Origin: Pasteuria penetrans
GTDB taxonomy: Bacteria > Bacillota > Bacilli > Thermoactinomycetales > Thermoactinomycetaceae
Direction: 5' to 3'
NCBI RefSeq assembly: GCF_900538055.1
Contig: NZ_UZAC03000002.1
Span: forward strand, 62,001-126,000
Length of the DNA: 64,000 bases
The position numbers and the translations under genes are program-made. Below are positions 1 through 64,000 of this stretch, piece by piece (position 1 is the first letter of the stretch; each line of letters opens with the position of its first letter). Under the pieces are notes generated by a model. It had not been told where the DNA came from, searched no databases, and worked only from the letters and a program-made list of their open reading frames with translations.

Positions 1-1057
<1,057 letters not shown>

Positions 1058-2195
1058 CGTAAACTGCTATCCCCCTGTCCCTTAGCACCCAATTCGTTCA
1101 CAATCTCAATACCTCCCCAGGTATGGTAACGGGCCAACAACATTGTAATTGGGGTATATATCACAATGTTATACACATCATCTATATTCAAATGTTATAT
1201 GAATGGTGCCACTACCGGGGGAAATAACCTATGGATCCATAAACCAAATTGCTTAGTAGGCTTTTACACAAAATGAAGGAGAACAGCAAAAAATTGAATA
1301 TAAAAATCATATTCATATATGGTGATACTACAAAATAGTATAAAACTTATCAGGATATTTTGCTATAATTAGAGAAAATGAACCCCATCTATGATCACAC
1401 GAATAGGTGATATCCCACTTTCCGCTGTAAAATTCAAGAGTGGATAGTTTGTAGTCCCTAAAAATCCTCTATTTGCGCCTTTTCGATTAAAAATTGTTTT
1501 TATATTGTTAATAAATATATAGAAATTTATTGTTAAATCAGATTGTAAATAGCACAAAGGGCGTTATAGGGGTGTTTTTTCACGGATCGCGGTTAGATAT
1601 ATCTTCAGGATAATTTTATTTTAATCAGGGGGTTCCCTATGGAGGAATCCATAGGTCAGCAAAACGTCCCCCCTACACGAAACGGGAATCTCAGTAGAAA
1701 CTAAATCTCTCCCCCCTCCCTGTTTTTGGTCTCCGTTTTTGCCTTTAGTCCCTTGATCTTTTGTTTTGATTCCCTTGTGTTTTTGTTCCTTTCCCCCTTC
1801 CTCCCCCCCAACTCATCGCTGTTGTTTGTGTTGGCCCGGCTCATTGTGTAATGGTACCTGGCTTCCCCATCGTGGGGTCTCCAGAATGGAGCCGCTGCAT
1901 GGCTTTCCTTTATCCCCCCCTCCCTGTGGGGAGGAGGTTCTATTACTGTCGTTGCCCTTATGTAGCCCTATGCGATCCTATAGTCCTTCTCACTTTTACA
2001 TACGCAATTCCGATTGCCCTTAGGAAACAGTCGATCCTTTACTCAAAAACTCTGTTCCGTGATCCTTTCTGGATCCTCCATGATATGCATGATGATCAAT
2101 GGGGTTAGGTGAGATAGAAAAGGGAAATACAAGACAAGAGTGGGAAAATGTATAGAGGACAACCGCTTGGTTTTTTGAAATGAAAAGCTTAATAT
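1058..2195. other. Intergenic, no gene recognised
   Basis: AT-rich DNA with scattered short frames. None combines a ribosome-binding site with recognisable protein sequence. The first part should hold the promoter of the left-edge collagen gene. Confidence 0.5.
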
Positions 2196-3490
2196 AGGAA
2201 AGGTTGGTTTTATGATTCCAATTGACTTGGATATAGACAGAATGGAAAAAAGGATGGAAGAACGTATACAACATTATGAACAGAAGGGATTATAGCTACA
2301 GGAATCCATCCCCCATGTAGTGGAAGAGATCGAGGGAGATTCCGAATGGGCTCCTGGTTCCATGGGAAGGTCTTATACTTTTATAGCCAATTATCAGTTT
2401 AAAAAACAAATTTTAGGTGGCCGGGAGAAACACCAAAGGGGTCCCGATTTCCCAAAAGTAGCCCGAAATGGTTATAAAAAACGTAAAAAACGCACCAGCA
2501 AAGGAATTGTGGTTTACTATGACCCCCAGCCAAGAAAAGGGCATTTCCGATCTGCGGTTACTAAACCCTACAAAAAATGTACAAAGTCGTGTACAGATAT
2601 TCTTTCCTCCTTACGTAAGGCTGATATGTCCATAAAAAAATATCCAAATTGTCGAACGATATTCTGTGATCAAAAATCCCATACTCCACTGTGTCAAGAT
2701 TACTTATGGGACATCTAAAGGAAGGGAATAGGGGATTCAATAAGGAACCCGTAAGAAACTCGCATGAAATTAGGACCGTAAAGGCGGATGCCTACTACAA
2801 ACCCGTTCACAGATTCGGGATAGCAGCTGTCTATATCATAAAAGCAAGTAGGAAAAATACATCAGGGATAAAAACAGATGGGGTTTTATCAAGTTTGGTA
2901 AATCTCCCCGAAACAGCTGAAACTTGGCATGAGGCCCTCTAAAATGTTTACGACCGTGGTTTACGGATGGGTCCTGATACCCTTTTTATTGCTGATGGTC
3001 ATAAGGGAATTAGAAAGGCGCTGAGCCAGGTATATCCCAAAGCAGGTTTTCAAGGGTGTCAGTTCCACAAAATGGTGAATCTTTACCAGACCTTCAGAAA
3101 GGATAGACAGAGAAAAAAGAGAGTAAAGTGGAAACCCATACGAGGCCGGATTTATCAAGACGTTTTTCATGTTCTTGACAAAAAAGAGGCTCTTCACGGC
3201 TTGATACGCTCTAGTGATGATTATCAATCCAATTTGCCGAAGCTCGTTGAAGGTCTATGAGCTTCCTTTGATGATGTAACAACGTATCCTGATTACGACC
3301 TAGCGGATGCTGTTCAGAATCGTACAGCGGGTTCCTTAGAAAGAAATCACAGAGAGGCTAGACGTTATACGAATGGAGTGAGCTGTTATCCTACCCTTGA
3401 TTCATTCCAAAGGGTGATTGATTCCGTGTATCAAAATTTCAACCCAGAGCAGGCAAAAAAACTCAGTGGGGTGGACAGTCACTCTGTGTC
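2196..3490 (+). pseudogene. Decayed IS256/Mutator-type transposase
   Basis: Fragments in successive frames reconstruct one broken transposase. An N-terminal part (from ~2210) is cut by an in-frame stop near 2293. A middle part (2320-2940) is interrupted by a stop near 2716 and frame changes. The catalytic part (2950-3490) carries ADGHKG, then a C-x2-H motif (CQFHK), and after a stop at 3258 ERNHRE followed by RRYTNG. That order (Asp in a D-G-H context, C-x2-H, Glu in an E-R-x-x-R-E context) is typical of the Mutator/IS256 superfamily. The stops and frameshifts make it inactive. A related, more decayed relic lies at 28.5 kb. No terminal repeats could be defined. Confidence 0.75.
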
Positions 3491-4632
3491 CGCGTGGGGG
3501 AATTCGCTATCCCTGCCACGTATCTCCTATCTTCACACTAAAAAAAGAATATTCTTACATTTATTTTCAGGGAAACCAAACTACCCTGAGTATGGGTATG
3601 ACTTTCATTTTTTTACATGATTGCCATTTACAGTAATTTTTTATGTTTTATTATAATTTTTAAATTATTTTGTAATTTTAACTCTTATTATGTATGTCAT
3701 ATAGTTATAATTCACTACGATGATATGATTTCCGGACGATGGGAAACCCAAGAAAATCAACCAGGGGGAAGATTACAACCAAAAAAGCGGTATCACTCAC
3801 GAATATTACCTTTTTCCCTGTAATATTGGTTGCTCCATTTTGTCCCTCTGTTTTGCTGTTGAATAAAGACTTATCCGTGGTGCGCAGGGTCCCTTCTCTT
3901 CCTTCAGGGGTTTGGCAGCACATTGCTTAGCAAATGTACACCCCCCCACAGGACCCCTTCATTGAAGTAGGCCACCACTCTTACCCTTGCTATTTTTTTC
4001 GGTAAGATCACAATCTTTTAATTTTTTTCATGAAATTTTTATAATTAGAAACGTATTGATTGCATATCCTGACACTTGCCCTCTATTGTGAATGCATTAT
4101 GTATTTTATAGTTAATGGTTAAATTTATTTATTTTTACAGGAGAGGATATCCTCTATGGGATCCCCCACAAGAACAGAGAACTCATTATCCTCATTTTGC
4201 TAATATATTCGTAAAAAAGTATTTTTTTCATAAACAGAAACATGCGTTGAGCTGGGTATGAGGGAACCTCCTAATATCCAATGGAATTGGGTTGATTGAA
4301 TATCAGGGAAGGGTTCCGGAATGGACCCAGTACAGCGTCTATACTCAATGTAGTAGTAGAAACAATTATGCATACTACAGTAAGTACCATATTATTAGAT
4401 CCTCACAGTTAATCCTATATTTTAATTTATTTTTAAATTCAATAATTTAAAGAAATAATTAAATATGTAAAATTTACACTATTTTTTCATAATAAAATAA
4501 AAAATAAATTAATGCAGTATTATCTGCGGAAGCATTCGTTGATGATTTATAAAGCCTTACGTTTTCCCCTGCCCCGTTTGCAAAGATTCCGATTACATCG
4601 TACAAACACGAAATTTTTAGCGTAATATAGAC
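3491..4632. other. Intergenic, no gene recognised
   Basis: Strongly AT-rich (long A/T runs at 3620-3720 and 4010-4530) with no reading frame that looks coding. It separates the transposase relic from a small possible gene. Confidence 0.5.
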
Positions 4633-4926
4633 TTAATCGCACAATTTTTTCTCCCCCATAAAACCGTTATCAATCCTATGAAGGTAATAGTTACTGAAAC
4701 CCACTATAAGAAACTTCTTGTCCCTCTCCGCGGGATTACCCCCCACAGGAACATTTGGTTTCGGGTGAGAGGGTTTTTCAACAACAGATTTAAATACAAA
4801 TCCGATGGTTCTCATACTCCTGTATCCTGATTCCATTTCCTTCAAACCAATCAGTTCCACTTCATTTATTTTAGAAGGGGGGCGTGGTAAATTAGGGTCC
4901 ATCTTCTCATTCGTTTTGGTTACCAC
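4633..4926 (-). CDS. Small hypothetical protein (97 aa)
   Basis: Not recognised. The frame opens with GTG at 4926, about 7 bases after a run of six G that could serve as ribosome-binding site. The product is polar, with a Pro/Asn/Lys-rich N-terminal half and no signal peptide, membrane segment or known motif. AT-rich noncoding DNA surrounds it and there is no operon partner. It may be a remnant. Confidence 0.3.
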   Translation of the reverse strand: MVTKTNEKMDPNLPRPPSKINEVELIGLKEMESGYRSMRTIGFVFKSVVEKPSHPKPNVPVGGNPAERDKKFLIVGFSNYYLHRIDNGFMGEKKLCD

Positions 4927-5291
4927 GGGTGGTCCCCCCTAAGCCCTCCTGGTCTCGTAACCATTAAGGTCCGAAGACCCCCCTTTATAAGGAATCGTTT
5001 TTCAAGCCCTCAAGATAAGGAATGCACAGTAAAATCAAGAGTAGCACGGGCAATGAAGGCAAAAAAATAGATTACAATAAAAATTTTTAATTTAAATAAA
5101 ATATCAAAATATATTTTATATTGTTTTCATTAATACCACCCATGCATTGTTTGCAAAATACATGTACATCAGCACCATTTATGCAAAAGAATCACATCCC
5201 TCACGAGTTTGAAGATAAAAAGATGAGTTGAATATTAAAAATAAAATATAAAATATTACACCTCAAACAACAACCCCAAAATAGTGGAAAA
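4927..5291. other. Intergenic, no gene recognised
   Basis: AT-rich spacer downstream of the BclA-like gene on the minus strand. No convincing hairpin terminator or frame was found. Confidence 0.5.
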
Positions 5292-5924
5292 CTAAGATAT
5301 TTTTACAACGGTGATAATGGCCGAGACAATGCCAATGGGACTAGAACCATTATTGATAGCGCAAAGTCTATTGACCCCAGAACCAGAATTTACGATAAAG
5401 GAATTAGAAATCGCCGCTACGCCCATCATTGTAGAAAAAATACTCTGGGGTAGTGAATTACCATCCAGTTGAAAAGCAAATGACAAAAAAGGAGACTCGA
5501 GAGAAACCGCGTTCATATGCGCCTCCACCAAATATTGCTGGGAGGGGGCCAAAAGAATACAGGGTGGAGATAGGGAAATAGCAGTTCCATTAACGATATC
5601 TGTCGTATTGATGGGAATGGTACGATTTACAAAAATAACATCACCGGAACAGCGAGAACACAACCGGAAAGTCCCGCTGTCGGTCGTTTGCAGGGATTCC
5701 ACAGATTCCATGGTAGAACCCGTGGTTCCCAGAATGGATTGCCCTGAAGGTTCTGTTGGCCCCACAAATCCCGTAACACCAAGCGCCCCACACATATGTG
5801 ATGTTTCTGGTTCTCGTATTCTCCGTTTTCTTTTGTCATTGACCTTCACAATAGGAAAAAATATATTAAATATATTATTCCCTCCATAACCCCTACGTCG
5901 ACGTCGTTTGAATTCGTAATTCAA
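5292..5924 (-). CDS. Short collagen-like protein with BclA/Pcl-type C-terminal domain
   Basis: A 210-residue protein. The start is TTG at 5924, six bases after GGGAGG, so a non-ATG start is well supported. The basic N-terminus (residues 5-12 almost all Arg/Lys) is followed by only about five Gly-X-Y triplets (residues ~46-60), one with Glu in the Gly position. The last ~115 residues match the C-terminal domain of the 602-residue collagen protein at 19.6-21.4 kb: a shared SPC-x-x-LAP block, an F-x-x-QL-[DN]-G strand, an S-F-[IF]-V strand and LCAIN near the end. In BclA-type proteins this domain trimerises and nucleates the triple helix. The gene looks like a family member that has lost most of its collagen stalk, or a stalkless base protein. 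The frame is intact. Confidence 0.8.
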   Translation of the reverse strand: MNYEFKRRRRRGYGGNNIFNIFFPIVKVNDKRKRRIREPETSHMCGALGVTGFVGPTEPSGQSILGTTGSTMESVESLQTTDSGTFRLCSRCSGDVIFVNRTIPINTTDIVNGTAISLSPPCILLAPSQQYLVEAHMNAVSLESPFLSFAFQLDGNSLPQSIFSTMMGVAAISNSFIVNSGSGVNRLCAINNGSSPIGIVSAIITVVKIS

Positions 5925-6068
5925 TTTATACCTCCCAATTTTAATTAAAAATATTTTTTTATATCGATAATCTATTATACCAAATAATAAATAATGGAAT
6001 TACCCCAAAAATATTCTGATGACAACCGAATATATAAATTAAATCGTCCAATATTATTAAAAAAATAT

Positions 6069-6254
6069 TCAGTTGAATTTGTCTTTAAACCCGATCTGGT
6101 GGTCCCTATACACAGTCCCCGTACTACTAATTATACCCATAGACCCTGTGTTATCTGCTGCACCCGATACATCCATTGCATTCGTTGGTCTCGTTATACC
6201 ACAAACAAAAGAAAGATCCACAATTATTTCTTGTGGGCAGAGGCACGAGCGCAA
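6069..6254 (-). pseudogene. Decaying collagen-like fragment
   Basis: From residue ~19 of this frame, every third residue over about 13 triplets is Gly or a residue one or two base changes from Gly: G, R, N, D, G, D, G, G, S, G, then three less regular positions. The non-Gly codons (AGA, AAT, GAT, GAT, AGT) all differ from GGN by G-to-A changes. No C-terminal globular domain follows and no good ribosome-binding site is visible. It lies just upstream of the short BclA-like gene on the same strand, so it may be part of a once longer collagen gene or a separate dead copy. Confidence 0.45.
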
Positions 6255-8079
6255 AGGAAATGTTATATATTCAATATAAAAACCTTAAATTTTATTTTTT
6301 ATGTCACAAATGACTATATATAGAATTTATGATTCACTTATATTTATATTCAAATATCCTACCAAGGGTGTCGGATCCAAAGTATGGATGTACATACTGA
6401 TCATCCAGGTACAACGATCCTAGCTTTCGTGCTTTAAATAAATTATTATATACTATTTACTAATAAATAAATGTGATAATGCTAAGTGCAGTGGACAGGG
6501 TTCACAATTGTTTCCTGGGGATGAGACGGCATCCCGTTGTAGGTGTGAATTCCTAGACAAAGCTCTCAAGAAGGATTCCCATCATCCCCGGTATTTCCTT
6601 CATAGATTCTTATGTACAATATTTTATTTTATTAAAAAATAAAATATATATTTGGATCCTGACCCTATCCCCTTCTTTTCTATATATTTACTAACTATTG
6701 ATCCTACCTTGATTTGTAAAAAATAATAATAAATTACTGTCATTTTTTTCTTATCCTTATGTTATATCATTCTATACTTACACTACTCCACCAACTCCCA
6801 TTTTGCGAGAAAAAAGATGAATATATAGGGCAAAAAAACGATCAGGGGAACGACGGGAAATGCCACAAAATCATCAGGAATGGCTATAGAAAGCGTATCT
6901 TAGATACCCACGGAAGCCCTCTACTACTACCTTCTTGATTCCACAGTTACAGAATACCAATTCCCAGTTTGTTCTGGAAGATCCCTGCTTCCGTTAGGAC
7001 CTCCTTCTATTGAAAGAACTCGTTTCCTTACAAACAAACGATGTATCATTGGGGACTTCGGCAAAGCAAACGAAGTGGGAATACCCGGCCTTAGGGGGAT
7101 TCCCACTTCCTAATCATCTTATGTTCCAATAGGATATATTGCCTGGACTCATGAATCTTCGCCTCCTACACAGAACCCACCATTCAGACAAATACCACCT
7201 ATCTGGGGATTCGTAGCGGCAAAGGAAAAAAGTATCCATTTACATAGTTGATAGAACAAGGATAGCGTGCGTAGCGCCTGGGAGATTCTTTATGTTGAAC
7301 ACGGTACCCTATAATGTTGGGCATCTGGAATCAGGTTTCCAAAAATTTTCGCTCATAGGATCTACCATCGGTGTCCCTGATCGTCATCAACACCCATCCT
7401 TGTTCCGAAAACCATAAAAAATAATATGAAAAATCCTATGCAGGATCACCCTTCATCCAATCTCACCCAGAAAATTGAAAAAGGGGCCAGATAACAGCTC
7501 TTTTCTATCCTCATCGTCACCAACAACAGCGAAAAAAGGGGGGATCGGGGGACATCATGAATCATGGAGATTGGAAAGAGAGCAGAAATAATATTGAATC
7601 ATATGCAATATGAAAATTTTCCATATTTTTTTATATTTGTTACTTGGGAATCTAGTGTTGAACACCGAGATGAAAATAAGAATATCTTTTCTTTACAATA
7701 CACATATTATTTATATTTAAAATTAATGAGGAAAGGATGAAAAACAAGGCTGTTGGTTATAAAAAAACACTCCGATGATGAGCGATCTAGAAAAAGAAAG
7801 GACTATAACACCCCATCCGATGGAACTTAGGAAGCTCAACAAGAATGAGCCGTTCGATAATGCATCGAATGGGACCATTCACAGCAAAACCAAGGGATAG
7901 CGACAACACATCAGGGGGGAAGTCACAGGGGACAACCTACCTACGATATCGGGGCAGCAATGCGGTGTAACAAGACGTTGGGGGTGGGGGGGAAGGAACC
8001 CCCCCACCATCCGTGATCTTATACGAAACCTGAGGGGGGGGGGTCCGTACATGGGGGGGGACAAAGACCGTACCCCCTA
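6255..8079. other. Long intergenic region, no gene recognised
   Basis: About 1.8 kb with many stops in all frames. A few G/C-homopolymer-rich patches lie at 7970-8060. No protein family, RNA gene or array recognised; it is probably decayed DNA. Confidence 0.5.
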
Positions 8080-8350
8080 TCAAGCGTACTAAAAACCAAA
8101 GTATAACTTGGGAGGAACCGTGCACGGAGTAGAACCAACCCATAGTAGCCTTATGAAACCCCTTATGATGGGGAGGGCCTCGGGGCAGGGGAGCTGACTC
8201 TCATCCTGACGGAGGGCAGTAAAACGACAACTTTAGTAGAAAATCCACTTGAGGGGATTACTGGAACCCCAATTCCCATGATCGGAATAGGGACCTAAAC
8301 GATCGTGGAAACTGGAATGGGGTGAGAAGGGCCAACACAACAGAGAAGGA
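8080..8350 (+). mobile_element. Group II intron relic
   Basis: This stretch shares its order of blocks with 53.45-53.65 kb: CCCATAGTAGC, a GATGAAAC/TATGAAAC block, CTGACTC/CCGACTC followed by ATCCTGA, an AGTAAAACGA block, AACTTTAGT with GAAA, and GGACCTAAACG. At 53 kb the same order leads into a group II intron domain V-like hairpin. I read both as remnants of the same bacterial group II intron family. No maturase frame survives here. The family call comes from overall resemblance and was not folded. Confidence 0.5.
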
Positions 8351-8433
8351 TTTCCCAGGGAACCAACACCAAATCGAGCCATTATCCCTAATGGAATTAA
8401 CAATCGATCTTAACTAAGGGCTATGCATGAAAT

Positions 8434-9732
8434 TCATGGTATCATAGCCGTCGGGGGAATGGACCCAATTACCTCAAATATAAATTTAATAACATTCCAC
8501 CTAGACTGAACAGCCTCTGCATTCCTCAGATCCCCCTCTGCTTGTGCAACTTCCCAATCGAGTCGGATCTTCCGATTTTCCATATCCTCCCGTATCCTAT
8601 TGTCCTCCCTGTCTCCCTGTACGGTCTTCCCCAACCATTCGATTTCCCCATCCCTTATTTTCTTTATATCTCTTCTCAATATTTCGATAATTTCCATTCT
8701 AGAATCTATACCCTGATCAATATACTTTATATATTCTGTAATTTTACCATTATCATCTAGCATTCTAATCCTCGCTTCCCCTATGCTAATTTCCTGATCA
8801 ATATCGGGTCTCTCTATCAACTCCGATGAGGAGGGGGGAGAATTACCTATGATCATCTCACTTGCACTACCCAATTCCCCGTCTGCTCGCGGGGCATCCC
8901 CTGAAACAGGGGTACTATCTACTTCCCTCTCCTGATACACACCATCCCCCTGCGCTATTACCCCCTCTCTTACCCTATCTCCATTAACCTCCCCCTTATA
9001 TTGACCAAGCATCCCAAGCCTCGTCCTTAGGGCTTCTATTTCCTGATTTATGTAGAATCTTTTCCCTAGGAAATCCTTTTCCCTATTCAGATCCCTAATC
9101 TCGAATTCCCTTGCCAATATTTCCCTCTCCTTAGCCTCGATTTCCCTATCCATATCGGCCTTTCCCGTACCCCCCAAACCCTGTGTCACTTTAGTTGCTT
9201 CCGTCTTCTCCCCAATGGACTCCCTTTCCCTATTCAGCATCCCAATCCTTGCTTTCTCTGCTTGTATTTCCAGTTTGATTCCCGGGTACCTCCCGACCTC
9301 ATTGCTCACCAACTCATACAACTGGTATAGAATGAACCCGGCCCCTACAAATCCCAACCCGGCTCCGATAACTCCCCTCTTTTCCCTCCTAGAACTATCA
9401 CTATCAATAAGAGGAATCCCCTCCCGGGTCGACACCATACTTTGGTTCGTGTCCCGATCTATACGAACACGATTCCCTGGAGATCCATGTCCCACATCGG
9501 CCGTATTATCAACAGATCCCTGCCCTTGCTTCTCCCCACCGGAATGGGAATCATACCTATCCAACTGTTCCGGCCATGCCGCTGTTTGTAGTGTCCCTTG
9601 TTGGATCCGTCCAGGTTCCCCCATATCCGAATTCCCCACCATCTCCGTCCCCAATGCCTCCCCCTGAAAGGGAATAGCCAACAGAAAAATCACACAAAAC
9701 GAGCCCCCAAACCATCTAGAACCTCTATTCAT
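8434..9732 (-). CDS. Secreted or membrane-anchored coiled-coil protein, unknown function
   Basis: Not recognised as any family. ATG 9732 is preferred, ten bases after GGGAGG; an in-frame TTG at 9738 is possible but sits too close. The ~432-residue product has an N-terminal hydrophobic stretch (residues ~8-26) like a signal peptide, a polar linker to ~115, and a Gly-rich membrane segment (~117-138, beginning GVIGAGLG). Then follow two long charged regions rich in Glu, Arg, Ile and Leu with heptad-like spacing (~145-250 and ~315-410), predicted coiled coils, separated by a Ser/Pro-rich linker. The C-terminus is short and hydrophobic. It stands alone between intron relic and AT-rich DNA. An envelope or parasporal structural role is possible but unproven. 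Confidence 0.75.
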   Translation of the reverse strand: MNRGSRWFGGSFCVIFLLAIPFQGEALGTEMVGNSDMGEPGRIQQGTLQTAAWPEQLDRYDSHSGGEKQGQGSVDNTADVGHGSPGNRVRIDRDTNQSMVSTREGIPLIDSDSSRREKRGVIGAGLGFVGAGFILYQLYELVSNEVGRYPGIKLEIQAEKARIGMLNRERESIGEKTEATKVTQGLGGTGKADMDREIEAKEREILAREFEIRDLNREKDFLGKRFYINQEIEALRTRLGMLGQYKGEVNGDRVREGVIAQGDGVYQEREVDSTPVSGDAPRADGELGSASEMIIGNSPPSSSELIERPDIDQEISIGEARIRMLDDNGKITEYIKYIDQGIDSRMEIIEILRRDIKKIRDGEIEWLGKTVQGDREDNRIREDMENRKIRLDWEVAQAEGDLRNAEAVQSRWNVIKFIFEVIGSIPPTAMIP

Positions 9733-9739
9733 ATCCAAT

Positions 9740-11254
9740 AAACCTCCCTTATTCCACCCCGCACATGCAGAATGGATCGTATGCGGAATTCAATTCATAA
9801 TGATAAAATTTTATTTGAAGGAAACCAACCTAAAAAACAATCTTCAACCTACCACCCCCCTATCAATAATGATGACAGTTGTATATTATTGTAACTTTTC
9901 ATTTTAATATCAACTACCACAGTTGAAACAAGCCCCCACCAATATCATTAGTGTTGTAATATTAAAAAAGTTGTAATTATTTATACCTAAACCCCTCCTA
10001 TTCTTTCTACCCCTTTTACTTCAGATTGCTTTCAAAATACGATACTACTTCCAGGAACTGGACAATTCTAAGCTCCTTGAACCACTCATGAATCACCCCC
10101 GGAGGTGACTTTCCAATTACCGACATTATTTCACATAAGATATAAAAAAACAAGATCTACGAGGCGTTACGGTTTCGTTGATCGATGAGTATCCCCCAGA
10201 AGGGAAAAGGAAACCAGAATAAAAAAAACACCAGAGAAACCCGAAAATCGGACCGTTGTGAAATCCCCAGTGTCAACGGTATCCCGATCCGAAAAAGAAG
10301 GAAGTTACGTAACCGCCAAATACAGCATCACTTCCCCAAAATAGGTAGTCCTTAGGGTTCCTTGTACTTCGTACTGCCTGTACAACGCCCCCGGGAGCGT
10401 TTTCTGATCCATGATACTGTGTCATAGTAGATATAAAAAATCCATGAAAAATTACATTTTTTATGGATTTATTTTAATATTTTAACATTGTAAAATTACA
10501 CTAAGATAACTACCCTACTACCCTTTTTCAACACAATCAAAGGAAAGTAAATATATATAAAAAATAAAATATTAATAAATGGTATTAAAAACACGATCGT
10601 TTTACAATCCGGGTCTACGCTGTTCATAGCGGATAGATGAACGACGACTCTTTAGCATGGATTTTTGGGACCGTGCAATTTCTTATGGGGAATGCTCCAT
10701 CTATAAATCTAGTCTCACCTTTTGATAAAACAATTGGTAACATAATAACATTTCATTATGACACCGTTTCTGTTTTGTATCTTCGGATGGATATACCTTA
10801 TATTTATAAAGTTTACTTCATTTTTTACCTCAGAATAGACCAGACATGAGAAAATGAGAGGGGAACACGCCAGGTATGGATGGATTTGGGATAGCCATTG
10901 TCGAACAGGGCGGGCATCTCAGCCAACCCCTTACCGTCCTCATCAGAATGAATCAGCCCCCCTTGCTCTACCTCTATTACAAGGTTTCATCGTTACTACT
11001 ATGGCCTAATTCCACTGCGCGCACGGAAACCCCAGTTATCCTTTCATCACTAATTTATTGTAAATTCAGAAAAATAATGGGATAGATAGGATGCTACCAC
11101 TGCAGGGTTTAGGGGAAATGTTCCCCCAAAAATTGAAAACAAGGAGGCATCAACAAGAAAGAGAGAAACCCCCTAAAATATGCTGCAACAAGACAGACAG
11201 CTCCCTAGGGATATACCGTCTGCCCTGTATTTCTTTCATTCATCAGCAGGAGAC
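9740..11254. other. Intergenic region with dispersed-repeat and intron fragments
   Basis: No credible gene. It contains a ~60-bp sequence repeated in inverted orientation at 37.6 kb (listed separately). Near 10,911-10,928 lies CATCTCAGCCAACCCC, matching the minus-strand 3' tail of the group II intron ends at 40.9 kb. Small plus-strand frames (10,637 and 10,876) lack coding character. Confidence 0.5.
10610..10668 (+). repeat. Dispersed repeat, copy A
   Basis: GCTGTTCATAGCGG, then TAGATG, then ACGACGACTCTTTAGCATG occur here on the plus strand and again, nearly identical, on the minus strand at 37,597-37,650. Similarity fades on both sides. The origin is unknown; the two copies may be ends or remnants of one mobile element. 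Confidence 0.7.
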
Positions 11255-12994
11255 CTATCCAACGGGCAAAGCCTTCTTTTCCAAAAGAGGGAATTGATCC
11301 CATAGATCCCCCCAGGCAATTTCTCCCCTCTCCCCCGTACGACGAATCTTATATTCTATTTTTCCATCCTTTGCCCCGGAACCAATGACAATTTGTAAAG
11401 GCATACCCAATAAATCTGCATCATTGAATTTCACACCCGCCCGTTCCCAACGATCATCCAATAGGGCCGAAATACCCCGTTCACGCAAACCCGCATAAAT
11501 GGTCTCCCCGAGATCAGCCTGTATTTCCTGCCTGGAATTGACAACAACTATATGAATACGATATGGAGCTATGGGGGGCGGCCAACATATACCCTTCTCA
11601 TCGTGATGCTGCTCCACCACAGCCGCCAGGAGACGGGATACACCAATGCCGTAACACCCCATCCAAAAGGGGCGTTTTTTACCTTCCACATCCAAAAATG
11701 TAGCCTGCATCGGCTCACTATAACGTGTCTCTAACTGAAAAATATGTCCAATCTCGATCCCACGTTCCAACTGTAGGGGATTCCCACACTGTGGACAGGC
11801 ATCCCCCTCCTCTACCATCCTCAAATCCGCAACCTCATACCGACCAGCGGGAAGATCACGCCCTACATAAACAAAACAAAAGTGCACCCCCTCCACATTA
11901 GCACCCACGATCCAGCTGGGGAAAGCTAATAGTTCCTGATCAATGACGATGGATATATTCTCCGGTAATCCCACAGGACCAATCGAACCGGGAGATACAC
12001 CTACCAGGCTCTGAAGGGTAGCTTTATCTACCATCTCACATGTATTGGATTGACAATGTTTCTGCAATTTCAAAGGATTCAACGAACGATCCCCACGCAA
12101 AACAGCAAGAACAGGCTTATCATCTGCCATAAACAATAAACTTTTCACCAAACGACAGGTTGGCATTTTCAACCACCGAGAAAGATCTTCAATCGTCTGG
12201 CAACCTGGTGTAGGAAAACTATCCCTGGGAGGGAGAGGAGAAGGAGATCTATCTCCCTCCCCTTCCTCAGGAACAATCGGCTTTACGGATGCCTGTTCTA
12301 TGTTGGCAGCGTAGGCGCACTGAGAACAGATCACCATGCTATCCTCCCCTGCCGTGGAAGGCACCAAAAATTCATGTGTTTGATTGCCCCCAATAGAACC
12401 TGCATCGGCCTCTACCACCCGAACATCGAGACAACAGCGCGAGAACATACGTTGATAGGCAGATAATACATCATTATAGGTCACCAGGAGAGAATCAGCA
12501 TCTGCGTGAAAAGAGTAGGCATCCTTCATCCAAAATTCACGACCACGAAGAAGGCCTGAACGGGGTCGCGCTTCATCACGAAATTTGGTTTGCAACTGGT
12601 ACAACAACAAGGGCAACCTCTTATAGGAAGAGACAGCATCCCTCACTAAACTGGTGATGATTTCCTCATGGGTAGGACCAAGAACAAAAGGGCGATGATG
12701 ACGATCTGTATAACGCATCAATTCCGGACCATAAGCCTCGTAACGACCCGTCTCTTGCCACAGAGAAGCGGGATGTAACACCGGTAGACCGAGTTCCTGA
12801 CCACCGATCTCGTCCATTTCCTCCCTGATCACCTCAGAAATAGACCGCAAAACCCTCTGTGCCAAGGGTAGATAAGCATAAATTCCCGCCGCAATTTGAC
12901 GAATGTACCCAGCCTGTAACAGGAGGCGATGACTGGCCATACTGGCGTCGCCCACAGTGCGCAGGGTGGGTACAAAAGATTGGCGCATACGCAT
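11255..12994 (-). CDS. proS: Prolyl-tRNA synthetase
   Basis: Charges tRNA-Pro with proline using ATP in the cytoplasm. The 579-residue length fits the bacterial-type (long) enzyme with an editing insertion. Class II signatures are present: the GPTHEE segment (residues ~107-111), motif 2 from KFRDE to MKDAYSF (~137-162), and motif 3 around GIGVSRLLAA (~450). A Cys-rich stretch after the active-site half precedes the INS editing domain, and the C-terminal anticodon-binding domain follows GIGVSR. The ATG at 12994 lies twelve bases after AGAGGAAGG; an in-frame ATG two codons on is possible. In Bacillus proS directly follows rasP; here signal peptidase I and a small secreted protein lie between them. 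No T-box leader motif was found upstream. Confidence 0.96.
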   Translation of the reverse strand: MRMRQSFVPTLRTVGDASMASHRLLLQAGYIRQIAAGIYAYLPLAQRVLRSISEVIREEMDEIGGQELGLPVLHPASLWQETGRYEAYGPELMRYTDRHHRPFVLGPTHEEIITSLVRDAVSSYKRLPLLLYQLQTKFRDEARPRSGLLRGREFWMKDAYSFHADADSLLVTYNDVLSAYQRMFSRCCLDVRVVEADAGSIGGNQTHEFLVPSTAGEDSMVICSQCAYAANIEQASVKPIVPEEGEGDRSPSPLPPRDSFPTPGCQTIEDLSRWLKMPTCRLVKSLLFMADDKPVLAVLRGDRSLNPLKLQKHCQSNTCEMVDKATLQSLVGVSPGSIGPVGLPENISIVIDQELLAFPSWIVGANVEGVHFCFVYVGRDLPAGRYEVADLRMVEEGDACPQCGNPLQLERGIEIGHIFQLETRYSEPMQATFLDVEGKKRPFWMGCYGIGVSRLLAAVVEQHHDEKGICWPPPIAPYRIHIVVVNSRQEIQADLGETIYAGLRERGISALLDDRWERAGVKFNDADLLGMPLQIVIGSGAKDGKIEYKIRRTGERGEIAWGDLWDQFPLLEKKALPVG

Positions 12995-13321
12995 TTTTTA
13001 CTAAGACCTTCCTCTCATTATACCCCCAGAAAATTCTCCCTCTCTACCTCGTCTCTAGAATACCTGCCCTCGTTAGAAAAATCCATAGGGGTCCTGCATA
13101 GGGTCGATCCCTACCGAGATCAAACGGGAAACGAAATACCCCCTTATGTATATAGGCCCTGACCCTGGATGGATACGGCGGCCCAACATCCCAATCCCAA
13201 ATCCCCCAAAACCCCAGAAATATCTGACCCCAGGATCCTCCCCTACCATGATAAAACACAATGGATCACGGAAAAAAAAGCCCACCATCCCCCCACAACC
13301 ATTGGACGAGATTGTAACCAC

Positions 13322-13954
13322 TCACTGCCCTGTACACTTGGAATTGTCGAGAAAACCAAACTTGGACAAAGGCCAGAGTTGCAAGTCCACACGACCCTCT
13401 ACATTTTCTATGGGTATGGGCCCTAAGTGGCGACTATCCTCACTATTGTCACGATGATCACCCATAACGAATATGTGATTCGGGGGAACCTCCGTCCCTA
13501 CACGTTCAGCATAACGGTAAGGATCAGGGGGGGTAACAAAATTCTCTATACGACGCTTTCCGTTCACATAAACATTACTACTTTCATCAACAACCACCTT
13601 ATTATTTTCAGTAGCAATTACTCTCTTTATAAAATAACGGTCGTCATTGAAAATGGATACGATGCGATGAAAAAAATTCAGTTTCATCCTATCCTGTTTG
13701 GTGAGTTTTCCTTCTTTTCCAGGTGGACGAAATACCACTACGTCACAATGCTCAGGGGAACCTAATCTGTAGGCCATATGATTGACAACTACCTGTTCAC
13801 TACCATCCCCCCTGGGAAAGGTGGGCTGCATGGACTCACCTGTAACCGAAGACACCGAAAACACAAAAGTACGAATTAAAATATGGAATAGGATAACAAA
13901 AAAGAGCATCACTACTACAGAAAGAACAAACGATCCTCGATGGTTCCCTTTCAT
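13322..13954 (-). CDS. sipS: Signal peptidase I
   Basis: Removes signal peptides from exported proteins at the outer face of the cytoplasmic membrane. The 210-residue protein has one N-terminal transmembrane helix (~9-33) followed by the catalytic region. The Ser-Lys dyad is visible: Ser41 in GESMQPT and Lys110 in YFIKRVIA. Box E, GDHRDNSEDSR (~165-176), is intact. Length and single membrane span match the Gram-positive SipS/LepB type. The start ATG follows a GGGGGGAT ribosome-binding site. It lies upstream of proS on the same strand with a ~330-bp gap, so it may be transcribed separately. Confidence 0.95.
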   Translation of the reverse strand: MKGNHRGSFVLSVVVMLFFVILFHILIRTFVFSVSSVTGESMQPTFPRGDGSEQVVVNHMAYRLGSPEHCDVVVFRPPGKEGKLTKQDRMKLNFFHRIVSIFNDDRYFIKRVIATENNKVVVDESSNVYVNGKRRIENFVTPPDPYRYAERVGTEVPPNHIFVMGDHRDNSEDSRHLGPIPIENVEGRVDLQLWPLSKFGFLDNSKCTGQ

Positions 13955-14600
13955 TCCATCCCCCCTACCATACTTACCCCCTTACTCTGCACAACCCTAA
14001 AACATTTCGTGCCAGGTAAAGCTTGGAACATTCGCCTGCCCATACGCATGCAACGGTGGGAATGACTGGGATAGGGAATTAGAAAATCACCTAGTACGTG
14101 CAAGAATAATCCGGAGAAACCAGAGAACACAAACGAAAACTCAAGAATAATCCGGAAAAACCAGAGAACCCAAACGAAGACTAAGGAAGAATCAAACGCA
14201 CACGTCCCTAGAACACACCCTCCTACGTCTGCAAAGGGAATCATCCGGGGATGGTGATCCCACTATCGTGGCATCGTCCACAATCTATGAACAACGATAC
14301 ACAAGGTGCCCATATATCAATTGCACTATTCCGAATTTATATCCTGTATGGATAAAATAATACATAGAAATTATAAAAATATAATAATACAATGAAAACC
14401 ACAGACACAGTCCTACCGTGCCCCTAAACATTACAATCACGTCCTCGAACCCACGCTGACATCCCCCACTGAATTCATCCTATTGAATGAGTAACATATA
14501 TATTTACAAGTAAAATAATAACCCTATAATGTAATCAACAATCAAAAACAAACAAGACATACAACGGACGACAAATTTACAACCAAAATATAGACAATAC
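13955..14600. other. Intergenic region with a short tandem duplication
   Basis: No gene seen. It contains a 41-bp tandem duplication (listed) and then AT-rich DNA that should hold the promoter of the secreted Gly-Ser-Pro protein starting at 14,619. Confidence 0.5.
14101..14182 (+). repeat. Two tandem 41-bp repeats
   Basis: Two head-to-tail copies (14,101-14,141 and 14,142-14,182) both begin CAAGAATAATCCGGA and differ at three positions. They lie in noncoding DNA. Confidence 0.9.
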
Positions 14601-14618
14601 CGGGGAGGTATGCTCGCC

Positions 14619-15005
14619 ATGAAAAACAAAAATATCACAGGATACATGTATAAAACCATAGCCAGTCTTGCCCTCGCCGGGGTGTCAATCTTCATTCCCT
14701 CCTCGACACCTGAATCGCATGCCTCCTGTCCTGGTATGATGATGATGCCTCTGGGACAAGGCATCAATTCCGTAACAACGGGATCATGCCCCGGATCTCT
14801 CGGATCCCCCGGATCTCTCGGATCCCCCGGATCTCCCGGATCTCCCGGATCCCCCGGATCTCCCGGATCTCCCGGATCCCCCGGACCCCCCGGATCCCCC
14901 GGATCATACCCTGGAGGAAACTACCAAGACTATTCAAATAACATAAGCATACAAAAGATCTTACAAATTTTGCAGCGGTACCTCCCAACTATGATGCAAC
15001 AGTAA
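14619..15005 (+). CDS. Small secreted collagen-like (Gly-Ser-Pro) protein
   Basis: A 128-residue protein starting at ATG 14,619, ten bases after GGGGAGG; the ATG at 14,610 is too close to that site. Residues 1-~36 form a typical signal peptide: basic start, hydrophobic SLALAGVSIFI, and a cleavable end near ESHAS. A Met-rich segment follows, then about 14 Gly-X-Y triplets, mostly Gly-Ser-Pro and Gly-Ser-Leu, then a 35-residue tail predicted to be helical, ending in Met/Gln. Unlike the larger collagen proteins it is exported by the Sec route and lacks their C-terminal domain. It is the only plus-strand gene between proS and mutL. It may be a secreted filament or surface protein; the function is unknown. 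Confidence 0.75.
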   Translation: MKNKNITGYMYKTIASLALAGVSIFIPSSTPESHASCPGMMMMPLGQGINSVTTGSCPGSLGSPGSLGSPGSPGSPGSPGSPGSPGSPGPPGSPGSYPGGNYQDYSNNISIQKILQILQRYLPTMMQQ

Positions 15006-15023
15006 CAAAAATTAATACCACAA

Positions 15024-15056
15024 TGGGTCCCCGTACACCATTAGGACGGGGACCCA
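15024..15056 (+). terminator. Hairpin after the secreted Gly-Ser-Pro gene
   Basis: A perfect 11-bp inverted repeat (TGGGTCCCCGT / ACGGGGACCCA) with an 11-base loop lies 18 bases after the stop codon. No T-run follows, so it could be an mRNA-stabilising or weak terminator hairpin. Confidence 0.55.
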
Positions 15057-15431
15057 CCCCAAAAATGATACACCTACAATGGGACCTACGGAGGCTACTG
15101 GAGGACAAGAAATCAAATGATGATCCAACAGTGATCCCCCCTATTCAACCCGGTATGTTCAATAAAATGCCCAGCGCAAATCATATCCCCCTTCGCCGTT
15201 TTTCTGAAGCTAATAAAAACGACGACTCCGGTATCAGCTCAAACAAAAATTTTCCCCTCATCACACCAACCCCCACGGAAAGAGATCTCCCCCGCCTAAC
15301 CATCGAGCACCTATATCCATTGTATCGGGGGCCTATTCAATTTTACAGGGGGAGTACAAAATATGACTCCCTATGATGTAATGCCTAACCATACATACAA
15401 TATCAATTTTATTATAAAATAATATTTTAAT

Positions 15432-16835
15432 TTAACTCATGAACTGATTTACGAGGTGTATAATATCACCAATGGACACATAAACAAAAAACAAAATCAT
15501 AAGGAAGAAACCCAAAGCCGCAAGAACCATCTCAACCCTGGGGGTGTTTGGTTTCCTCCGTATAGCCTCGATCAATAGAAGAAATATCCTCCCCCCATCC
15601 AGTACGGGAATAAACGGAATGAGATTGAAAAAGGCCAAAACAAAACTCAGGTTCGCCAAAATATAGAGAAAAGCGTTCAGGCTCTTCGTACTATCAACCA
15701 ACATTTTTATAACCAAAAGGGGTCCTCCACCCTTACGTTCAGGACCATACAAGGGAATACCCTTCGTGAAAATTCCAACGATACTATCCCACGTACTCTC
15801 GGCCATCCAAGCAGCATGCGCAAAACTGATCCGGGGTATATCCAACCATCTAATGGTTTGCGGCCGAAAATCATACGTAACCCCAATTTCCGACATCATC
15901 CCCGAGAAGGAAGAAATTTTCCTGCCCTCTTGCAATGGTTTAGGAATGAGCTCTACATCACGTCTCTGATCATCAGCACCCCTGACCGTCAGAATCATGG
16001 GCTCATTTTTTCCCAGAGCCTTTACATAGGCATTTTGGGAAAAACGTCTCCCCATAACCTCAAAATTGCTTACCTTCTCCAGGGCATCACCCGGCTGAAT
16101 CCCTGCCCTCATCGCCGGACTGCTGTCCAATACATCATCAAAAAACAACCGATCCTTGTCTGATACACCCGTATAGAAAAAAAGCAAAGGAATCGCAAGC
16201 AAAATATTGAACAGGGGACCTGCAAAAGAGACCAGAACCCTCTTGCCCCTGCCCTTTGCATCATATCGGAGGTGGGGGGGCACGACACGTACCAACGTTT
16301 TATCAGATCCTGAGCCGGAATATACCCCCGCCCCGACGAGAACGGGAAAGGACCTGGGGGATGAAGTCCCCTTCTCCTGAACATCCAAAGAAATCGTCAT
16401 GGAATCCTTAAAATCAACAGCTCGTACCATCCCTTCATACCACGTAAAGGACCCCTTACCTAATTCCCTTTTTTCCGTTTCCCCTGGATCATAGAGATAA
16501 AGGGTGTCTACCCTACCCTCATCATCAACCCGTATGTATATCCTACTGCCTACAGAAATAGAGGGCTGTGTATCCTCCGCCTCCATCGAACCCAACATGC
16601 GGACAAAACCACCAAGGGGGATAGCACGGAAACTCCAAATTGTACCACTCTTACGATTACGCCTAGACCAAACCCGCGGACCAAAACCGACTGCAAACTC
16701 ATACACGAAAACACCACAACGACGAGCAAATAAATAGTGCCCCATTTCATGTATGAACACAAGAAAGGACAAACCCACGAGGGCCAGAAATAAACCCCAT
16801 ACAACACCCACGGTGTTCAAAAACCACTCCATCAT
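15432..16835 (-). CDS. rasP: Site-2 intramembrane zinc metalloprotease RasP/RseP
   Basis: Cleaves transmembrane helices of anti-sigma factors and leftover signal peptides. The chosen start is the first of two adjacent ATGs (16,835), three bases after AGGGGAG; upstream in-frame codons lack protein-like content. Residues ~5-28 form the first membrane helix, leading into the zinc motif HEMGH (~29-33) with IPLGGFVRM nearby. A PDZ-like periplasmic domain fills the middle (~230-330). The second active-site motif, LDGGR in a context of N-x2-P, lies near ~410, followed by C-terminal membrane helices. At ~467 residues it is slightly longer than the usual ~420. In Bacillus rasP is next to proS, which supports the assignment. 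Confidence 0.93.
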   Translation of the reverse strand: MMEWFLNTVGVVWGLFLALVGLSFLVFIHEMGHYLFARRCGVFVYEFAVGFGPRVWSRRNRKSGTIWSFRAIPLGGFVRMLGSMEAEDTQPSISVGSRIYIRVDDEGRVDTLYLYDPGETEKRELGKGSFTWYEGMVRAVDFKDSMTISLDVQEKGTSSPRSFPVLVGAGVYSGSGSDKTLVRVVPPHLRYDAKGRGKRVLVSFAGPLFNILLAIPLLFFYTGVSDKDRLFFDDVLDSSPAMRAGIQPGDALEKVSNFEVMGRRFSQNAYVKALGKNEPMILTVRGADDQRRDVELIPKPLQEGRKISSFSGMMSEIGVTYDFRPQTIRWLDIPRISFAHAAWMAESTWDSIVGIFTKGIPLYGPERKGGGPLLVIKMLVDSTKSLNAFLYILANLSFVLAFFNLIPFIPVLDGGRIFLLLIEAIRRKPNTPRVEMVLAALGFFLMILFFVYVSIGDIIHLVNQFMS

Positions 16836-17192
16836 CTTCTCCCCTTGACTCTTCCATAATCCTCCTACGATTGTACCATAAACACACAACCCAGATTCCC
16901 CGATGGACTAAATCCACCAACGAATCAATCACAACAGGGAGATACAAAACATTGCATGCCTCGGATGCAAAAATGACCCCCCAATTCATACCCTCCTTAT
17001 AAATTATTTTATATTTATAATATTTTTATAAGGTAAACATCACAAGGTTGACCCTTATGAACAAGAGGCAGGGGAACCACATTACACTACATAAAATATG
17101 TGCCACAACTCTTTAAATCCATCCTGAATGAAATGGAAGACAACAACGACCCCCGCAATCATACGCTACTCCATCCCCATAAGTTGTTACAC
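16836..17192. other. Intergenic, no gene recognised
   Basis: About 350 bases of AT-rich DNA between the deaminase and rasP. No frame or RNA was recognised; a promoter for rasP is expected here. Confidence 0.5.
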
Positions 17193-18512
17193 CTAGCACC
17201 TTGCCCGTAAGGTTTGCAGAGCCTGCTTGGCATCCGCCACTATCTTTTCCTCATCCATTACCTGAAACACACCATTTTCCAGCAAACAACGTCCCGCTAC
17301 ATAAACGGAATGCACATCAGATCGGCCAGCGGAATATACAAGCTGGGTCACGGGATCTTCCCCTGGGGCGTGGCATACACCCTCCAGATTCCAGGCCACT
17401 ACATCAGCCTGCTTGCCTACCTCCAATGTACCTATTCTGTCCGACAAGCCCAAGGCATAGGCCCCATACTCCGTACCCATTCGTAACGCCTGCCCAGCCG
17501 ATAAGGCCATGGGATCTTCATAAACCCCCTTATGAAGTAAACAAGCCATTTGTACCTCGGACAACATATCCAGGCTGTTGTTGCTAGCAGAACTATCCGT
17601 TCCCAAAGCAGGACACAAACCCGAACGTAGCATAGGCACTACAGGGGCAATTCCGCTACCCAACTTCAAATTACTGCGAGGATTATGCACTACATGGGCT
17701 CTACCCTCTGCGAGTTGTTCAATTTCTTCTTCACCAACGTGGACAACATGGGCCAAAATGCAAGGACGCTGCAAAATACCTATCTCCTGCAGATGGGTTA
17801 CCGGATGCAGCTGATATCTTTCCTTGTGCTCCTCCACCTCACGTCGTGTCTCCGCAATATGAATATGTATGGGAAGATCCAACCGTTGGGACAATTCAGC
17901 AGCCTGCCGCAACTGATCGGGCCGGCAAGTATAAGGGGCATGTGGGGCTATTGCCGTTGTGATACGTCCCTGACCCTTACCATACCAATACCTACAAAAC
18001 TGTTCTGACTCACGAAGCTTCTCCAGAAAATCCTCCTCACTACAGTCACCCATAAAGCTACTGCATAAACAAGCACGAAAACCTGTCTCCTCCACAACAC
18101 CGGCCACCTCATGCATGTGGAAGTACATGTCCAAACAACAGGTTGTCCCCGTCCGTATCATCTCAGCAATAGCCAACCGGGTACCGACCGCAATTACAGC
18201 CCCATCCATCTGATCCTCCAGGGGGAATATCTTCTCGTGCAGCCACCTGGCCAGGGGCAAATCCTCCGCATAACCACGAAGGAGAGAGAGTCCCATGTGA
18301 GTATGGGCATTGATAAACCCTGGCATCAGAAAGCAATCCCTGAGATCAACAATCCTATCATAGGTAGCCGCCCGTTCAGGATCATCAGGTCCCACGTAGA
18401 TAATCTCTTTCCCACAAATTCCTACAGCGGCCGATTTCAACACCTGCGGAATTTCCTCACCTGATGCTTTCCCCTTTGTCCATACTGAACCCGCCCGCAA
18501 CCACTGACGCAT
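17193..18512 (-). CDS. mtaD: 5-methylthioadenosine/S-adenosylhomocysteine deaminase
   Basis: An amidohydrolase of the TRZ/ATZ family that deaminates methylthioadenosine or S-adenosylhomocysteine to the inosyl compounds (methionine salvage). The 439 residues show the metal-binding HTHMG (His70, His72) followed by LLRGYAEDLPL, the stretch typical of MtaD orthologues. HIHIAET (substrate/metal His) comes later, with HVVHVGEEE and GTDSSASNN (metal Asp) near residue ~310. The start ATG follows AGGGGGTCC. The family also includes other aminohydrolases, so substrate choice is inferred. It lies between ypjB and rasP, all minus strand. Confidence 0.85.
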   Translation of the reverse strand: MRQWLRAGSVWTKGKASGEEIPQVLKSAAVGICGKEIIYVGPDDPERAATYDRIVDLRDCFLMPGFINAHTHMGLSLLRGYAEDLPLARWLHEKIFPLEDQMDGAVIAVGTRLAIAEMIRTGTTCCLDMYFHMHEVAGVVEETGFRACLCSSFMGDCSEEDFLEKLRESEQFCRYWYGKGQGRITTAIAPHAPYTCRPDQLRQAAELSQRLDLPIHIHIAETRREVEEHKERYQLHPVTHLQEIGILQRPCILAHVVHVGEEEIEQLAEGRAHVVHNPRSNLKLGSGIAPVVPMLRSGLCPALGTDSSASNNSLDMLSEVQMACLLHKGVYEDPMALSAGQALRMGTEYGAYALGLSDRIGTLEVGKQADVVAWNLEGVCHAPGEDPVTQLVYSAGRSDVHSVYVAGRCLLENGVFQVMDEEKIVADAKQALQTLRARC

Positions 18513-18645
18513 AAACTAGGACCCCCTGACTCATAACGTATAGTTTCCACGGTCCCATGGTAGGACAATCCAAACATCATAATTTCCACAATCATTGCAT
18601 AGGACAAACCCCTGAGGTTACCAACCGTGCAATCCCAACCCTACC

Positions 18646-19455
18646 TCATTCGCGCAAACGATGCCGCGCCGAAAAAGGAAAAATATTGCACCTCCGAATT
18701 GTCACGTACAGGAAAACAAAACCAATCCATATCATCAATAGGGTAGCCACATTGGCCGCAGCACCATGGGAACCTTGCACCGATGTCATTGTAACACGTT
18801 CCCCCTGGGGTTGGAAAACTTCCCCCAAAACCTGGAGCCAACGCCTTAATCCCGAAATCGTTTGCTGGGGGGTATGATATTGCTGGAGATAAATAAGCAG
18901 GGAATCAAGTTCACCAACCATCTCCTCTGTACGGTCCAGAAAGATTGCAGGACGAATGATTCGATACGCCTGTTGGAGATGGAGGAGTAAACCCTGGCCC
19001 TCCTTGGGAGATGCTCCTCCAGAAAGGAGTCTCCACCATTGCAGAGCAGGTACCCGTAAGGAGTCATAATTCCGTTGCCACAAGGGTTGGTGCCGACGGG
19101 CAAGTGCATCACACGCTAGCAAGAGTTGATGTGCTATGACCTGTACACGCATGGGATCAACCGCCGCCCGATTGAGCTCTGTTTCCAAAGAAAGCAACAA
19201 ACTCGACAAAATATGAATGCCGTGCAAACGTAAACGCCTTCCTAGATGAAGGGAATTTGCAAACTGTTCCGTCAAATGTACCAATTGTACGCGTGCTTCT
19301 CCATAGGAAGCCCTATCCACCTCCCGGTGAACCCGTAGGGCCATATCGGCCAGGACCCCCGCCTCCTCTTCCTCCCCGACACAGATGGCCGAAACCGCAA
19401 AACTAAACCCAATGGAAAGGATACCTATTGTTACCCACGTCCTGACAACTGCCAT
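18646..19455 (-). CDS. ypjB: YpjB-like sporulation protein
   Basis: A 269-residue protein with an N-terminal signal or anchor segment (~8-25), a helical body rich in Leu, Gln and Arg, and one C-terminal membrane helix (~235-256) followed by a short basic tail. Start ATG 19,455 follows GGAGGGG. Length, topology and an early L-A-x-M-x-L-x-V-x-x-x-V region resemble the Bacillus sporulation protein YpjB, whose exact role is not known. The assignment rests on overall architecture and partial sequence resemblance, so an unrelated membrane-anchored protein cannot be excluded. Confidence 0.55.
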   Translation of the reverse strand: MAVVRTWVTIGILSIGFSFAVSAICVGEEEEAGVLADMALRVHREVDRASYGEARVQLVHLTEQFANSLHLGRRLRLHGIHILSSLLLSLETELNRAAVDPMRVQVIAHQLLLACDALARRHQPLWQRNYDSLRVPALQWWRLLSGGASPKEGQGLLLHLQQAYRIIRPAIFLDRTEEMVGELDSLLIYLQQYHTPQQTISGLRRWLQVLGEVFQPQGERVTMTSVQGSHGAAANVATLLMIWIGFVFLYVTIRRCNIFPFSARHRLRE

Positions 19456-19595
19456 TCTCGTTTCCCCTCCATCCGGTACAACCTATGGTGGATCCATACT
19501 ATTCATGCTTGTGTAAAACTATAGAATAACCATGCTCCCCCTTCCCCTTTGCTAGTATAAATTAATTTTTTACACAGTTAAAATAATTTAAAAAT

Positions 19596-19625
19596 AAAAA
19601 CCCTCCGGAAAACCGAAGGGTTTTT
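19596..19625 (-). terminator. Rho-independent terminator of the 602-aa collagen-like gene
   Basis: An 8-bp stem (CCCTCCGG / CCGAAGGG, one G-U pair) with a 4-base loop, flanked by A- and T-runs on both sides, sits 3-30 bases after the collagen gene stop. It could act in both directions. Confidence 0.85.
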
Positions 19626-19627
19626 AT

Positions 19628-21914
<2,287 letters not shown>

Positions 21915-21960
21915 CTACAAAAAAACAAAAACGGCCCCGGCACATCTGTACCGGGGCCAT
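21915..21960 (-). terminator. Rho-independent terminator after the DUF456 gene
   Basis: On the minus strand, GGCCCCGG and CCGGGGCC form a perfect 8-bp stem with a 10-base loop, followed by a T-rich run of about 15 bases. It ends the hfq-ynbB-DUF456 stretch. Confidence 0.9.
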
Positions 21961-21968
21961 CCTATTCC

Positions 21969-22475
21969 TTACCCCCAAGCAACCTTGAGGAAGAACCACA
22001 AAATCAGGGCCGTCATAACAAAAAACTTCACCAAAATACCCGCTAAAAAACCAGTGATAGTACCAGCGGCAACTTTGGCGGCACCCGCCCAATCTTGATC
22101 ACCTAGCCAACGCTCTACCATCATCACAGCCAAAAAAGGACCCACCAAAAGTGCCAAGGGATTGTAAATAGCAAACATAGAAGACAAAATCAATCCCCCC
22201 ACAGAGGCCCAGACAGCATAACCGGAACCGCCGCGTTTATGAACGGTCCAACTACTCATTACCCAGTCCACAACAAATGTCAACAAAACGATGACAATCG
22301 AAAGAATCCAAAAAGAAATGCCCAAGGACACCTTACCAATGAAAAGAGAATAGGCCAAGAAACCCACCAGTAAAAACGGCATGGAGGGCAGAAGAGGGAC
22401 GATCAAACCAATATAGGCTAGTAAAAAATTGAGAATGACAAGGGACCACCCCAAAAAATCCAACACCTTATTCAT
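21969..22475 (-). CDS. DUF456 membrane protein
   Basis: A ~168-residue integral membrane protein with four to five hydrophobic helices. It starts with a Gly/Pro-bearing helix (GLIVPLLPSMPFLLVG) characteristic of the DUF456 family, and the second half holds a Gly/Ala-rich helix pair, also typical. Function is unknown in the family. The ATG at 22,475 follows AAGGGGGG closely. A GTG at 22,487 overlapping the ynbB stop (GTGA) is the alternative; either way it is translationally linked to ynbB. A strong terminator follows. Confidence 0.75.
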   Translation of the reverse strand: MNKVLDFLGWSLVILNFLLAYIGLIVPLLPSMPFLLVGFLAYSLFIGKVSLGISFWILSIVIVLLTFVVDWVMSSWTVHKRGGSGYAVWASVGGLILSSMFAIYNPLALLVGPFLAVMMVERWLGDQDWAGAAKVAAGTITGFLAGILVKFFVMTALILWFFLKVAWG

Positions 22476-22483
22476 TCCCCCCT

Positions 22484-23755
22484 TCACAGGATGCGAAAAG
22501 TTGCCTCCATCAACGCGTGCTTCACATGCGCATAGGTAAGACCCCCCTGCAAATAAAGTACATAAGGAAAACGAAGGGGCGCATCCGCGGAAAGTTCCAA
22601 ACTGGAGCCCTGCACAAAGGTTCCACCTGCCATAATAATCTCATCATCATACCCAGGCATAGGAGAGGCCTCAGGGATCACGTGCGAATCGATGGGGGAG
22701 AAGGCCTGAATACCTCGACAGAAGTTTAACAAACGATCCTTGGTCCCCAAATGAAGCTTCTGCACCAAATCAAAGCGAGGGGCATCCCAAACCGGATCCA
22801 CAGCATATCCTAGGTCCGATAGCAGGGAGGCAGCCAACACCGCACCCTTCAGTGCCTCTCCAACTGCATGCGGAGCCAGAAAGAGACCCTGGTAACAATC
22901 CCGTAACCAACCATAAGTGGCCCCAATTTCTGTACCCAGGCCCGGGGCCATCAAACGCCCCGCCACCTGATTCACCAGCTTCCGACTCCCCACCACATAG
23001 CCCCCACCCTTTGCTAGCCCACCGCCGGGGTTTTTAATCAGCGAACCCGCCATCAAATCAGCACCACCGGAATGCGTAGGCTCACGGGACTCCACGAACT
23101 CCCCATAACAATTGTCGACGAAAAATACACAATCGGGAAGTTGGGTACGAAGCTCGGCAATGGCACTACGCAACACCCTCACCGATAGGGCAGACCTCGT
23201 AGAATCGTAGCCACAGGAACGCTGCAGGGCAATCAACCGTGTGCGGGGACTGGCCCGATTCAAAATACCCGATACATCGATTCCTCCATCAGGCAACAGG
23301 GGAACGAAATGGCAATCGATACCCTGTTGGATCAACGACCCGTCCGAACCCCCACACAAAACAGGGCGCAACGTATCATAGGGAACACCCGTTCCATAAA
23401 TCATTTCCTGGCCTGGACGCAACACAGCAAACAAACAAGCCGCTATCGCGTGTGTACCCGACACAAAATGCGGTCGTACCAATCCAGCCTCCGCTCCCAT
23501 TAAATCTGCCATCAGGGCATCGAACGCACGTCTACCCCCATCCCCATAACCGTACCCCATAGAACCTACCATATGAAGATCGGTAATCCTATGGCGACGG
23601 AAACAGAACAAAACCCTCGCCTGATGGCGCTCCGCACGGCGGGAAATAGCATGACACACGGGAGCCAAACGGGCTTCACACCGAGCCAACGACGCACGCA
23701 ACCGGGCCCTTTTCTCCGCCTGTCGACGCCCACACATTCCTAAACTATCAACCAA
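22484..23755 (-). CDS. ynbB: YnbB-type PLP-dependent methionine gamma-lyase-like protein
   Basis: A 423-residue fold-type I PLP enzyme of the Met_gamma_lyase/'aluminium resistance' family. Visible signatures are GYGYGD (residues ~68-72), FVSGTHAI (~98-104), the Asp-bearing FFVDNCYGEF (~211-220) and the PLP lysine in GSLIKNPGGG (Lys241). The C-terminal YVLYLQGGLTY is also typical. The catalytic substrate has not been established for most members. A TTG start at 23,755 is assumed; ATG six codons further is possible. It follows hfq by 15 bases, the order also seen in Bacillus. Confidence 0.88.
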   Translation of the reverse strand: MVDSLGMCGRRQAEKRARLRASLARCEARLAPVCHAISRRAERHQARVLFCFRRHRITDLHMVGSMGYGYGDGGRRAFDALMADLMGAEAGLVRPHFVSGTHAIAACLFAVLRPGQEMIYGTGVPYDTLRPVLCGGSDGSLIQQGIDCHFVPLLPDGGIDVSGILNRASPRTRLIALQRSCGYDSTRSALSVRVLRSAIAELRTQLPDCVFFVDNCYGEFVESREPTHSGGADLMAGSLIKNPGGGLAKGGGYVVGSRKLVNQVAGRLMAPGLGTEIGATYGWLRDCYQGLFLAPHAVGEALKGAVLAASLLSDLGYAVDPVWDAPRFDLVQKLHLGTKDRLLNFCRGIQAFSPIDSHVIPEASPMPGYDDEIIMAGGTFVQGSSLELSADAPLRFPYVLYLQGGLTYAHVKHALMEATFRIL

Positions 23756-23770
23756 TGAAAACGCACACCC

Positions 23771-24040
23771 TCACCTCTCCTTTTTGCCCTCGAGCTGAAC
23801 AGGACACGATGGCACAAAGGTAGAAATGGCGTGCTTATATACCATTTGCTGTTTCTGCTGTCCTCTATCCTGTTGTCTCTGTTGACCCTTGTCCGTGACG
23901 ACAATCAAAATCGTAAAATTATCGAAACTTTCTACCAAACCATGCAATTGAACACCATTTACCAAATAGATAGTTACAGGAATGGATTCTTTTCGAATAT
24001 GATTGAGAAAAGCATCCTGAACATTGATAGATAACTTCAC
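23771..24040 (-). CDS. hfq: RNA chaperone Hfq with a Gln-rich loop insertion
   Basis: An Sm-like hexameric RNA-binding protein. Sm1 ([18 protein letters not shown], then FDNFT) and the Sm2 signature YKHAIS are intact, so the core should fold. The protein is 89 residues, against about 73 in Bacillus. The extra length is a Gln-rich insertion ([15 protein letters not shown]) between the third and fourth strands, where B. subtilis Hfq has a tight turn. A perfect AGGAGGT lies five bases before the ATG. It is downstream of miaA and just upstream of ynbB, the conserved Bacillales order. Confidence 0.95.
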
Positions 24041-24278
24041 ATATGCACCTCCTGATTCCTTCCAACCTCTCTCTCACGGGACCAATTCCCGTATCGCTTC
24101 TCTGAACCTACCCCAAACGATCCATCCACAATCATTCACAACCCCCTGGCCGTCCGTCGCTTACTATTACCCACTGTCTTCTATTGTACGTTCTCCCCAG
24201 CAAGGATTCAACGTCATTTCCAAACAAACCACCAACAGACACCCTAGGGGGGGACGAATTCCCCCGCAAAACCATTTG

Positions 24279-25184
24279 TCATCCAAACCACCGGGCCTCA
24301 CTATACCCCAACACCTTTTCCACGGTCCCCTCACCCAATGGATTGACACTAAGCCAATCAGACCAACGACGCCACCAAGTTCTCTGCTTTTTCACAAAAC
24401 GTTGTGTTGTTTGCAGAACAGACCCCATGGTATGGGAAAAGGTATGCCTTCCATCGAGATATAACAACCACTCCCGGTAGCCAATGGCCTGCATAGCGGG
24501 CCATTCAACAGAGGCACCCTGCGCCCGTAACCAACGCATCTCCGCCAGCCACCCCTTATGGATCATGGATTGTAAACGGTCCTGTAAACGAACCCTCAAA
24601 ATCTCCATAGGTACATCCAGCTTCACCCCCGCCACGCAATACGCAGGTTTTTCCCTCTGACCTATCCCCTGCTCCGAATACAGTGCCAACTCCAGCGCCC
24701 TTATGACACGACGTACATTGTGGGGATGAATCCCTGCCGCCCTCTCGCTGTGCCGTCGTTGCAATACTCTGTGCAACGCCAGAGTACCCCACCGTTCTAC
24801 ATATCTCATACAAGCAGAACGAAAGAGGGGCTGAGGGGGAACCTGGGGGATACGATATCCCTCTAACAAACTCATTATGTACAGGCCTGTCCCACCCGCC
24901 ACAATGGGCATCCGGCCCCGTTTATGAATGGAAGCAATAGCCCTACACGCTAAACGTTGATAATGAAAAAGGGGAAAAACATCCCAAGGATCACATAAAT
25001 CCAACATATGATGAGAAATACCCTGTTGTTCTGCTAATGTGGGCTTGGCCGTACCTACCTGCAACCCCCGATACACCTGAAACGCATCGGCAGAAACAAC
25101 TTCTCCATTCAAACGCTGGGCTAGGGATACCGCAAGGGCCGTTTTCCCCACACCAGTTGGACCCACAATGACTAGAACCCTCAT
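24279..25184 (-). CDS. miaA: tRNA dimethylallyltransferase
   Basis: Adds a dimethylallyl group to A37 of tRNAs reading UNN codons. The P-loop GPTGVGKT sits near the N-terminus, followed by SADAFQVYRGLQVGTAKPT (substrate-binding Asp and Gln-Val-Tyr). GGTGLY and a C-terminal helical part are present. The length of ~301 residues is normal. ATG 25,184 overlaps the end of the upstream methyltransferase; an ATG four codons earlier is possible. It lies in the mutL-methyltransferase-miaA-hfq order. Confidence 0.95.
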   Translation of the reverse strand: MRVLVIVGPTGVGKTALAVSLAQRLNGEVVSADAFQVYRGLQVGTAKPTLAEQQGISHHMLDLCDPWDVFPLFHYQRLACRAIASIHKRGRMPIVAGGTGLYIMSLLEGYRIPQVPPQPLFRSACMRYVERWGTLALHRVLQRRHSERAAGIHPHNVRRVIRALELALYSEQGIGQREKPAYCVAGVKLDVPMEILRVRLQDRLQSMIHKGWLAEMRWLRAQGASVEWPAMQAIGYREWLLYLDGRHTFSHTMGSVLQTTQRFVKKQRTWWRRWSDWLSVNPLGEGTVEKVLGYSEARWFG

Positions 25185-25978
25185 ACACCTACACATTCTT
25201 CCGTTGGTAAAACCCCATAAAAATGATAACCTGCCTTCTTAACAAGGGAAAAACCAAAATCATAAAAGGGAAAGGAGGCATCCGCCTTCAAAATCACCGC
25301 ACGACGAGCCACCCGCTGGGCCATACCCACCATCTCCTTTTCCAGGGGGGAACAATTGGCGAAGGAACGCAGGGCCTGAATAGAGGGGGACCGCGATCCC
25401 GGGTGTAGAAACATCGGATCCAGGTACACAATATCAAAACAACGTTCAGGGAGACGCCTCAGATCCCGCCGGTGATCACGCCAATGGATCACAACATTGC
25501 GCATGGCCTGCATCAACGCCCTATCGGGGGATACATACGTTTGCAAACCATGTTTTGCCAACAAAAAAATGGATAGTTGGCTCTCCCAACCCTCCACCCT
25601 TCCCGACGATCCTCCCCACTGAGTAATATAGGAAGCCACCGTAGCATCTGCCCCCAACCCCATGGTTGCATCCAATAGCGCATCCCCCGGTCGCATCCGC
25701 AAATAACGGAAAAAAGGATCCGAGAGACCCTTACGCAGTTGTCGAACCCGTAGACGGGAGCTGCCAGGATGAAACGAAAGGGAAGAGCCACCCTTGTGAA
25801 CAAGACGCCAGGTATCCTTTCCCAAAACCAGCACCTCGCTCTCTTCATGGGCAGACAACAACCTCATCAGGGATGGGAAACACTGCCGGGAAACATAGAC
25901 AACCCCATATTGCTGAGCAATTCTCATAGCCTCCCCCTGACAAAACGACATACACTGCAGGGATGTTGTTACTAACAT
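25181..25978 (-). CDS. RsmJ-like class I SAM-dependent methyltransferase
   Basis: 265 residues. A DATMGLGADA motif (~102-111) is the SAM-binding loop of the RsmJ/DUF548-like family, and YLDPMF (~172) matches the D-P-x-F region of the same fold. The N-terminus MLVTTS agrees with Firmicute relatives and supports the start at 25,978, preceded by GAGGGGAG. Its position between mutL and miaA is common in Bacillales. In Escherichia coli RsmJ methylates G1516 of 16S rRNA; the substrate of this branch is not established. Confidence 0.8.
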   Translation of the reverse strand: MLVTTSLQCMSFCQGEAMRIAQQYGVVYVSRQCFPSLMRLLSAHEESEVLVLGKDTWRLVHKGGSSLSFHPGSSRLRVRQLRKGLSDPFFRYLRMRPGDALLDATMGLGADATVASYITQWGGSSGRVEGWESQLSIFLLAKHGLQTYVSPDRALMQAMRNVVIHWRDHRRDLRRLPERCFDIVYLDPMFLHPGSRSPSIQALRSFANCSPLEKEMVGMAQRVARRAVILKADASFPFYDFGFSLVKKAGYHFYGVLPTEECVGV

Positions 25979-25984
25979 CTCCCC

Positions 25985-27925
25985 TCACCGTCCCCTCCGA
26001 AACAATTGAGCCAGTTCATCGCTGGCCATGCGCACCACCACGGGACGACCATGGGGACAGGTAGCGGGTTGTTGGCAATTCATCCACTGCTGCAATAATG
26101 ACTCCATCTCAGCGGTGCTAAGCCGATGTTGGGCCTTGATGGAAGCCCGACAGGACCAACGACTTGCCAACTCCGCCAACCAGCGGGTTGGCTTCGATTT
26201 ACCCAAACGGGCCACCTCAGTCAGCCAATCGGGGAGGATAGCGGTTGCTTCTTGAACGGACCATACGGCAGGATAGGAACGGATCAAAAAGGTCGACTCG
26301 CCAAAGAAATCTACCTCTATACCAATCTCTGCCAGGGAGGGTAGTAGAGACTCTAGGGCATAGGCCTCGTCGCGTGGCAATTCCACAGATATGGGGAGGA
26401 GGAGAACCTGGGACGACCCCTGATCCGCCCCTTGTAAGGAAGTACACAAGCGCTCATAATGGACGCGTTCGTGAGCAGCATGCTGATCGATGAGATACAT
26501 ACCATCCTCTGCCTCAGCCACAATGTAAGTCGCATGAATTTGGCCTACTGGTTGCAAACGAGGCCACTTCGTAGCGGGGATAGAGGACAACGACCCTGGG
26601 GATATTCCCATCCCCCCGATATTTTCCGTCCCATCGGGGATCGATAAATTCTGCTGTGCAGGACGGGATTCCCCTCCTGCAGAATGGGTTTCCCAATCCC
26701 TGCGGCGATAGGGAATCGTCTGTACCCCATGTTCCTTTCCAGCCCGTCTCCCATCTGCCCTTGTGGACGGTGATATCCCCGGTTTAGAACGGGAACACAA
26801 AGCATGAGCCCTTGTCTCCACAGGAATCCCACCCCCATCAGGAACCCCATCCCCGTCACGCACTACCGGCGATGTGGACGGCGTCACCGCGGGCTCCGGT
26901 GCAGGTACCAATGCGACCGGGGGGATCAATAATCCTCCTGCCTCCCTCCACGTCCGCCTTACTAATTGTGTAACCGATTCACCCAGCTCCGTTTCACAAC
27001 GCAAACGAACGACTTGCTTGGCAGGGTGGACATTGGCATCCACCCGCTGCGGATCCAACCGAACATGAAGAACCGCTACGGGATAACGACCACGCTGTAA
27101 AAGGGTTTCATATCCCCTCAGGAGAGCTTGGGATAGTGCATCCGAACGTACACACCGTCCATTGATCACCCAAACGATACCACGACGATCGGAACGCGTA
27201 TGGGTAGGTCGTACTACAAGACCCTCAATGGACCACTCTGGAGTACTCACCGCCGTGGGTAGAGCCGCCTGCGCCACCTTACCGCCAAAAACGGCATGGA
27301 GAGCGTGCCGGAGCTCCCCATCCCCCGGCGCATCCAGTAGGAAACGTTTGTTCTGCATCAATGTAATTTTCACCTTGGGATTGGCCAAAACGAGTCTCTG
27401 CACGGTATGGATCACATGGCTTGTTTCCGTCGATGTCGCGCCCAAATGATGGAGACGGGCTGGTGCGTTATAAAACAAATGCGCAACACGTATTCGGGTG
27501 CCCTGTGGCCAAGCCACTTTCCCCGTAGCATCAACATTTCCATCCCGAATCGTATAACTACGACCTGCGTTCTCCCCCTCCTGACAAGTTACCAAGTCAA
27601 CCTGGGAAACAGAAGCAATACTGGCCAGGGCCTCCCCCCGAAAACCGAGGGCCATATGGTTTTGCAAATCCCGATCACTACGGATTTTGCTCGTTGCATG
27701 ACGCACGAATGCAAGTCCCACATCCCCATCATCAAGACCTTCCCCATCGTCCTGCACGGTAAGGGAACCAACCCCTCCCTCCTCCATTTGGACAGAAACC
27801 ACACCAGCACCCGCATCCAGGGAATTCTCTATCAACTCTTTTACCATGGATGCAGGTCGCTCTATGATTTCCCCTGCGGCGATACGCACCGCTACTTCCG
27901 GCGATAAAACCTGGATCTTTCCCAC
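25985..27925 (-). CDS. mutL: DNA mismatch repair protein MutL
   Basis: An ATPase and endonuclease that links MutS to strand removal. GTG at 27,925 is chosen because the conserved N-terminus (GKIQVLSPEVAVRIAAGE) begins there, and a run of seven G lies ~12 bases upstream; the longer frame to 28,048 adds non-conserved residues. GHKL ATPase motifs ELIENSLDAGA, DDGEGL, HATSKI and GFRGEAL are intact. After a variable linker the C-terminal endonuclease motif DQHAAHERVHYE is present, as in bacteria without MutH, along with CPHGRP. The gene is 7 bases from the methyltransferase. Its usual upstream partner, mutS, is 9.9 kb away. Confidence 0.96.
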   Translation of the reverse strand: MGKIQVLSPEVAVRIAAGEIIERPASMVKELIENSLDAGAGVVSVQMEEGGVGSLTVQDDGEGLDDGDVGLAFVRHATSKIRSDRDLQNHMALGFRGEALASIASVSQVDLVTCQEGENAGRSYTIRDGNVDATGKVAWPQGTRIRVAHLFYNAPARLHHLGATSTETSHVIHTVQRLVLANPKVKITLMQNKRFLLDAPGDGELRHALHAVFGGKVAQAALPTAVSTPEWSIEGLVVRPTHTRSDRRGIVWVINGRCVRSDALSQALLRGYETLLQRGRYPVAVLHVRLDPQRVDANVHPAKQVVRLRCETELGESVTQLVRRTWREAGGLLIPPVALVPAPEPAVTPSTSPVVRDGDGVPDGGGIPVETRAHALCSRSKPGISPSTRADGRRAGKEHGVQTIPYRRRDWETHSAGGESRPAQQNLSIPDGTENIGGMGISPGSLSSIPATKWPRLQPVGQIHATYIVAEAEDGMYLIDQHAAHERVHYERLCTSLQGADQGSSQVLLLPISVELPRDEAYALESLLPSLAEIGIEVDFFGESTFLIRSYPAVWSVQEATAILPDWLTEVARLGKSKPTRWLAELASRWSCRASIKAQHRLSTAEMESLLQQWMNCQQPATCPHGRPVVVRMASDELAQLFRRGR

Positions 27926-28475
27926 GGTTCCCCGATCCCCCCCCGGATTTTTTATGAAGGCAAAGCAAAAGCATACCCCATCACACAACCCGCGCAATGG
28001 AAATTGATATGCAACACTCACCTGTCGTTGTGTTGATCCATGGGTCATTGATCCATGGAAAATCTGGTTATGTACCGCTTTGCACCGTAGGATCCAAAAG
28101 GCAGGAATTTCATGGTCCCTAGAACCCCGCCCCTAACTTTACATCCCTCCGGAATGAACAATTGCCTTATCTTGTTTATCAATAAATACAAAATTATAAT
28201 TGAATAGATATAATAAATCCTGCGAAACAGGGTCAGGAACGATCCGGGACATTCTCATTTTTTAAAGGAGGGGATCCCCCTCCAGTGGGCATCCGAAAAA
28301 TAGGAAGACGCCTCTCCTGTAGGAAATTATGATTTTTGGCAGAAACAACGGACTCTCGCCACTAGTTTCTTTTCCTTGTCCCTCTATCTTTACTTCCTTG
28401 TCTTAGGCTCCTTTCCCAAAGACCCCTAAATACCCTATTGCGAATGTGATATCCTAACACCCCTTTCGTTGCCGG
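27926..28475. other. Intergenic, no gene recognised
   Basis: Start of the block that separates mutL from mutS. No gene or RNA seen; any promoter newly driving mutL should lie here. Confidence 0.45.
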
Positions 28476-28960
28476 ATGATCATGGATAAATTCAGAAGAG
28501 CACTGGGTACAGCATACCCTATCGGGAGCACAAATTTCCAAAGATGTCAGTTCCGTAGGATGATGAAATCCCCCAGCGGGTTTCCTAGAAAAGATAAACC
28601 GAAAAAAAGGAATGAAGTGAAAACCCATCCAAAATCCATATCATCAGGACACTCTTCACGTCCTTGACGCAAGGTAAGCCCTTTCCTTAATGGTTTGATA
28701 CGTTTTTAGTGATAGGGCCCCATCGATCCAATCTACCCAAAACCCTTGGAAACCCATCGGCTCCCTCCGGCAACACATACGCAACATATCCCGATGGTAA
28801 CCTGGCGAATACGGTCTAGAATCATGCCATGGATCCCTTGAAAAAAATTGCGGAAACGTCAAATGAACTGCAATCCGAATCATGGATCCGACCCAAGAGA
28901 TATTCCAACAACCGTAACCAGAGCTTCCATGCAAGGCGGGCAAAGGAAATCAGTAGAGCA
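28476..28960 (+). pseudogene. Relic of a Mutator-type transposase
   Basis: Residues after 28,476 (FRRALGTAYP, then QRCQFRRMM, then PRKDKPKKRNEVKTHP) align with the middle of the decayed transposase at 2.2-3.5 kb (IRKALSQVYP, QGCQFHKMV, then RKDRQRKKRVKWKP). Weaker similarity continues to about 28,930. Several stops and shifts make it dead. It shows that the same IS family once had at least two copies here. Confidence 0.65.
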
Positions 28961-30500
28961 GACAACCCCTTTGTGTCCGCAAAAAGATCACAAGGATCTG
29001 CTACTCCCGCCCCCCCTGCATCTCCAATCTTCAGACTAAAAAACACCCCTACTATATATATTTTCTATTTTTTTCAAAAACTACATAACCTTCAGGGTGA
29101 GACCTATAGATTACAGCTTTCGATGCTGATGCAAAAACACACTCCCCACAATCCGTTCTGCTTGACCCTATTATTTCACAATATTAATTCATGGTTTGAA
29201 TCGATAGTTTGGAAAGTAAAAAAATGACGAAAGATGACATGACTGGTTAGGATGGTGACTGCCGCCATTCCATGATCCGCGCCCGCGCTATATTCTAAGA
29301 CAGCTATCCCTTCATAAAATATCTTTATTTTTTATGTATTCTTGTTCTATTTTTTAAAATTTTACCCGCAACTAGCAATTACAATCTATTATACGACGAT
29401 ACAACCTCTGGGGGATGTAGAGAAACCCCCCATAAAACAAACTGTGAACGAGATGATCGTCGAGAAGACGATAGGACCGTTGAACTCCAATGCAGGGCAA
29501 GTTCAATACTTCGAACAAACTCCCACGAAAACGCGCATGATCGTCTTCCCTTCTACGCACACCATCCCTCGGATAGTTCTAAATCCGTGTGCCACAGCAA
29601 CAGATACCCCTACATTCATTCCAGTTCCCTGGAGCCCCATTTCAAGACAAACCTATACCCTCTGAGGGTAGGATTTTGCTATCCTGAGGTCCGGTCCAGC
29701 GTAACAAAGCATGGAATTCAAAAGTAAAGTGGCAACAACCCCAGCCGGCATCAGACACATACCACCATTATTTTCCCTATTCCCCCATATAATAATATAA
29801 AAAATATGCAATCACATAAATTTTATCATGACCACCTCTAGAACAACCAGAAAGAGCCAAACAACCACATTTAGAGCAAACAACAACGAAACTCAAGACC
29901 ACTTACTTTATGTTGGTATGGGGGAACCCTGTGGAACCGTAATCCGATGGGAATCACAACCCCAATTCCTGTAGAAAGTCAAACTCCAGGTACCCCCCGA
30001 TAAAAACCCTCTCGCTCGGCTTCCGTCCTATGCCCCGGATGAAGAACACACCCTAATAGCCAGACAATCGTCACGCATGCGATGGTAACGTATGTATGTA
30101 TATTTTGTCAACAGTACAGGACCAGAAGATAGTGTAGAATAATAACACCATTTTAAAACATGATAATGACAATGATGTGGAGGGGAGTAGATCTCCATCC
30201 AATCCATCCTTACCATTCAAAATTAGGAAAAATACACCCAATGAATATCCCAAACCCAAAGTTCAACCAAAGACTGTTCACCCATGTCATTACAATTATT
30301 GGGCAATACCCCGCTCCCCTCGTCCGTATGCCCTCCTGGAAATACATAAATCCTATATTTCTCAATGAATGATTTATTCAGATTATTATGTAATAAATTT
30401 ACAATATCTGCGTCTCATTGGTTGAAAAATAATGGAAAATCCATCTGTCATTGTTATATAATGTTACTTATTTAAGAATGAAAACATCACAAGGAGGATA
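28961..30500. other. Long intergenic region
   Basis: No gene recognised over 1.5 kb. Around 29,110-29,290 it resembles 21,600-21,780 in spacing and several short words, possibly another old dispersed repeat. A short plus-strand frame at 29,342-29,665 has no ribosome-binding site. Confidence 0.4.
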
Positions 30501-30508
30501 GATGACAG

Positions 30509-31558
30509 ATGACCCCCCAGCATTGCGGCACAACATCTAACCATCGCGAAGTAGAAGAGGCAGAAAAGAAAGCAATTTCCCTGCAGAATCGTTTGTTATC
30601 CATGATAGGCTCGGACAACCTTTCTGATATGGAATTGGCTTACATCATCTTTGGCCTGTTTTTCACTGAATATGCACCCTCATATATGGAGAGATACGGT
30701 AATTACCATAATACAATAGGGAGACCATGCACGCATATACTCATTTCATTGATCATAGATATGATTAAGGAGTTTTTGAAGTGTAGCGATCGCATACTGA
30801 TAGATCAACTTCCGCGTGAGGGTCCTCTCTTTGAGGCGTTAGATGGTAAAAAAGGTAGACCTCTTATGGGTGAAAGAACACTATATGAAGGCCGAAATCG
30901 TCTCGGCGCATACGAAGAAACCACGGGCTGCAAGGTCAGGGATCAATTCTACTTTGACTTCACCCAGTTTCTGATGGAGATAGTTAGCATGTACCCCAGT
31001 CTTCATCGAATGGATGCATCTCTCATTGAGAGCTGCATCAGAAAACTGAGCCGCAACACATTGGCTCTCCTGGTTATCAAGATTGCGGTTCGTCAGATGG
31101 CCAAACTTTCCCTCCCCATTCCACCTGAATGGGAAATCTTCCTGCAACCCAATTGCGGAATGGCGGATATCAACGGAACCCAGGCCTTTTCTTGCGAATC
31201 CCTTCTCTTTCTTCCCATGGATGACCCGACGGACAAGGTCAAACAAAGGACAACGCTACTGGAGATTTGTCTAGCCCTTGAATGCTTTGGAAATAAGTAT
31301 GAGAGGTTTCAATCCACCCCAGCCTACATACTGTTGCAAAGGATGGTAGGAGAACAAACGGAAGAAATTGAGCAGGGGGGTCAGAAGAGATTCACGGTAC
31401 GTTCCGAGTGGCTACCTGGCAGTTTACAAGACCCCCTTGATCCAGATGCCCAGGACCGTATCAAGGGTAAGCAATTGTGTAGGGAATACGTCTGTAGCCT
31501 TGTCAGAGCCTGTGATGAGAAAAAAGAACACGATCAACCATATAAACATAATTTCTAG
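30509..31558 (+). pseudogene. Truncated IS1182-family transposase
   Basis: A 349-residue frame with a fair ribosome-binding site (AAGGAGG, eleven bases before the ATG). The N-terminal IS1182/DUF772 region is recognisable, with MDASLIESCIRKLSRN (~residues 167-182) and the later L-Q-D-P-x-DPDAQDR (~308-318). In full-length relatives this last motif is followed by ~130-200 residues including the remaining catalytic acidic residue. Here the frame ends about 30 residues later, so the enzyme is probably inactive. A GC-rich hairpin with a T-run follows at about 31,667-31,697. Confidence 0.75.
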
Positions 31559-32160
31559 GTAAGATATAACTGTCATGGAATAAGGAAAAATTACAGTAAG
31601 AAGGAAGAGTAAGTTGGTTCAAGGGTAAAGGGAATGAGGGGAGGTTTGCATTCCCAATTTGGTGTTTGGAGGGCCCTAAAGGGGCTCTTTCTTTGTCCTT
31701 CCTGTGTCGTTGGATGACCGGTTCCAAGAGCTGTTTGTTATTTATTATTTTATCTAAAATATAATAAATATAAATTGACTCTAACTATCCCAGATATCCA
31801 TTATATTATTTTCTATCATAGTTCATCCTTCATTCGGATACCCATAATTTCCCATCAGACTCCTAGGACTCTTTTCAAGTTCATACTGGCCGCCCCTTTT
31901 TCCCCGTCCTAAATTTGCCACCCCTTTGATTAAGCCCGCCCCTGAGGTCATCCCACGTCGGGTAGAGCTCTGGCTGGTATCTCAGACAACCCTAGCGTTA
32001 TGCGACTCTTTTATTTGCCCTATCTTGACCTATTCCCCGCTCCTGGACGGGTTACGGAACCCCACGTCGCCTGATTCCAGCTTGCGATGATCTCCTCTGA
32101 TTCTATTAGGCTCCCTGGTACAATTGACCCTGATCGGTACAATAGGGGTACTTTCCCGTG
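31559..32160. other. Spacer between two IS relics
   Basis: No gene. It contains an imperfect hairpin with a TTTCTTT run at ~31,667-31,697 (a possible terminator of the IS1182 gene), then AT-rich DNA leading to the IS3 element. Confidence 0.45.
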
Positions 32161-32169
32161 GGGGTAAAC

Positions 32170-32579
32170 ATGAAAACAATTCGAAAAAAATGCTCGTTGG
32201 AATTCAAACAAAAGGCGGGTGAACAAGTCAAGAATGGACAACATATTGCCCAGATATCTAGGCAGTGTGACGTTGCTGTCAGTACAATCAGGAGGTGGGT
32301 AAAAGAGGACAGAGAGGGCGTGCTGTCTGTTTCATTTCCTCCATCCAGGAGCCGATATCCGATGGATTTACTATCCCCTCGATCTCTACAGGGAGAAATT
32401 GATGATTTGAAAAGGCTTCTAGGCAATAGAAAATTGAAAATTAGTCGATTGAGGGAAAAGACGGGGGGAAATGAAAAAAAACGCTACACCATGGAGCTAA
32501 AGAAGAAAATAGTGAAAAAAGCTCTACATAACGGTACTGTGTATGAAGTTGATCGTAACTATGGGCTCATCCCCAGAAC
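32170..32579 (+). pseudogene. IS3-family OrfA, interrupted by IS256 insertion
   Basis: Starts at ATG 32,170 after GGGGGT. It encodes an IS3/IS150-type OrfA: a first helix-turn-helix (FKQKAGEQVKNG to STIRRWV), a leucine-rich linker (LQGEIDDLKRLLGN) and the start of a second HTH ending NYGLIPR. At 32,580 the coding sequence is cut by the IS256-type element. Joining 32,579 to 35,905 restores IPRTVRSWVKQY, the expected end of the second helix-turn-helix. The visible frame continues 27 codons into the inserted element. Confidence 0.85.
32572..32579 (+). repeat. 8-bp target-site duplication, left copy
   Basis: CCCAGAAC occurs immediately left of the element (32,572-32,579) and again immediately right of it (35,897-35,904). 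Eight to nine bases is the usual IS256-family duplication length. Confidence 0.9.
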
Positions 32580-32705
32580 GGGGACGGTCAGATCTTTCTG
32601 TACGGAACCTCCATACGTCAAAAAACCCGCTCCAGTAAGGAGAAGGGTTTTATTTGTTTAAAAATGTTAATTGGGAATCCAACCCGAACCCTTGTATCTA
32701 TCTTT
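32580..32705 (+). repeat. Long terminal inverted repeat, left
   Basis: Pairs with 35,775-35,896. The inner part contains a degenerate copy of the hairpin that is perfect in the right repeat. Confidence 0.9.
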
Positions 32706-33379
32706 CTCTATACCTTTCAGGCCTCATTGGGTATGATTTAATATATATTCATAAATGCATTTATATTGTTATTTTTATTTGATAATTATGAATATGATAC
32801 AAGGATTGCCCCTATCGTGTCAGATTCAGATGATGATGATCCCCATAATGTGTACTTGTGAGGCCTGTAAAATCTTGTTGGGGGTTCCCAAAGGCCTGGT
32901 AACACTTGCACACTTGCATTGCAGTGTTAGGGATTCCGTCCCTTCCATTAGACCCAGGGGATTGGGAAGTTCCACTGGCACCCATATCATACCCCGGTGG
33001 TGTGTATCAGACCTTGTGGAACCTAGGGAGAGACCAGCGGGAAGTCGCTAACAGCTGCGGTATTCGGATCAGGACTGGGCCTAAATTGTACAGACCCTTG
33101 CGCAGGGAATCCGAAACCCAGGGAGGCAGTGGCACCTGTTTTCGGAGATCCTTGTATACTCATGGGACCTTGATAAACCGGGGGACCAACAGGGGTACCC
33201 ACAGTGACGCCCCCAGAATCTAATCGAACCTACATTCAGGAATTCCGTATATCACCTACGGGATCCCCTAGATTCTTCCCCCGAGGGGATCAGGAATGTG
33301 GGCTAAGAGGACACCGGGGAATCTGGTACGGTGGTAAGCCGGATACCACCAGGACGTATCAAACCATTGTAGCCATTTT
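32706..33379. other. Element interior downstream of the transposase
   Basis: No intact gene. On the plus strand there are hints of a decayed collagen-like sequence: an Asp-rich stretch near 32,835, then Gly-x-x-spaced codons (for example GGPTGVPTVTPP from ~33,179) with stops between. This is weak evidence for a dead passenger. Confidence 0.3.
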
Positions 33380-34906
33380 CTATAACAAAAGCTGATTATG
33401 CCGTATCCATAATAGACCATTGCAACATTCAATAGTTTGTTTTGCCAACGAGGCAAGGATGTTCCCCAATTCTTGGCAATCTCCTTTCCATCCCTTTATA
33501 CATATCTCCATAAGACTCCGACAGTTTTTCTCGACACGCCCTATTCTAAACTCAAAACATTTTTCCTTATCAGAAATTTCTTCATCAAGGATTAGATCCC
33601 CTTCCTTGAATGGGAAAATAAGGGGGGATTTTTCCATCCTCAGTCCAGCTATGTGGGCTGCTCTCTCTTGTTCCTCTGTGCTGCGAAATCCACCTTTCCA
33701 ATCAGCCCAGCGGCTTATGAGCCTATTCATACTCTCAATCCTATTAGTATTCAATAAAACCCTAATAATTTCTGGATTACTAAAAAACTTGACAACATTC
33801 GTATGTGATTCTATATTTACACATAAGTATTCTATAGCGTCTTTCATTTCACCACCGTAGGTGGACTCGAGGGCGGACTTGAGAAGCCCAAATCTTTCCC
33901 AAACCTCTTCCTTGGTGGTGCCTTTTAAGACCCAGTAAGCTGCCTTCAAAAACACCGATCCCAATGGTCCTTTCAAACATTTCGGGATCTTTTTTCCTAG
34001 GTTACGAGTGAGGTGGACACCGCAGTAATGCAGCTCGGCTTGCGGAAATATCTTATCTCGTAAACCGGCGAACGACCGATGACGGTCGCTCAACATTAAC
34101 TCCACATTCTTTGTAGAGAAACCCCGCTTCACCAGTTCCCCAACAAGCAGGGCATAATTGTCGGTAGATTCACTGTCCACGCTCTTACAACCCAAATATA
34201 CCAGCTTGATGCCCTCGTCATCTATGAAGATCCCGAGGGCTGTAAGTACGGGTTTTCCCCGTTTACGCTTCTTTTTCCTCTTACCCTTATGGGTGATGAT
34301 GTCAGTGTGATCATAGGAGGCATCCAACATGATGCCAAAACATTTGTAACCGCTCAAATCCTGGTTACCAAAAGAATCTAGCCTGTTATAAAGAGGTTGG
34401 ATATGGGATTTTAGAGTGGATGGTGAGATCTCGATACCCCTTGCCTCATACAAGAGTTCGGATATACTCTGAAATGATATGCCTCTTATCCAAGAACCTT
34501 CCACTAATTTGAGATCACGATATCCCAAAATACCCGAATCGCCAATCATTTGAGTGGTAACGGCCTCACGCAATTGAGGAATGCGTATTTTCAACCCGTT
34601 TCGTTCACGAAGGGTGAACCCATTACGAGAGTTTCCAGGCATCATTTCATGGTTATACCATTGCTCAAAGCACAAACCTAGCTCTATAGCGTGCTTTAAA
34701 CCGTTTGTACAAAACTCCTCTTCAATATCATCCACCCTATGATTCGCTAGTGGGGTTCTGATGAACGTAGAGAGAAACATCCTTGTTGATTGTTTGGGAT
34801 ATGTAGTAATAAACTGGTGCATTCGAACAGCCATGTCGTTATCCCCTAAACAAATTTTAGCGGCTTTTGCCAGGTGGGAAGCTATCTCACGTTCCTCCTT
34901 AGACAC
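33380..34906 (-). CDS. IS256/Mutator-type transposase
   Basis: 508 residues from GTG 34,906. DDE catalytic residues are visible in order: Asp in IMLDASYDH, Asp in LMLSDRHRSFAGL followed by FPQAELHYCGVHLTRNL (the family C-x2-H signature), and Glu in NTNRIESMNR. A zinc-finger-like C-terminal tail follows. The frame is intact, so the enzyme may be active. The GTG start has no ribosome-binding site. The same frame is open 31 codons further upstream with plausible protein sequence and overlaps the end of the 148-aa ORF by ~14 codons. This suggests translation coupled to, or fused with, that ORF by a -1 frameshift. Confidence 0.9.
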   Translation of the reverse strand: MSKEEREIASHLAKAAKICLGDNDMAVRMHQFITTYPKQSTRMFLSTFIRTPLANHRVDDIEEEFCTNGLKHAIELGLCFEQWYNHEMMPGNSRNGFTLRERNGLKIRIPQLREAVTTQMIGDSGILGYRDLKLVEGSWIRGISFQSISELLYEARGIEISPSTLKSHIQPLYNRLDSFGNQDLSGYKCFGIMLDASYDHTDIITHKGKRKKKRKRGKPVLTALGIFIDDEGIKLVYLGCKSVDSESTDNYALLVGELVKRGFSTKNVELMLSDRHRSFAGLRDKIFPQAELHYCGVHLTRNLGKKIPKCLKGPLGSVFLKAAYWVLKGTTKEEVWERFGLLKSALESTYGGEMKDAIEYLCVNIESHTNVVKFFSNPEIIRVLLNTNRIESMNRLISRWADWKGGFRSTEEQERAAHIAGLRMEKSPLIFPFKEGDLILDEEISDKEKCFEFRIGRVEKNCRSLMEICIKGWKGDCQELGNILASLAKQTIECCNGLLWIRHNQLLL

Positions 34907-34950
34907 TGTTATGTCGTCTGATCCGTAGATTGCATCTGTAGATAATATCC

Positions 34951-35397
34951 TTAAGAGCTTTTGGTCTCTCTTCCATAGTACCGCTGCTCTCTCCCCCTCT
35001 TAGCGTTGTTTTCCTCCTTTTGTTCTTTCAATGACTCATTGTTGGGCTTTGGACACCATTTTTCAGCAATAGGGTCCTCCCCCTCTTTCGACTGTTGCTG
35101 TTCAAAACCCTGTTTACGATCATTGGGCCGGGAGGGGGGTGCTCCCTCACGTTCGAATTCCTCTGACAACGCGCAGAGGGATTCTCTTACTTTCCTAACC
35201 CTATCCCTTTGTTCAACAGGAGTAAGCGGGGAATTCTCTATTTCTCTTGCCTCTTCAACAATATATTTCAATTGCGTTGGATCCCCGCTGGCTATGAAGT
35301 CCCCATAGCTGTACTGCAGAGGTGAAACATGAAAAAGGGGCTGGCTTGACGGGTTGTCTTTTCGGGAAATTGTGGTACAATGACGTGGAGTGCTCAT
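34951..35397 (-). CDS. Upstream ORF of the IS256-type element
   Basis: 148 residues, not recognised. ATG 35,397 is six bases after AGGGGAGG, the strongest ribosome-binding site in the element, so it is very likely translated. The product is hydrophilic; residues ~45-90 are helical and charged (EEAREIENS, EQRDRVRKVRESL), and the second half is rich in Glu, Gln, Asn and Pro. There is no membrane segment. Its stop lies inside the open frame of the transposase. It may supply the N-terminal part of a frameshifted transposase, be a DNA-binding or regulatory subunit, or be passenger DNA. Confidence 0.75.
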   Translation of the reverse strand: MSTPRHCTTISRKDNPSSQPLFHVSPLQYSYGDFIASGDPTQLKYIVEEAREIENSPLTPVEQRDRVRKVRESLCALSEEFEREGAPPSRPNDRKQGFEQQQSKEGEDPIAEKWCPKPNNESLKEQKEENNAKRGREQRYYGRETKSS

Positions 35398-35774
35398 TTC
35401 TTCCTCCCCTTTCGAAAGTATGTTTAGACTTTGGTGGGTTTGAATATCTTAGACAATAGGGTGTGAAGTATTTGGGCACTCTTTTGTGTGCGATTTCTTG
35501 CGAACCATGTTTTTTCCCATTCCCTTTACCATCATTTCGGTAATAACAGCGAACATTTGCTACAATATACACTGTAAGATTATATTTTGCAAGACGTATT
35601 TCTATATGAATTTGGCCTCACGGATAATTGCAAAGATCTACCTTGACAAGGGTTGAATATTATGGTTTTCGTAATTCGATGTTATTTATACAAAAAAATT
35701 CTGAACTTTTACAACAAACAAACAATATCATCGTTTAATATAGATATAAAATTACTATAAACAGGTCCTGAATA

Positions 35775-35896
35775 GATAGATACAGGATTCGGGTTGGATT
35801 CCCAATTAACATTTTTAAACAAATAAAACCCTGCTCCTTGCTGGAGCAGGGTTTTTGACGTACAGAGGTTCCGTACAGAAAGATCTGACCGTCCCC
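35775..35896 (-). repeat. Long terminal inverted repeat, right
   Basis: Reverse-complement partner of 32,580-32,705. Confidence 0.9.
35829..35856. terminator. Bidirectional hairpin in the right inverted repeat
   Basis: CCCTGCTCC / GGAGCAGGG form a perfect 9-bp stem with a 5-base loop, with A-rich DNA on one side and TTTTT on the other. It would insulate the element's genes from transcription entering at this end. The left-end copy is degenerate. Confidence 0.8.
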
Positions 35897-35904
35897 CCCA
35901 GAAC
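35897..35904 (+). repeat. 8-bp target-site duplication, right copy
   Basis: CCCAGAAC, identical to 32,572-32,579. Confidence 0.9.
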
Positions 35905-36321
35905 CGTCCGAAGTTGGGTGAAGCAGTATTAAGATGAAAGGGGATCTTTGGGAAAAGACAGGGGATAAGGAGAAAAGGGAACATTCCTGGGTATACCTTA
36001 GGTGGAAAGAGAAGAAAGATAAGTGATAAAAGGGTCATGGATATTGTGTCATCACAAATAACAGAAAATAAATTTGATACCCATGGTTATCGAAAACTAG
36101 CATCATACAAAATAAGGGGAAGAAATGATATTATTGTTAATCATAATAAAACGTACCGTCTCTGCAGAGAGTCAGGACTTCTCCATCGTCGAGGAAAGAA
36201 GCGTTGCTCCCCCCTACCCACTAATAGGGCCTATGAACGGGAAGTAACGGCCTCCAATCGGCTCTGGGAAATGGATATTCAGCATAAACGGCTTGCGGAC
36301 CTGCGGACCACACTTTGGTAA
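35905..36321 (+). pseudogene. IS3-family OrfB fragment (3' part of the split element)
   Basis: After the end of OrfA's second HTH, an overlapping frame encodes the N-terminal part of an IS3 OrfB transposase: IPGYTLGGKRRKISDKRV, THGYRKLA, VNHNKTYRLCRESGL and REVTASNRLWEMDIQH. The last motif normally leads into the first catalytic Asp of the DDE integrase core. The frame ends 11 codons later at 36,321 and the core is missing, so the element is 3'-truncated. From ~36,300 the DNA resembles the intron-like repeats at 44.3 and 57.8 kb. Confidence 0.8.
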
Positions 36322-36403
36322 CCTGCTACCTACTAGCCGGTTACGAAGCGCCAAGCAACCTTCATCTCCTGAACGACTTCTTGACACACAACCCCCCGAT
36401 GGA

Positions 36404-37114
36404 TTAGATAGTCTTCTTCCCACCCCACTTTCTCACGATGTAATCAGGTATATCAGCAAAGGATTTGAATCCGAAAATGCCTCTAGAATCAACCTGTTTC
36501 ATCATTTCTCTCTTATACTCTGTATCCTCTCCAAAATCAGCAAACCCCCGGTATGCGTTGTTGAAAATACTTATGGGTCCATCCATAAGTACACCAAAAA
36601 GAGTCCCACCAGGATCCTTGTTTATACCCTTCTTCAATTTCTCCCATGCCCCCTCTTCAAAAGGGTTGCTTAACCATCTTACAATGGCATTGTTCGAATT
36701 ACCGCTATGTTCCGGTTCTGATTCCTTCCCCCCGTTGATATCACCACTATTTAAACTGAACAACATGCTAAAACTATTATTATGAGTCGGGAACCATACC
36801 TCTGCTACTCCCTTATCCCCAACTGGGCTCAGCCTAACCCTTCTAACTTCATAATCCTTCCCCGGCCCTTCCTCCTTTAGCCTAGGATCCTTTTCAACAA
36901 TGGCATTCCTAATCTGATCTGTAACCTCCCTATGGGACCGTATCCACTCCCCTGTTTTAGTTACCGGGTATTCTCCCTCATACTTTGTATCCCAATCTTG
37001 ATTTTGTACCCTGGGGGGAGGAGATGGTCCACTTGCACCCGATGATATGGAAACAAGAAATAACGGGAAAATAAAAAATATTAATGTTATTTTTCTGAAA
37101 ATTATAGTATTCAT
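36404..37114 (-). CDS. Secreted hypothetical protein (236 aa)
   Basis: Not recognised. It has a clear signal peptide: a basic start, a hydrophobic core of ~15 residues (IFFIFPLFLVSIS) and a likely cleavage after SGASG. The mature part is polar with Pro-rich, Lys/Glu-rich and aromatic segments and no cysteine. Start ATG follows AAGGG by ~13 bases. It is an isolated gene between IS remnants and mutS, so it may be lineage-specific cargo, possibly a secreted effector. There is no sequence evidence of enzymatic function. Confidence 0.65.
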   Translation of the reverse strand: MNTIIFRKITLIFFIFPLFLVSISSGASGPSPPPRVQNQDWDTKYEGEYPVTKTGEWIRSHREVTDQIRNAIVEKDPRLKEEGPGKDYEVRRVRLSPVGDKGVAEVWFPTHNNSFSMLFSLNSGDINGGKESEPEHSGNSNNAIVRWLSNPFEEGAWEKLKKGINKDPGGTLFGVLMDGPISIFNNAYRGFADFGEDTEYKREMMKQVDSRGIFGFKSFADIPDYIVRKWGGKKTI

Positions 37115-37845
37115 TCTTATATACTATCCCTTCAAAAGCATAATCTACGTATACTATTACTATATCACATGATTCTAACCCCTGCCATAACGAGGTCGAT
37201 GATTTATCGTTATCAAATGAAGAATCAGAAAAAGTTCTCATGATAAAGATCATTCCGAAAACTGAATACGATTCTGAAAACTAAATATTAAATATAATCT
37301 AATGACGAAAAATATTTTAATATAATTAAGAATGTTATTATAATTAGGATACAACAGGCCTGTGCTATCATTACACAAAATTACCATCATATAAAAAAGG
37401 AATTACGATATGAATTCTAGGAGTGAAAAAATAACTCCAATATTATTCATAGTTTCCCTATTTATGACCCCTATACAATGCAACCATGGATGATTCTTAA
37501 TTTTACAGTCATCAGATAGGTGCCCTCTAGCAAGCATCTTATTCGTTTTCTAATACGTCACCCCATAAACATATTTACCCACCCGATTCCTATAAAAAAA
37601 TTCATGCTAAAGAGTCGTCGTCCATCTACCCGCTATGAACAGCGGAGACCCAGTAATACTTATAGACATGAGTAGGAGAGGGCTGTTCGCACCCCTCCTA
37701 TCGTATCCATCCATAGGGATGAAATCTATAAGTCTCGTGCACCCTATGTGGAAAACATGGGGGGATCACATTATAAAAACTGCACGTCCCCAATTCCTTG
37801 AAAAAATGGGAAGTATAAAGGAATCACCCTCTTTGTCCTTATCCA
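37115..37845. other. Intergenic region downstream of mutS
   Basis: AT-rich, no gene. It holds copy B of the dispersed repeat (37,597-37,650). Confidence 0.5.
37597..37650 (-). repeat. Dispersed repeat, copy B
   Basis: Reverse complement of 10,610-10,668: the same CGACGACTCTTTAGCATG and GCTGTTCATAGCGG blocks. The two copies are inverted relative to each other and 27 kb apart. Confidence 0.7.
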
Positions 37846-40473
37846 TCATTGGGAACGCACGGGAAAATCCGAGGTTCCCTGAATCATTGATTCCAGAACG
37901 GAAAAGTGTGGACCCAACGCAGCCTGCCACCTTGCAATAGCCGCTAGGATCTCCGCTGGTGTAGAATGCAAACTATCCCAATTCTGCAACTCAACGAGAA
38001 GCTCAAACACGGCCGCTGGCAAGGAAGGGGTAGCGTTCGTTTCTCCCCCTTTTCCTGAGGGAAACTCCCCTTTCGGTGAGGAATTTCCTTGAACCCCCTG
38101 CCCCTCCAATGCAGAAAGAATGTCCTGGGCTCTCTGTAAAACTACTCCAGGCAACCCCGCTCTGGCAGCTACCTGTAACCCATAACTACGATCTGCTGAC
38201 CCCGGCAACATGCGATAGAGGAACACGAGCTCACCTTCCTGTTCCACACACCCTGCCTGTAGAAGTTGCACACCTGGGAGCCTAACGGCCTCCTCCGCCA
38301 GCTCATGGTAATGGGTGGAAAACAGAACCTTAGCTCTCACGGTATCATGCATGTATTCTAGAATCGATTGAGCCAATGCCAACCCATCATAGGTAGCCGT
38401 ACCACGCCCAATCTCATCCAACAAAACTAGACTGCTGGGAGTAGCATATTGCAAAGCCTTTTGGGTCTCCAACATTTCCACCATAAAGGTACTATGTCCA
38501 CCTACAAGATCATCGGATGCGCCAATCCGGGCAAAAATTCGATCCACCAAGGACCACTGCATTCCCTGAGCCGGTACGAAACTACCCACCTGGGCCATAA
38601 GAACCAGAAGTGCTACTTGACGCATGTAGGTACTCTTTCCCGCCATATTAGGGCCCGTGACAAGTACTAAGGTTTGTTGATCCGTCAGTTGTATATCATT
38701 GGGAACGATCCTATCCTCCGTAAAAATTTCCAATATGGGGTGACGGCCCGCCTCAATATGAAGACTTTCACCTTCCCCTACCAATGTAGGACATACATAT
38801 CCATATTGCCCAGCCACATACGCCAACGATTGGATGACATCCAATTGCGCCAAATGAGCCGCTAGACGCTGTAAACGTCCAATCGATGACAACAGCTGCG
38901 TACGGAAATCTAAAAAGTGTTCGTGCTCCCACTGAAGAGCGCGTTGCTCGGCCTCAACGATCGATCGCTCCTTATCCTGGAGTTCTAACGTTACAAACCT
39001 CTCCGCATTCGCCAACGTCTGCTTCCGACGATAGCGATCCTTGGGGACATGGGAAAGATTGGCCTTTGTAACCTCCAGATAGTAACCAAAAACGCGGTTG
39101 TACCCAACTTTTAAAGAACGAATACCCGTTGTTTCCCGTTCCCGTTGCTCTAAATCCTGAATCCACTGTCGACCTGCTCGCTGTGTGGAACGCAACTCAT
39201 CTAGGGTTGGATGATATCCCGAACGAAATATACCCCCCTCCTGTAGAGTCACGGGGGGCTGTTCCACCAAGGCCGCACGTATATGTTTCGCTATCCCCTC
39301 ACAAGGATCCACATCCGCAAGCACTCTCGTTAGGGTGGGTATGGAGGAAAGCAACTCATTCAGACCCGGAACACGAGAAATAGACTGGGATAGAAGGAGA
39401 AGGTCTCGTGCATGAGCACGCTCATGGGCAAGACGTGCTACCAATCGTTCCATATCATGAATACCCCGTAAAGCCACGCGTACATTCTCTAAAACGATCG
39501 GTTGGGCTACCAAATCGGCCACCATCTCCTGGCGGCATAGGATAGCTGCACGATCACATAGGGGCCGATTCAACCAGGCACGCAAAGTCCGACTCCCCAT
39601 AGCGGTGATGGTTTTATCCAATACACCCCAGAGGGACCCTTGCTTTCGCCCATCCTCCGGGTTACAGGTAATAGCCAAATGACGTCTAACGGACGTATCC
39701 ATCTGTACAATAGCAGCAGAACTCTGATATTGCCATCGCATCAGGTGAATCAAGGATCTTTGTTGGGTCTGTAAGATGTAATGATACAAACAATGGGCTG
39801 CCTCACGAAGCAAAGGTTTCTCTTGAACAATCTCCTCTACATCAGAGGGTAACTCACAAACAGATACATTTTCCAGATTGGTAAAGGTAAGATTAGCGGG
39901 TATGCTATGTAAAAAAGCATTGGGGAAAGTAGTACAATCACCGACCAATTCACGGGGTTGGTAACGACTTAACTCATCCCACACCGCTAGGTAGGATCCC
40001 ATCACCTCTGAAAAATACCCTTCGCCTGTCGAAAGATCCACCGCTGCTAGAGCCCACTGGGATTGACGATGTACCAGACTCACTAGAAAACGATTGTCAA
40101 CATTATTCGTCAATTCCTCCTCTAGCAAAGTACCGGGGGTGACAATTCTTACTACCCTGCGTTCTACCAATTTACGCGCTGTTAGGGAACCAGTGGTATC
40201 CTCTATTTGCTCGCAAATGGCTACCTTGTACCCTTGCCCCACTAGCGTACGAATATAACCCGAAGCGGAATGGTGAGGGACACCACACATGGGCACCTTT
40301 ACGGCCCCACCACCCTCTCGCGACGTCAATGTCAATTCCAACAACTGGGCCGCCTTTTCAGCATCCTCAAAGAAGAGTTCATAGAAATCGCCCAGCCGAA
40401 AAAAAAGAAAGGCATCTTCATGATCCCGTTTAATCCTCTGGTATTGCTGAATCATTGGCGTATAACGGGCCAT
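37846..40473 (-). CDS. mutS: DNA mismatch repair protein MutS
   Basis: Recognises mispaired bases and recruits MutL. 875 residues, normal length. ATG 40,473 is chosen because MARYTPMIQQY matches the family N-terminus and a GGGGGA site precedes it. Mismatch-contact motif FFRLGDFYELFF (~residues 24-35) is intact. The ATPase has Walker A GPNMAGKSTYMRQ and Walker B DEIGRGTATYDG, and STHYHEL is present. The C-terminus has the helix-turn-helix dimerisation part and a Ser/Gly/Glu-rich linker near ~800. It is 9.9 kb from mutL, which it normally precedes in one operon. Confidence 0.97.
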   Translation of the reverse strand: MARYTPMIQQYQRIKRDHEDAFLFFRLGDFYELFFEDAEKAAQLLELTLTSREGGGAVKVPMCGVPHHSASGYIRTLVGQGYKVAICEQIEDTTGSLTARKLVERRVVRIVTPGTLLEEELTNNVDNRFLVSLVHRQSQWALAAVDLSTGEGYFSEVMGSYLAVWDELSRYQPRELVGDCTTFPNAFLHSIPANLTFTNLENVSVCELPSDVEEIVQEKPLLREAAHCLYHYILQTQQRSLIHLMRWQYQSSAAIVQMDTSVRRHLAITCNPEDGRKQGSLWGVLDKTITAMGSRTLRAWLNRPLCDRAAILCRQEMVADLVAQPIVLENVRVALRGIHDMERLVARLAHERAHARDLLLLSQSISRVPGLNELLSSIPTLTRVLADVDPCEGIAKHIRAALVEQPPVTLQEGGIFRSGYHPTLDELRSTQRAGRQWIQDLEQRERETTGIRSLKVGYNRVFGYYLEVTKANLSHVPKDRYRRKQTLANAERFVTLELQDKERSIVEAEQRALQWEHEHFLDFRTQLLSSIGRLQRLAAHLAQLDVIQSLAYVAGQYGYVCPTLVGEGESLHIEAGRHPILEIFTEDRIVPNDIQLTDQQTLVLVTGPNMAGKSTYMRQVALLVLMAQVGSFVPAQGMQWSLVDRIFARIGASDDLVGGHSTFMVEMLETQKALQYATPSSLVLLDEIGRGTATYDGLALAQSILEYMHDTVRAKVLFSTHYHELAEEAVRLPGVQLLQAGCVEQEGELVFLYRMLPGSADRSYGLQVAARAGLPGVVLQRAQDILSALEGQGVQGNSSPKGEFPSGKGGETNATPSLPAAVFELLVELQNWDSLHSTPAEILAAIARWQAALGPHFSVLESMIQGTSDFPVRSQ

Positions 40474-40861
40474 TATCATTCCCCCATACGATCATCATGG
40501 AGTTCATTCTATCATAAATGGATAAGGAAATAGGGGGGAATCGACCTCGGGACACGTATTCCCTATTCTCTATTCATTTAATTCAGGAATTTAATAAAAT
40601 AATGTTATAAAATCCCTACAGACCCCATTCGGGCGGGTATGTGCATTCTCCCAAGGGAAATTTCATCCCTATTTTTTAGAGCCCTCCGGGGGACATTCCC
40701 TCGAAATTTTTTTAAAATAATTTTACATTATATAGAAAATTTGTTATTTTTCTTCCTTCCTCACCCTCTTCAATTTTCAATATAAATACTATGGGGATTG
40801 GTAAGAAAGTAGATTCTTACTTTATACCGGTATTCCCCATTGTCAGGTAGGTCTGACATCT

Positions 40862-41140
40862 CAGCCAACCCTCCCAAAGAACCACACGTACTACTCCCGC
40901 ATTATGCAGCTCTTATGGTCCCATAGGATTTTTGTCCATTCAGTACCCCAGTCTGGTGTTGCATTCCCTGTACCTCTCTCTGTTGCATTGTTCAATCTGG
41001 ATTTCAATCCGATGTTACTTGATCCAACCTACGATCATCCCCTTATTTCAGATTGTACGTTGGCTGGTTCAGGTTGGACCCTTCAAATCCCTTCGCTCTA
41101 CTCTCATTAATAAGGGTTCCCTCACCACTATAAGTAGATC
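40862..41140 (-). mobile_element. Group II intron 3' end relic A
   Basis: Minus strand carries AACACCAGACT, ATCCTATGGGACCATAAGAG, a domain V-like hairpin (GAGCTGCATAATGCGGGAGT ending GTGTGGTTC) and GGGTTGGCTGAGATG. The same order recurs at 57.5 kb on the plus strand and at 41.5 kb. No maturase gene is attached. Confidence 0.6.
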
Positions 41141-41494
41141 CAACTCTGTTCACAGAAGCCTTTGTTTGGTATACCCTTGGTCCCCTTTATACCACCCGGC
41201 TTAAGACCAGGTACCCGTGCGACAGTCCCCGTGGTTTCCTATGAGGGCCTAAAATCAGAGTCCTTCCTCTGTGCACCGGATACCGCCAAGACCGTAGATG
41301 GGTTTGCCTTACGAATCTCCCTGACTCCCATCAGACCGGGAATCTTTCGTCCTGCCTTTTCCCGGAATGCCCACTACCATTGCTCCTTAAACAGGGGCTC
41401 CAGGCGGTTTGAAACCTGCACCCCACCTGACTGACGGCCTTCGGGAAGACTCCCATCCCTCATAAGACACGACACATGTTGAATAGAGCTAGCT

Positions 41495-41690
41495 TCTATC
41501 TCCGACCAACCCTTCCATAGAACCACATGTACTACTCTCGCATTAGGTAGTCCTTGTGGTCCCATAGGGTTTTACCCATTCAGAACCAGTATGGTGTTAC
41601 ATTCCCCGTATCCCTCTCTGTTATATTCAGTCCGGATTTCAATCCGATGTTACCTGGTCCAACCTATAATCATTTCTCATTCATGCTGGG
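41495..41690 (-). mobile_element. Group II intron 3' end relic B
   Basis: A second copy of the same 3' region, ~80% similar by eye to relic A and in the same orientation: GATTTCAATCCGATGTTAC, CCCATAGG and the domain V-like fold around 41,518-41,562. The two lie in direct repeat. Confidence 0.6.
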
Positions 41691-41888
41691 TATATTGTTT
41701 CTTTCCCACAAAACATATATCATGAGATTGTCGTAAAAGAAATATCATAAAAAGATCATCGGTGTATATCCTAGAAAATTTCCATGGTTGAGTGTATGCA
41801 AATGTTTGACAGAAGATGGTATGGTGAGAAATTGTACGCATTACCTCTATAATACATACTCCACAATTATAAATAATTGGAGGATATC

Positions 41889-42827
41889 ATGTTCAATCGT
41901 TTTTACAAAAATATATCATATATTATTAAAAAAATTTCACCAAAACACATAGCCATTCTATGTACTGCCTTTGGAATCATTCCGGTTATAGTGGGTTTTG
42001 CCCCTCATATCCTCTACCCCAGGAATACTCCGGAATCCAGACAAGTCCAGGGAGCTAACCCCAGTCATACTCCCCCCTACCAAGCAACAACAGAGGGAAA
42101 CATGGAATACTCTAACCAGTTCCCCAGTCAAAACTATTGCCATGTCGCCCTTACCTTTGACGATGGTCCATCCTTAAAAAATACCCCAGGGATTCTCGTA
42201 ACCCTCCGGAAGTATGAAGTTCCAGCTACCTTCTTCGTCAACGGAAATAAGGTTGAGAATTTGGAGAGCATCGCCGCCGATGGAATAACCCCAGAGGCCT
42301 CTACGGCCCAACATATCATCACTGAAATCAGGGCTAACCATGAAGTGGGAAATCACAGCTGGGATCATCCCGATTTAGCCAAATTAGGAAAAAAAATAGG
42401 CAATCAAGCAGTGATAGAAAAACAAATCACCCCCACACAAGAGGTAATACGAAGGGTTTACGGAGAACACACAACGAGAAGTCTACTCTTCCGCCCCCCA
42501 TTCGGGAACTTATCACTCGGACAGGCCAATGAGATTAAGAGAAAAACGGGTATGACAACGATTCTCTGGGATATCGACACCGAGGACTACAACAAGGAAA
42601 AGGGAGCATCCGCCGCTACCATTACGGAAAAAGTCAACCGTTACCTTACATCCCATTCTCAAATCCAAGGACAACAGGGCCGGGATATTGTCATCCTCAT
42701 GCATGACGGTGTTACTAACAGTCCAGAAACGGTCCAAGCTCTACCAAAAATCATTAGAGCCATAAGAAACAAGGGATGTCAAATCGTACCCTTGGGAAAA
42801 ATAAAACTAAATTCCCATAATTCCTAA
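41889..42827 (+). CDS. Polysaccharide deacetylase (NodB domain), membrane-anchored
   Basis: Removes N-acetyl groups from peptidoglycan, chitin-like or other N-acetylglucosamine polymers. Start ATG 41,889 follows TTGGAGGATATC; the upstream TTG is excluded by that site. 312 residues: a membrane anchor (~17-38), a Pro/Thr-rich stalk, then the NodB domain with all five motifs: TFDDGP, the zinc motif HEVGNHSWDH, FRPPFG, WDIDTEDY and ILMHD. Both zinc histidines and the catalytic Asp are present, so activity is likely. A paralogue lies 1.7 kb downstream and a dead copy beyond. A terminator follows. Confidence 0.9.
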   Translation: MFNRFYKNISYIIKKISPKHIAILCTAFGIIPVIVGFAPHILYPRNTPESRQVQGANPSHTPPYQATTEGNMEYSNQFPSQNYCHVALTFDDGPSLKNTPGILVTLRKYEVPATFFVNGNKVENLESIAADGITPEASTAQHIITEIRANHEVGNHSWDHPDLAKLGKKIGNQAVIEKQITPTQEVIRRVYGEHTTRSLLFRPPFGNLSLGQANEIKRKTGMTTILWDIDTEDYNKEKGASAATITEKVNRYLTSHSQIQGQQGRDIVILMHDGVTNSPETVQALPKIIRAIRNKGCQIVPLGKIKLNSHNS

Positions 42828-42830
42828 TCA

Positions 42831-42855
42831 GGAACCCCAAACGGAGGGGTTCTTT
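42831..42855 (+). terminator. Rho-independent terminator of the first deacetylase gene
   Basis: A perfect 7-bp stem GAACCCC / GGGGTTC with a 7-base loop, then TTT, four bases after the stop codon. Confidence 0.8.
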
Positions 42856-43139
42856 CCCTATTTCTAAGGGTCCGAAAGAGATAAACATAGGAACTTAGAA
42901 AACATAAAAAATAAATAAACTTTGGTAAAATTTAATATACTATCCTCCTATTAGGAATACAGTCCAAAATCCAAACCTAAAAACATTTTCTGTCCTTGGG
43001 AAGTATGGTAAGTGGGAAATCTTGGGATCCACTGGTTTGGGAAGGCAAACAAGCATTGGAGAAACCCAAAATGGAGAGCCCCCTTCGGGGAATAGTCATC
43101 CCCCTATTTCGTGGGGGATGAGAAACCGGGACACCCAGA

Positions 43140-43816
43140 AAAAAGGATCCCCCAGGGGTCAAGGGGTTGACTGAAAGGACCCCAACACCCCTCTCACACG
43201 GACCACTACCCGCATTATGCGACTCTATGGACCCCATCTTAGCGTCTAATGGACGGCCGCCGCCCCATAGGCAGCAGGGAGAATAGATTTCCCGTACCTC
43301 CCTCGTATATACTGGATCCACCTACGGTTCCTTCGCATACTATTGGGCTTCCTGTACTCCTTTTTGGACCATCATGCCAAAACATTGTCATCGAGACTGC
43401 TGCGTAAAGCTTTTTCCAGTTATGAGGAATCAAAGACACCATAGTAGTTCACCCAGCCCTTCCCTACGGGATGGGACCTTTCCGCCACCTCTCGTGTAGT
43501 TCCATACCTAGCCCCACACGTCCCCTTGCTTCCCTTCCCCCGCTTAGCCATCTTCTTCCCCGATTTCCGGCTGATGGCTTTATAACCTAGAGACCTTCTC
43601 TTCCCTACACGGGTTACGGGCCTGATGCGGACAAAACATAAACCCCAGGAAGTCAAAGGATGTTCCCTTATGCTTTCCCTTCCTACGAATGGGGAGATTG
43701 CGTCTCCCCCACATACCCCTCAAACTCAACACCTGGATGCGGGCCAACCCCCTATTCTTATTCCACCATAACGAAATAGCCCAACCATTCCCCTGTGCGG
43801 AACAAAATAGGCCCAT
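43140..43816 (-). pseudogene. Broken group II intron maturase and intron 3' end
   Basis: Minus-strand frames in series give the C-terminal half of an intron-encoded reverse transcriptase: HKGTSFDFLGFMF (frame ending ~43,580), a frameshift near 43,630, then KAISRKSGKKM and GWVNYYGVFDSS, another shift near 43,440, then HNWKKLYAAVS. FDFLGF and GW-x-NYYG are hallmark segments of group II intron RT/maturases. A domain V-like hairpin (GAGTCGCATAATGCGGGTAG, then GTCCGTGTGAGAGG) follows at about 43,190-43,230. The catalytic YADD part is missing. It lies between two deacetylase paralogues. Confidence 0.8.
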
Positions 43817-43919
43817 TCCTGATTTTTATTTGTGATTATACCTAAATTTATAAGGTATCTTCACTTGCCTCCTTCATGACCATCACTTAGTACGATCCGC
43901 TGTGGCCCATTCTATCTAT

Positions 43920-44400
43920 GTCGTGGGGACCCCCATAGGAACTTATCTTGCCAGGATTTATGTCCTACGCTCATGAATTGGATCCGCAGTCCTCTCACTG
44001 GACACACCCCCCCAGAGGAATATCAACCCCTCCATACACATATTTATCCTATCGGTTCCCCCCTTCCCCCTGTTTGCCCTGCAGGGGAGGAGAAGAGGAG
44101 ATGGAGGAAACACCGGGATACGGTCCACCCATTTCGTATAATTTTTATAAAATGAAAATATAGTAAAAATAACCACAACCAAAACAACCCCGCGGTAAAG
44201 ATAGTGTGGAAACCTATTTTGATTCATCATCGGTAGGTTCACTCCCTCGATCCTTATCCAACCGGGTATCATGTCCTGCCCTTTCCTTAACCAGCCTACT
44301 ACCGAATACACCTTACCCACCGGTAAAGGCTAAAGTGATTGGAAACCCATTACTCACCGGCCGGTTCCCAAAAACCCTCCTCCATCTCCCTTGTACTTAG
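43920..44400. mobile_element. Intron-associated repeat region
   Basis: Two segments recur around the dacB-spmA gap in the same plus-strand orientation. 43,955-44,000 (GTCCTACGCTCATGAATTGG, CGCAGTCCTC) matches 56,932-56,965. 44,215-44,400 (TTGGAAACCCATTACTC, CGGCCGGTTCC, TTAGCTTGGCACACG) matches 57,690-57,845. They are probably parts of one degraded intron family; no gene is present. Confidence 0.45.
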
Positions 44401-44515
44401 CTTGGCACACGTTCCCTATCTATATTTTAAATAATATATTTTTTATTATAAATTAAAATTATACCCCATGATATCCATAGCACCACCACATCCATCACCA
44501 CAAGGAAGGGGTACC

Positions 44516-45391
44516 ATGCTCCGCGATTTTTTCAAGAATATTCGGTTCTACACACGTAATTTCACACTAAAAAGAAAGTATCTATATATGATTTCCTTAC
44601 TGGTTGCAACCGCCATAGGCCCCTCCTACTGGATTTTCCACTCTAACACCTTCCCTTTAAGCTCCGAGGAAGGGCGGATAGAAGGAGAAAAACATAATTC
44701 CTGGAAACCCAGCAGTTGCCGGGTTTCCCTCACCTTTGATGACGGTCCCACAATAAGATGGACACCCCATATTCTCAAAATTCTAAGAGATTTCGACGCC
44801 CCTGCTACCTTCTTCATGACGGGTGAAGAGGTGAACAACATAGAAAAAATTACATACCAAGGAACAGAGAGGGCACAACGGGCCCAGGATATGATCAACG
44901 AAATCAAAACAAGGCACACTATAGGAAACCACACATGGGATCACCCCTATCTGGTAAAAAATAGATTAACATGGGAAACCATCGTAACCAAACAAATCAA
45001 CCCCACAACGGAAATCATTCAGCGTGTTTTCGGCCAAATCCCAAAATATTTTCGACCCCCTTATGGAGTTTTATCACCCCAAATTAAAGATCTCATACTC
45101 CAAACCACACACATGCACACGGTTTTCTGGGACATCGATACGCGGGACTGGGAGGAGAAGAAAATGAATGCCCCTTCTATCATCGATAAGGTGAGCCGTC
45201 ATTTTACCCGTGACCCCGGCCTGACCAGAGATCCCCATCATGATGCCATCGTTCTCATGCACGACGGGCATAATGGAAAAAACCGCATCGAAACCATCAA
45301 GGCCCTACCCACCATAATCGATGTGATAAGAAAAAATCATTGTGAAATCGTACCCCTTAAAAACGTAAGCATAGAAACAATTTTTCCATAA
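44516..45391 (+). CDS. Polysaccharide deacetylase (NodB domain), second paralogue
   Basis: 291 residues from ATG 44,516, which follows AAGGAAGGGG; sixteen in-frame codons upstream are probably not translated. Layout as in the first paralogue: a membrane anchor (~25-42), a short stalk, and the NodB domain with TFDDGP, HTIGNHTWDH, FRPPYG, WDIDTRDW and VLMHD, all complete. Amino-acid identity to the neighbour at 41.9 kb is moderate, suggesting an old duplication. The substrate is unknown; the spore-former context allows peptidoglycan or exopolysaccharide. Confidence 0.9.
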   Translation: MLRDFFKNIRFYTRNFTLKRKYLYMISLLVATAIGPSYWIFHSNTFPLSSEEGRIEGEKHNSWKPSSCRVSLTFDDGPTIRWTPHILKILRDFDAPATFFMTGEEVNNIEKITYQGTERAQRAQDMINEIKTRHTIGNHTWDHPYLVKNRLTWETIVTKQINPTTEIIQRVFGQIPKYFRPPYGVLSPQIKDLILQTTHMHTVFWDIDTRDWEEKKMNAPSIIDKVSRHFTRDPGLTRDPHHDAIVLMHDGHNGKNRIETIKALPTIIDVIRKNHCEIVPLKNVSIETIFP

Positions 45392-45724
45392 AAAACAAGG
45401 AATCTCTTACTGATGAAAATCCCCCCACCTGTGGTACCCGGAAAATTCACATACACTCCTATTCTACTTTCCAAGAGGGGGGGAAGGATTGGGAACTACC
45501 TTCTTTCCATAAGAGCCCCCCTTTAGATATCGCCCTGACCCCGAGAAAATCGGGGGAAAGGAAAGCCAAGAACATAATTGTAGGGTTGTCCTTACCCTCG
45601 GGACAACGAAACCACAATGGATCCAATATCCCACAAGTTTCGGATCCTATCAGGTCCTCCACCACCCTCCTTGCTTACAGGGGAAGGAATTGCCCCATGT
45701 AGGGGAAATAGCGGGAAGGAAAAC

Positions 45725-46030
45725 AAAAAAATGGCTGGCCCAACATATGATCAAGGAAATGGGTACCCAATACAAGGTAGGGGATCACATATGGGATCAT
45801 TGAACCCTAGATGATGACAAGCTGACATGAACCTGGGAAACACTCGACAGGAAATCATCCGACGGATTCTCAACCAAAACCCAGAATATTTTCGCCCCCT
45901 GGTGGGGGTACCACCAATCAAGCCCAGGGAGGGGGACCTCATCCTACAAATGATCCCCGTATATACCCCCTTTTTTAGAGTGGTGAACCTGGAAACGAAT
46001 TTTTCACAAAAATACCCCCCCAAAAGAAGG
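45725..46030 (+). pseudogene. Decayed third polysaccharide deacetylase copy
   Basis: Fragments match the preceding gene: MIKEMGTQYKVGDHIWDH (zinc motif, first His changed to Asp) followed by a stop, then QEIIRRILNQNPEYFRPLVG and LILQMIPVYTPFF. At least two stops interrupt it and the TFDDGP region is not recognisable. It marks a former tandem array of three deacetylases. Confidence 0.75.
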
Positions 46031-46034
46031 GAGG

Positions 46035-46505
46035 TTATTTCTCATCCCCCCTATACTTATCAGATAATAAATACACAACCTTAAAAAGATCCCCTGCCAA
46101 AACGGGGGGACGTCTAGGATCCCTTTCGAATCCCTGGGGTGCCCCCTTCATGAACATCCCCCCCTGTACCTCCTGGAGAATTTGCGAACGTATCCTTCCA
46201 TTCTTGCACCGGAAATTCAAATGCAATTCGAACGTTGTTAGCCTCTTGAGATCTACACTACACAAGGACACCTGGGAATCATCCCCCAAGGTATATAAGA
46301 TATCATAGCCGCAATCATCCCCCACGTTGTAAGAGGTAAACTCCCCTCGAATACGGACCACATCCCCCACCTCGATTACGGGAAGGGGTTCCATACGAAG
46401 GCAAATATCATAACCAGGTCTACCAATCACGCTGGGCGGAGGAAATGTGTAGCTCAGGAGAAAAGAAGAGTAACAGCCACAATTTCTTATGATTTGGACA
46501 TCCAA
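46035..46505 (-). CDS. Hypothetical protein (156 aa)
   Basis: Not recognised. The ATG at 46,505 follows AAAGGAGGGGGATGATTGG, an excellent ribosome-binding site, and the frame is intact. The protein has six cysteines, many beta-strand-like alternating hydrophobic stretches (DVVRIRGEFTSY, FELHLNFRC), a Pro-rich N-terminal third, and no signal peptide or membrane helix. The composition would suit a small cross-linked coat or parasporal protein, but that is inference. Confidence 0.6.
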   Translation of the reverse strand: MDVQIIRNCGCYSSFLLSYTFPPPSVIGRPGYDICLRMEPLPVIEVGDVVRIRGEFTSYNVGDDCGYDILYTLGDDSQVSLCSVDLKRLTTFELHLNFRCKNGRIRSQILQEVQGGMFMKGAPQGFERDPRRPPVLAGDLFKVVYLLSDKYRGDEK

Positions 46506-46767
46506 TCATCCCCCTCCTTTCCCTTCGTTATGAAATTATATTATCCTTCATTTGATTACAAACACACGATAACCCAAGCATACGCATAGTGAGAGGGACG
46601 AACACCCCCACATCTCATAAACGAGAAAACATACATGGGTGATCCTATGTCCTACACAAAATACCCCCTCACTCCAGAAGATACCTAAAGAATACCCTGC
46701 AATATCATACATACAACCATGAAAGAAAGATATGAATGAATCCCCCATTCGAATTCCCCTGCAAGGG

Positions 46768-48984
46768 TCACGAACATGCTGATGGAATAGGAATCCTAAG
46801 CAATCGCAGGGCATTGAGGGAAACGCAAAGGGTACTAACAGCCATAGCCGCTGCGGCTACCCAGGGGGGGAGTTGGCCAAAGGCTGCCCATAGAACACCA
46901 ATGCTATTGTAGGCAAACACCCAAATCACATTTTGGCGTATATTCCGCACAACAAATTTGGCAATCATATAAACCGATAAAAAACCCTGTACCGAGGTAC
47001 ACCGCAATAATACAACATCTGCCACCTCACGAGCCGCAGCCGTCCCTCCCCCCACAGCCACTCCCACATCGGCTGCTGTGAGGGCGATGGTGTCATTGAT
47101 GCCATCCCCGATCATGGCCACACAACACCCCTTTTCCTGCAATGTACCAATGAAGCGCGCCTTTCCCTCCGGCGATTGCTGAGATAACGCCATTGAGATA
47201 CCTAACTCCTTACCAACGGACTGTACTGTTTTTTCATGGTCCCCACTGAGAAGGACAACCTGCAAACCCTGTTGTTGCCAAGCCAGAATCATCCGCTTCG
47301 CCCCAGTATCCAGCGGGTCCTCAATGACAAAACAACCAGCATATTGCGAATCTACCGACAAAAAAACTACCGTGCCACCAGACGCGCGCGCCTCCTCAGC
47401 TGTTTCCTCAGTTGGTACCACAACTTCCTGCAATTGCAAGAGCTCCCGCGTGCCTATCACGATGGAGTGGCCTTCGACCGTAGCCTCTACACCCATGCCG
47501 GGATGGGTAAGAGACCGATCCGCCTCTACTACAGAGTCCTCCCCCTCCGCCCAGGTAACCAAGGCCCGCGCTAAGGGATGGGAGGTGGCCTTTTCGGTGG
47601 CGTATACCCATCGCTTAAGATCCCGCTCGGTGAACAACCCCCCCGCGAGATGGGCTGCCACTACAGTAGGACGATTGGAGGTCAACGTGCCCGTTTTATC
47701 CACCACCACTGTATCCACCTTCGCCAACGTTTCACAAACCGCCCCCTCACGTATGAGTAAACCCTGTTCCGCCGCTCGACGCACACCACATACAGTAGCT
47801 AATGGAGCTGCCAGTCCTAAAGCACAAGGGCATGCTACCACGAAAACGGCAGCCACGATATAACAGGCCTTCATGATATCCCCGGGATTAGAAAATACAT
47901 AACTAAAAGCAGCTGCCACTATCGCCATCAAAAACAGAACCGGTGCAAAGCCAGAAACCATACGATCCACCAATCGTTGCAGGGGGGGTCGATTGGATCG
48001 CAAAGTGGTAATCGCCTGGATCAGTCGTCCCAATGAAGTGTTCCGGCCTATTTTTTCCGTGCGGACCTCAATACGCCCTGTGAGATTGGACATGGCCTCG
48101 CCTACATGATCACCTACACAAACGAGACGGGGGAGACTCTCACCCGTAAGCACAGAGGTATCAAGCATAGTTTCTCCACGGAGAACCACACCATCAACAG
48201 GCACTCTTTCCCCCGGGAGAACGATTACACGATCACCCACATTCACCTGATCCAGAGGAGTTTCCACCTCCTCCCCATTCGAACGTACCAATCTGGCTGT
48301 GGGTGCCTGTAGGGATAACAACCCATGCAAAGAAGGCCGCGAATAACCCCGAATGTGGGACTCCATTGCCTTACCCAACCAAATGAAGGACAACAGGAGC
48401 GCTCCCTCTTCATAGTGAACAGGCGCACCGGGAACATAAAATTGATGATAAATACTCAACCCATAGGCAATGGTGGAACTAAGAGCTACCAACACACCCG
48501 TGGTAAACATCCCCCGACGTAGGGAACGATAAGCCCCGAGATACAAAACTGAACCCAGGCCCATCTGAAGAACAGTAGCCAGCAAGAATTGTAACCACGG
48601 ATTTCGAAGAAAAGTATAAAAATAGGAGGACCGAAAACCCTCGGGTACCACCATCCCTAGCATTCCCAGGCAAAGTGGTGCAGAAAGCAAAAAGGCCACT
48701 CCCACTATCCACCATGAATAGTGGGAACGGGATGAATCTCCGGAGGAGGGGGAATGAACAGGATCATCCATAGCATCATTCACCACTTGCGCCATGTAAC
48801 CCCAAACCCGGAGTCGAGATACAATCTCTGAGGGATCACAACTACCCCGCACATAAAGATGATGAGTCACTGTATTGATAGAAGCTTCCTTTACTCCCTC
48901 TAGGGTACGCAATCTTCTCTCTAGGGGACCTATACAACTCAGGCAGGATATACCATCCACAACAAACACGTGTTCCCGTTCCAT
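46768..48984 (-). CDS. copA: Copper-type P1B-ATPase
   Basis: Pumps Cu(I) out of the cytoplasm at the expense of ATP. 738 residues from ATG 48,984, chosen because the metal-binding domain starts there. It has one N-terminal HMA domain with GISCLSC (CxxC), membrane helices, LTGES in the actuator loop, CPCALGLA (transmembrane metal site), DKTGTLT (phosphorylated Asp), SHPLARAL (the HP motif) and GDGINDTIAL. These together define the CopA/P1B-1 type. No copZ chaperone or csoR repressor is adjacent, which is unusual. Length is in the normal range for one-HMA CopA. Confidence 0.93.
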   Translation of the reverse strand: MEREHVFVVDGISCLSCIGPLERRLRTLEGVKEASINTVTHHLYVRGSCDPSEIVSRLRVWGYMAQVVNDAMDDPVHSPSSGDSSRSHYSWWIVGVAFLLSAPLCLGMLGMVVPEGFRSSYFYTFLRNPWLQFLLATVLQMGLGSVLYLGAYRSLRRGMFTTGVLVALSSTIAYGLSIYHQFYVPGAPVHYEEGALLLSFIWLGKAMESHIRGYSRPSLHGLLSLQAPTARLVRSNGEEVETPLDQVNVGDRVIVLPGERVPVDGVVLRGETMLDTSVLTGESLPRLVCVGDHVGEAMSNLTGRIEVRTEKIGRNTSLGRLIQAITTLRSNRPPLQRLVDRMVSGFAPVLFLMAIVAAAFSYVFSNPGDIMKACYIVAAVFVVACPCALGLAAPLATVCGVRRAAEQGLLIREGAVCETLAKVDTVVVDKTGTLTSNRPTVVAAHLAGGLFTERDLKRWVYATEKATSHPLARALVTWAEGEDSVVEADRSLTHPGMGVEATVEGHSIVIGTRELLQLQEVVVPTEETAEEARASGGTVVFLSVDSQYAGCFVIEDPLDTGAKRMILAWQQQGLQVVLLSGDHEKTVQSVGKELGISMALSQQSPEGKARFIGTLQEKGCCVAMIGDGINDTIALTAADVGVAVGGGTAAAREVADVVLLRCTSVQGFLSVYMIAKFVVRNIRQNVIWVFAYNSIGVLWAAFGQLPPWVAAAAMAVSTLCVSLNALRLLRIPIPSACS

Positions 48985-49210
48985 CGTTCTATCGATCCCC
49001 CTATTTTGACTGACAAGGATCTCCGAATACAACCATATACCTGGTCCACCTCAGTTTTATAATACCACAGGGGAAAGGCAAAATCCCACGGTTCTTCCAT
49101 CACCCTATCCTCGCCTTCCCTATGCATGGGCCCCCTAGTTAGGATCCTATGATGAAACCCCTGCGGAACAACCACAGAAAAAAAATGGCTCCTTTCCGAA
49201 CATGAGGGAA

Positions 49211-49239
49211 ATAAAAAGCCCCAGCTTTTGCTAGGGGCC
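49211..49239 (-). terminator. Rho-independent terminator of sdhCAB
   Basis: Minus strand: GCCCCTAGC / GCTGGGGC form a near-perfect stem with an A-rich loop, followed by TTTTTATTT. It lies about 40 bases after the sdhB stop. Confidence 0.88.
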
Positions 49240-49276
49240 CATTTCATGGTCTCAGGAAACCTATAACTGTTTATAA

Positions 49277-50062
49277 TTATTTGAACAACCATTTTTTCAA
49301 AAAGTGCTTGGTGGTTTCAAGATTCATGTAGGCAATCGCGTCCGTTAGAGGAACCCCCTTTGGACAGGCCAATACGCAATTTTGCGCATTTCCACACTCC
49401 TGCAGACCACCCGGTCCCATCAAAGCCTCGATCCGATCCCCCTTCTGTTCCTTTCCCACGGGGTGGGCGTTTTGTAACGCAACCTGACCTGCGACAAAGG
49501 GGCCCATGAAGTTAGAACTATCATTGACATTAGGGCATGCTTCCAAGCAAACCCCACACGTCATACATTTGGATAAAGCATAACGCCACTGCTGCCCCTC
49601 TTCTGACTGCCGAGAACCCGGACCCAAAGCGTGCGTCCCGTCTATCTCCACCCAAGACTTGACTCGTTTGAGGGCGTCAAACATCCCACCCCTATCGACA
49701 ATCAGATCACGGAGAACAGGAAAGGAAGACATAGGCTCGATCCGAACAGGCTGTGAAAGCTTGGCAATAAGAGCTGTGCAAGCTTGCCGGGGCTTACCGT
49801 TGATCACCATCGAACAGGCACCACAGACTTCTTCCAGACAGCTGGCTTCCCAAACCACCGGGGCTACCCGTTCCCCTTTTCCATTGACAGGGTTTTTTTG
49901 GATTTCCATAAGAGCCGATATGACGTTCATATTGGGTCGATGGGGGATCAAAAACTCCTCCGTATAGGATCGCTGCTCAGGACCATCCTGGCGCACAATC
50001 GACAAACGCACCTGCCCCAAACCATGTTGTGTAGTCGGGGTTTTCAACTTTGCCGCTTCCAT
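49277..50062 (-). CDS. sdhB: Succinate dehydrogenase iron-sulfur subunit
   Basis: Carries electrons from the FAD of SdhA to the quinone site. About 261 residues. The [2Fe-2S] cysteines lie in SCLEEVCGACSM plus a later C; CMTCGVCLEACP and CGNAQNCVLACPKGVP bind the [4Fe-4S] and [3Fe-4S] clusters. ATG 50,062 lies eight bases after AGGTGA and near GGGAG; a GTG at 50,074 overlapping the sdhA stop (GTGA) is the alternative. Last gene of sdhCAB, followed by a terminator. Confidence 0.95.
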   Translation of the reverse strand: MEAAKLKTPTTQHGLGQVRLSIVRQDGPEQRSYTEEFLIPHRPNMNVISALMEIQKNPVNGKGERVAPVVWEASCLEEVCGACSMVINGKPRQACTALIAKLSQPVRIEPMSSFPVLRDLIVDRGGMFDALKRVKSWVEIDGTHALGPGSRQSEEGQQWRYALSKCMTCGVCLEACPNVNDSSNFMGPFVAGQVALQNAHPVGKEQKGDRIEALMGPGGLQECGNAQNCVLACPKGVPLTDAIAYMNLETTKHFLKKWLFK

Positions 50063-50070
50063 GTCTCCCG

Positions 50071-51828
50071 TCACCTCTCCTTCTTAAGAACATCATATCG
50101 ACGGGGTCGCGGCGGGATCAAGGATGTATCCACATCCTCATAGGTCAGGATGGGGGCACGATCATCCGCTGAAAACTGGGCCTTCGTCGTCTTCAACCAT
50201 TCTTCATCGTTACGATCGGGGAATTCAGGCTTATAGTGGGACCCCCGGCTTTCATTTCGTTGCAACGCCCCCAAAGTAATGACCCGCGCCAACTGCAACA
50301 TATCCCACAACTGTCGTGTAAAAAATAGAGCCTGGTTACTGCATTTCGAGGTGTCCAACATATCGATTTGTTCGTACCGCTCCATCAATTCCTGAATCTT
50401 AGCATCCGTATCCATCAACCGTTGATTGTAGCGAACCACGGTCACATGATCCGTCATCCATTCACCTAACTCCTGATGCAAACGATAGGCATTTTCATTA
50501 CCGCGCATGGATTCGAGCCGTTGATGTTGTTCCTCACGCCTACGCTTCTCCTCTTCCGCCGCACGGATACCATCGTTTTCATTCAACTCAGCTTCTACCT
50601 GACGCGCATAGGATGCCGCATTAGGGCCAGCCATACCCCCCCCGTAGATACACGAAAGAAGTGAATTAGCCCCCAAACGATTGGCACCATGATACTGATA
50701 CTCACATTCCCCCGCTGCAAACAGACCGGGGATATTGGTCATCTGATCAAAATCAACCCATAGCCCCCCCATAGAGTAGTGAACAGCCGGGAAGATCTTC
50801 ATTGGAATCTTACGGGGATCATCCCCCATGAATTTTTCATATATTTCCAGGATACCACCCAGCTTGACATCCAATTCCTTTGGATCCTTATGACTCAAAT
50901 CCAAATAAACCATATTCTGACCATCAACGCCCAATTTCATATCTACACATACCTTGAAGATGGCCCTTGTTGCAATGTCCCGTGGCACCAGATTCCCATA
51001 GGCAGGATACATTTCCTCCAGGAAATACCAGGGCTTACCATCCTTGTAGGTCCAAACACGACCACCTTCACCCCGTGCTGACTCCGACATAAGACGCAAC
51101 TTATCGTCCCCAGGGATGGCTGTTGGATGCACCTGAATGAATTCCCCGTTGGCATAGCAGGCACCCTGCTGATATACGGACGAGACAGCAGCCCCTGTAT
51201 TGATCATGGAATTGGTCGTTTTTCCAAAGATAATTCCAGGACCCCCAGTAGCAAGAAGGACGCTGGAAGAGAGAAAGGATTCAATTTTCCTCGTACGCAT
51301 CTCCTGTGCTATGATCCCCCGACAACGACCCTGATCGTCCAAAATGATGGATAAAAAGTCCCAAAATTCAAATTTACTCACAACCCCCTCCGCTTCGTAA
51401 CGACGAACCTGCTCGTCCAAAGCATACAGAAGTTGTTGTCCGGTCGTCGCACCCGCATAGGCCGTACGATGATGCTGTGTCCCACCAAAACGACGAAAAT
51501 CAATCAAACCCTCCGGGGTTCGGTTGAAGGGTACCCCCATACGATCCATCAGATAAATGATCTCCGGGGCTGCAGCGCACATCGCCTTCACAGGCGGCTG
51601 ATTGGCTAAAAAATCACCACCATAAACAGTATCATCAAAATGAACCAGAGGGGAATCACCCTCCCCCTTGGTATTCACGGCCCCGTTGATGCCCCCTTGG
51701 GCACAAACAGAATGGGATCTCCGCACAGGCACCAGGGAAAAGAGATCTACGTGAACACCTGCTTCAGCAGCCCGCAAGGCCGCCATCAGGCCTGCCAGAC
51801 CCCCACCCACTACAATGATCCTCGACAT
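50071..51828 (-). CDS. sdhA: Succinate dehydrogenase flavoprotein subunit
   Basis: Oxidises succinate to fumarate with covalently bound FAD. 585 residues from ATG 51,828, nine bases after AGGGTGA. The Rossmann dinucleotide motif VVGGGLAGLMAALRAAEAG opens the protein. SHSVCAQGGINGAV contains the His that links FAD. HHRTAYAGATTGQQLL and HYSMGGLWVD are substrate/FAD signatures. The order sdhC-sdhA-sdhB is the Bacillus arrangement. Stop and sdhB start are nearly contiguous. Confidence 0.96.
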   Translation of the reverse strand: MSRIIVVGGGLAGLMAALRAAEAGVHVDLFSLVPVRRSHSVCAQGGINGAVNTKGEGDSPLVHFDDTVYGGDFLANQPPVKAMCAAAPEIIYLMDRMGVPFNRTPEGLIDFRRFGGTQHHRTAYAGATTGQQLLYALDEQVRRYEAEGVVSKFEFWDFLSIILDDQGRCRGIIAQEMRTRKIESFLSSSVLLATGGPGIIFGKTTNSMINTGAAVSSVYQQGACYANGEFIQVHPTAIPGDDKLRLMSESARGEGGRVWTYKDGKPWYFLEEMYPAYGNLVPRDIATRAIFKVCVDMKLGVDGQNMVYLDLSHKDPKELDVKLGGILEIYEKFMGDDPRKIPMKIFPAVHYSMGGLWVDFDQMTNIPGLFAAGECEYQYHGANRLGANSLLSCIYGGGMAGPNAASYARQVEAELNENDGIRAAEEEKRRREEQHQRLESMRGNENAYRLHQELGEWMTDHVTVVRYNQRLMDTDAKIQELMERYEQIDMLDTSKCSNQALFFTRQLWDMLQLARVITLGALQRNESRGSHYKPEFPDRNDEEWLKTTKAQFSADDRAPILTYEDVDTSLIPPRPRRYDVLKKER

Positions 51829-51890
51829 TACCGTCTCACCCTCCCTCCTCAATTTTCCATGGGCTGAACTACGTACACATATACCCCCAC

Positions 51891-52559
51891 CTAGCCCAAT
51901 GACTTGGTATAGAAGTCCGCAGCCCTAAAACCAAACAGGGACCCGATTCCCAAATAGGTGAGCAAGGCGAAGGCAACCGCACAGGCTACCATGGAAAAGA
52001 GCTGGGCTCTGGGCCCCACAGTGACACCCCAGGTAACCAAGAACGACCACATACCATTGCTGAAATGGAAGGTAGCAGCTAGGATACCCAGTGCATAAAA
52101 AACGAATTTCCAATCACTAGACAAAATCTCCACCATCATCGGGGCCATATCAGATGGTTTCAACTTCTCCAGCCACACCTGCAAACGGGTCTCCCAAAGG
52201 TGCCAAAGAATGAAAGCAAATGTGATCACGCCGGTCACGCGCTGCAAGAAAAACAACACATTACGAAAAGTACCATACCGATCGAGATTATTTCTCGCGG
52301 TAAAAGCCACATACAACCCGTACACGCCATGGTACATGAGCGGCAGGAAAATGAATAAAAACTCCATCAACCACAAGAGCGGAAGACCATGAATCCATTC
52401 CACCTGGTCGATAAACGCCTTCGCCCCGAGTGCAGATTTGTGATTTGTGAGCAGATGATTGATTAAAAAAAAGCCCACGGGTATAACACCGAGCAGAGAA
52501 TGCAACCGCCGGCTAAAAAAACTCGAGTAATCGTTCTGTCGTTTCGCTACCTGCTCCAT
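51891..52559 (-). CDS. sdhC: Succinate dehydrogenase cytochrome b558 subunit
   Basis: Membrane anchor and haem-binding subunit of the single-subunit (type B) Bacillus-like complex. 222 residues with five predicted helices and conserved histidines (RRLHSLLGV, LINHLLTNH, MYHGVYGL, LWHLWE, TFHFSNGMW). ATG 52,559 follows AGGAGGGTGGGAA; upstream in-frame codons are rejected on that basis. First gene of the operon. Confidence 0.93.
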   Translation of the reverse strand: MEQVAKRQNDYSSFFSRRLHSLLGVIPVGFFLINHLLTNHKSALGAKAFIDQVEWIHGLPLLWLMEFLFIFLPLMYHGVYGLYVAFTARNNLDRYGTFRNVLFFLQRVTGVITFAFILWHLWETRLQVWLEKLKPSDMAPMMVEILSSDWKFVFYALGILAATFHFSNGMWSFLVTWGVTVGPRAQLFSMVACAVAFALLTYLGIGSLFGFRAADFYTKSLG

Positions 52560-53109
52560 TTCCCACCCTCCTATTCCCGCCATGCGGGAGAAATGCAAAA
52601 GCAACAACAAAATCTTTCCATATTATGTAGGGATATGTAGGGATATCATAAACGGATAACCAATCAGATCCAGATCCAAACGCTCCCCCACGGATTCACT
52701 GAGACTCCAACCGGTGGGTCTCAACCTGGAAACAAGAGGAAACACCACCGCTGACCTTCACCCTTACTCATGATAAGGGATTCAGGGTCCATTTGCCAAT
52801 ATCCAAAAAACAAACCCAAATCAAGAACCCACCGGAATCACAAGAGCACCCATCGAACCATGCCTCCATGGTATCACAGACAGGAAACAAAAAAACATCC
52901 TCAACCCTGATATGCACACGTCCTCTACTACTACCCTGTCACCCCACCATCATCTTGACTCACTCACTCATGAAGGGCAACAGCTAGCGACAAGGGGATG
53001 TTCCTTTTGTTTTTATAAAATTTTATAATATTTTGTAAACGCAGGGGATCACGGAATAGTACCATTCACTCCAACATGACCCTGATTACCGCATACAAAA
53101 TCGCTCGCT
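52560..53109. other. Intergenic region upstream of sdhC
   Basis: Should contain the sdhCAB promoter. ATGTAGGGAT is tandemly repeated at ~52,625-52,645 close to the start. No gene recognised. Confidence 0.5.
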
Positions 53110-53720
53110 AAATCGATTGAAATGGAAACATTCCGACGGCGAGCGGTTTAAGGAAAAAGCGGGACCAGAATTCTCATCAGGTGGGGGATTAAGGACCTCA
53201 GCGGGAGTGAACCGCTCGATAACGAAGCAAAAAGGACCATTCACATCCAAACCGAGGGGTGTGTTCCCACGTCCGGAGGAGCTACAGGAGATGACCCACT
53301 ATCCGAGCGGCATACGGTTGTACAGGCGGAAGAAATCAAATCTAAGGCGCGCTTATACGGAACTTGATAGGGTCCCCCCAACCACGGACGCCTGGCCGTT
53401 GCCAGGCGGGGCAAGGCAAGGAAGGCCAGGAATAACGGAGGAGGGACCCATACATGGGGTCAGATCAAGCCCATAGTAGCGATGAAACCTTGTAGTGAAG
53501 GTGGGGCGAAGGGGCCGACTCATCCTGATGAAAACAGTAAAACGATAACTTTAGTGGGAAACCCGCTCGAGGAGATCACCAGAACCCCGAAGAAAACACC
53601 TCTGTAATCGAAGTAGGACCTAAACGGTCTGAAGATTGGGCTGAGAAAAGCCGCGTAATGGAAGACTATTACATATCAGTTCTGTGAAAGGGCCGGCTGA
53701 AATGCCAGCCCTATCCATCA
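53110..53720 (+). mobile_element. Group II intron relic with 3' domain
   Basis: Plus strand: CGCTTATACGGAACTTG (~53,350), CATGGGGTCAGATCAAGCCC, ATAGTAGCGATGAAACC, ACTCATCCTGATG, and a domain V-like end (AAAGCCGCGTAATGGAAGAC to CAGTTCTGTGAAAGGG), followed by GCCGGCTGAAATGCCAG. The same words occur at 8.1-8.35 kb and, on the minus strand, around 57.9 kb. A 119-residue frame over the first half (53,117-53,476) is not protein-like. The RT gene is absent. Confidence 0.6.
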
Positions 53721-53989
53721 TACCCAACCACGTGATTTCGTGGAAAGGAACCCCTGTAATGCCCCTTATACTATGTAAGGATCCCTAGGGGGGACCACAA
53801 ACCACCCACTCCTGAACTCTACAGCACAAAATAGGATAAAATCTAATCTAGGAAAGAGAATGGTAATAAAACTGGAGGCCTGTCCATATCGTTCTTTCTT
53901 ACAACCGTTTCTGCAAATCATTCTACCGAAAAACCGCCTGGATTCCCCCTCCTGAAACTCCTGCTATCAATAAGAATCACACCCATGAT

Positions 53990-54374
53990 CAACTAATCAT
54001 TCAAAAGACCTGAAAAAACAGACCAAGATTGGAATCCTGGGATAAACCTCACTCCAAAATGAGCATACCGTTGCGAATCTAAACCCAATCCCAACACAAT
54101 GAGGGACCGTAACGTCGGCCATGCCCAAAGGAAACACAGCAAAAACAGAGAGAGGAGGAAACCGGAAAAAACTAACCATTCAGGCGTCGATTTGGGCAAC
54201 GAAAAAAGTACACCCAATAACCCCCCTTTCCACTTTGAATGTGGGATCCACCATTCCCACAAGATAGATATTATTAAAAATTAAAAAATAAAGGGATACA
54301 AGTGGAAGTAATACGTTGGCCACCCTACCCCAATTCTGAAATGCCCCCCGACGGGGGGCTGTTCTCCAACACCA
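53990..54374 (-). pseudogene. Partial tandem duplicate of the CPBP protease gene
   Basis: Residues WKGGLLGVLFSLP, PEWLVFSGFLLS and GLGLDSQRYAHF repeat residues ~66-140 of the adjacent protease, and DNA at 54,285-54,370 repeats 55,260-55,345 almost exactly. Extra Gs near 54,350 shift the frame. Only the N-terminal third is present. The junction with the intact gene lies at its stop codon. Confidence 0.8.
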
Positions 54375-55433
54375 CTACATGGCGATAAGAAAAGTCCATG
54401 AAAAAACCATAACATTATAAAGGGCATGGCCCCACATGGATAACCACAATGAGTACCGGCGCGCCACCCAACCCAGCAACAAGGATCCCATGAATAGGAA
54501 TAGGAATTCAAACCAACTATAACCGTTAGCAAAATGAAACAAGGAAAACGCGACACTGGAAACCAGAATCCCCACACGCGGTTGGAGAGCCCCCCTGAAC
54601 AGTAGCTCCTCACCGACACCTGGACATATCCCTAAAAGGGGAACCGTAACCCAAGCCAACGGAGGAACAACAGGAGCCGGGGGTGGTATGTGAAAAAAAT
54701 CATCTCCTATCAGCCCCACCACCAACCCCTCCACGATGAAGTTGGCAACAATAAGGAGACAAACCAGGAAAAAACCCTTCCATGTCGGCCTCTTATTCAA
54801 CCCTAACCGCTCCCATATACCTCGCCAACTTCTGCGACCAGTACCCCATCCTACAACCAATAAAGCAAGGACACCATTCATTAATAGAATGTTAATCAGC
54901 AAAGTCCCAATCAATGATGAGGAGGATCCCTTACCAATGTGTTCCATAAGGTTAGGGGGATTCAGGAATACCCACACAAACACAGTCACAATGAAAAGGG
55001 AAAACACCCAGCAAACCATACAACGGTGAGCGTACCGTTGTGGATCTAAACCCAATCCCGACACAATGAAGGAACGAAACGTCGGCCATATCCAAAAGAG
55101 ACACAGCAAAAACGGGGAGAGGAGGAAACCGGAAAAAACTAACCATTCAGGCACCGATTCGGGTAACGAAAAAAGTGCACCCAATAACCCTCCTTTCAAC
55201 TTTGCCTTAAATGTGGGATCCATCGTTCCCACAAGGTAGATATTATTAAAAATTAAAAAATAAAGGGATGCAAGTGGAAGTAATACATTGGCCACCCTAC
55301 CCCAGTTCTGAAATGCCCCCCGACGAGAACTGTTCTCCAACACCACTATATGACGATAATAGGATTGATCAAATTTCATTAAGGTCCATACCATACACAG
55401 GGTAAAAAACAAAGACAACAAGGAGGAAACCAT
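54375..55433 (-). CDS. CPBP-family intramembrane metalloprotease
   Basis: About 352 residues with seven or eight membrane helices. The C-terminal CPBP (Abi/CAAX) core has GVGEELLFRGAL (E-E-x3-R), FSLFHFANG (F-x3-H) and GHALYNV (H-x3-N/B), the expected catalytic residues. Members process prenylated or other membrane proteins, and in bacteria several are linked to bacteriocin immunity; the target here is unknown. ATG 55,433 follows AAGGA; a GTG two codons earlier is possible. The stop codon TAG sits at a recombination junction with the duplicate fragment downstream, so the last few residues may differ from the ancestral end. Confidence 0.85.
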   Translation of the reverse strand: MVSSLLSLFFTLCMVWTLMKFDQSYYRHIVVLENSSRRGAFQNWGRVANVLLPLASLYFLIFNNIYLVGTMDPTFKAKLKGGLLGALFSLPESVPEWLVFSGFLLSPFLLCLFWIWPTFRSFIVSGLGLDPQRYAHRCMVCWVFSLFIVTVFVWVFLNPPNLMEHIGKGSSSSLIGTLLINILLMNGVLALLVVGWGTGRRSWRGIWERLGLNKRPTWKGFFLVCLLIVANFIVEGLVVGLIGDDFFHIPPPAPVVPPLAWVTVPLLGICPGVGEELLFRGALQPRVGILVSSVAFSLFHFANGYSWFEFLFLFMGSLLLGWVARRYSLWLSMWGHALYNVMVFSWTFLIAM

Positions 55434-55575
55434 AATCACCGGATCCTTCCCATATCAATAGTATGAAACCAAATGAAAAAATACTATCTTCACCGCAGCC
55501 ACCACATAGACATAACAAAACCACGTCAAAACTTTTATCCTAAATCCTACAATAACCTGATATAGAACTTGGGAT

Positions 55576-56124
55576 TCAACAAAACCAGCGATGACATATC
55601 AAAACTGAAGCCAAAAAACCAACCGTATCAGCCAACAAGCCGACAATGAGAGCATAGCGAGCCTTACGGATCCCAATAGACCCGAAGTAGACAGCCAGTA
55701 TATAGAGTGTTGTATCTGTGCTACCCTGAATCGTCGAAGCAAGATTACCAATGAAAGAATCCGGACCGTGGTGCCGCAAGAGATCCTCCACAAAGGCCAA
55801 TGATCCCGTTCCACTGAGGGAGCGCAAAAATCCTAGGGGAAATACTTCCTTGGGAATGGAAACAAACTCCAACAACGGTACAAAAAAATCCACAAGTAGC
55901 GTAAGTGCACCACTCTCCCGAAAAACAGCAATCGCTACCATCATCGCCACCAGATGGGGTAAAAGGGAAAGAACCATAGGAAAGGCTTGCTCAGCCCCCT
56001 CCACAAAAACCGTCATCAAAGGGATACGACGGAGATAAGCTATGATAGGAATGAACAATAGTAAAAAGGGCACAAAAATCCTACTAAGATTGGATAACAC
56101 CTCGAAAAACACAGAAACCACCAC
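55576..56124 (-). CDS. spmB: Spore maturation protein B
   Basis: A membrane protein needed for spore core dehydration, acting with SpmA. 182 residues, four or five helices, including the nucleoside-transporter-like Gate region (SLLPHLVAMMVAIAVFRESG) and SGTGSLAFVEDLLRHHGPDSF; STIQGSTDTTLYILAVYFGS is the family signature. The GTG start follows AGAGGGG directly after the spmA stop (6-base gap), so the two are cotranscribed. Confidence 0.95.
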   Translation of the reverse strand: MVVSVFFEVLSNLSRIFVPFLLLFIPIIAYLRRIPLMTVFVEGAEQAFPMVLSLLPHLVAMMVAIAVFRESGALTLLVDFFVPLLEFVSIPKEVFPLGFLRSLSGTGSLAFVEDLLRHHGPDSFIGNLASTIQGSTDTTLYILAVYFGSIGIRKARYALIVGLLADTVGFLASVLICHRWFC

Positions 56125-56130
56125 ACCCCT

Positions 56131-56739
56131 CTATGGCTTACGGGAACGATTGGGAAGGTAACGAAAGACATAGTAACGAAATACTCGATCAAAAAATAAC
56201 GCCGCTATAGTTGCTGCCGTAGTAGCCAGTAGGGTAGGAACAATAATGGATGTGGGGTCCTTGGAATGGTACTGCATTCTCAAACCCAATAGAAGGGTGG
56301 GTACCAAAGTAAGCCCCGAAGTATTGAGTGCCAGTAACGTACACATAGCCGGGGTAGCTACAGTCTTGTCAAAACTCAACTCCTGCAGTTGTTGCATAGC
56401 CTTGATACCGCTTGGCGTAGCCGCATTCCCCAATCCAAATAAGTTCGCTACGATGTTCGATACAATGTAACCATGGGCTGGATGATCCACAGGTACATCG
56501 GGGAAAAGGCGCCTGACAACGGGCCGCAACCAACGGGCCAATACTCCCAACACCCCGGCTACCTCTGCTAGCCGCATCATCCCCATCCAAAGGACCATCA
56601 CACCCAACAAGCCAATACATACCTGAATAGCTCCCTGTGCCCCATTCAAAGCCGCCATACTCACCTCTTCCAGGCGTCCCGTCCAAACGGACGCTACTAC
56701 ACCCGTAACCAACAACAACCCCCAGAGGACATGAATCAA
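56131..56739 (-). CDS. spmA: Spore maturation protein A
   Basis: Partner of SpmB in spore core dehydration. 202 residues, five helices. ANLFGLGNAATPSGIKAM and LLALNTSGLTLVPT are typical of SpmA. The start is TTG 56,739, six bases after GAGGGG; it overlaps the stop of the duplicated dacB 3' end (TTGA). In Bacillus dacB-spmA-spmB form one sigma-E operon; here dacB is 1.5 kb away. Confidence 0.94.
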   Translation of the reverse strand: MIHVLWGLLLVTGVVASVWTGRLEEVSMAALNGAQGAIQVCIGLLGVMVLWMGMMRLAEVAGVLGVLARWLRPVVRRLFPDVPVDHPAHGYIVSNIVANLFGLGNAATPSGIKAMQQLQELSFDKTVATPAMCTLLALNTSGLTLVPTLLLGLRMQYHSKDPTSIIVPTLLATTAATIAALFFDRVFRYYVFRYLPNRSRKP

Positions 56740-56915
56740 GGAACACCCCTCCCGTAAGAGTAGCCGTAGGACATCACCACATACCTACACACCCCAAAAC
56801 GCTGCCATATAACAAAATGGGGGGACACCAAACCCGCGATGATCGTTGTCCCAATGATACGTACACGGCCTATTGAGGTTTTAGTACCCTGCAAACACAA
56901 AAAAGGATTAGGAAC
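56697..56915 (-). repeat. Duplicated dacB 3' end and spmA 5' end, copy next to spmA
   Basis: Matches 58,172-58,410 (same strand, direct repeat) at ~75-80% by eye. Translated on the minus strand it gives GTKTSIGRVRI and ends in VP-stop, against GTKNPIGRVRI and VP-stop in the intact dacB. It is the original junction of a once contiguous dacB-spmA. Confidence 0.8.
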
Positions 56916-58171
56916 TTACCACCGCTGATTGATGTCCTATGCTCATTGGTTAGGTTCGCAGTCCTCCGGGGCAATCCGAACAAGAAAGAAGTTGCCTACC
57001 GGAATTGTGAACAAAATGCAGTTCTAATCTGTAGCGGGGGACCCCGATCCAACCCTTCGGAATCATACACAGAGAAAAAAACTCTAGAAGAGTAGAGAGT
57101 GCCAGGAAACTGGAGATCGGGTGGGGGAAGCTCCTCCCCTTCCCTAGGGATGTCCCAGAGTACATCCCTAGGCCCCATAACGAATGAATCATGTTCGATT
57201 GAACCGGTACTTACGTGGCGGGGACAGGTGCACAGAACACTATTCATACAAGATTTAGATTGGGAATGATAGGGATGGCCCCTACCCCAAAACATTTGTA
57301 TTTGAATAGTAAGGCTTTTAAAATAAATTAAAAGACAGATTCAATAAAAGCCTACATATAGCATAAAGGGATTAATATATAGAATGTTATGAGTACATAG
57401 AAGCAAAAACGGAGAGTAAGGTAGGGAGTACCTGAATAGCCAACTCGTGCCGTCCATACTTTGGACCCTTACACCCAGAGGAAGACACGGAAAACGTAAC
57501 ACCAGACTAGGCAAAATCCTATGGAACCATAAGAGCCACATAATGCAAGAGTAGTACGTATGGTTCTGTGAGGGGGTTGGCTGAGATGCCATCCCTACCC
57601 GACGTGTTTACATCTGCCCGGATTTGAATTTCCCCCTTCGATACGTTGCCGGCCGGTTCGCTTGCGCTCATCTTCCTCAACGTTCACCAAGCAAAGTCAT
57701 GCCTCGCCTTTTCCCTAGCCGCTCACGACCCATGCCTTTACCATAAGACGCGCTAGGGAGGTTTGGAACCTACTATCTATCGATCGGTTCCAAAAAGGGT
57801 CTGCTCCTTTCATCTTTTTTGCACCTAGCTCGGCGCACGACCTCCCAAGTTCCGTATAAGCGCCTAGATTAGGTTCCATCCGGTCTATACGCCGCATGCC
57901 GCCCGGATCGTAAGTAGGTCATCCTCCGTAGATTCTCCCGACGTGGAACCACACACCTCGGTTTGGACATGAACCGTTCCTTTCGATGCTGCGTCCTCGA
58001 ATGGTTCACTTTCCTAAACCGCTCACCCACCGGAGTATCTCCACACCAGCATTGTTAGATGGTTGGAAGCCTGCTCCTACCAACCAGCTCCGCCAATTAC
58101 AACCTCCACCACTCATACGGCTTTCTCGATACACTTGTTCGGAAATTTCCACCCCCAACGGAATGCTCTGC
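56916..58171. mobile_element. Intron-like DNA between dacB and spmA
   Basis: Several blocks are shared with other relics in the window. 56,932-56,965 matches 43.96 kb. 57,470-57,600 is a plus-strand group II 3' end (GAGCCACATAATGCAAGAG to GTATGGTTCTGTGAGGGGG, then TTGGCTGAGATG). 57,640-58,160 on the minus strand contains GCTTATACGGAACTTGGGAG and hairpins such as TTGGAACC with GGTTCC. No intact gene is present. It is most simply read as nested or rearranged group II intron remnants. Confidence 0.55.
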
Positions 58172-58410
58172 CACGGACGCTATACACCCGTAACTAGCAA
58201 CAAATTCCCGGGGGATTATAAATCAATAATCAGGGAACATCCCTCCCCCGTACAACGGCCCGGGACACCACCTCATGCCAACAGGACGCCAAGGAACGCT
58301 GCCGCATAACAGAATGAAGGGGCACCGAACCCAATGATTGTTGCCCCAATGCAATACGTACACGACCTATTGGATTCTTAGTACCTTGCAACCGGGAGAA
58401 AGGATAGGCG
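58172..58410 (-). repeat. Duplicated dacB 3' end and spmA 5' end, copy at the dacB end
   Basis: Direct-repeat partner of 56,697-56,915. After the dacB stop it continues with ~50 bases resembling the spmA start region (GTTACGGGTGTATAGCGTCCG) before diverging. Confidence 0.8.
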
Positions 58411-59504
58411 ATCACCGGCCTGATTTCAACATGATTCTCCTCCTCCGAGGACAGAGGATAGGAAAATTCACCCCCCACAGCAATCCCCACATCTGTTGGC
58501 CATTTCCGATCTTTCGATCCAAACGACGGTAGGATCTGACCTGAACGCACCAAAGTCCGCAGACGATACTGTAAAAAACCGTATTCAAACATATTAATGG
58601 CATCACGCCAATCATTTCCATCATTAAGAGTGACAGCTACCAACTGCATACCATTCTTAGTAGCAGAGGAAACTAGAGTGCGGCCGGACCGCTTTGTATA
58701 CCCCGTTTTAACACCGTCCGCCCAGGGATACAAACGCAACAACTTATTCTTATTATAGAATTTTCGTCCATTGGGCATATCAGGCCAAGGTACAATGGCC
58801 ACCTGAGAACTCACAATTTTACGAAAATTGTTATTATGTAGTGCATAAGCCGCAATCTTGGCAAAGTCATAGGCAGAACCATAATGCCCGGGTGTGTTCA
58901 ACCCATGTGGATTCTGAAACTGGGTATTACAAAGTCCGAGGTGCTGTAATTTTTCATTCATTAAATAAACAAATCCATGTATAGATTGACCTATATGATC
59001 TGCAATAGCAATGGCAGCATCATTACCAGAGCGAAACAAAAGCCCGTACAACAAACTCCCCAGGGGAACCTTCTCCCCCGCGCGCAAATAAATAGAAGAC
59101 CCCTCCGCTCCTACCGCATAGGGAGGAACGGTAACGATGTCATCCCAATGACCATGTTCTAAGGCAATAATAGCCGTCATAATTTTTGTAATACTTGCCA
59201 CCAACCGTGGTTCGTGGGGACGCTTGGCGTACAAAACGCGTCCCGAAGAACGCTCCATCAAAACAGCGGCATACGCGGTGGGGGCCAAATCGGGCGTGGG
59301 TGTTGTTACAGCATCCTTCTCCCCTTGGGAAGGGGGTAACAGGGCAGGCTGTTGATCCCCCTCTTCTTCCTCATCCTTCCCCCACGCACTCTCCATAGCC
59401 GCCGCTCGGAATGAATTCTCTGTAATGAACCACCCCCCCCCCATTACCCACAAGAAGATCCCATTCCATAAAAGACACCATACCTGTGTCTTGAGCACCC
59501 GCAC
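58230..59504 (-). CDS. dacB: Sporulation D-alanyl-D-alanine carboxypeptidase (DacB-like)
   Basis: A penicillin-binding protein 5* type enzyme that trims pentapeptides and controls cortex cross-linking during spore formation. 424 residues: signal peptide (~5-25), a polar Glu/Pro-rich insert (~40-72), then the S11 peptidase core with SITK (Ser104, Lys107), FRSGNDAA (SxN motif) and GVKTGYTK (KTG motif), all intact. A beta-rich C-terminal domain follows. A GTG start lies after AGGGGGCAGGGACA. The choice of dacB over dacF rests on spmA/spmB downstream, as in Bacillus. The C-terminus lies in a duplicated segment and may have drifted. Confidence 0.9.
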   Translation of the reverse strand: MRVLKTQVWCLLWNGIFLWVMGGGWFITENSFRAAAMESAWGKDEEEEGDQQPALLPPSQGEKDAVTTPTPDLAPTAYAAVLMERSSGRVLYAKRPHEPRLVASITKIMTAIIALEHGHWDDIVTVPPYAVGAEGSSIYLRAGEKVPLGSLLYGLLFRSGNDAAIAIADHIGQSIHGFVYLMNEKLQHLGLCNTQFQNPHGLNTPGHYGSAYDFAKIAAYALHNNNFRKIVSSQVAIVPWPDMPNGRKFYNKNKLLRLYPWADGVKTGYTKRSGRTLVSSATKNGMQLVAVTLNDGNDWRDAINMFEYGFLQYRLRTLVRSGQILPSFGSKDRKWPTDVGIAVGGEFSYPLSSEEENHVEIRPVIAYPFSRLQGTKNPIGRVRIALGQQSLGSVPLHSVMRQRSLASCWHEVVSRAVVRGRDVP

Positions 59505-59716
59505 TGTCCCTGCCCCCTATCCTCTAAAATTTATAAAAAATGTTCTAAGATGGGAACTAGGCCAACTGTCACCCCTGTTATGCTTTATGATATACTGGAT
59601 CCCTCAGTTTCTTGCCTGCAACATGGTATGGGTTCAAGGAATTTGGTACCCCCAATTTACTGATATTTTGACATAAAAATATAATTTTTGTAAAAATAAA
59701 AATTAGGAAGGCCGGT

Positions 59717-61366
59717 GTGTTGTACATGGCAAACCTTGAACTTTTGCGGGGTGGGAAGAGAATCAGTGTACAACCCGCCACCGACCGATTTTTTGTAGTT
59801 CCCAACCGTACGAAGGCAATGACCGATTTAGCCTCTCTACCCGGTGTCCAGTCCGTCCAACGTTTATCCCAGGACGCCTGTCTTGTGGACACTGTAGAGG
59901 GGGGAGATTCTGCAACACTCTCACGGATCGGGAAAGAAGCAATCCACGTTCAGCCCACCTATCAATCCGTCATGGATCCCGCCTCATCCTACGATGTCAC
60001 CCGTTGCATCCTACTTTCCTTCACCAACCAAACTACCGTAGTAGAAAGAGAGAGAATTGTAGAAAAGTTCCGTCTCAAGGTTTTGCGGGAAGAGATCCAT
60101 CATCTGGTAGTTGAGGTTGAAACGGACAGGGATGTCGTGGAACTTTCCTGCGAATTGAAGGAATCACCTGAAGTGTCCTATGCTGAACCCAATATCTACG
60201 AAAATCTCACCACCCATCATCAACACATCCCAACCGATTCCCTTTTCCCCCGACAATGGCATCTGCACTCCCCTGAACGTCGCGTCCAACTCGTACCTGA
60301 GGCCGGTGTATACGCCCCCGATGCCTGGTACATCACACGGGGATCCCGTTCTATCGTTGTTTCGACCATTGACGATGGCTTCGATTTGCAACATCCAGAT
60401 CTAGTGGGTGAAGGAAAAATCATTCATCCCCTTGATTATGCAGATCATACCAATGATCCGAGCGCCAAACGGGCTAGTGAAAGACACGGTACCGCCTGTG
60501 CCGGTGTAGCTATCGCGGAGGAAAATGGAAGGGGAACAGTAGGGGTAGCCCCCGGATGTGCCTGGATGCCCGTACGCATGCCCCTCCGCATCGATGATGC
60601 CACCCTATACTCACTCTTTCAAACCGTAGGCAGGTATGCCCGCGTTCTGTCCTGCAGCTGGGGACCCATTATGCCTTCCTACCGACCCATACCCACCTCA
60701 TTAGCGGAATTATTTGGACAATTAGAACAATCAGGGGGACCGGACGGCAAGGGCTGCATCGTTTGCGTAGCCGCCGGTAATGATAACCTGCCCCTGAGTG
60801 GGGATCATTACTACTACCTCAAGAACAAGGAAATTGTTAGGATAGAACGTCCTATCCTAAACGGATTCGCCGCCCACCCCGCCAATTTCACCGTAGCAGC
60901 CACTACCAGCCTCGGTACACGCGCCGCCTACTCCTCCTGGGGAAAAGAAATCAATTGCTGCGCACCCAGCAACAATGCCAACCCCTACAATCGGGACTAT
61001 GTTCCTGGGTTGGGGATCTGGACCACGGATCGTGAACCCGGTGGATACGCTACATCCTCCCATTACACAGGCACATTTGGTGGAACCTCAAGTGCCACAC
61101 CCTTGGTAGCAGGCATAGCAGCCCTTGTTCTATCGACAAATCCCCACCTCTCGGCACGGGAAGCAAAAAAGATTCTCCATGAGACGGCGGATAAAATTAA
61201 GGACACCTCCCCTGATCTATGCGGAAAATATCGTGGCGATTACGATTCCGAGGGGCATAGTCTCTGGTTTGGTTATGGGAAGATCAATGCAAAACGCGCA
61301 GTGGAAACGGCCTATGCCCGTAAACCGGTAATCGCAAAATCTATTCCACTGCAACCCATACGATAA
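59717..61366 (+). CDS. Subtilisin-like serine protease (S8 family)
   Basis: 549 residues. Catalytic Asp219 (TIDDGFD), His257 (ERHGTACAG), the oxyanion Asn in VAAGND and Ser in GGTSSATP are all present. The first ~190 residues hold two propeptide-like parts, the second ending in VSYAEPNIYENL, which resembles an I9 inhibitor end. There is no signal peptide, so the enzyme may act in the mother cell or forespore, as spore-associated subtilases do. AGGAAGG lies five bases before GTG 59,717 (chosen) and 14 before ATG 59,726. It is the only plus-strand gene in this spore cluster. Confidence 0.9.
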   Translation: MLYMANLELLRGGKRISVQPATDRFFVVPNRTKAMTDLASLPGVQSVQRLSQDACLVDTVEGGDSATLSRIGKEAIHVQPTYQSVMDPASSYDVTRCILLSFTNQTTVVERERIVEKFRLKVLREEIHHLVVEVETDRDVVELSCELKESPEVSYAEPNIYENLTTHHQHIPTDSLFPRQWHLHSPERRVQLVPEAGVYAPDAWYITRGSRSIVVSTIDDGFDLQHPDLVGEGKIIHPLDYADHTNDPSAKRASERHGTACAGVAIAEENGRGTVGVAPGCAWMPVRMPLRIDDATLYSLFQTVGRYARVLSCSWGPIMPSYRPIPTSLAELFGQLEQSGGPDGKGCIVCVAAGNDNLPLSGDHYYYLKNKEIVRIERPILNGFAAHPANFTVAATTSLGTRAAYSSWGKEINCCAPSNNANPYNRDYVPGLGIWTTDREPGGYATSSHYTGTFGGTSSATPLVAGIAALVLSTNPHLSAREAKKILHETADKIKDTSPDLCGKYRGDYDSEGHSLWFGYGKINAKRAVETAYARKPVIAKSIPLQPIR

Positions 61367-62024
61367 AATTTCCTTCCCCATCACCATTCTCACAAACTAT
61401 AGATATAAGCAAACGATATATGTCCCCTTCCCCGCTGTTACCAGAAAAAAATCATGGTGTAGGATGGGGACCGGGGGGATTCTATCTCCCTTTTTTGTGG
61501 TTTTTTGCAGTGTAAAAGGCACCCCCAGTGATCCTCATTCACCCCCCTGAGTATTCCGCCTTTCATATTCTCTCTGTAACCATCGTTTTAGCATAAGGTA
61601 TCCCTATTGTGAAAGGCAAAATGTATGATGCAAGCAGGAAAAAATATGCTCCATACCTATCCCTGATTCGTAACTCTTCAGAACAACAGTCACTATGTAC
61701 CAGAAATGCCCCACCAACCAGAACTTTCTGCCCAAGACACGGTAACAAATCTCCCCACAAAGGGTTACGGGGTCACCGGGAACTCTCAGAACATACAAGG
61801 GGGCCCCACGAGAATTTACACGACACTCCGGGATGCGGTTGAAAGGTCCCCCCAGTTACAGGGGAATCAACGCAGGGTACATCGGTACCCCTTTCGCTGT
61901 TGCACTATCCATATTTCCCTATGAAATCCATATCCCTCTTCAGAATCGGGAAGGGGATTCGTAACAATATCCGAAAGGCAAACTTCACTCATCATCCGAA
62001 CGACGGCGATGAGTTGGGTTGTTG
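61367..62024. other. Intergenic, no gene recognised
   Basis: About 650 bases between the convergent protease and gerW genes. No clear terminator; small frames at 61.6-61.9 kb lack coding features. Confidence 0.5.
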
Positions 62025-62510
62025 CTACCCACCATTATTGCTCTGCGTCCCTCCATCTGCTGACTCACTACCATTTTTTTGCATCGCGTTCTTTACTTTA
62101 TCGAGCAGAGAAGGTGTCATTTCGATCAGTCGGTCATAGAGATGATGACCCCCCTTAAGGTTTAAGAGTTGCACCTGACCACCACTGTTCACCACAAGAA
62201 AGGCCACCGGGGTGATGGAAACCCCACCCCCACTCCCCCCACCAAAGGGATAATCCTTAGGAACATCACCATGGGTGGGGATTCCCCCATCTCCACCCTT
62301 ACGGACCATAGCTCCTTTAGCATCTTGCATAGAACAGGCGGAAAACTCACTTCCCCCAGCGGCAAAACCAAAACCTACACGTGAAACGGGAATGATAGTT
62401 TGCCCATCAGGTGTTTCAACAGAATCACCAATGATCGTATTGACGTCAACCATCTCTCGGATGCTCTCCATGGCTGTTTCCATCAATCCCTGAATCGGAT
62501 GTTGGCCCAT
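62025..62510 (-). CDS. gerW: Spore protein GerW (YtfJ)
   Basis: Needed in Bacillus for germination in response to alanine. The 161-residue protein from ATG 62,510 (after GGGAGGAGCTC) has the family start with HPIQGLMETAMESIREMVDVNTIIGD, then TIIPVSRVGFGFAAGGSEF and a Gly-rich turn before GVSITPVAFLVV, all typical. The polar Ser/Gly/Asn tail varies in the family. It lies directly downstream of ytfI, as in Bacillus. Confidence 0.93.
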   Translation of the reverse strand: MGQHPIQGLMETAMESIREMVDVNTIIGDSVETPDGQTIIPVSRVGFGFAAGGSEFSACSMQDAKGAMVRKGGDGGIPTHGDVPKDYPFGGGSGGGVSITPVAFLVVNSGGQVQLLNLKGGHHLYDRLIEMTPSLLDKVKNAMQKNGSESADGGTQSNNGG

Positions 62511-62567
62511 CACATGAGCTCCTCCCTGGTTCGTATTCCCCCAACGTATACCCATTCCCAATTGGGG

Positions 62568-63254
62568 TTACCCCCGCTGGTGATAAAGGGATTCACGCAT
62601 GATGTCCCGTAACCTATTTAAAAACAAGGACTTCACAGCAAGGATAGCATGTCCAATCTGAAAATGAATGATACCATGAATCTCAACCACAAAACGTTTC
62701 TGGGTAAAACAGGGCTGAACTCCCAATTGGGGCGGGGCTAGAAATTGTACATTGCGTACCAACCACTGGATCGTCCATGTTTTACCCATCCATACGAGGG
62801 CTGTGATCCACCCCGAATCGGCAGCATCCCCAGTACCAATCTCGGTCCTCCAAACAAGGTGTTCACAACGGACAACCCCCAAAAAAGCCCCCATAAGGGA
62901 TCGTACGAAAGGTAAATAAAGTATGAGTTGTTGGAGGAACTTTATAGATTTGCGTATTATTTTATCATCTATCCTTACACTCTTCTCCTCCTTCCTCTTC
63001 GTCCTCTTCATATGATCCAATTGAAATGTCTCCCTTATCCTTGCATACCATAGAAATCCTTTTTTTTTATTAATAAATCCAATTTCATCTAATTTAATCT
63101 GATACCTAATAAGGCCATACATAGCCCGAATCGATACCGTACCTCTTTCCGCCTTAGGACCTTTATATAAATCTGCTTCAATACGAACAGAACTGAACCA
63201 AATACAGAACAGAACAATGAGGATAAGGGCAATAATGACTAAAGTTATGGTCAC
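62568..63254 (-). CDS. ytfI: DUF2953 protein (YtfI-like)
   Basis: About 229 residues: one N-terminal membrane helix (TITLVIIALILIVLFCIWF), then the DUF2953 pattern with G-x-I-R-Y-Q-I-K-L-D, a basic Lys/Arg-rich middle, and a C-terminal amphipathic region (GIIHFQIGHAILAV). Function is unknown; the neighbour gerW supports the assignment. GTG 63,254 follows AAAAGGTG; an earlier in-frame GTG at 63,299 is possible. It forms an operon with gerW (57-base gap). Confidence 0.85.
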   Translation of the reverse strand: MTITLVIIALILIVLFCIWFSSVRIEADLYKGPKAERGTVSIRAMYGLIRYQIKLDEIGFINKKKGFLWYARIRETFQLDHMKRTKRKEEKSVRIDDKIIRKSIKFLQQLILYLPFVRSLMGAFLGVVRCEHLVWRTEIGTGDAADSGWITALVWMGKTWTIQWLVRNVQFLAPPQLGVQPCFTQKRFVVEIHGIIHFQIGHAILAVKSLFLNRLRDIMRESLYHQRG

Positions 63255-63865
63255 AACACACACCTTTTCGCATTCATGGGAATGAAACCATACCCCCACC
63301 CTTTTTGTGTATTGTAACCATTTTTAAAATCGTACATTCGTTTGGCACATATGGCATATATAACATATATAATTAAAACATTTAATAAATTCGCAAAGGA
63401 TAGAATAATAGCCGCTCTGACCCCCTAAGTTTCCCATAATATATAAAAAATAAGGTAAGAAAAATAAATTAGGATTTGTTTTCTGGATGAATAAACTCCC
63501 CATGATTCATCAACGTTGGCCAAGAAAGGTTGTAAAAGACCCCCCTAATTATTTTGTAAGGGAAGCCCCCTATGAATCCAATCAGGCCCCCGGTCAAAAT
63601 CCTGACTCAAAGGGCACCAAACGTTTTCCTCCGGACCGGGCTCCCCTTATCGGAAAATGGAGTTCCCACCACGGAAATAGAATCAGCAACCCAATAGAAA
63701 AATCCTTCAAGTAGGGAATGGAGTAACAACCAGGCTGGAATTTTCAACCAGACACGGGCCTTTAACCACAGATCTTCCCAGGTGGATCGATCGACCTAGT
63801 ATTTTGATCCCAGTTCATGGCCAAAAAGACCCCAACGACCATAGAATCATAGAGGTAAACCCTCT
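63255..63865. other. Intergenic, no gene recognised
   Basis: AT-rich start, then a plus-strand frame (63,487-63,714) without a ribosome-binding site. It contains the promoter region of ytfI-gerW. Confidence 0.45.
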
Positions 63866-64000
63866 TCACCCCTTCACCGGTGGAATTTGCTGTTTACGTG
63901 GAGGAACATGCAAATAACGCAAAGATTCTGCCAAAATATCCCTACACAGTGGGGCTGCGATCGTACCACCTCGGGATTCAACACCCCGGGGTCTATCCAC
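63866..64000 (-). CDS. C-terminus of a penicillin-binding protein (SpoVD/PBP2-like), partial
   Basis: The minus-strand frame from the right edge gives 44 residues, including SRGGTIAAPLCRDILAESLRYL and then VPP, ending at a stop at 63,866. G-G-x-[IV]-A-A-P-x-x-[KR]-x-I and the later LxYL-x-VPP are typical of the transpeptidase end of class B penicillin-binding proteins, notably SpoVD and PBP2-type enzymes. Catalytic motifs lie outside the window. The family is likely; the exact member (SpoVD, cortex synthesis) is inferred from the sporulation context. Confidence 0.7.
   Translation of the reverse strand: MDRPRGVESRGGTIAAPLCRDILAESLRYLHVPPRKQQIPPVKG

Follow-up and report, generated by a model that had tools for sequence, protein, structure and literature searches.

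A glutamine-rich insertion in loop L4 and substitutions at distal-face positions in the Hfq of Pasteuria penetrans

Using a window of 64,000 nucleotides from the genome of Pasteuria penetrans (assembly GCF_900538055.1, contig NZ_UZAC03000002.1, positions 62,001 to 126,000 of the forward strand), we analyzed an hfq gene of 89 codons located on the minus strand at 23771..24040; coordinates are those of the window unless a contig is named. The coding sequence begins with a GTG codon (24038-24040, minus strand), and a Shine-Dalgarno-like AGGAGG (24048..24053, minus strand) is found 7 bases upstream of it; the plus-strand translation of 23771-24040 does not yield Hfq. The protein matched the Pfam Hfq family PF17209 at 98.1 bits (cut-off 27, E 2.2e-28), with residues 7-81 aligned to positions 1-63 of the 64 in the profile, and the first-pass annotation, which had been made from the sequence alone, was thus correct in calling it a true Hfq. 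No second Hfq match was found in the genome, which comprises 2.52 Mb in 4 contigs and is 97% complete. According to Pfam, the upstream neighbor is miaA (24279..25196, minus strand; IPP transferase, PF01715), and the downstream neighbor is a ynbB-like gene of the Met_gamma_lyase family (22484..23755, minus strand; PF06838). MiaA adjoins hfq in all 30 loci of relatives that were compared; therefore, the gene of the window is the orthologue, and it represents the single, orthologous hfq of this genome. The Met_gamma_lyase gene was found near hfq in 4 of these 30 loci, which extend only about 1.5 kb on each side.

The species is sampled by one assembly and the genus by one genome, and 22 other genomes come from the same family. 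A same-family genome that is 68% complete (G006) has no Hfq match; this genome is also without a MiaA match, and therefore the absence of Hfq from it is uninformative. Promoter- and terminator-like sites in the hfq region were not in excess over shuffled sequences, and Rfam had no match at hfq; elsewhere in the window, Rfam identified a group II intron domain (57686-57810, minus strand, RF01999, 55 bits). The GC content was 45.9% in the 464 kb sampled; PMC13233619 gives a value of 46% for P. penetrans, versus about 31% for P. ramosa, and groups both species with Thermoactinomyces. A collagen-like protein of 602 amino acids with long GPTGPTG repeats is encoded at 19628-21436 (minus strand), two genes downstream of the DUF456 neighbor of ynbB. 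Genome-wide, collagen-profile matches numbered at least 123 in many open reading frames (150 of 214 candidates were scored), some of them in this protein, and this abundance fits surface fibers of the Pasteuria type; however, PMC13233619 reports that collagen-like genes are not expanded in P. penetrans, on the basis of a draft genome that it describes as being of lower quality.

The protein is distinguished by the length of loop L4, which connects strands 3 and 4. The span from F42 to Y68 comprises 25 residues in the window Hfq and 13 residues in each of the 103 orthologue-type relatives, which represent 85 distinct core sequences; in seven paralogues, it comprises 13 residues (four proteins) or 14 residues (three proteins). 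The resulting set of 110 proteins was taken from the same family, order, class and phylum, and includes the 30 best-scoring Hfqs and 80 that were hand-picked for spread, rather than a random sample. The BLAST placement of the 12-residue insertion is residues 47-58 (23867..23902, minus strand), with uncertainty in its exact edges, and a profile alignment assigned it to residues 47-57 and 59. The 12 insert columns were empty in all 103 orthologue-type relatives, and among the paralogues a single protein (L156) filled one column. The same 12 gap columns in loop L4 were obtained for 30 of 30 relatives in a separate alignment, and a cruder motif parse gave the same result for the 98 orthologue-type proteins that it could read. 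Furthermore, an unselected check of this span by eye, using 146 matches from 129 genomes of the class as well as the matches from 41 genomes of the order, detected no match longer than the profile by more than 2 residues, except for that of the window itself (a net gain of 12 codons). Several same-family relatives encode one or two additional Hfqs, which are paralogues (L155-L161).

The first-pass annotation had described a Gln-rich stretch of 15 letters between strands 3 and 4, and this stretch is present at residues 51-65 (23846-23890, minus strand). It had also stated that the protein is 16 residues longer than Bacillus Hfq, mostly because of this loop. The Hfq of Bacillus subtilis has 73 amino acids, and the loop supplies 12 of the 16 extra residues. 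The short L4 that is usual in bacterial Hfq is, consequently, a trait that the window protein lacks, although the protein matches PF17209, the profile of which does not require it. A survey of related species had been proposed, with the expectation that an insertion missing from close relatives would speak against the suggested reading; the insertion was missing from every relative examined (103/103), a result that applies to the family, given that the genus is represented by this genome alone.

We also searched for long-L4 Hfqs outside of this comparison set. A scan of contigs (at least 3 kb) from 84,980 species, using a pattern for FDNF-type Hfq with a loop 4 to 14 residues longer than usual, produced 37 matches, which were translated and judged by eye, and none of these was an Hfq. 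The end motifs with a normal gap, which require a GAT codon, were present in 20 of 30 known relatives; the scan sees a part of the FDNF-type Hfqs and none of the FDQF type, may omit the record of the window itself, and is the only one of our searches that extends to phyla beyond that of the window. From 314 genomes, the best-scoring matches were considered, whereas an Hfq with an insertion would rank among the weaker ones. Three Hfqs on viral contigs were recovered with one fixed-gap pattern; neither a direct search nor a second pattern revealed viral Hfq relatives. Our searches of the open-licence literature revealed no natural bacterial Hfq with a long L4 among the papers listed on Hfq loops and insertions, and no paper that deals with Pasteuria penetrans and Hfq together.

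The loop includes a repeat of two units, GQQRQQ (residues 52-57; 23870..23887, minus strand) and GQQKQQ (residues 60-65; 23846..23863, minus strand), and the KQQ of the second unit aligns with a KQQ that is conserved in the relatives. The two units differ in 5 of 18 bases, and 4 of these differences are synonymous. The probability of at least 4 synonymous differences is between 0.002 and 0.025 under simple mutation models. The units were, however, chosen after the match between them had been seen in the protein, and the KQQ of the second unit belongs to an old conserved segment; therefore, the synonymous excess is a mere hint that selection may have acted on the repeat. A fresh slippage array is not supported, since no tandem array was detected by TRF at a score of at least 30 in 22000-26000. 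Likewise, an origin as a copy of another Gln-rich gene is not supported: a stretch of 74 bases matched the rest of the genome by at most 14 identical bases (E up to 10). The same observations bear on an assembly or sequencing artefact, the latter having been named in the first-pass annotation as a potential refutation. The species is sampled here by one assembly, which would leave room for such an error. Conversely, the insertion is in frame (36 bases) and is flanked on both sides by normal Hfq sequence, the repeat units have diverged from each other without forming an array, and longer matches elsewhere in the genome are lacking, so that we consider an artefact very improbable.

Besides the insertion, the protein contains unusual residues at otherwise conserved positions. 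Among aligned positions outside residues 47-62, the window residue was found in none of the 103 relatives at positions 3 (Leu), 30 (Val), 33 (His) and 79 (Cys), and in a single relative at positions 7, 37 (Glu), 85 and 86. Two of these are distal-face positions: Val30 (23951..23953) replaces Phe or Tyr, and His33 (23942..23944) replaces Arg or Lys, each of these alternatives being found in 103 of 103 relatives. Glu37 (23930..23932) and Cys79 (23804..23806) are found where Arg or Lys is present in 102 and 101 of 103 relatives, respectively; all four codons are on the minus strand. Rare residues are also found off the distal face, for example, residues 3 and 79 that were never seen in the relatives. 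Conversely, all 103 relatives have the same residue as the window protein at each of Q8, D9, K69, H70, S73 and T74, and 102 of them do so at each of N13 and Y68. The proximal-site residues, which include Q8, are unchanged, and the Sm2 motif YKHAIST is intact. The claim of the first-pass annotation that both Sm motifs are intact was therefore borne out for Sm2; it did not hold for Sm1, in view of V30 and H33 (0/103) and E37 (1/103), and the substitutions at distal-face positions had been overlooked. The role of position 30 in the distal face is described in PMC10628458, and that of position 33 in PMC10628458 and PMC5379935; in alignment numbering, residue 30 of the window protein corresponds to residue 30 of the Pseudomonas chain 1u1s. 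An aromatic residue 30 is a trait of the Gram-positive (A-L)n distal site that the window Hfq lacks. Val30 is also found in two paralogues of relatives (L160, L161), which have Arg33 and a loop of 14 residues. We read the likeness of E37-S38 and V30 to Gram-negative Hfq as probable convergence. A horizontal origin of the gene is not favored: the protein has the same RKE and KQQ signatures as the relatives, the identity to relatives is 51-60% (tblastn alignment, gaps counted), and the miaA-hfq adjacency is shared with all 30 relative loci.

These changes have to be compared to the general divergence of the lineage. The median identity of MiaA was 36.1% between the window and 24 relatives, compared to 63.4% among relatives, and the corresponding values for Hfq were 66.2% and 85.0%; judged by these identities, the lineage evolves fast. 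In 49 pairs of homologues (13,017 columns, Hfq included), there were 5 insertions of at least 8 residues on the side of the window genome and 2 in relatives. Gln-rich open reading frames numbered 6 of 452 in 464 kb of the window genome, with hfq being one of the six, versus 0 of 380 in 400 kb of the relative G008; of the other five, three are located in two stretches that had been picked for repeats, and two were unselected. Sites of CARCARNNNCARCAR were also more frequent than in the control (188 versus 50), a number that is inflated by collagen genes, judging from the matches listed. Among individual frames, L105:10923-13364 (plus strand, 813 amino acids, Gln-rich) lies over a run of CAACAACGG repeats, L117:9149-10606 (plus strand, 485 amino acids) is Gln-rich, and L104:2541-5369 (minus strand, 942 amino acids) contains a stretch rich in Gln, Met and Ile; none of the three has a Pfam match at E 0.01.

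The acceleration of the lineage and the additional Gln-rich frames point to tolerated drift, i.e., the expansion of a Gln-rich repeat in a surface loop of the Hfq of a fast-evolving parasite, with no selection against it and with a decaying distal face. Several results disagree with such drift: the length of the loop is invariant in the 103 relatives, the Hfq insertion is the only Gln-rich one among the five long insertions on the window side, proximal-site and Sm2 residues are fully kept, and four of the five differences between the repeat units are synonymous. Altogether, we regard tolerated drift as a serious possibility, somewhat short of an even chance.

The effect of the insertion on charge depends on which part of the protein is counted. 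Counted directly, the charge of loop L4 is about -1 in most relatives (DS[D/E]GKQQ) and about +2 in the window protein. Residues 33, 37 and 79 together account for the loss of about 4 charges, and the basic residues lost at these positions are roughly offset by K51, R55 and R59. The net charge of residues 6-82 is +1 (0 when 13 loop residues are removed), compared to +2 in 97 of 103 relatives; therefore, the insertion does not raise overall basicity. Instead, it shifts positive charge from the face of the domain into a flexible loop. The loop had been called basic and RNA-attractive in the first-pass annotation; the insertion does raise the charge of the loop, but this description is weakened by the loss of basic residues elsewhere in the domain.

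In the AlphaFold2 model of the monomer, built from four input sequences (the window protein and the three Hfqs from viral contigs), the mean pLDDT was 82.7, and 57 of the 89 residues reached a value of at least 90. The predicted elements were a helix at residues 7-17 and five strands; the core is, thus, confidently predicted as an Sm fold. Strands at residues 43-48 and 63-68 flank the loop, and the segment between residues 49 and 62 (23855..23896, minus strand) has no predicted secondary structure, with a mean pLDDT of 49 for residues 51-60. This agrees with the flexibility that had been proposed for the loop, which is predicted as unstructured and is probably disordered. In a fold search, the top 50 matches listed were all Hfq entries or Hfq complexes. 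The best PDB match by sequence (six chains) was 6XYJ, which ranked 6 by fold; among the matches listed from the open-licence literature, no paper contained both this entry code and Hfq. The beta3-beta4 loop of the window protein exceeds that of the Pseudomonas chain 1u1s by 13 residues, versus one residue in the Gram-positive (A-L)n type.

According to PMC5379935, only two regions of Hfq reach the highest variability, in length as well as in composition, and L4 is one of them. According to the review PMC10628458, an added beta3-beta4 residue and a few variations, particularly an aromatic residue 30, convert the (A-A-N) distal site of Gram-negative Hfq into the (A-L) site of Gram-positive Hfq. 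Both of these distal determinants, loop length and residue 30, are changed in the window Hfq, and on this basis we propose that the protein is a working Hfq with a remodeled distal (L4) face, a reading to which we assign about an even chance. The protein most likely still assembles into a ring and retains the binding of U-rich RNA at its unchanged proximal site. The distal face would differ in two ways, namely, by an L4 that is 12 residues longer and probably disordered, and by residues 30 and 33 that depart from the Gram-positive pattern. Provided that the protein assembles into a ring and that the loop lies on its distal face, six loops rich in Gln, Arg and Lys would crown the site for A-rich RNA, and distal RNA contacts would probably be altered. 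The basic side chains that were lost would perhaps be replaced by weak contacts of the flexible loop, similar to the long L4 found in two subunits of the U1 snRNP, SmD2 and SmB. In PMC4500138, the distal surface is equated with the L4 face, and the elongated loops of these two subunits are described as reaching past this face and clamping a stem-loop.

Conversely, the divergence of the whole lineage, as indicated by MiaA, and the occurrence of rare residues outside of the distal face would argue against remodeling. In addition, sRNA pairing in Gram-positive bacteria is described as Hfq-independent in PMC10628458, and therefore selection on Hfq would be weaker. The loop might also serve contacts with proteins rather than with RNA, i.e., stacking of rings, condensation through the Gln-rich segment, or a partner that docks on the distal face. 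For example, the L4 loops of Aquifex Hfq, together with N-terminal residues, dominate ring-ring and crystal contacts (PMC5379935), and the disordered repeat extensions of Borg Sm proteins have been proposed as docking sites (PMC9879509). The 15 mixed Q/R/K/D/G residues are, however, far from an uninterrupted polyQ, and we consider protein contacts an improbable function of the loop.

If the distal face is indeed remodeled, it might recognize RNA in a third way that differs from both (A-A-N)n and (A-L)n. A long, Sm-like L4 crown would have evolved independently, along with a rebuilt site (V30, H33 and the loss of R/K37), and the role of fixed basic side chains would have been taken over by flexible Gln/Arg loops; this more specific proposal is speculative, and we consider it rather unlikely. 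A natural long-L4 Hfq with a changed residue 30 would offer one small protein in which the contributions of L4 and of the distal pocket to RNA specificity can be tested, and it would also allow testing whether convergence of Hfq toward the loops of the Sm proteins from archaea and eukaryotes is possible.

Representing the known systems by their likeness to the window protein, we distinguish the following four comparators. (i) The Gram-positive Hfqs, including Bacillus subtilis YmaH (PDB 3HSB/3AHU) and the relatives from the family and the order, share the Sm fold, the QD..LN..RKE helix, the YKHAIST motif and the miaA-hfq gene order, whereas the window protein has an L4 that is 12 residues longer, and carries V30, H33, E37 and C79 where these relatives have F/Y or R/K. 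(ii) PDB entry 6XYJ, titled "Hfq from E.coli with inserted long loop L4 sequence", resembles the window protein in that its long L4 occupies the same position and the remainder is a normal Hfq; since the entry contains six chains and its fold match is normal, such a loop can evidently be tolerated. In contrast to the window protein, which is a natural case, 6XYJ is engineered, according to its title, and it has another loop sequence and a Gram-negative core; we note that the aligned stretch outside of its loop is identical to that of 1u1s from Pseudomonas aeruginosa, despite the E. coli title. (iii) Archaeal SmAP and eukaryotic Sm proteins with a long L4 share the extended loop with the window Hfq; however, they have an RGXX-type Sm2 motif, and the archaeal proteins are mostly heptamers, whereas the window protein is an Hfq with the [Y/F]KHAI motif that defines Sm2 of this family, and without RGXX (PMC4500138). 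PMC4500138 states that bacterial Hfq lacks the extended L4; in PMC4500138 and PMC2650416, the long loop is considered missing or practically missing from the bacterial proteins, and is described as a feature of archaeal or eukaryotic Sm proteins. (iv) The Borg Sm ribonucleoproteins resemble the window protein in that a disordered segment derived from repeats has been added to a ring protein of the Sm type without loss of the Sm motifs; the Borg repeats are always N-terminal (PMC9879509), whereas those of the window Hfq are located inside the fold, in L4.
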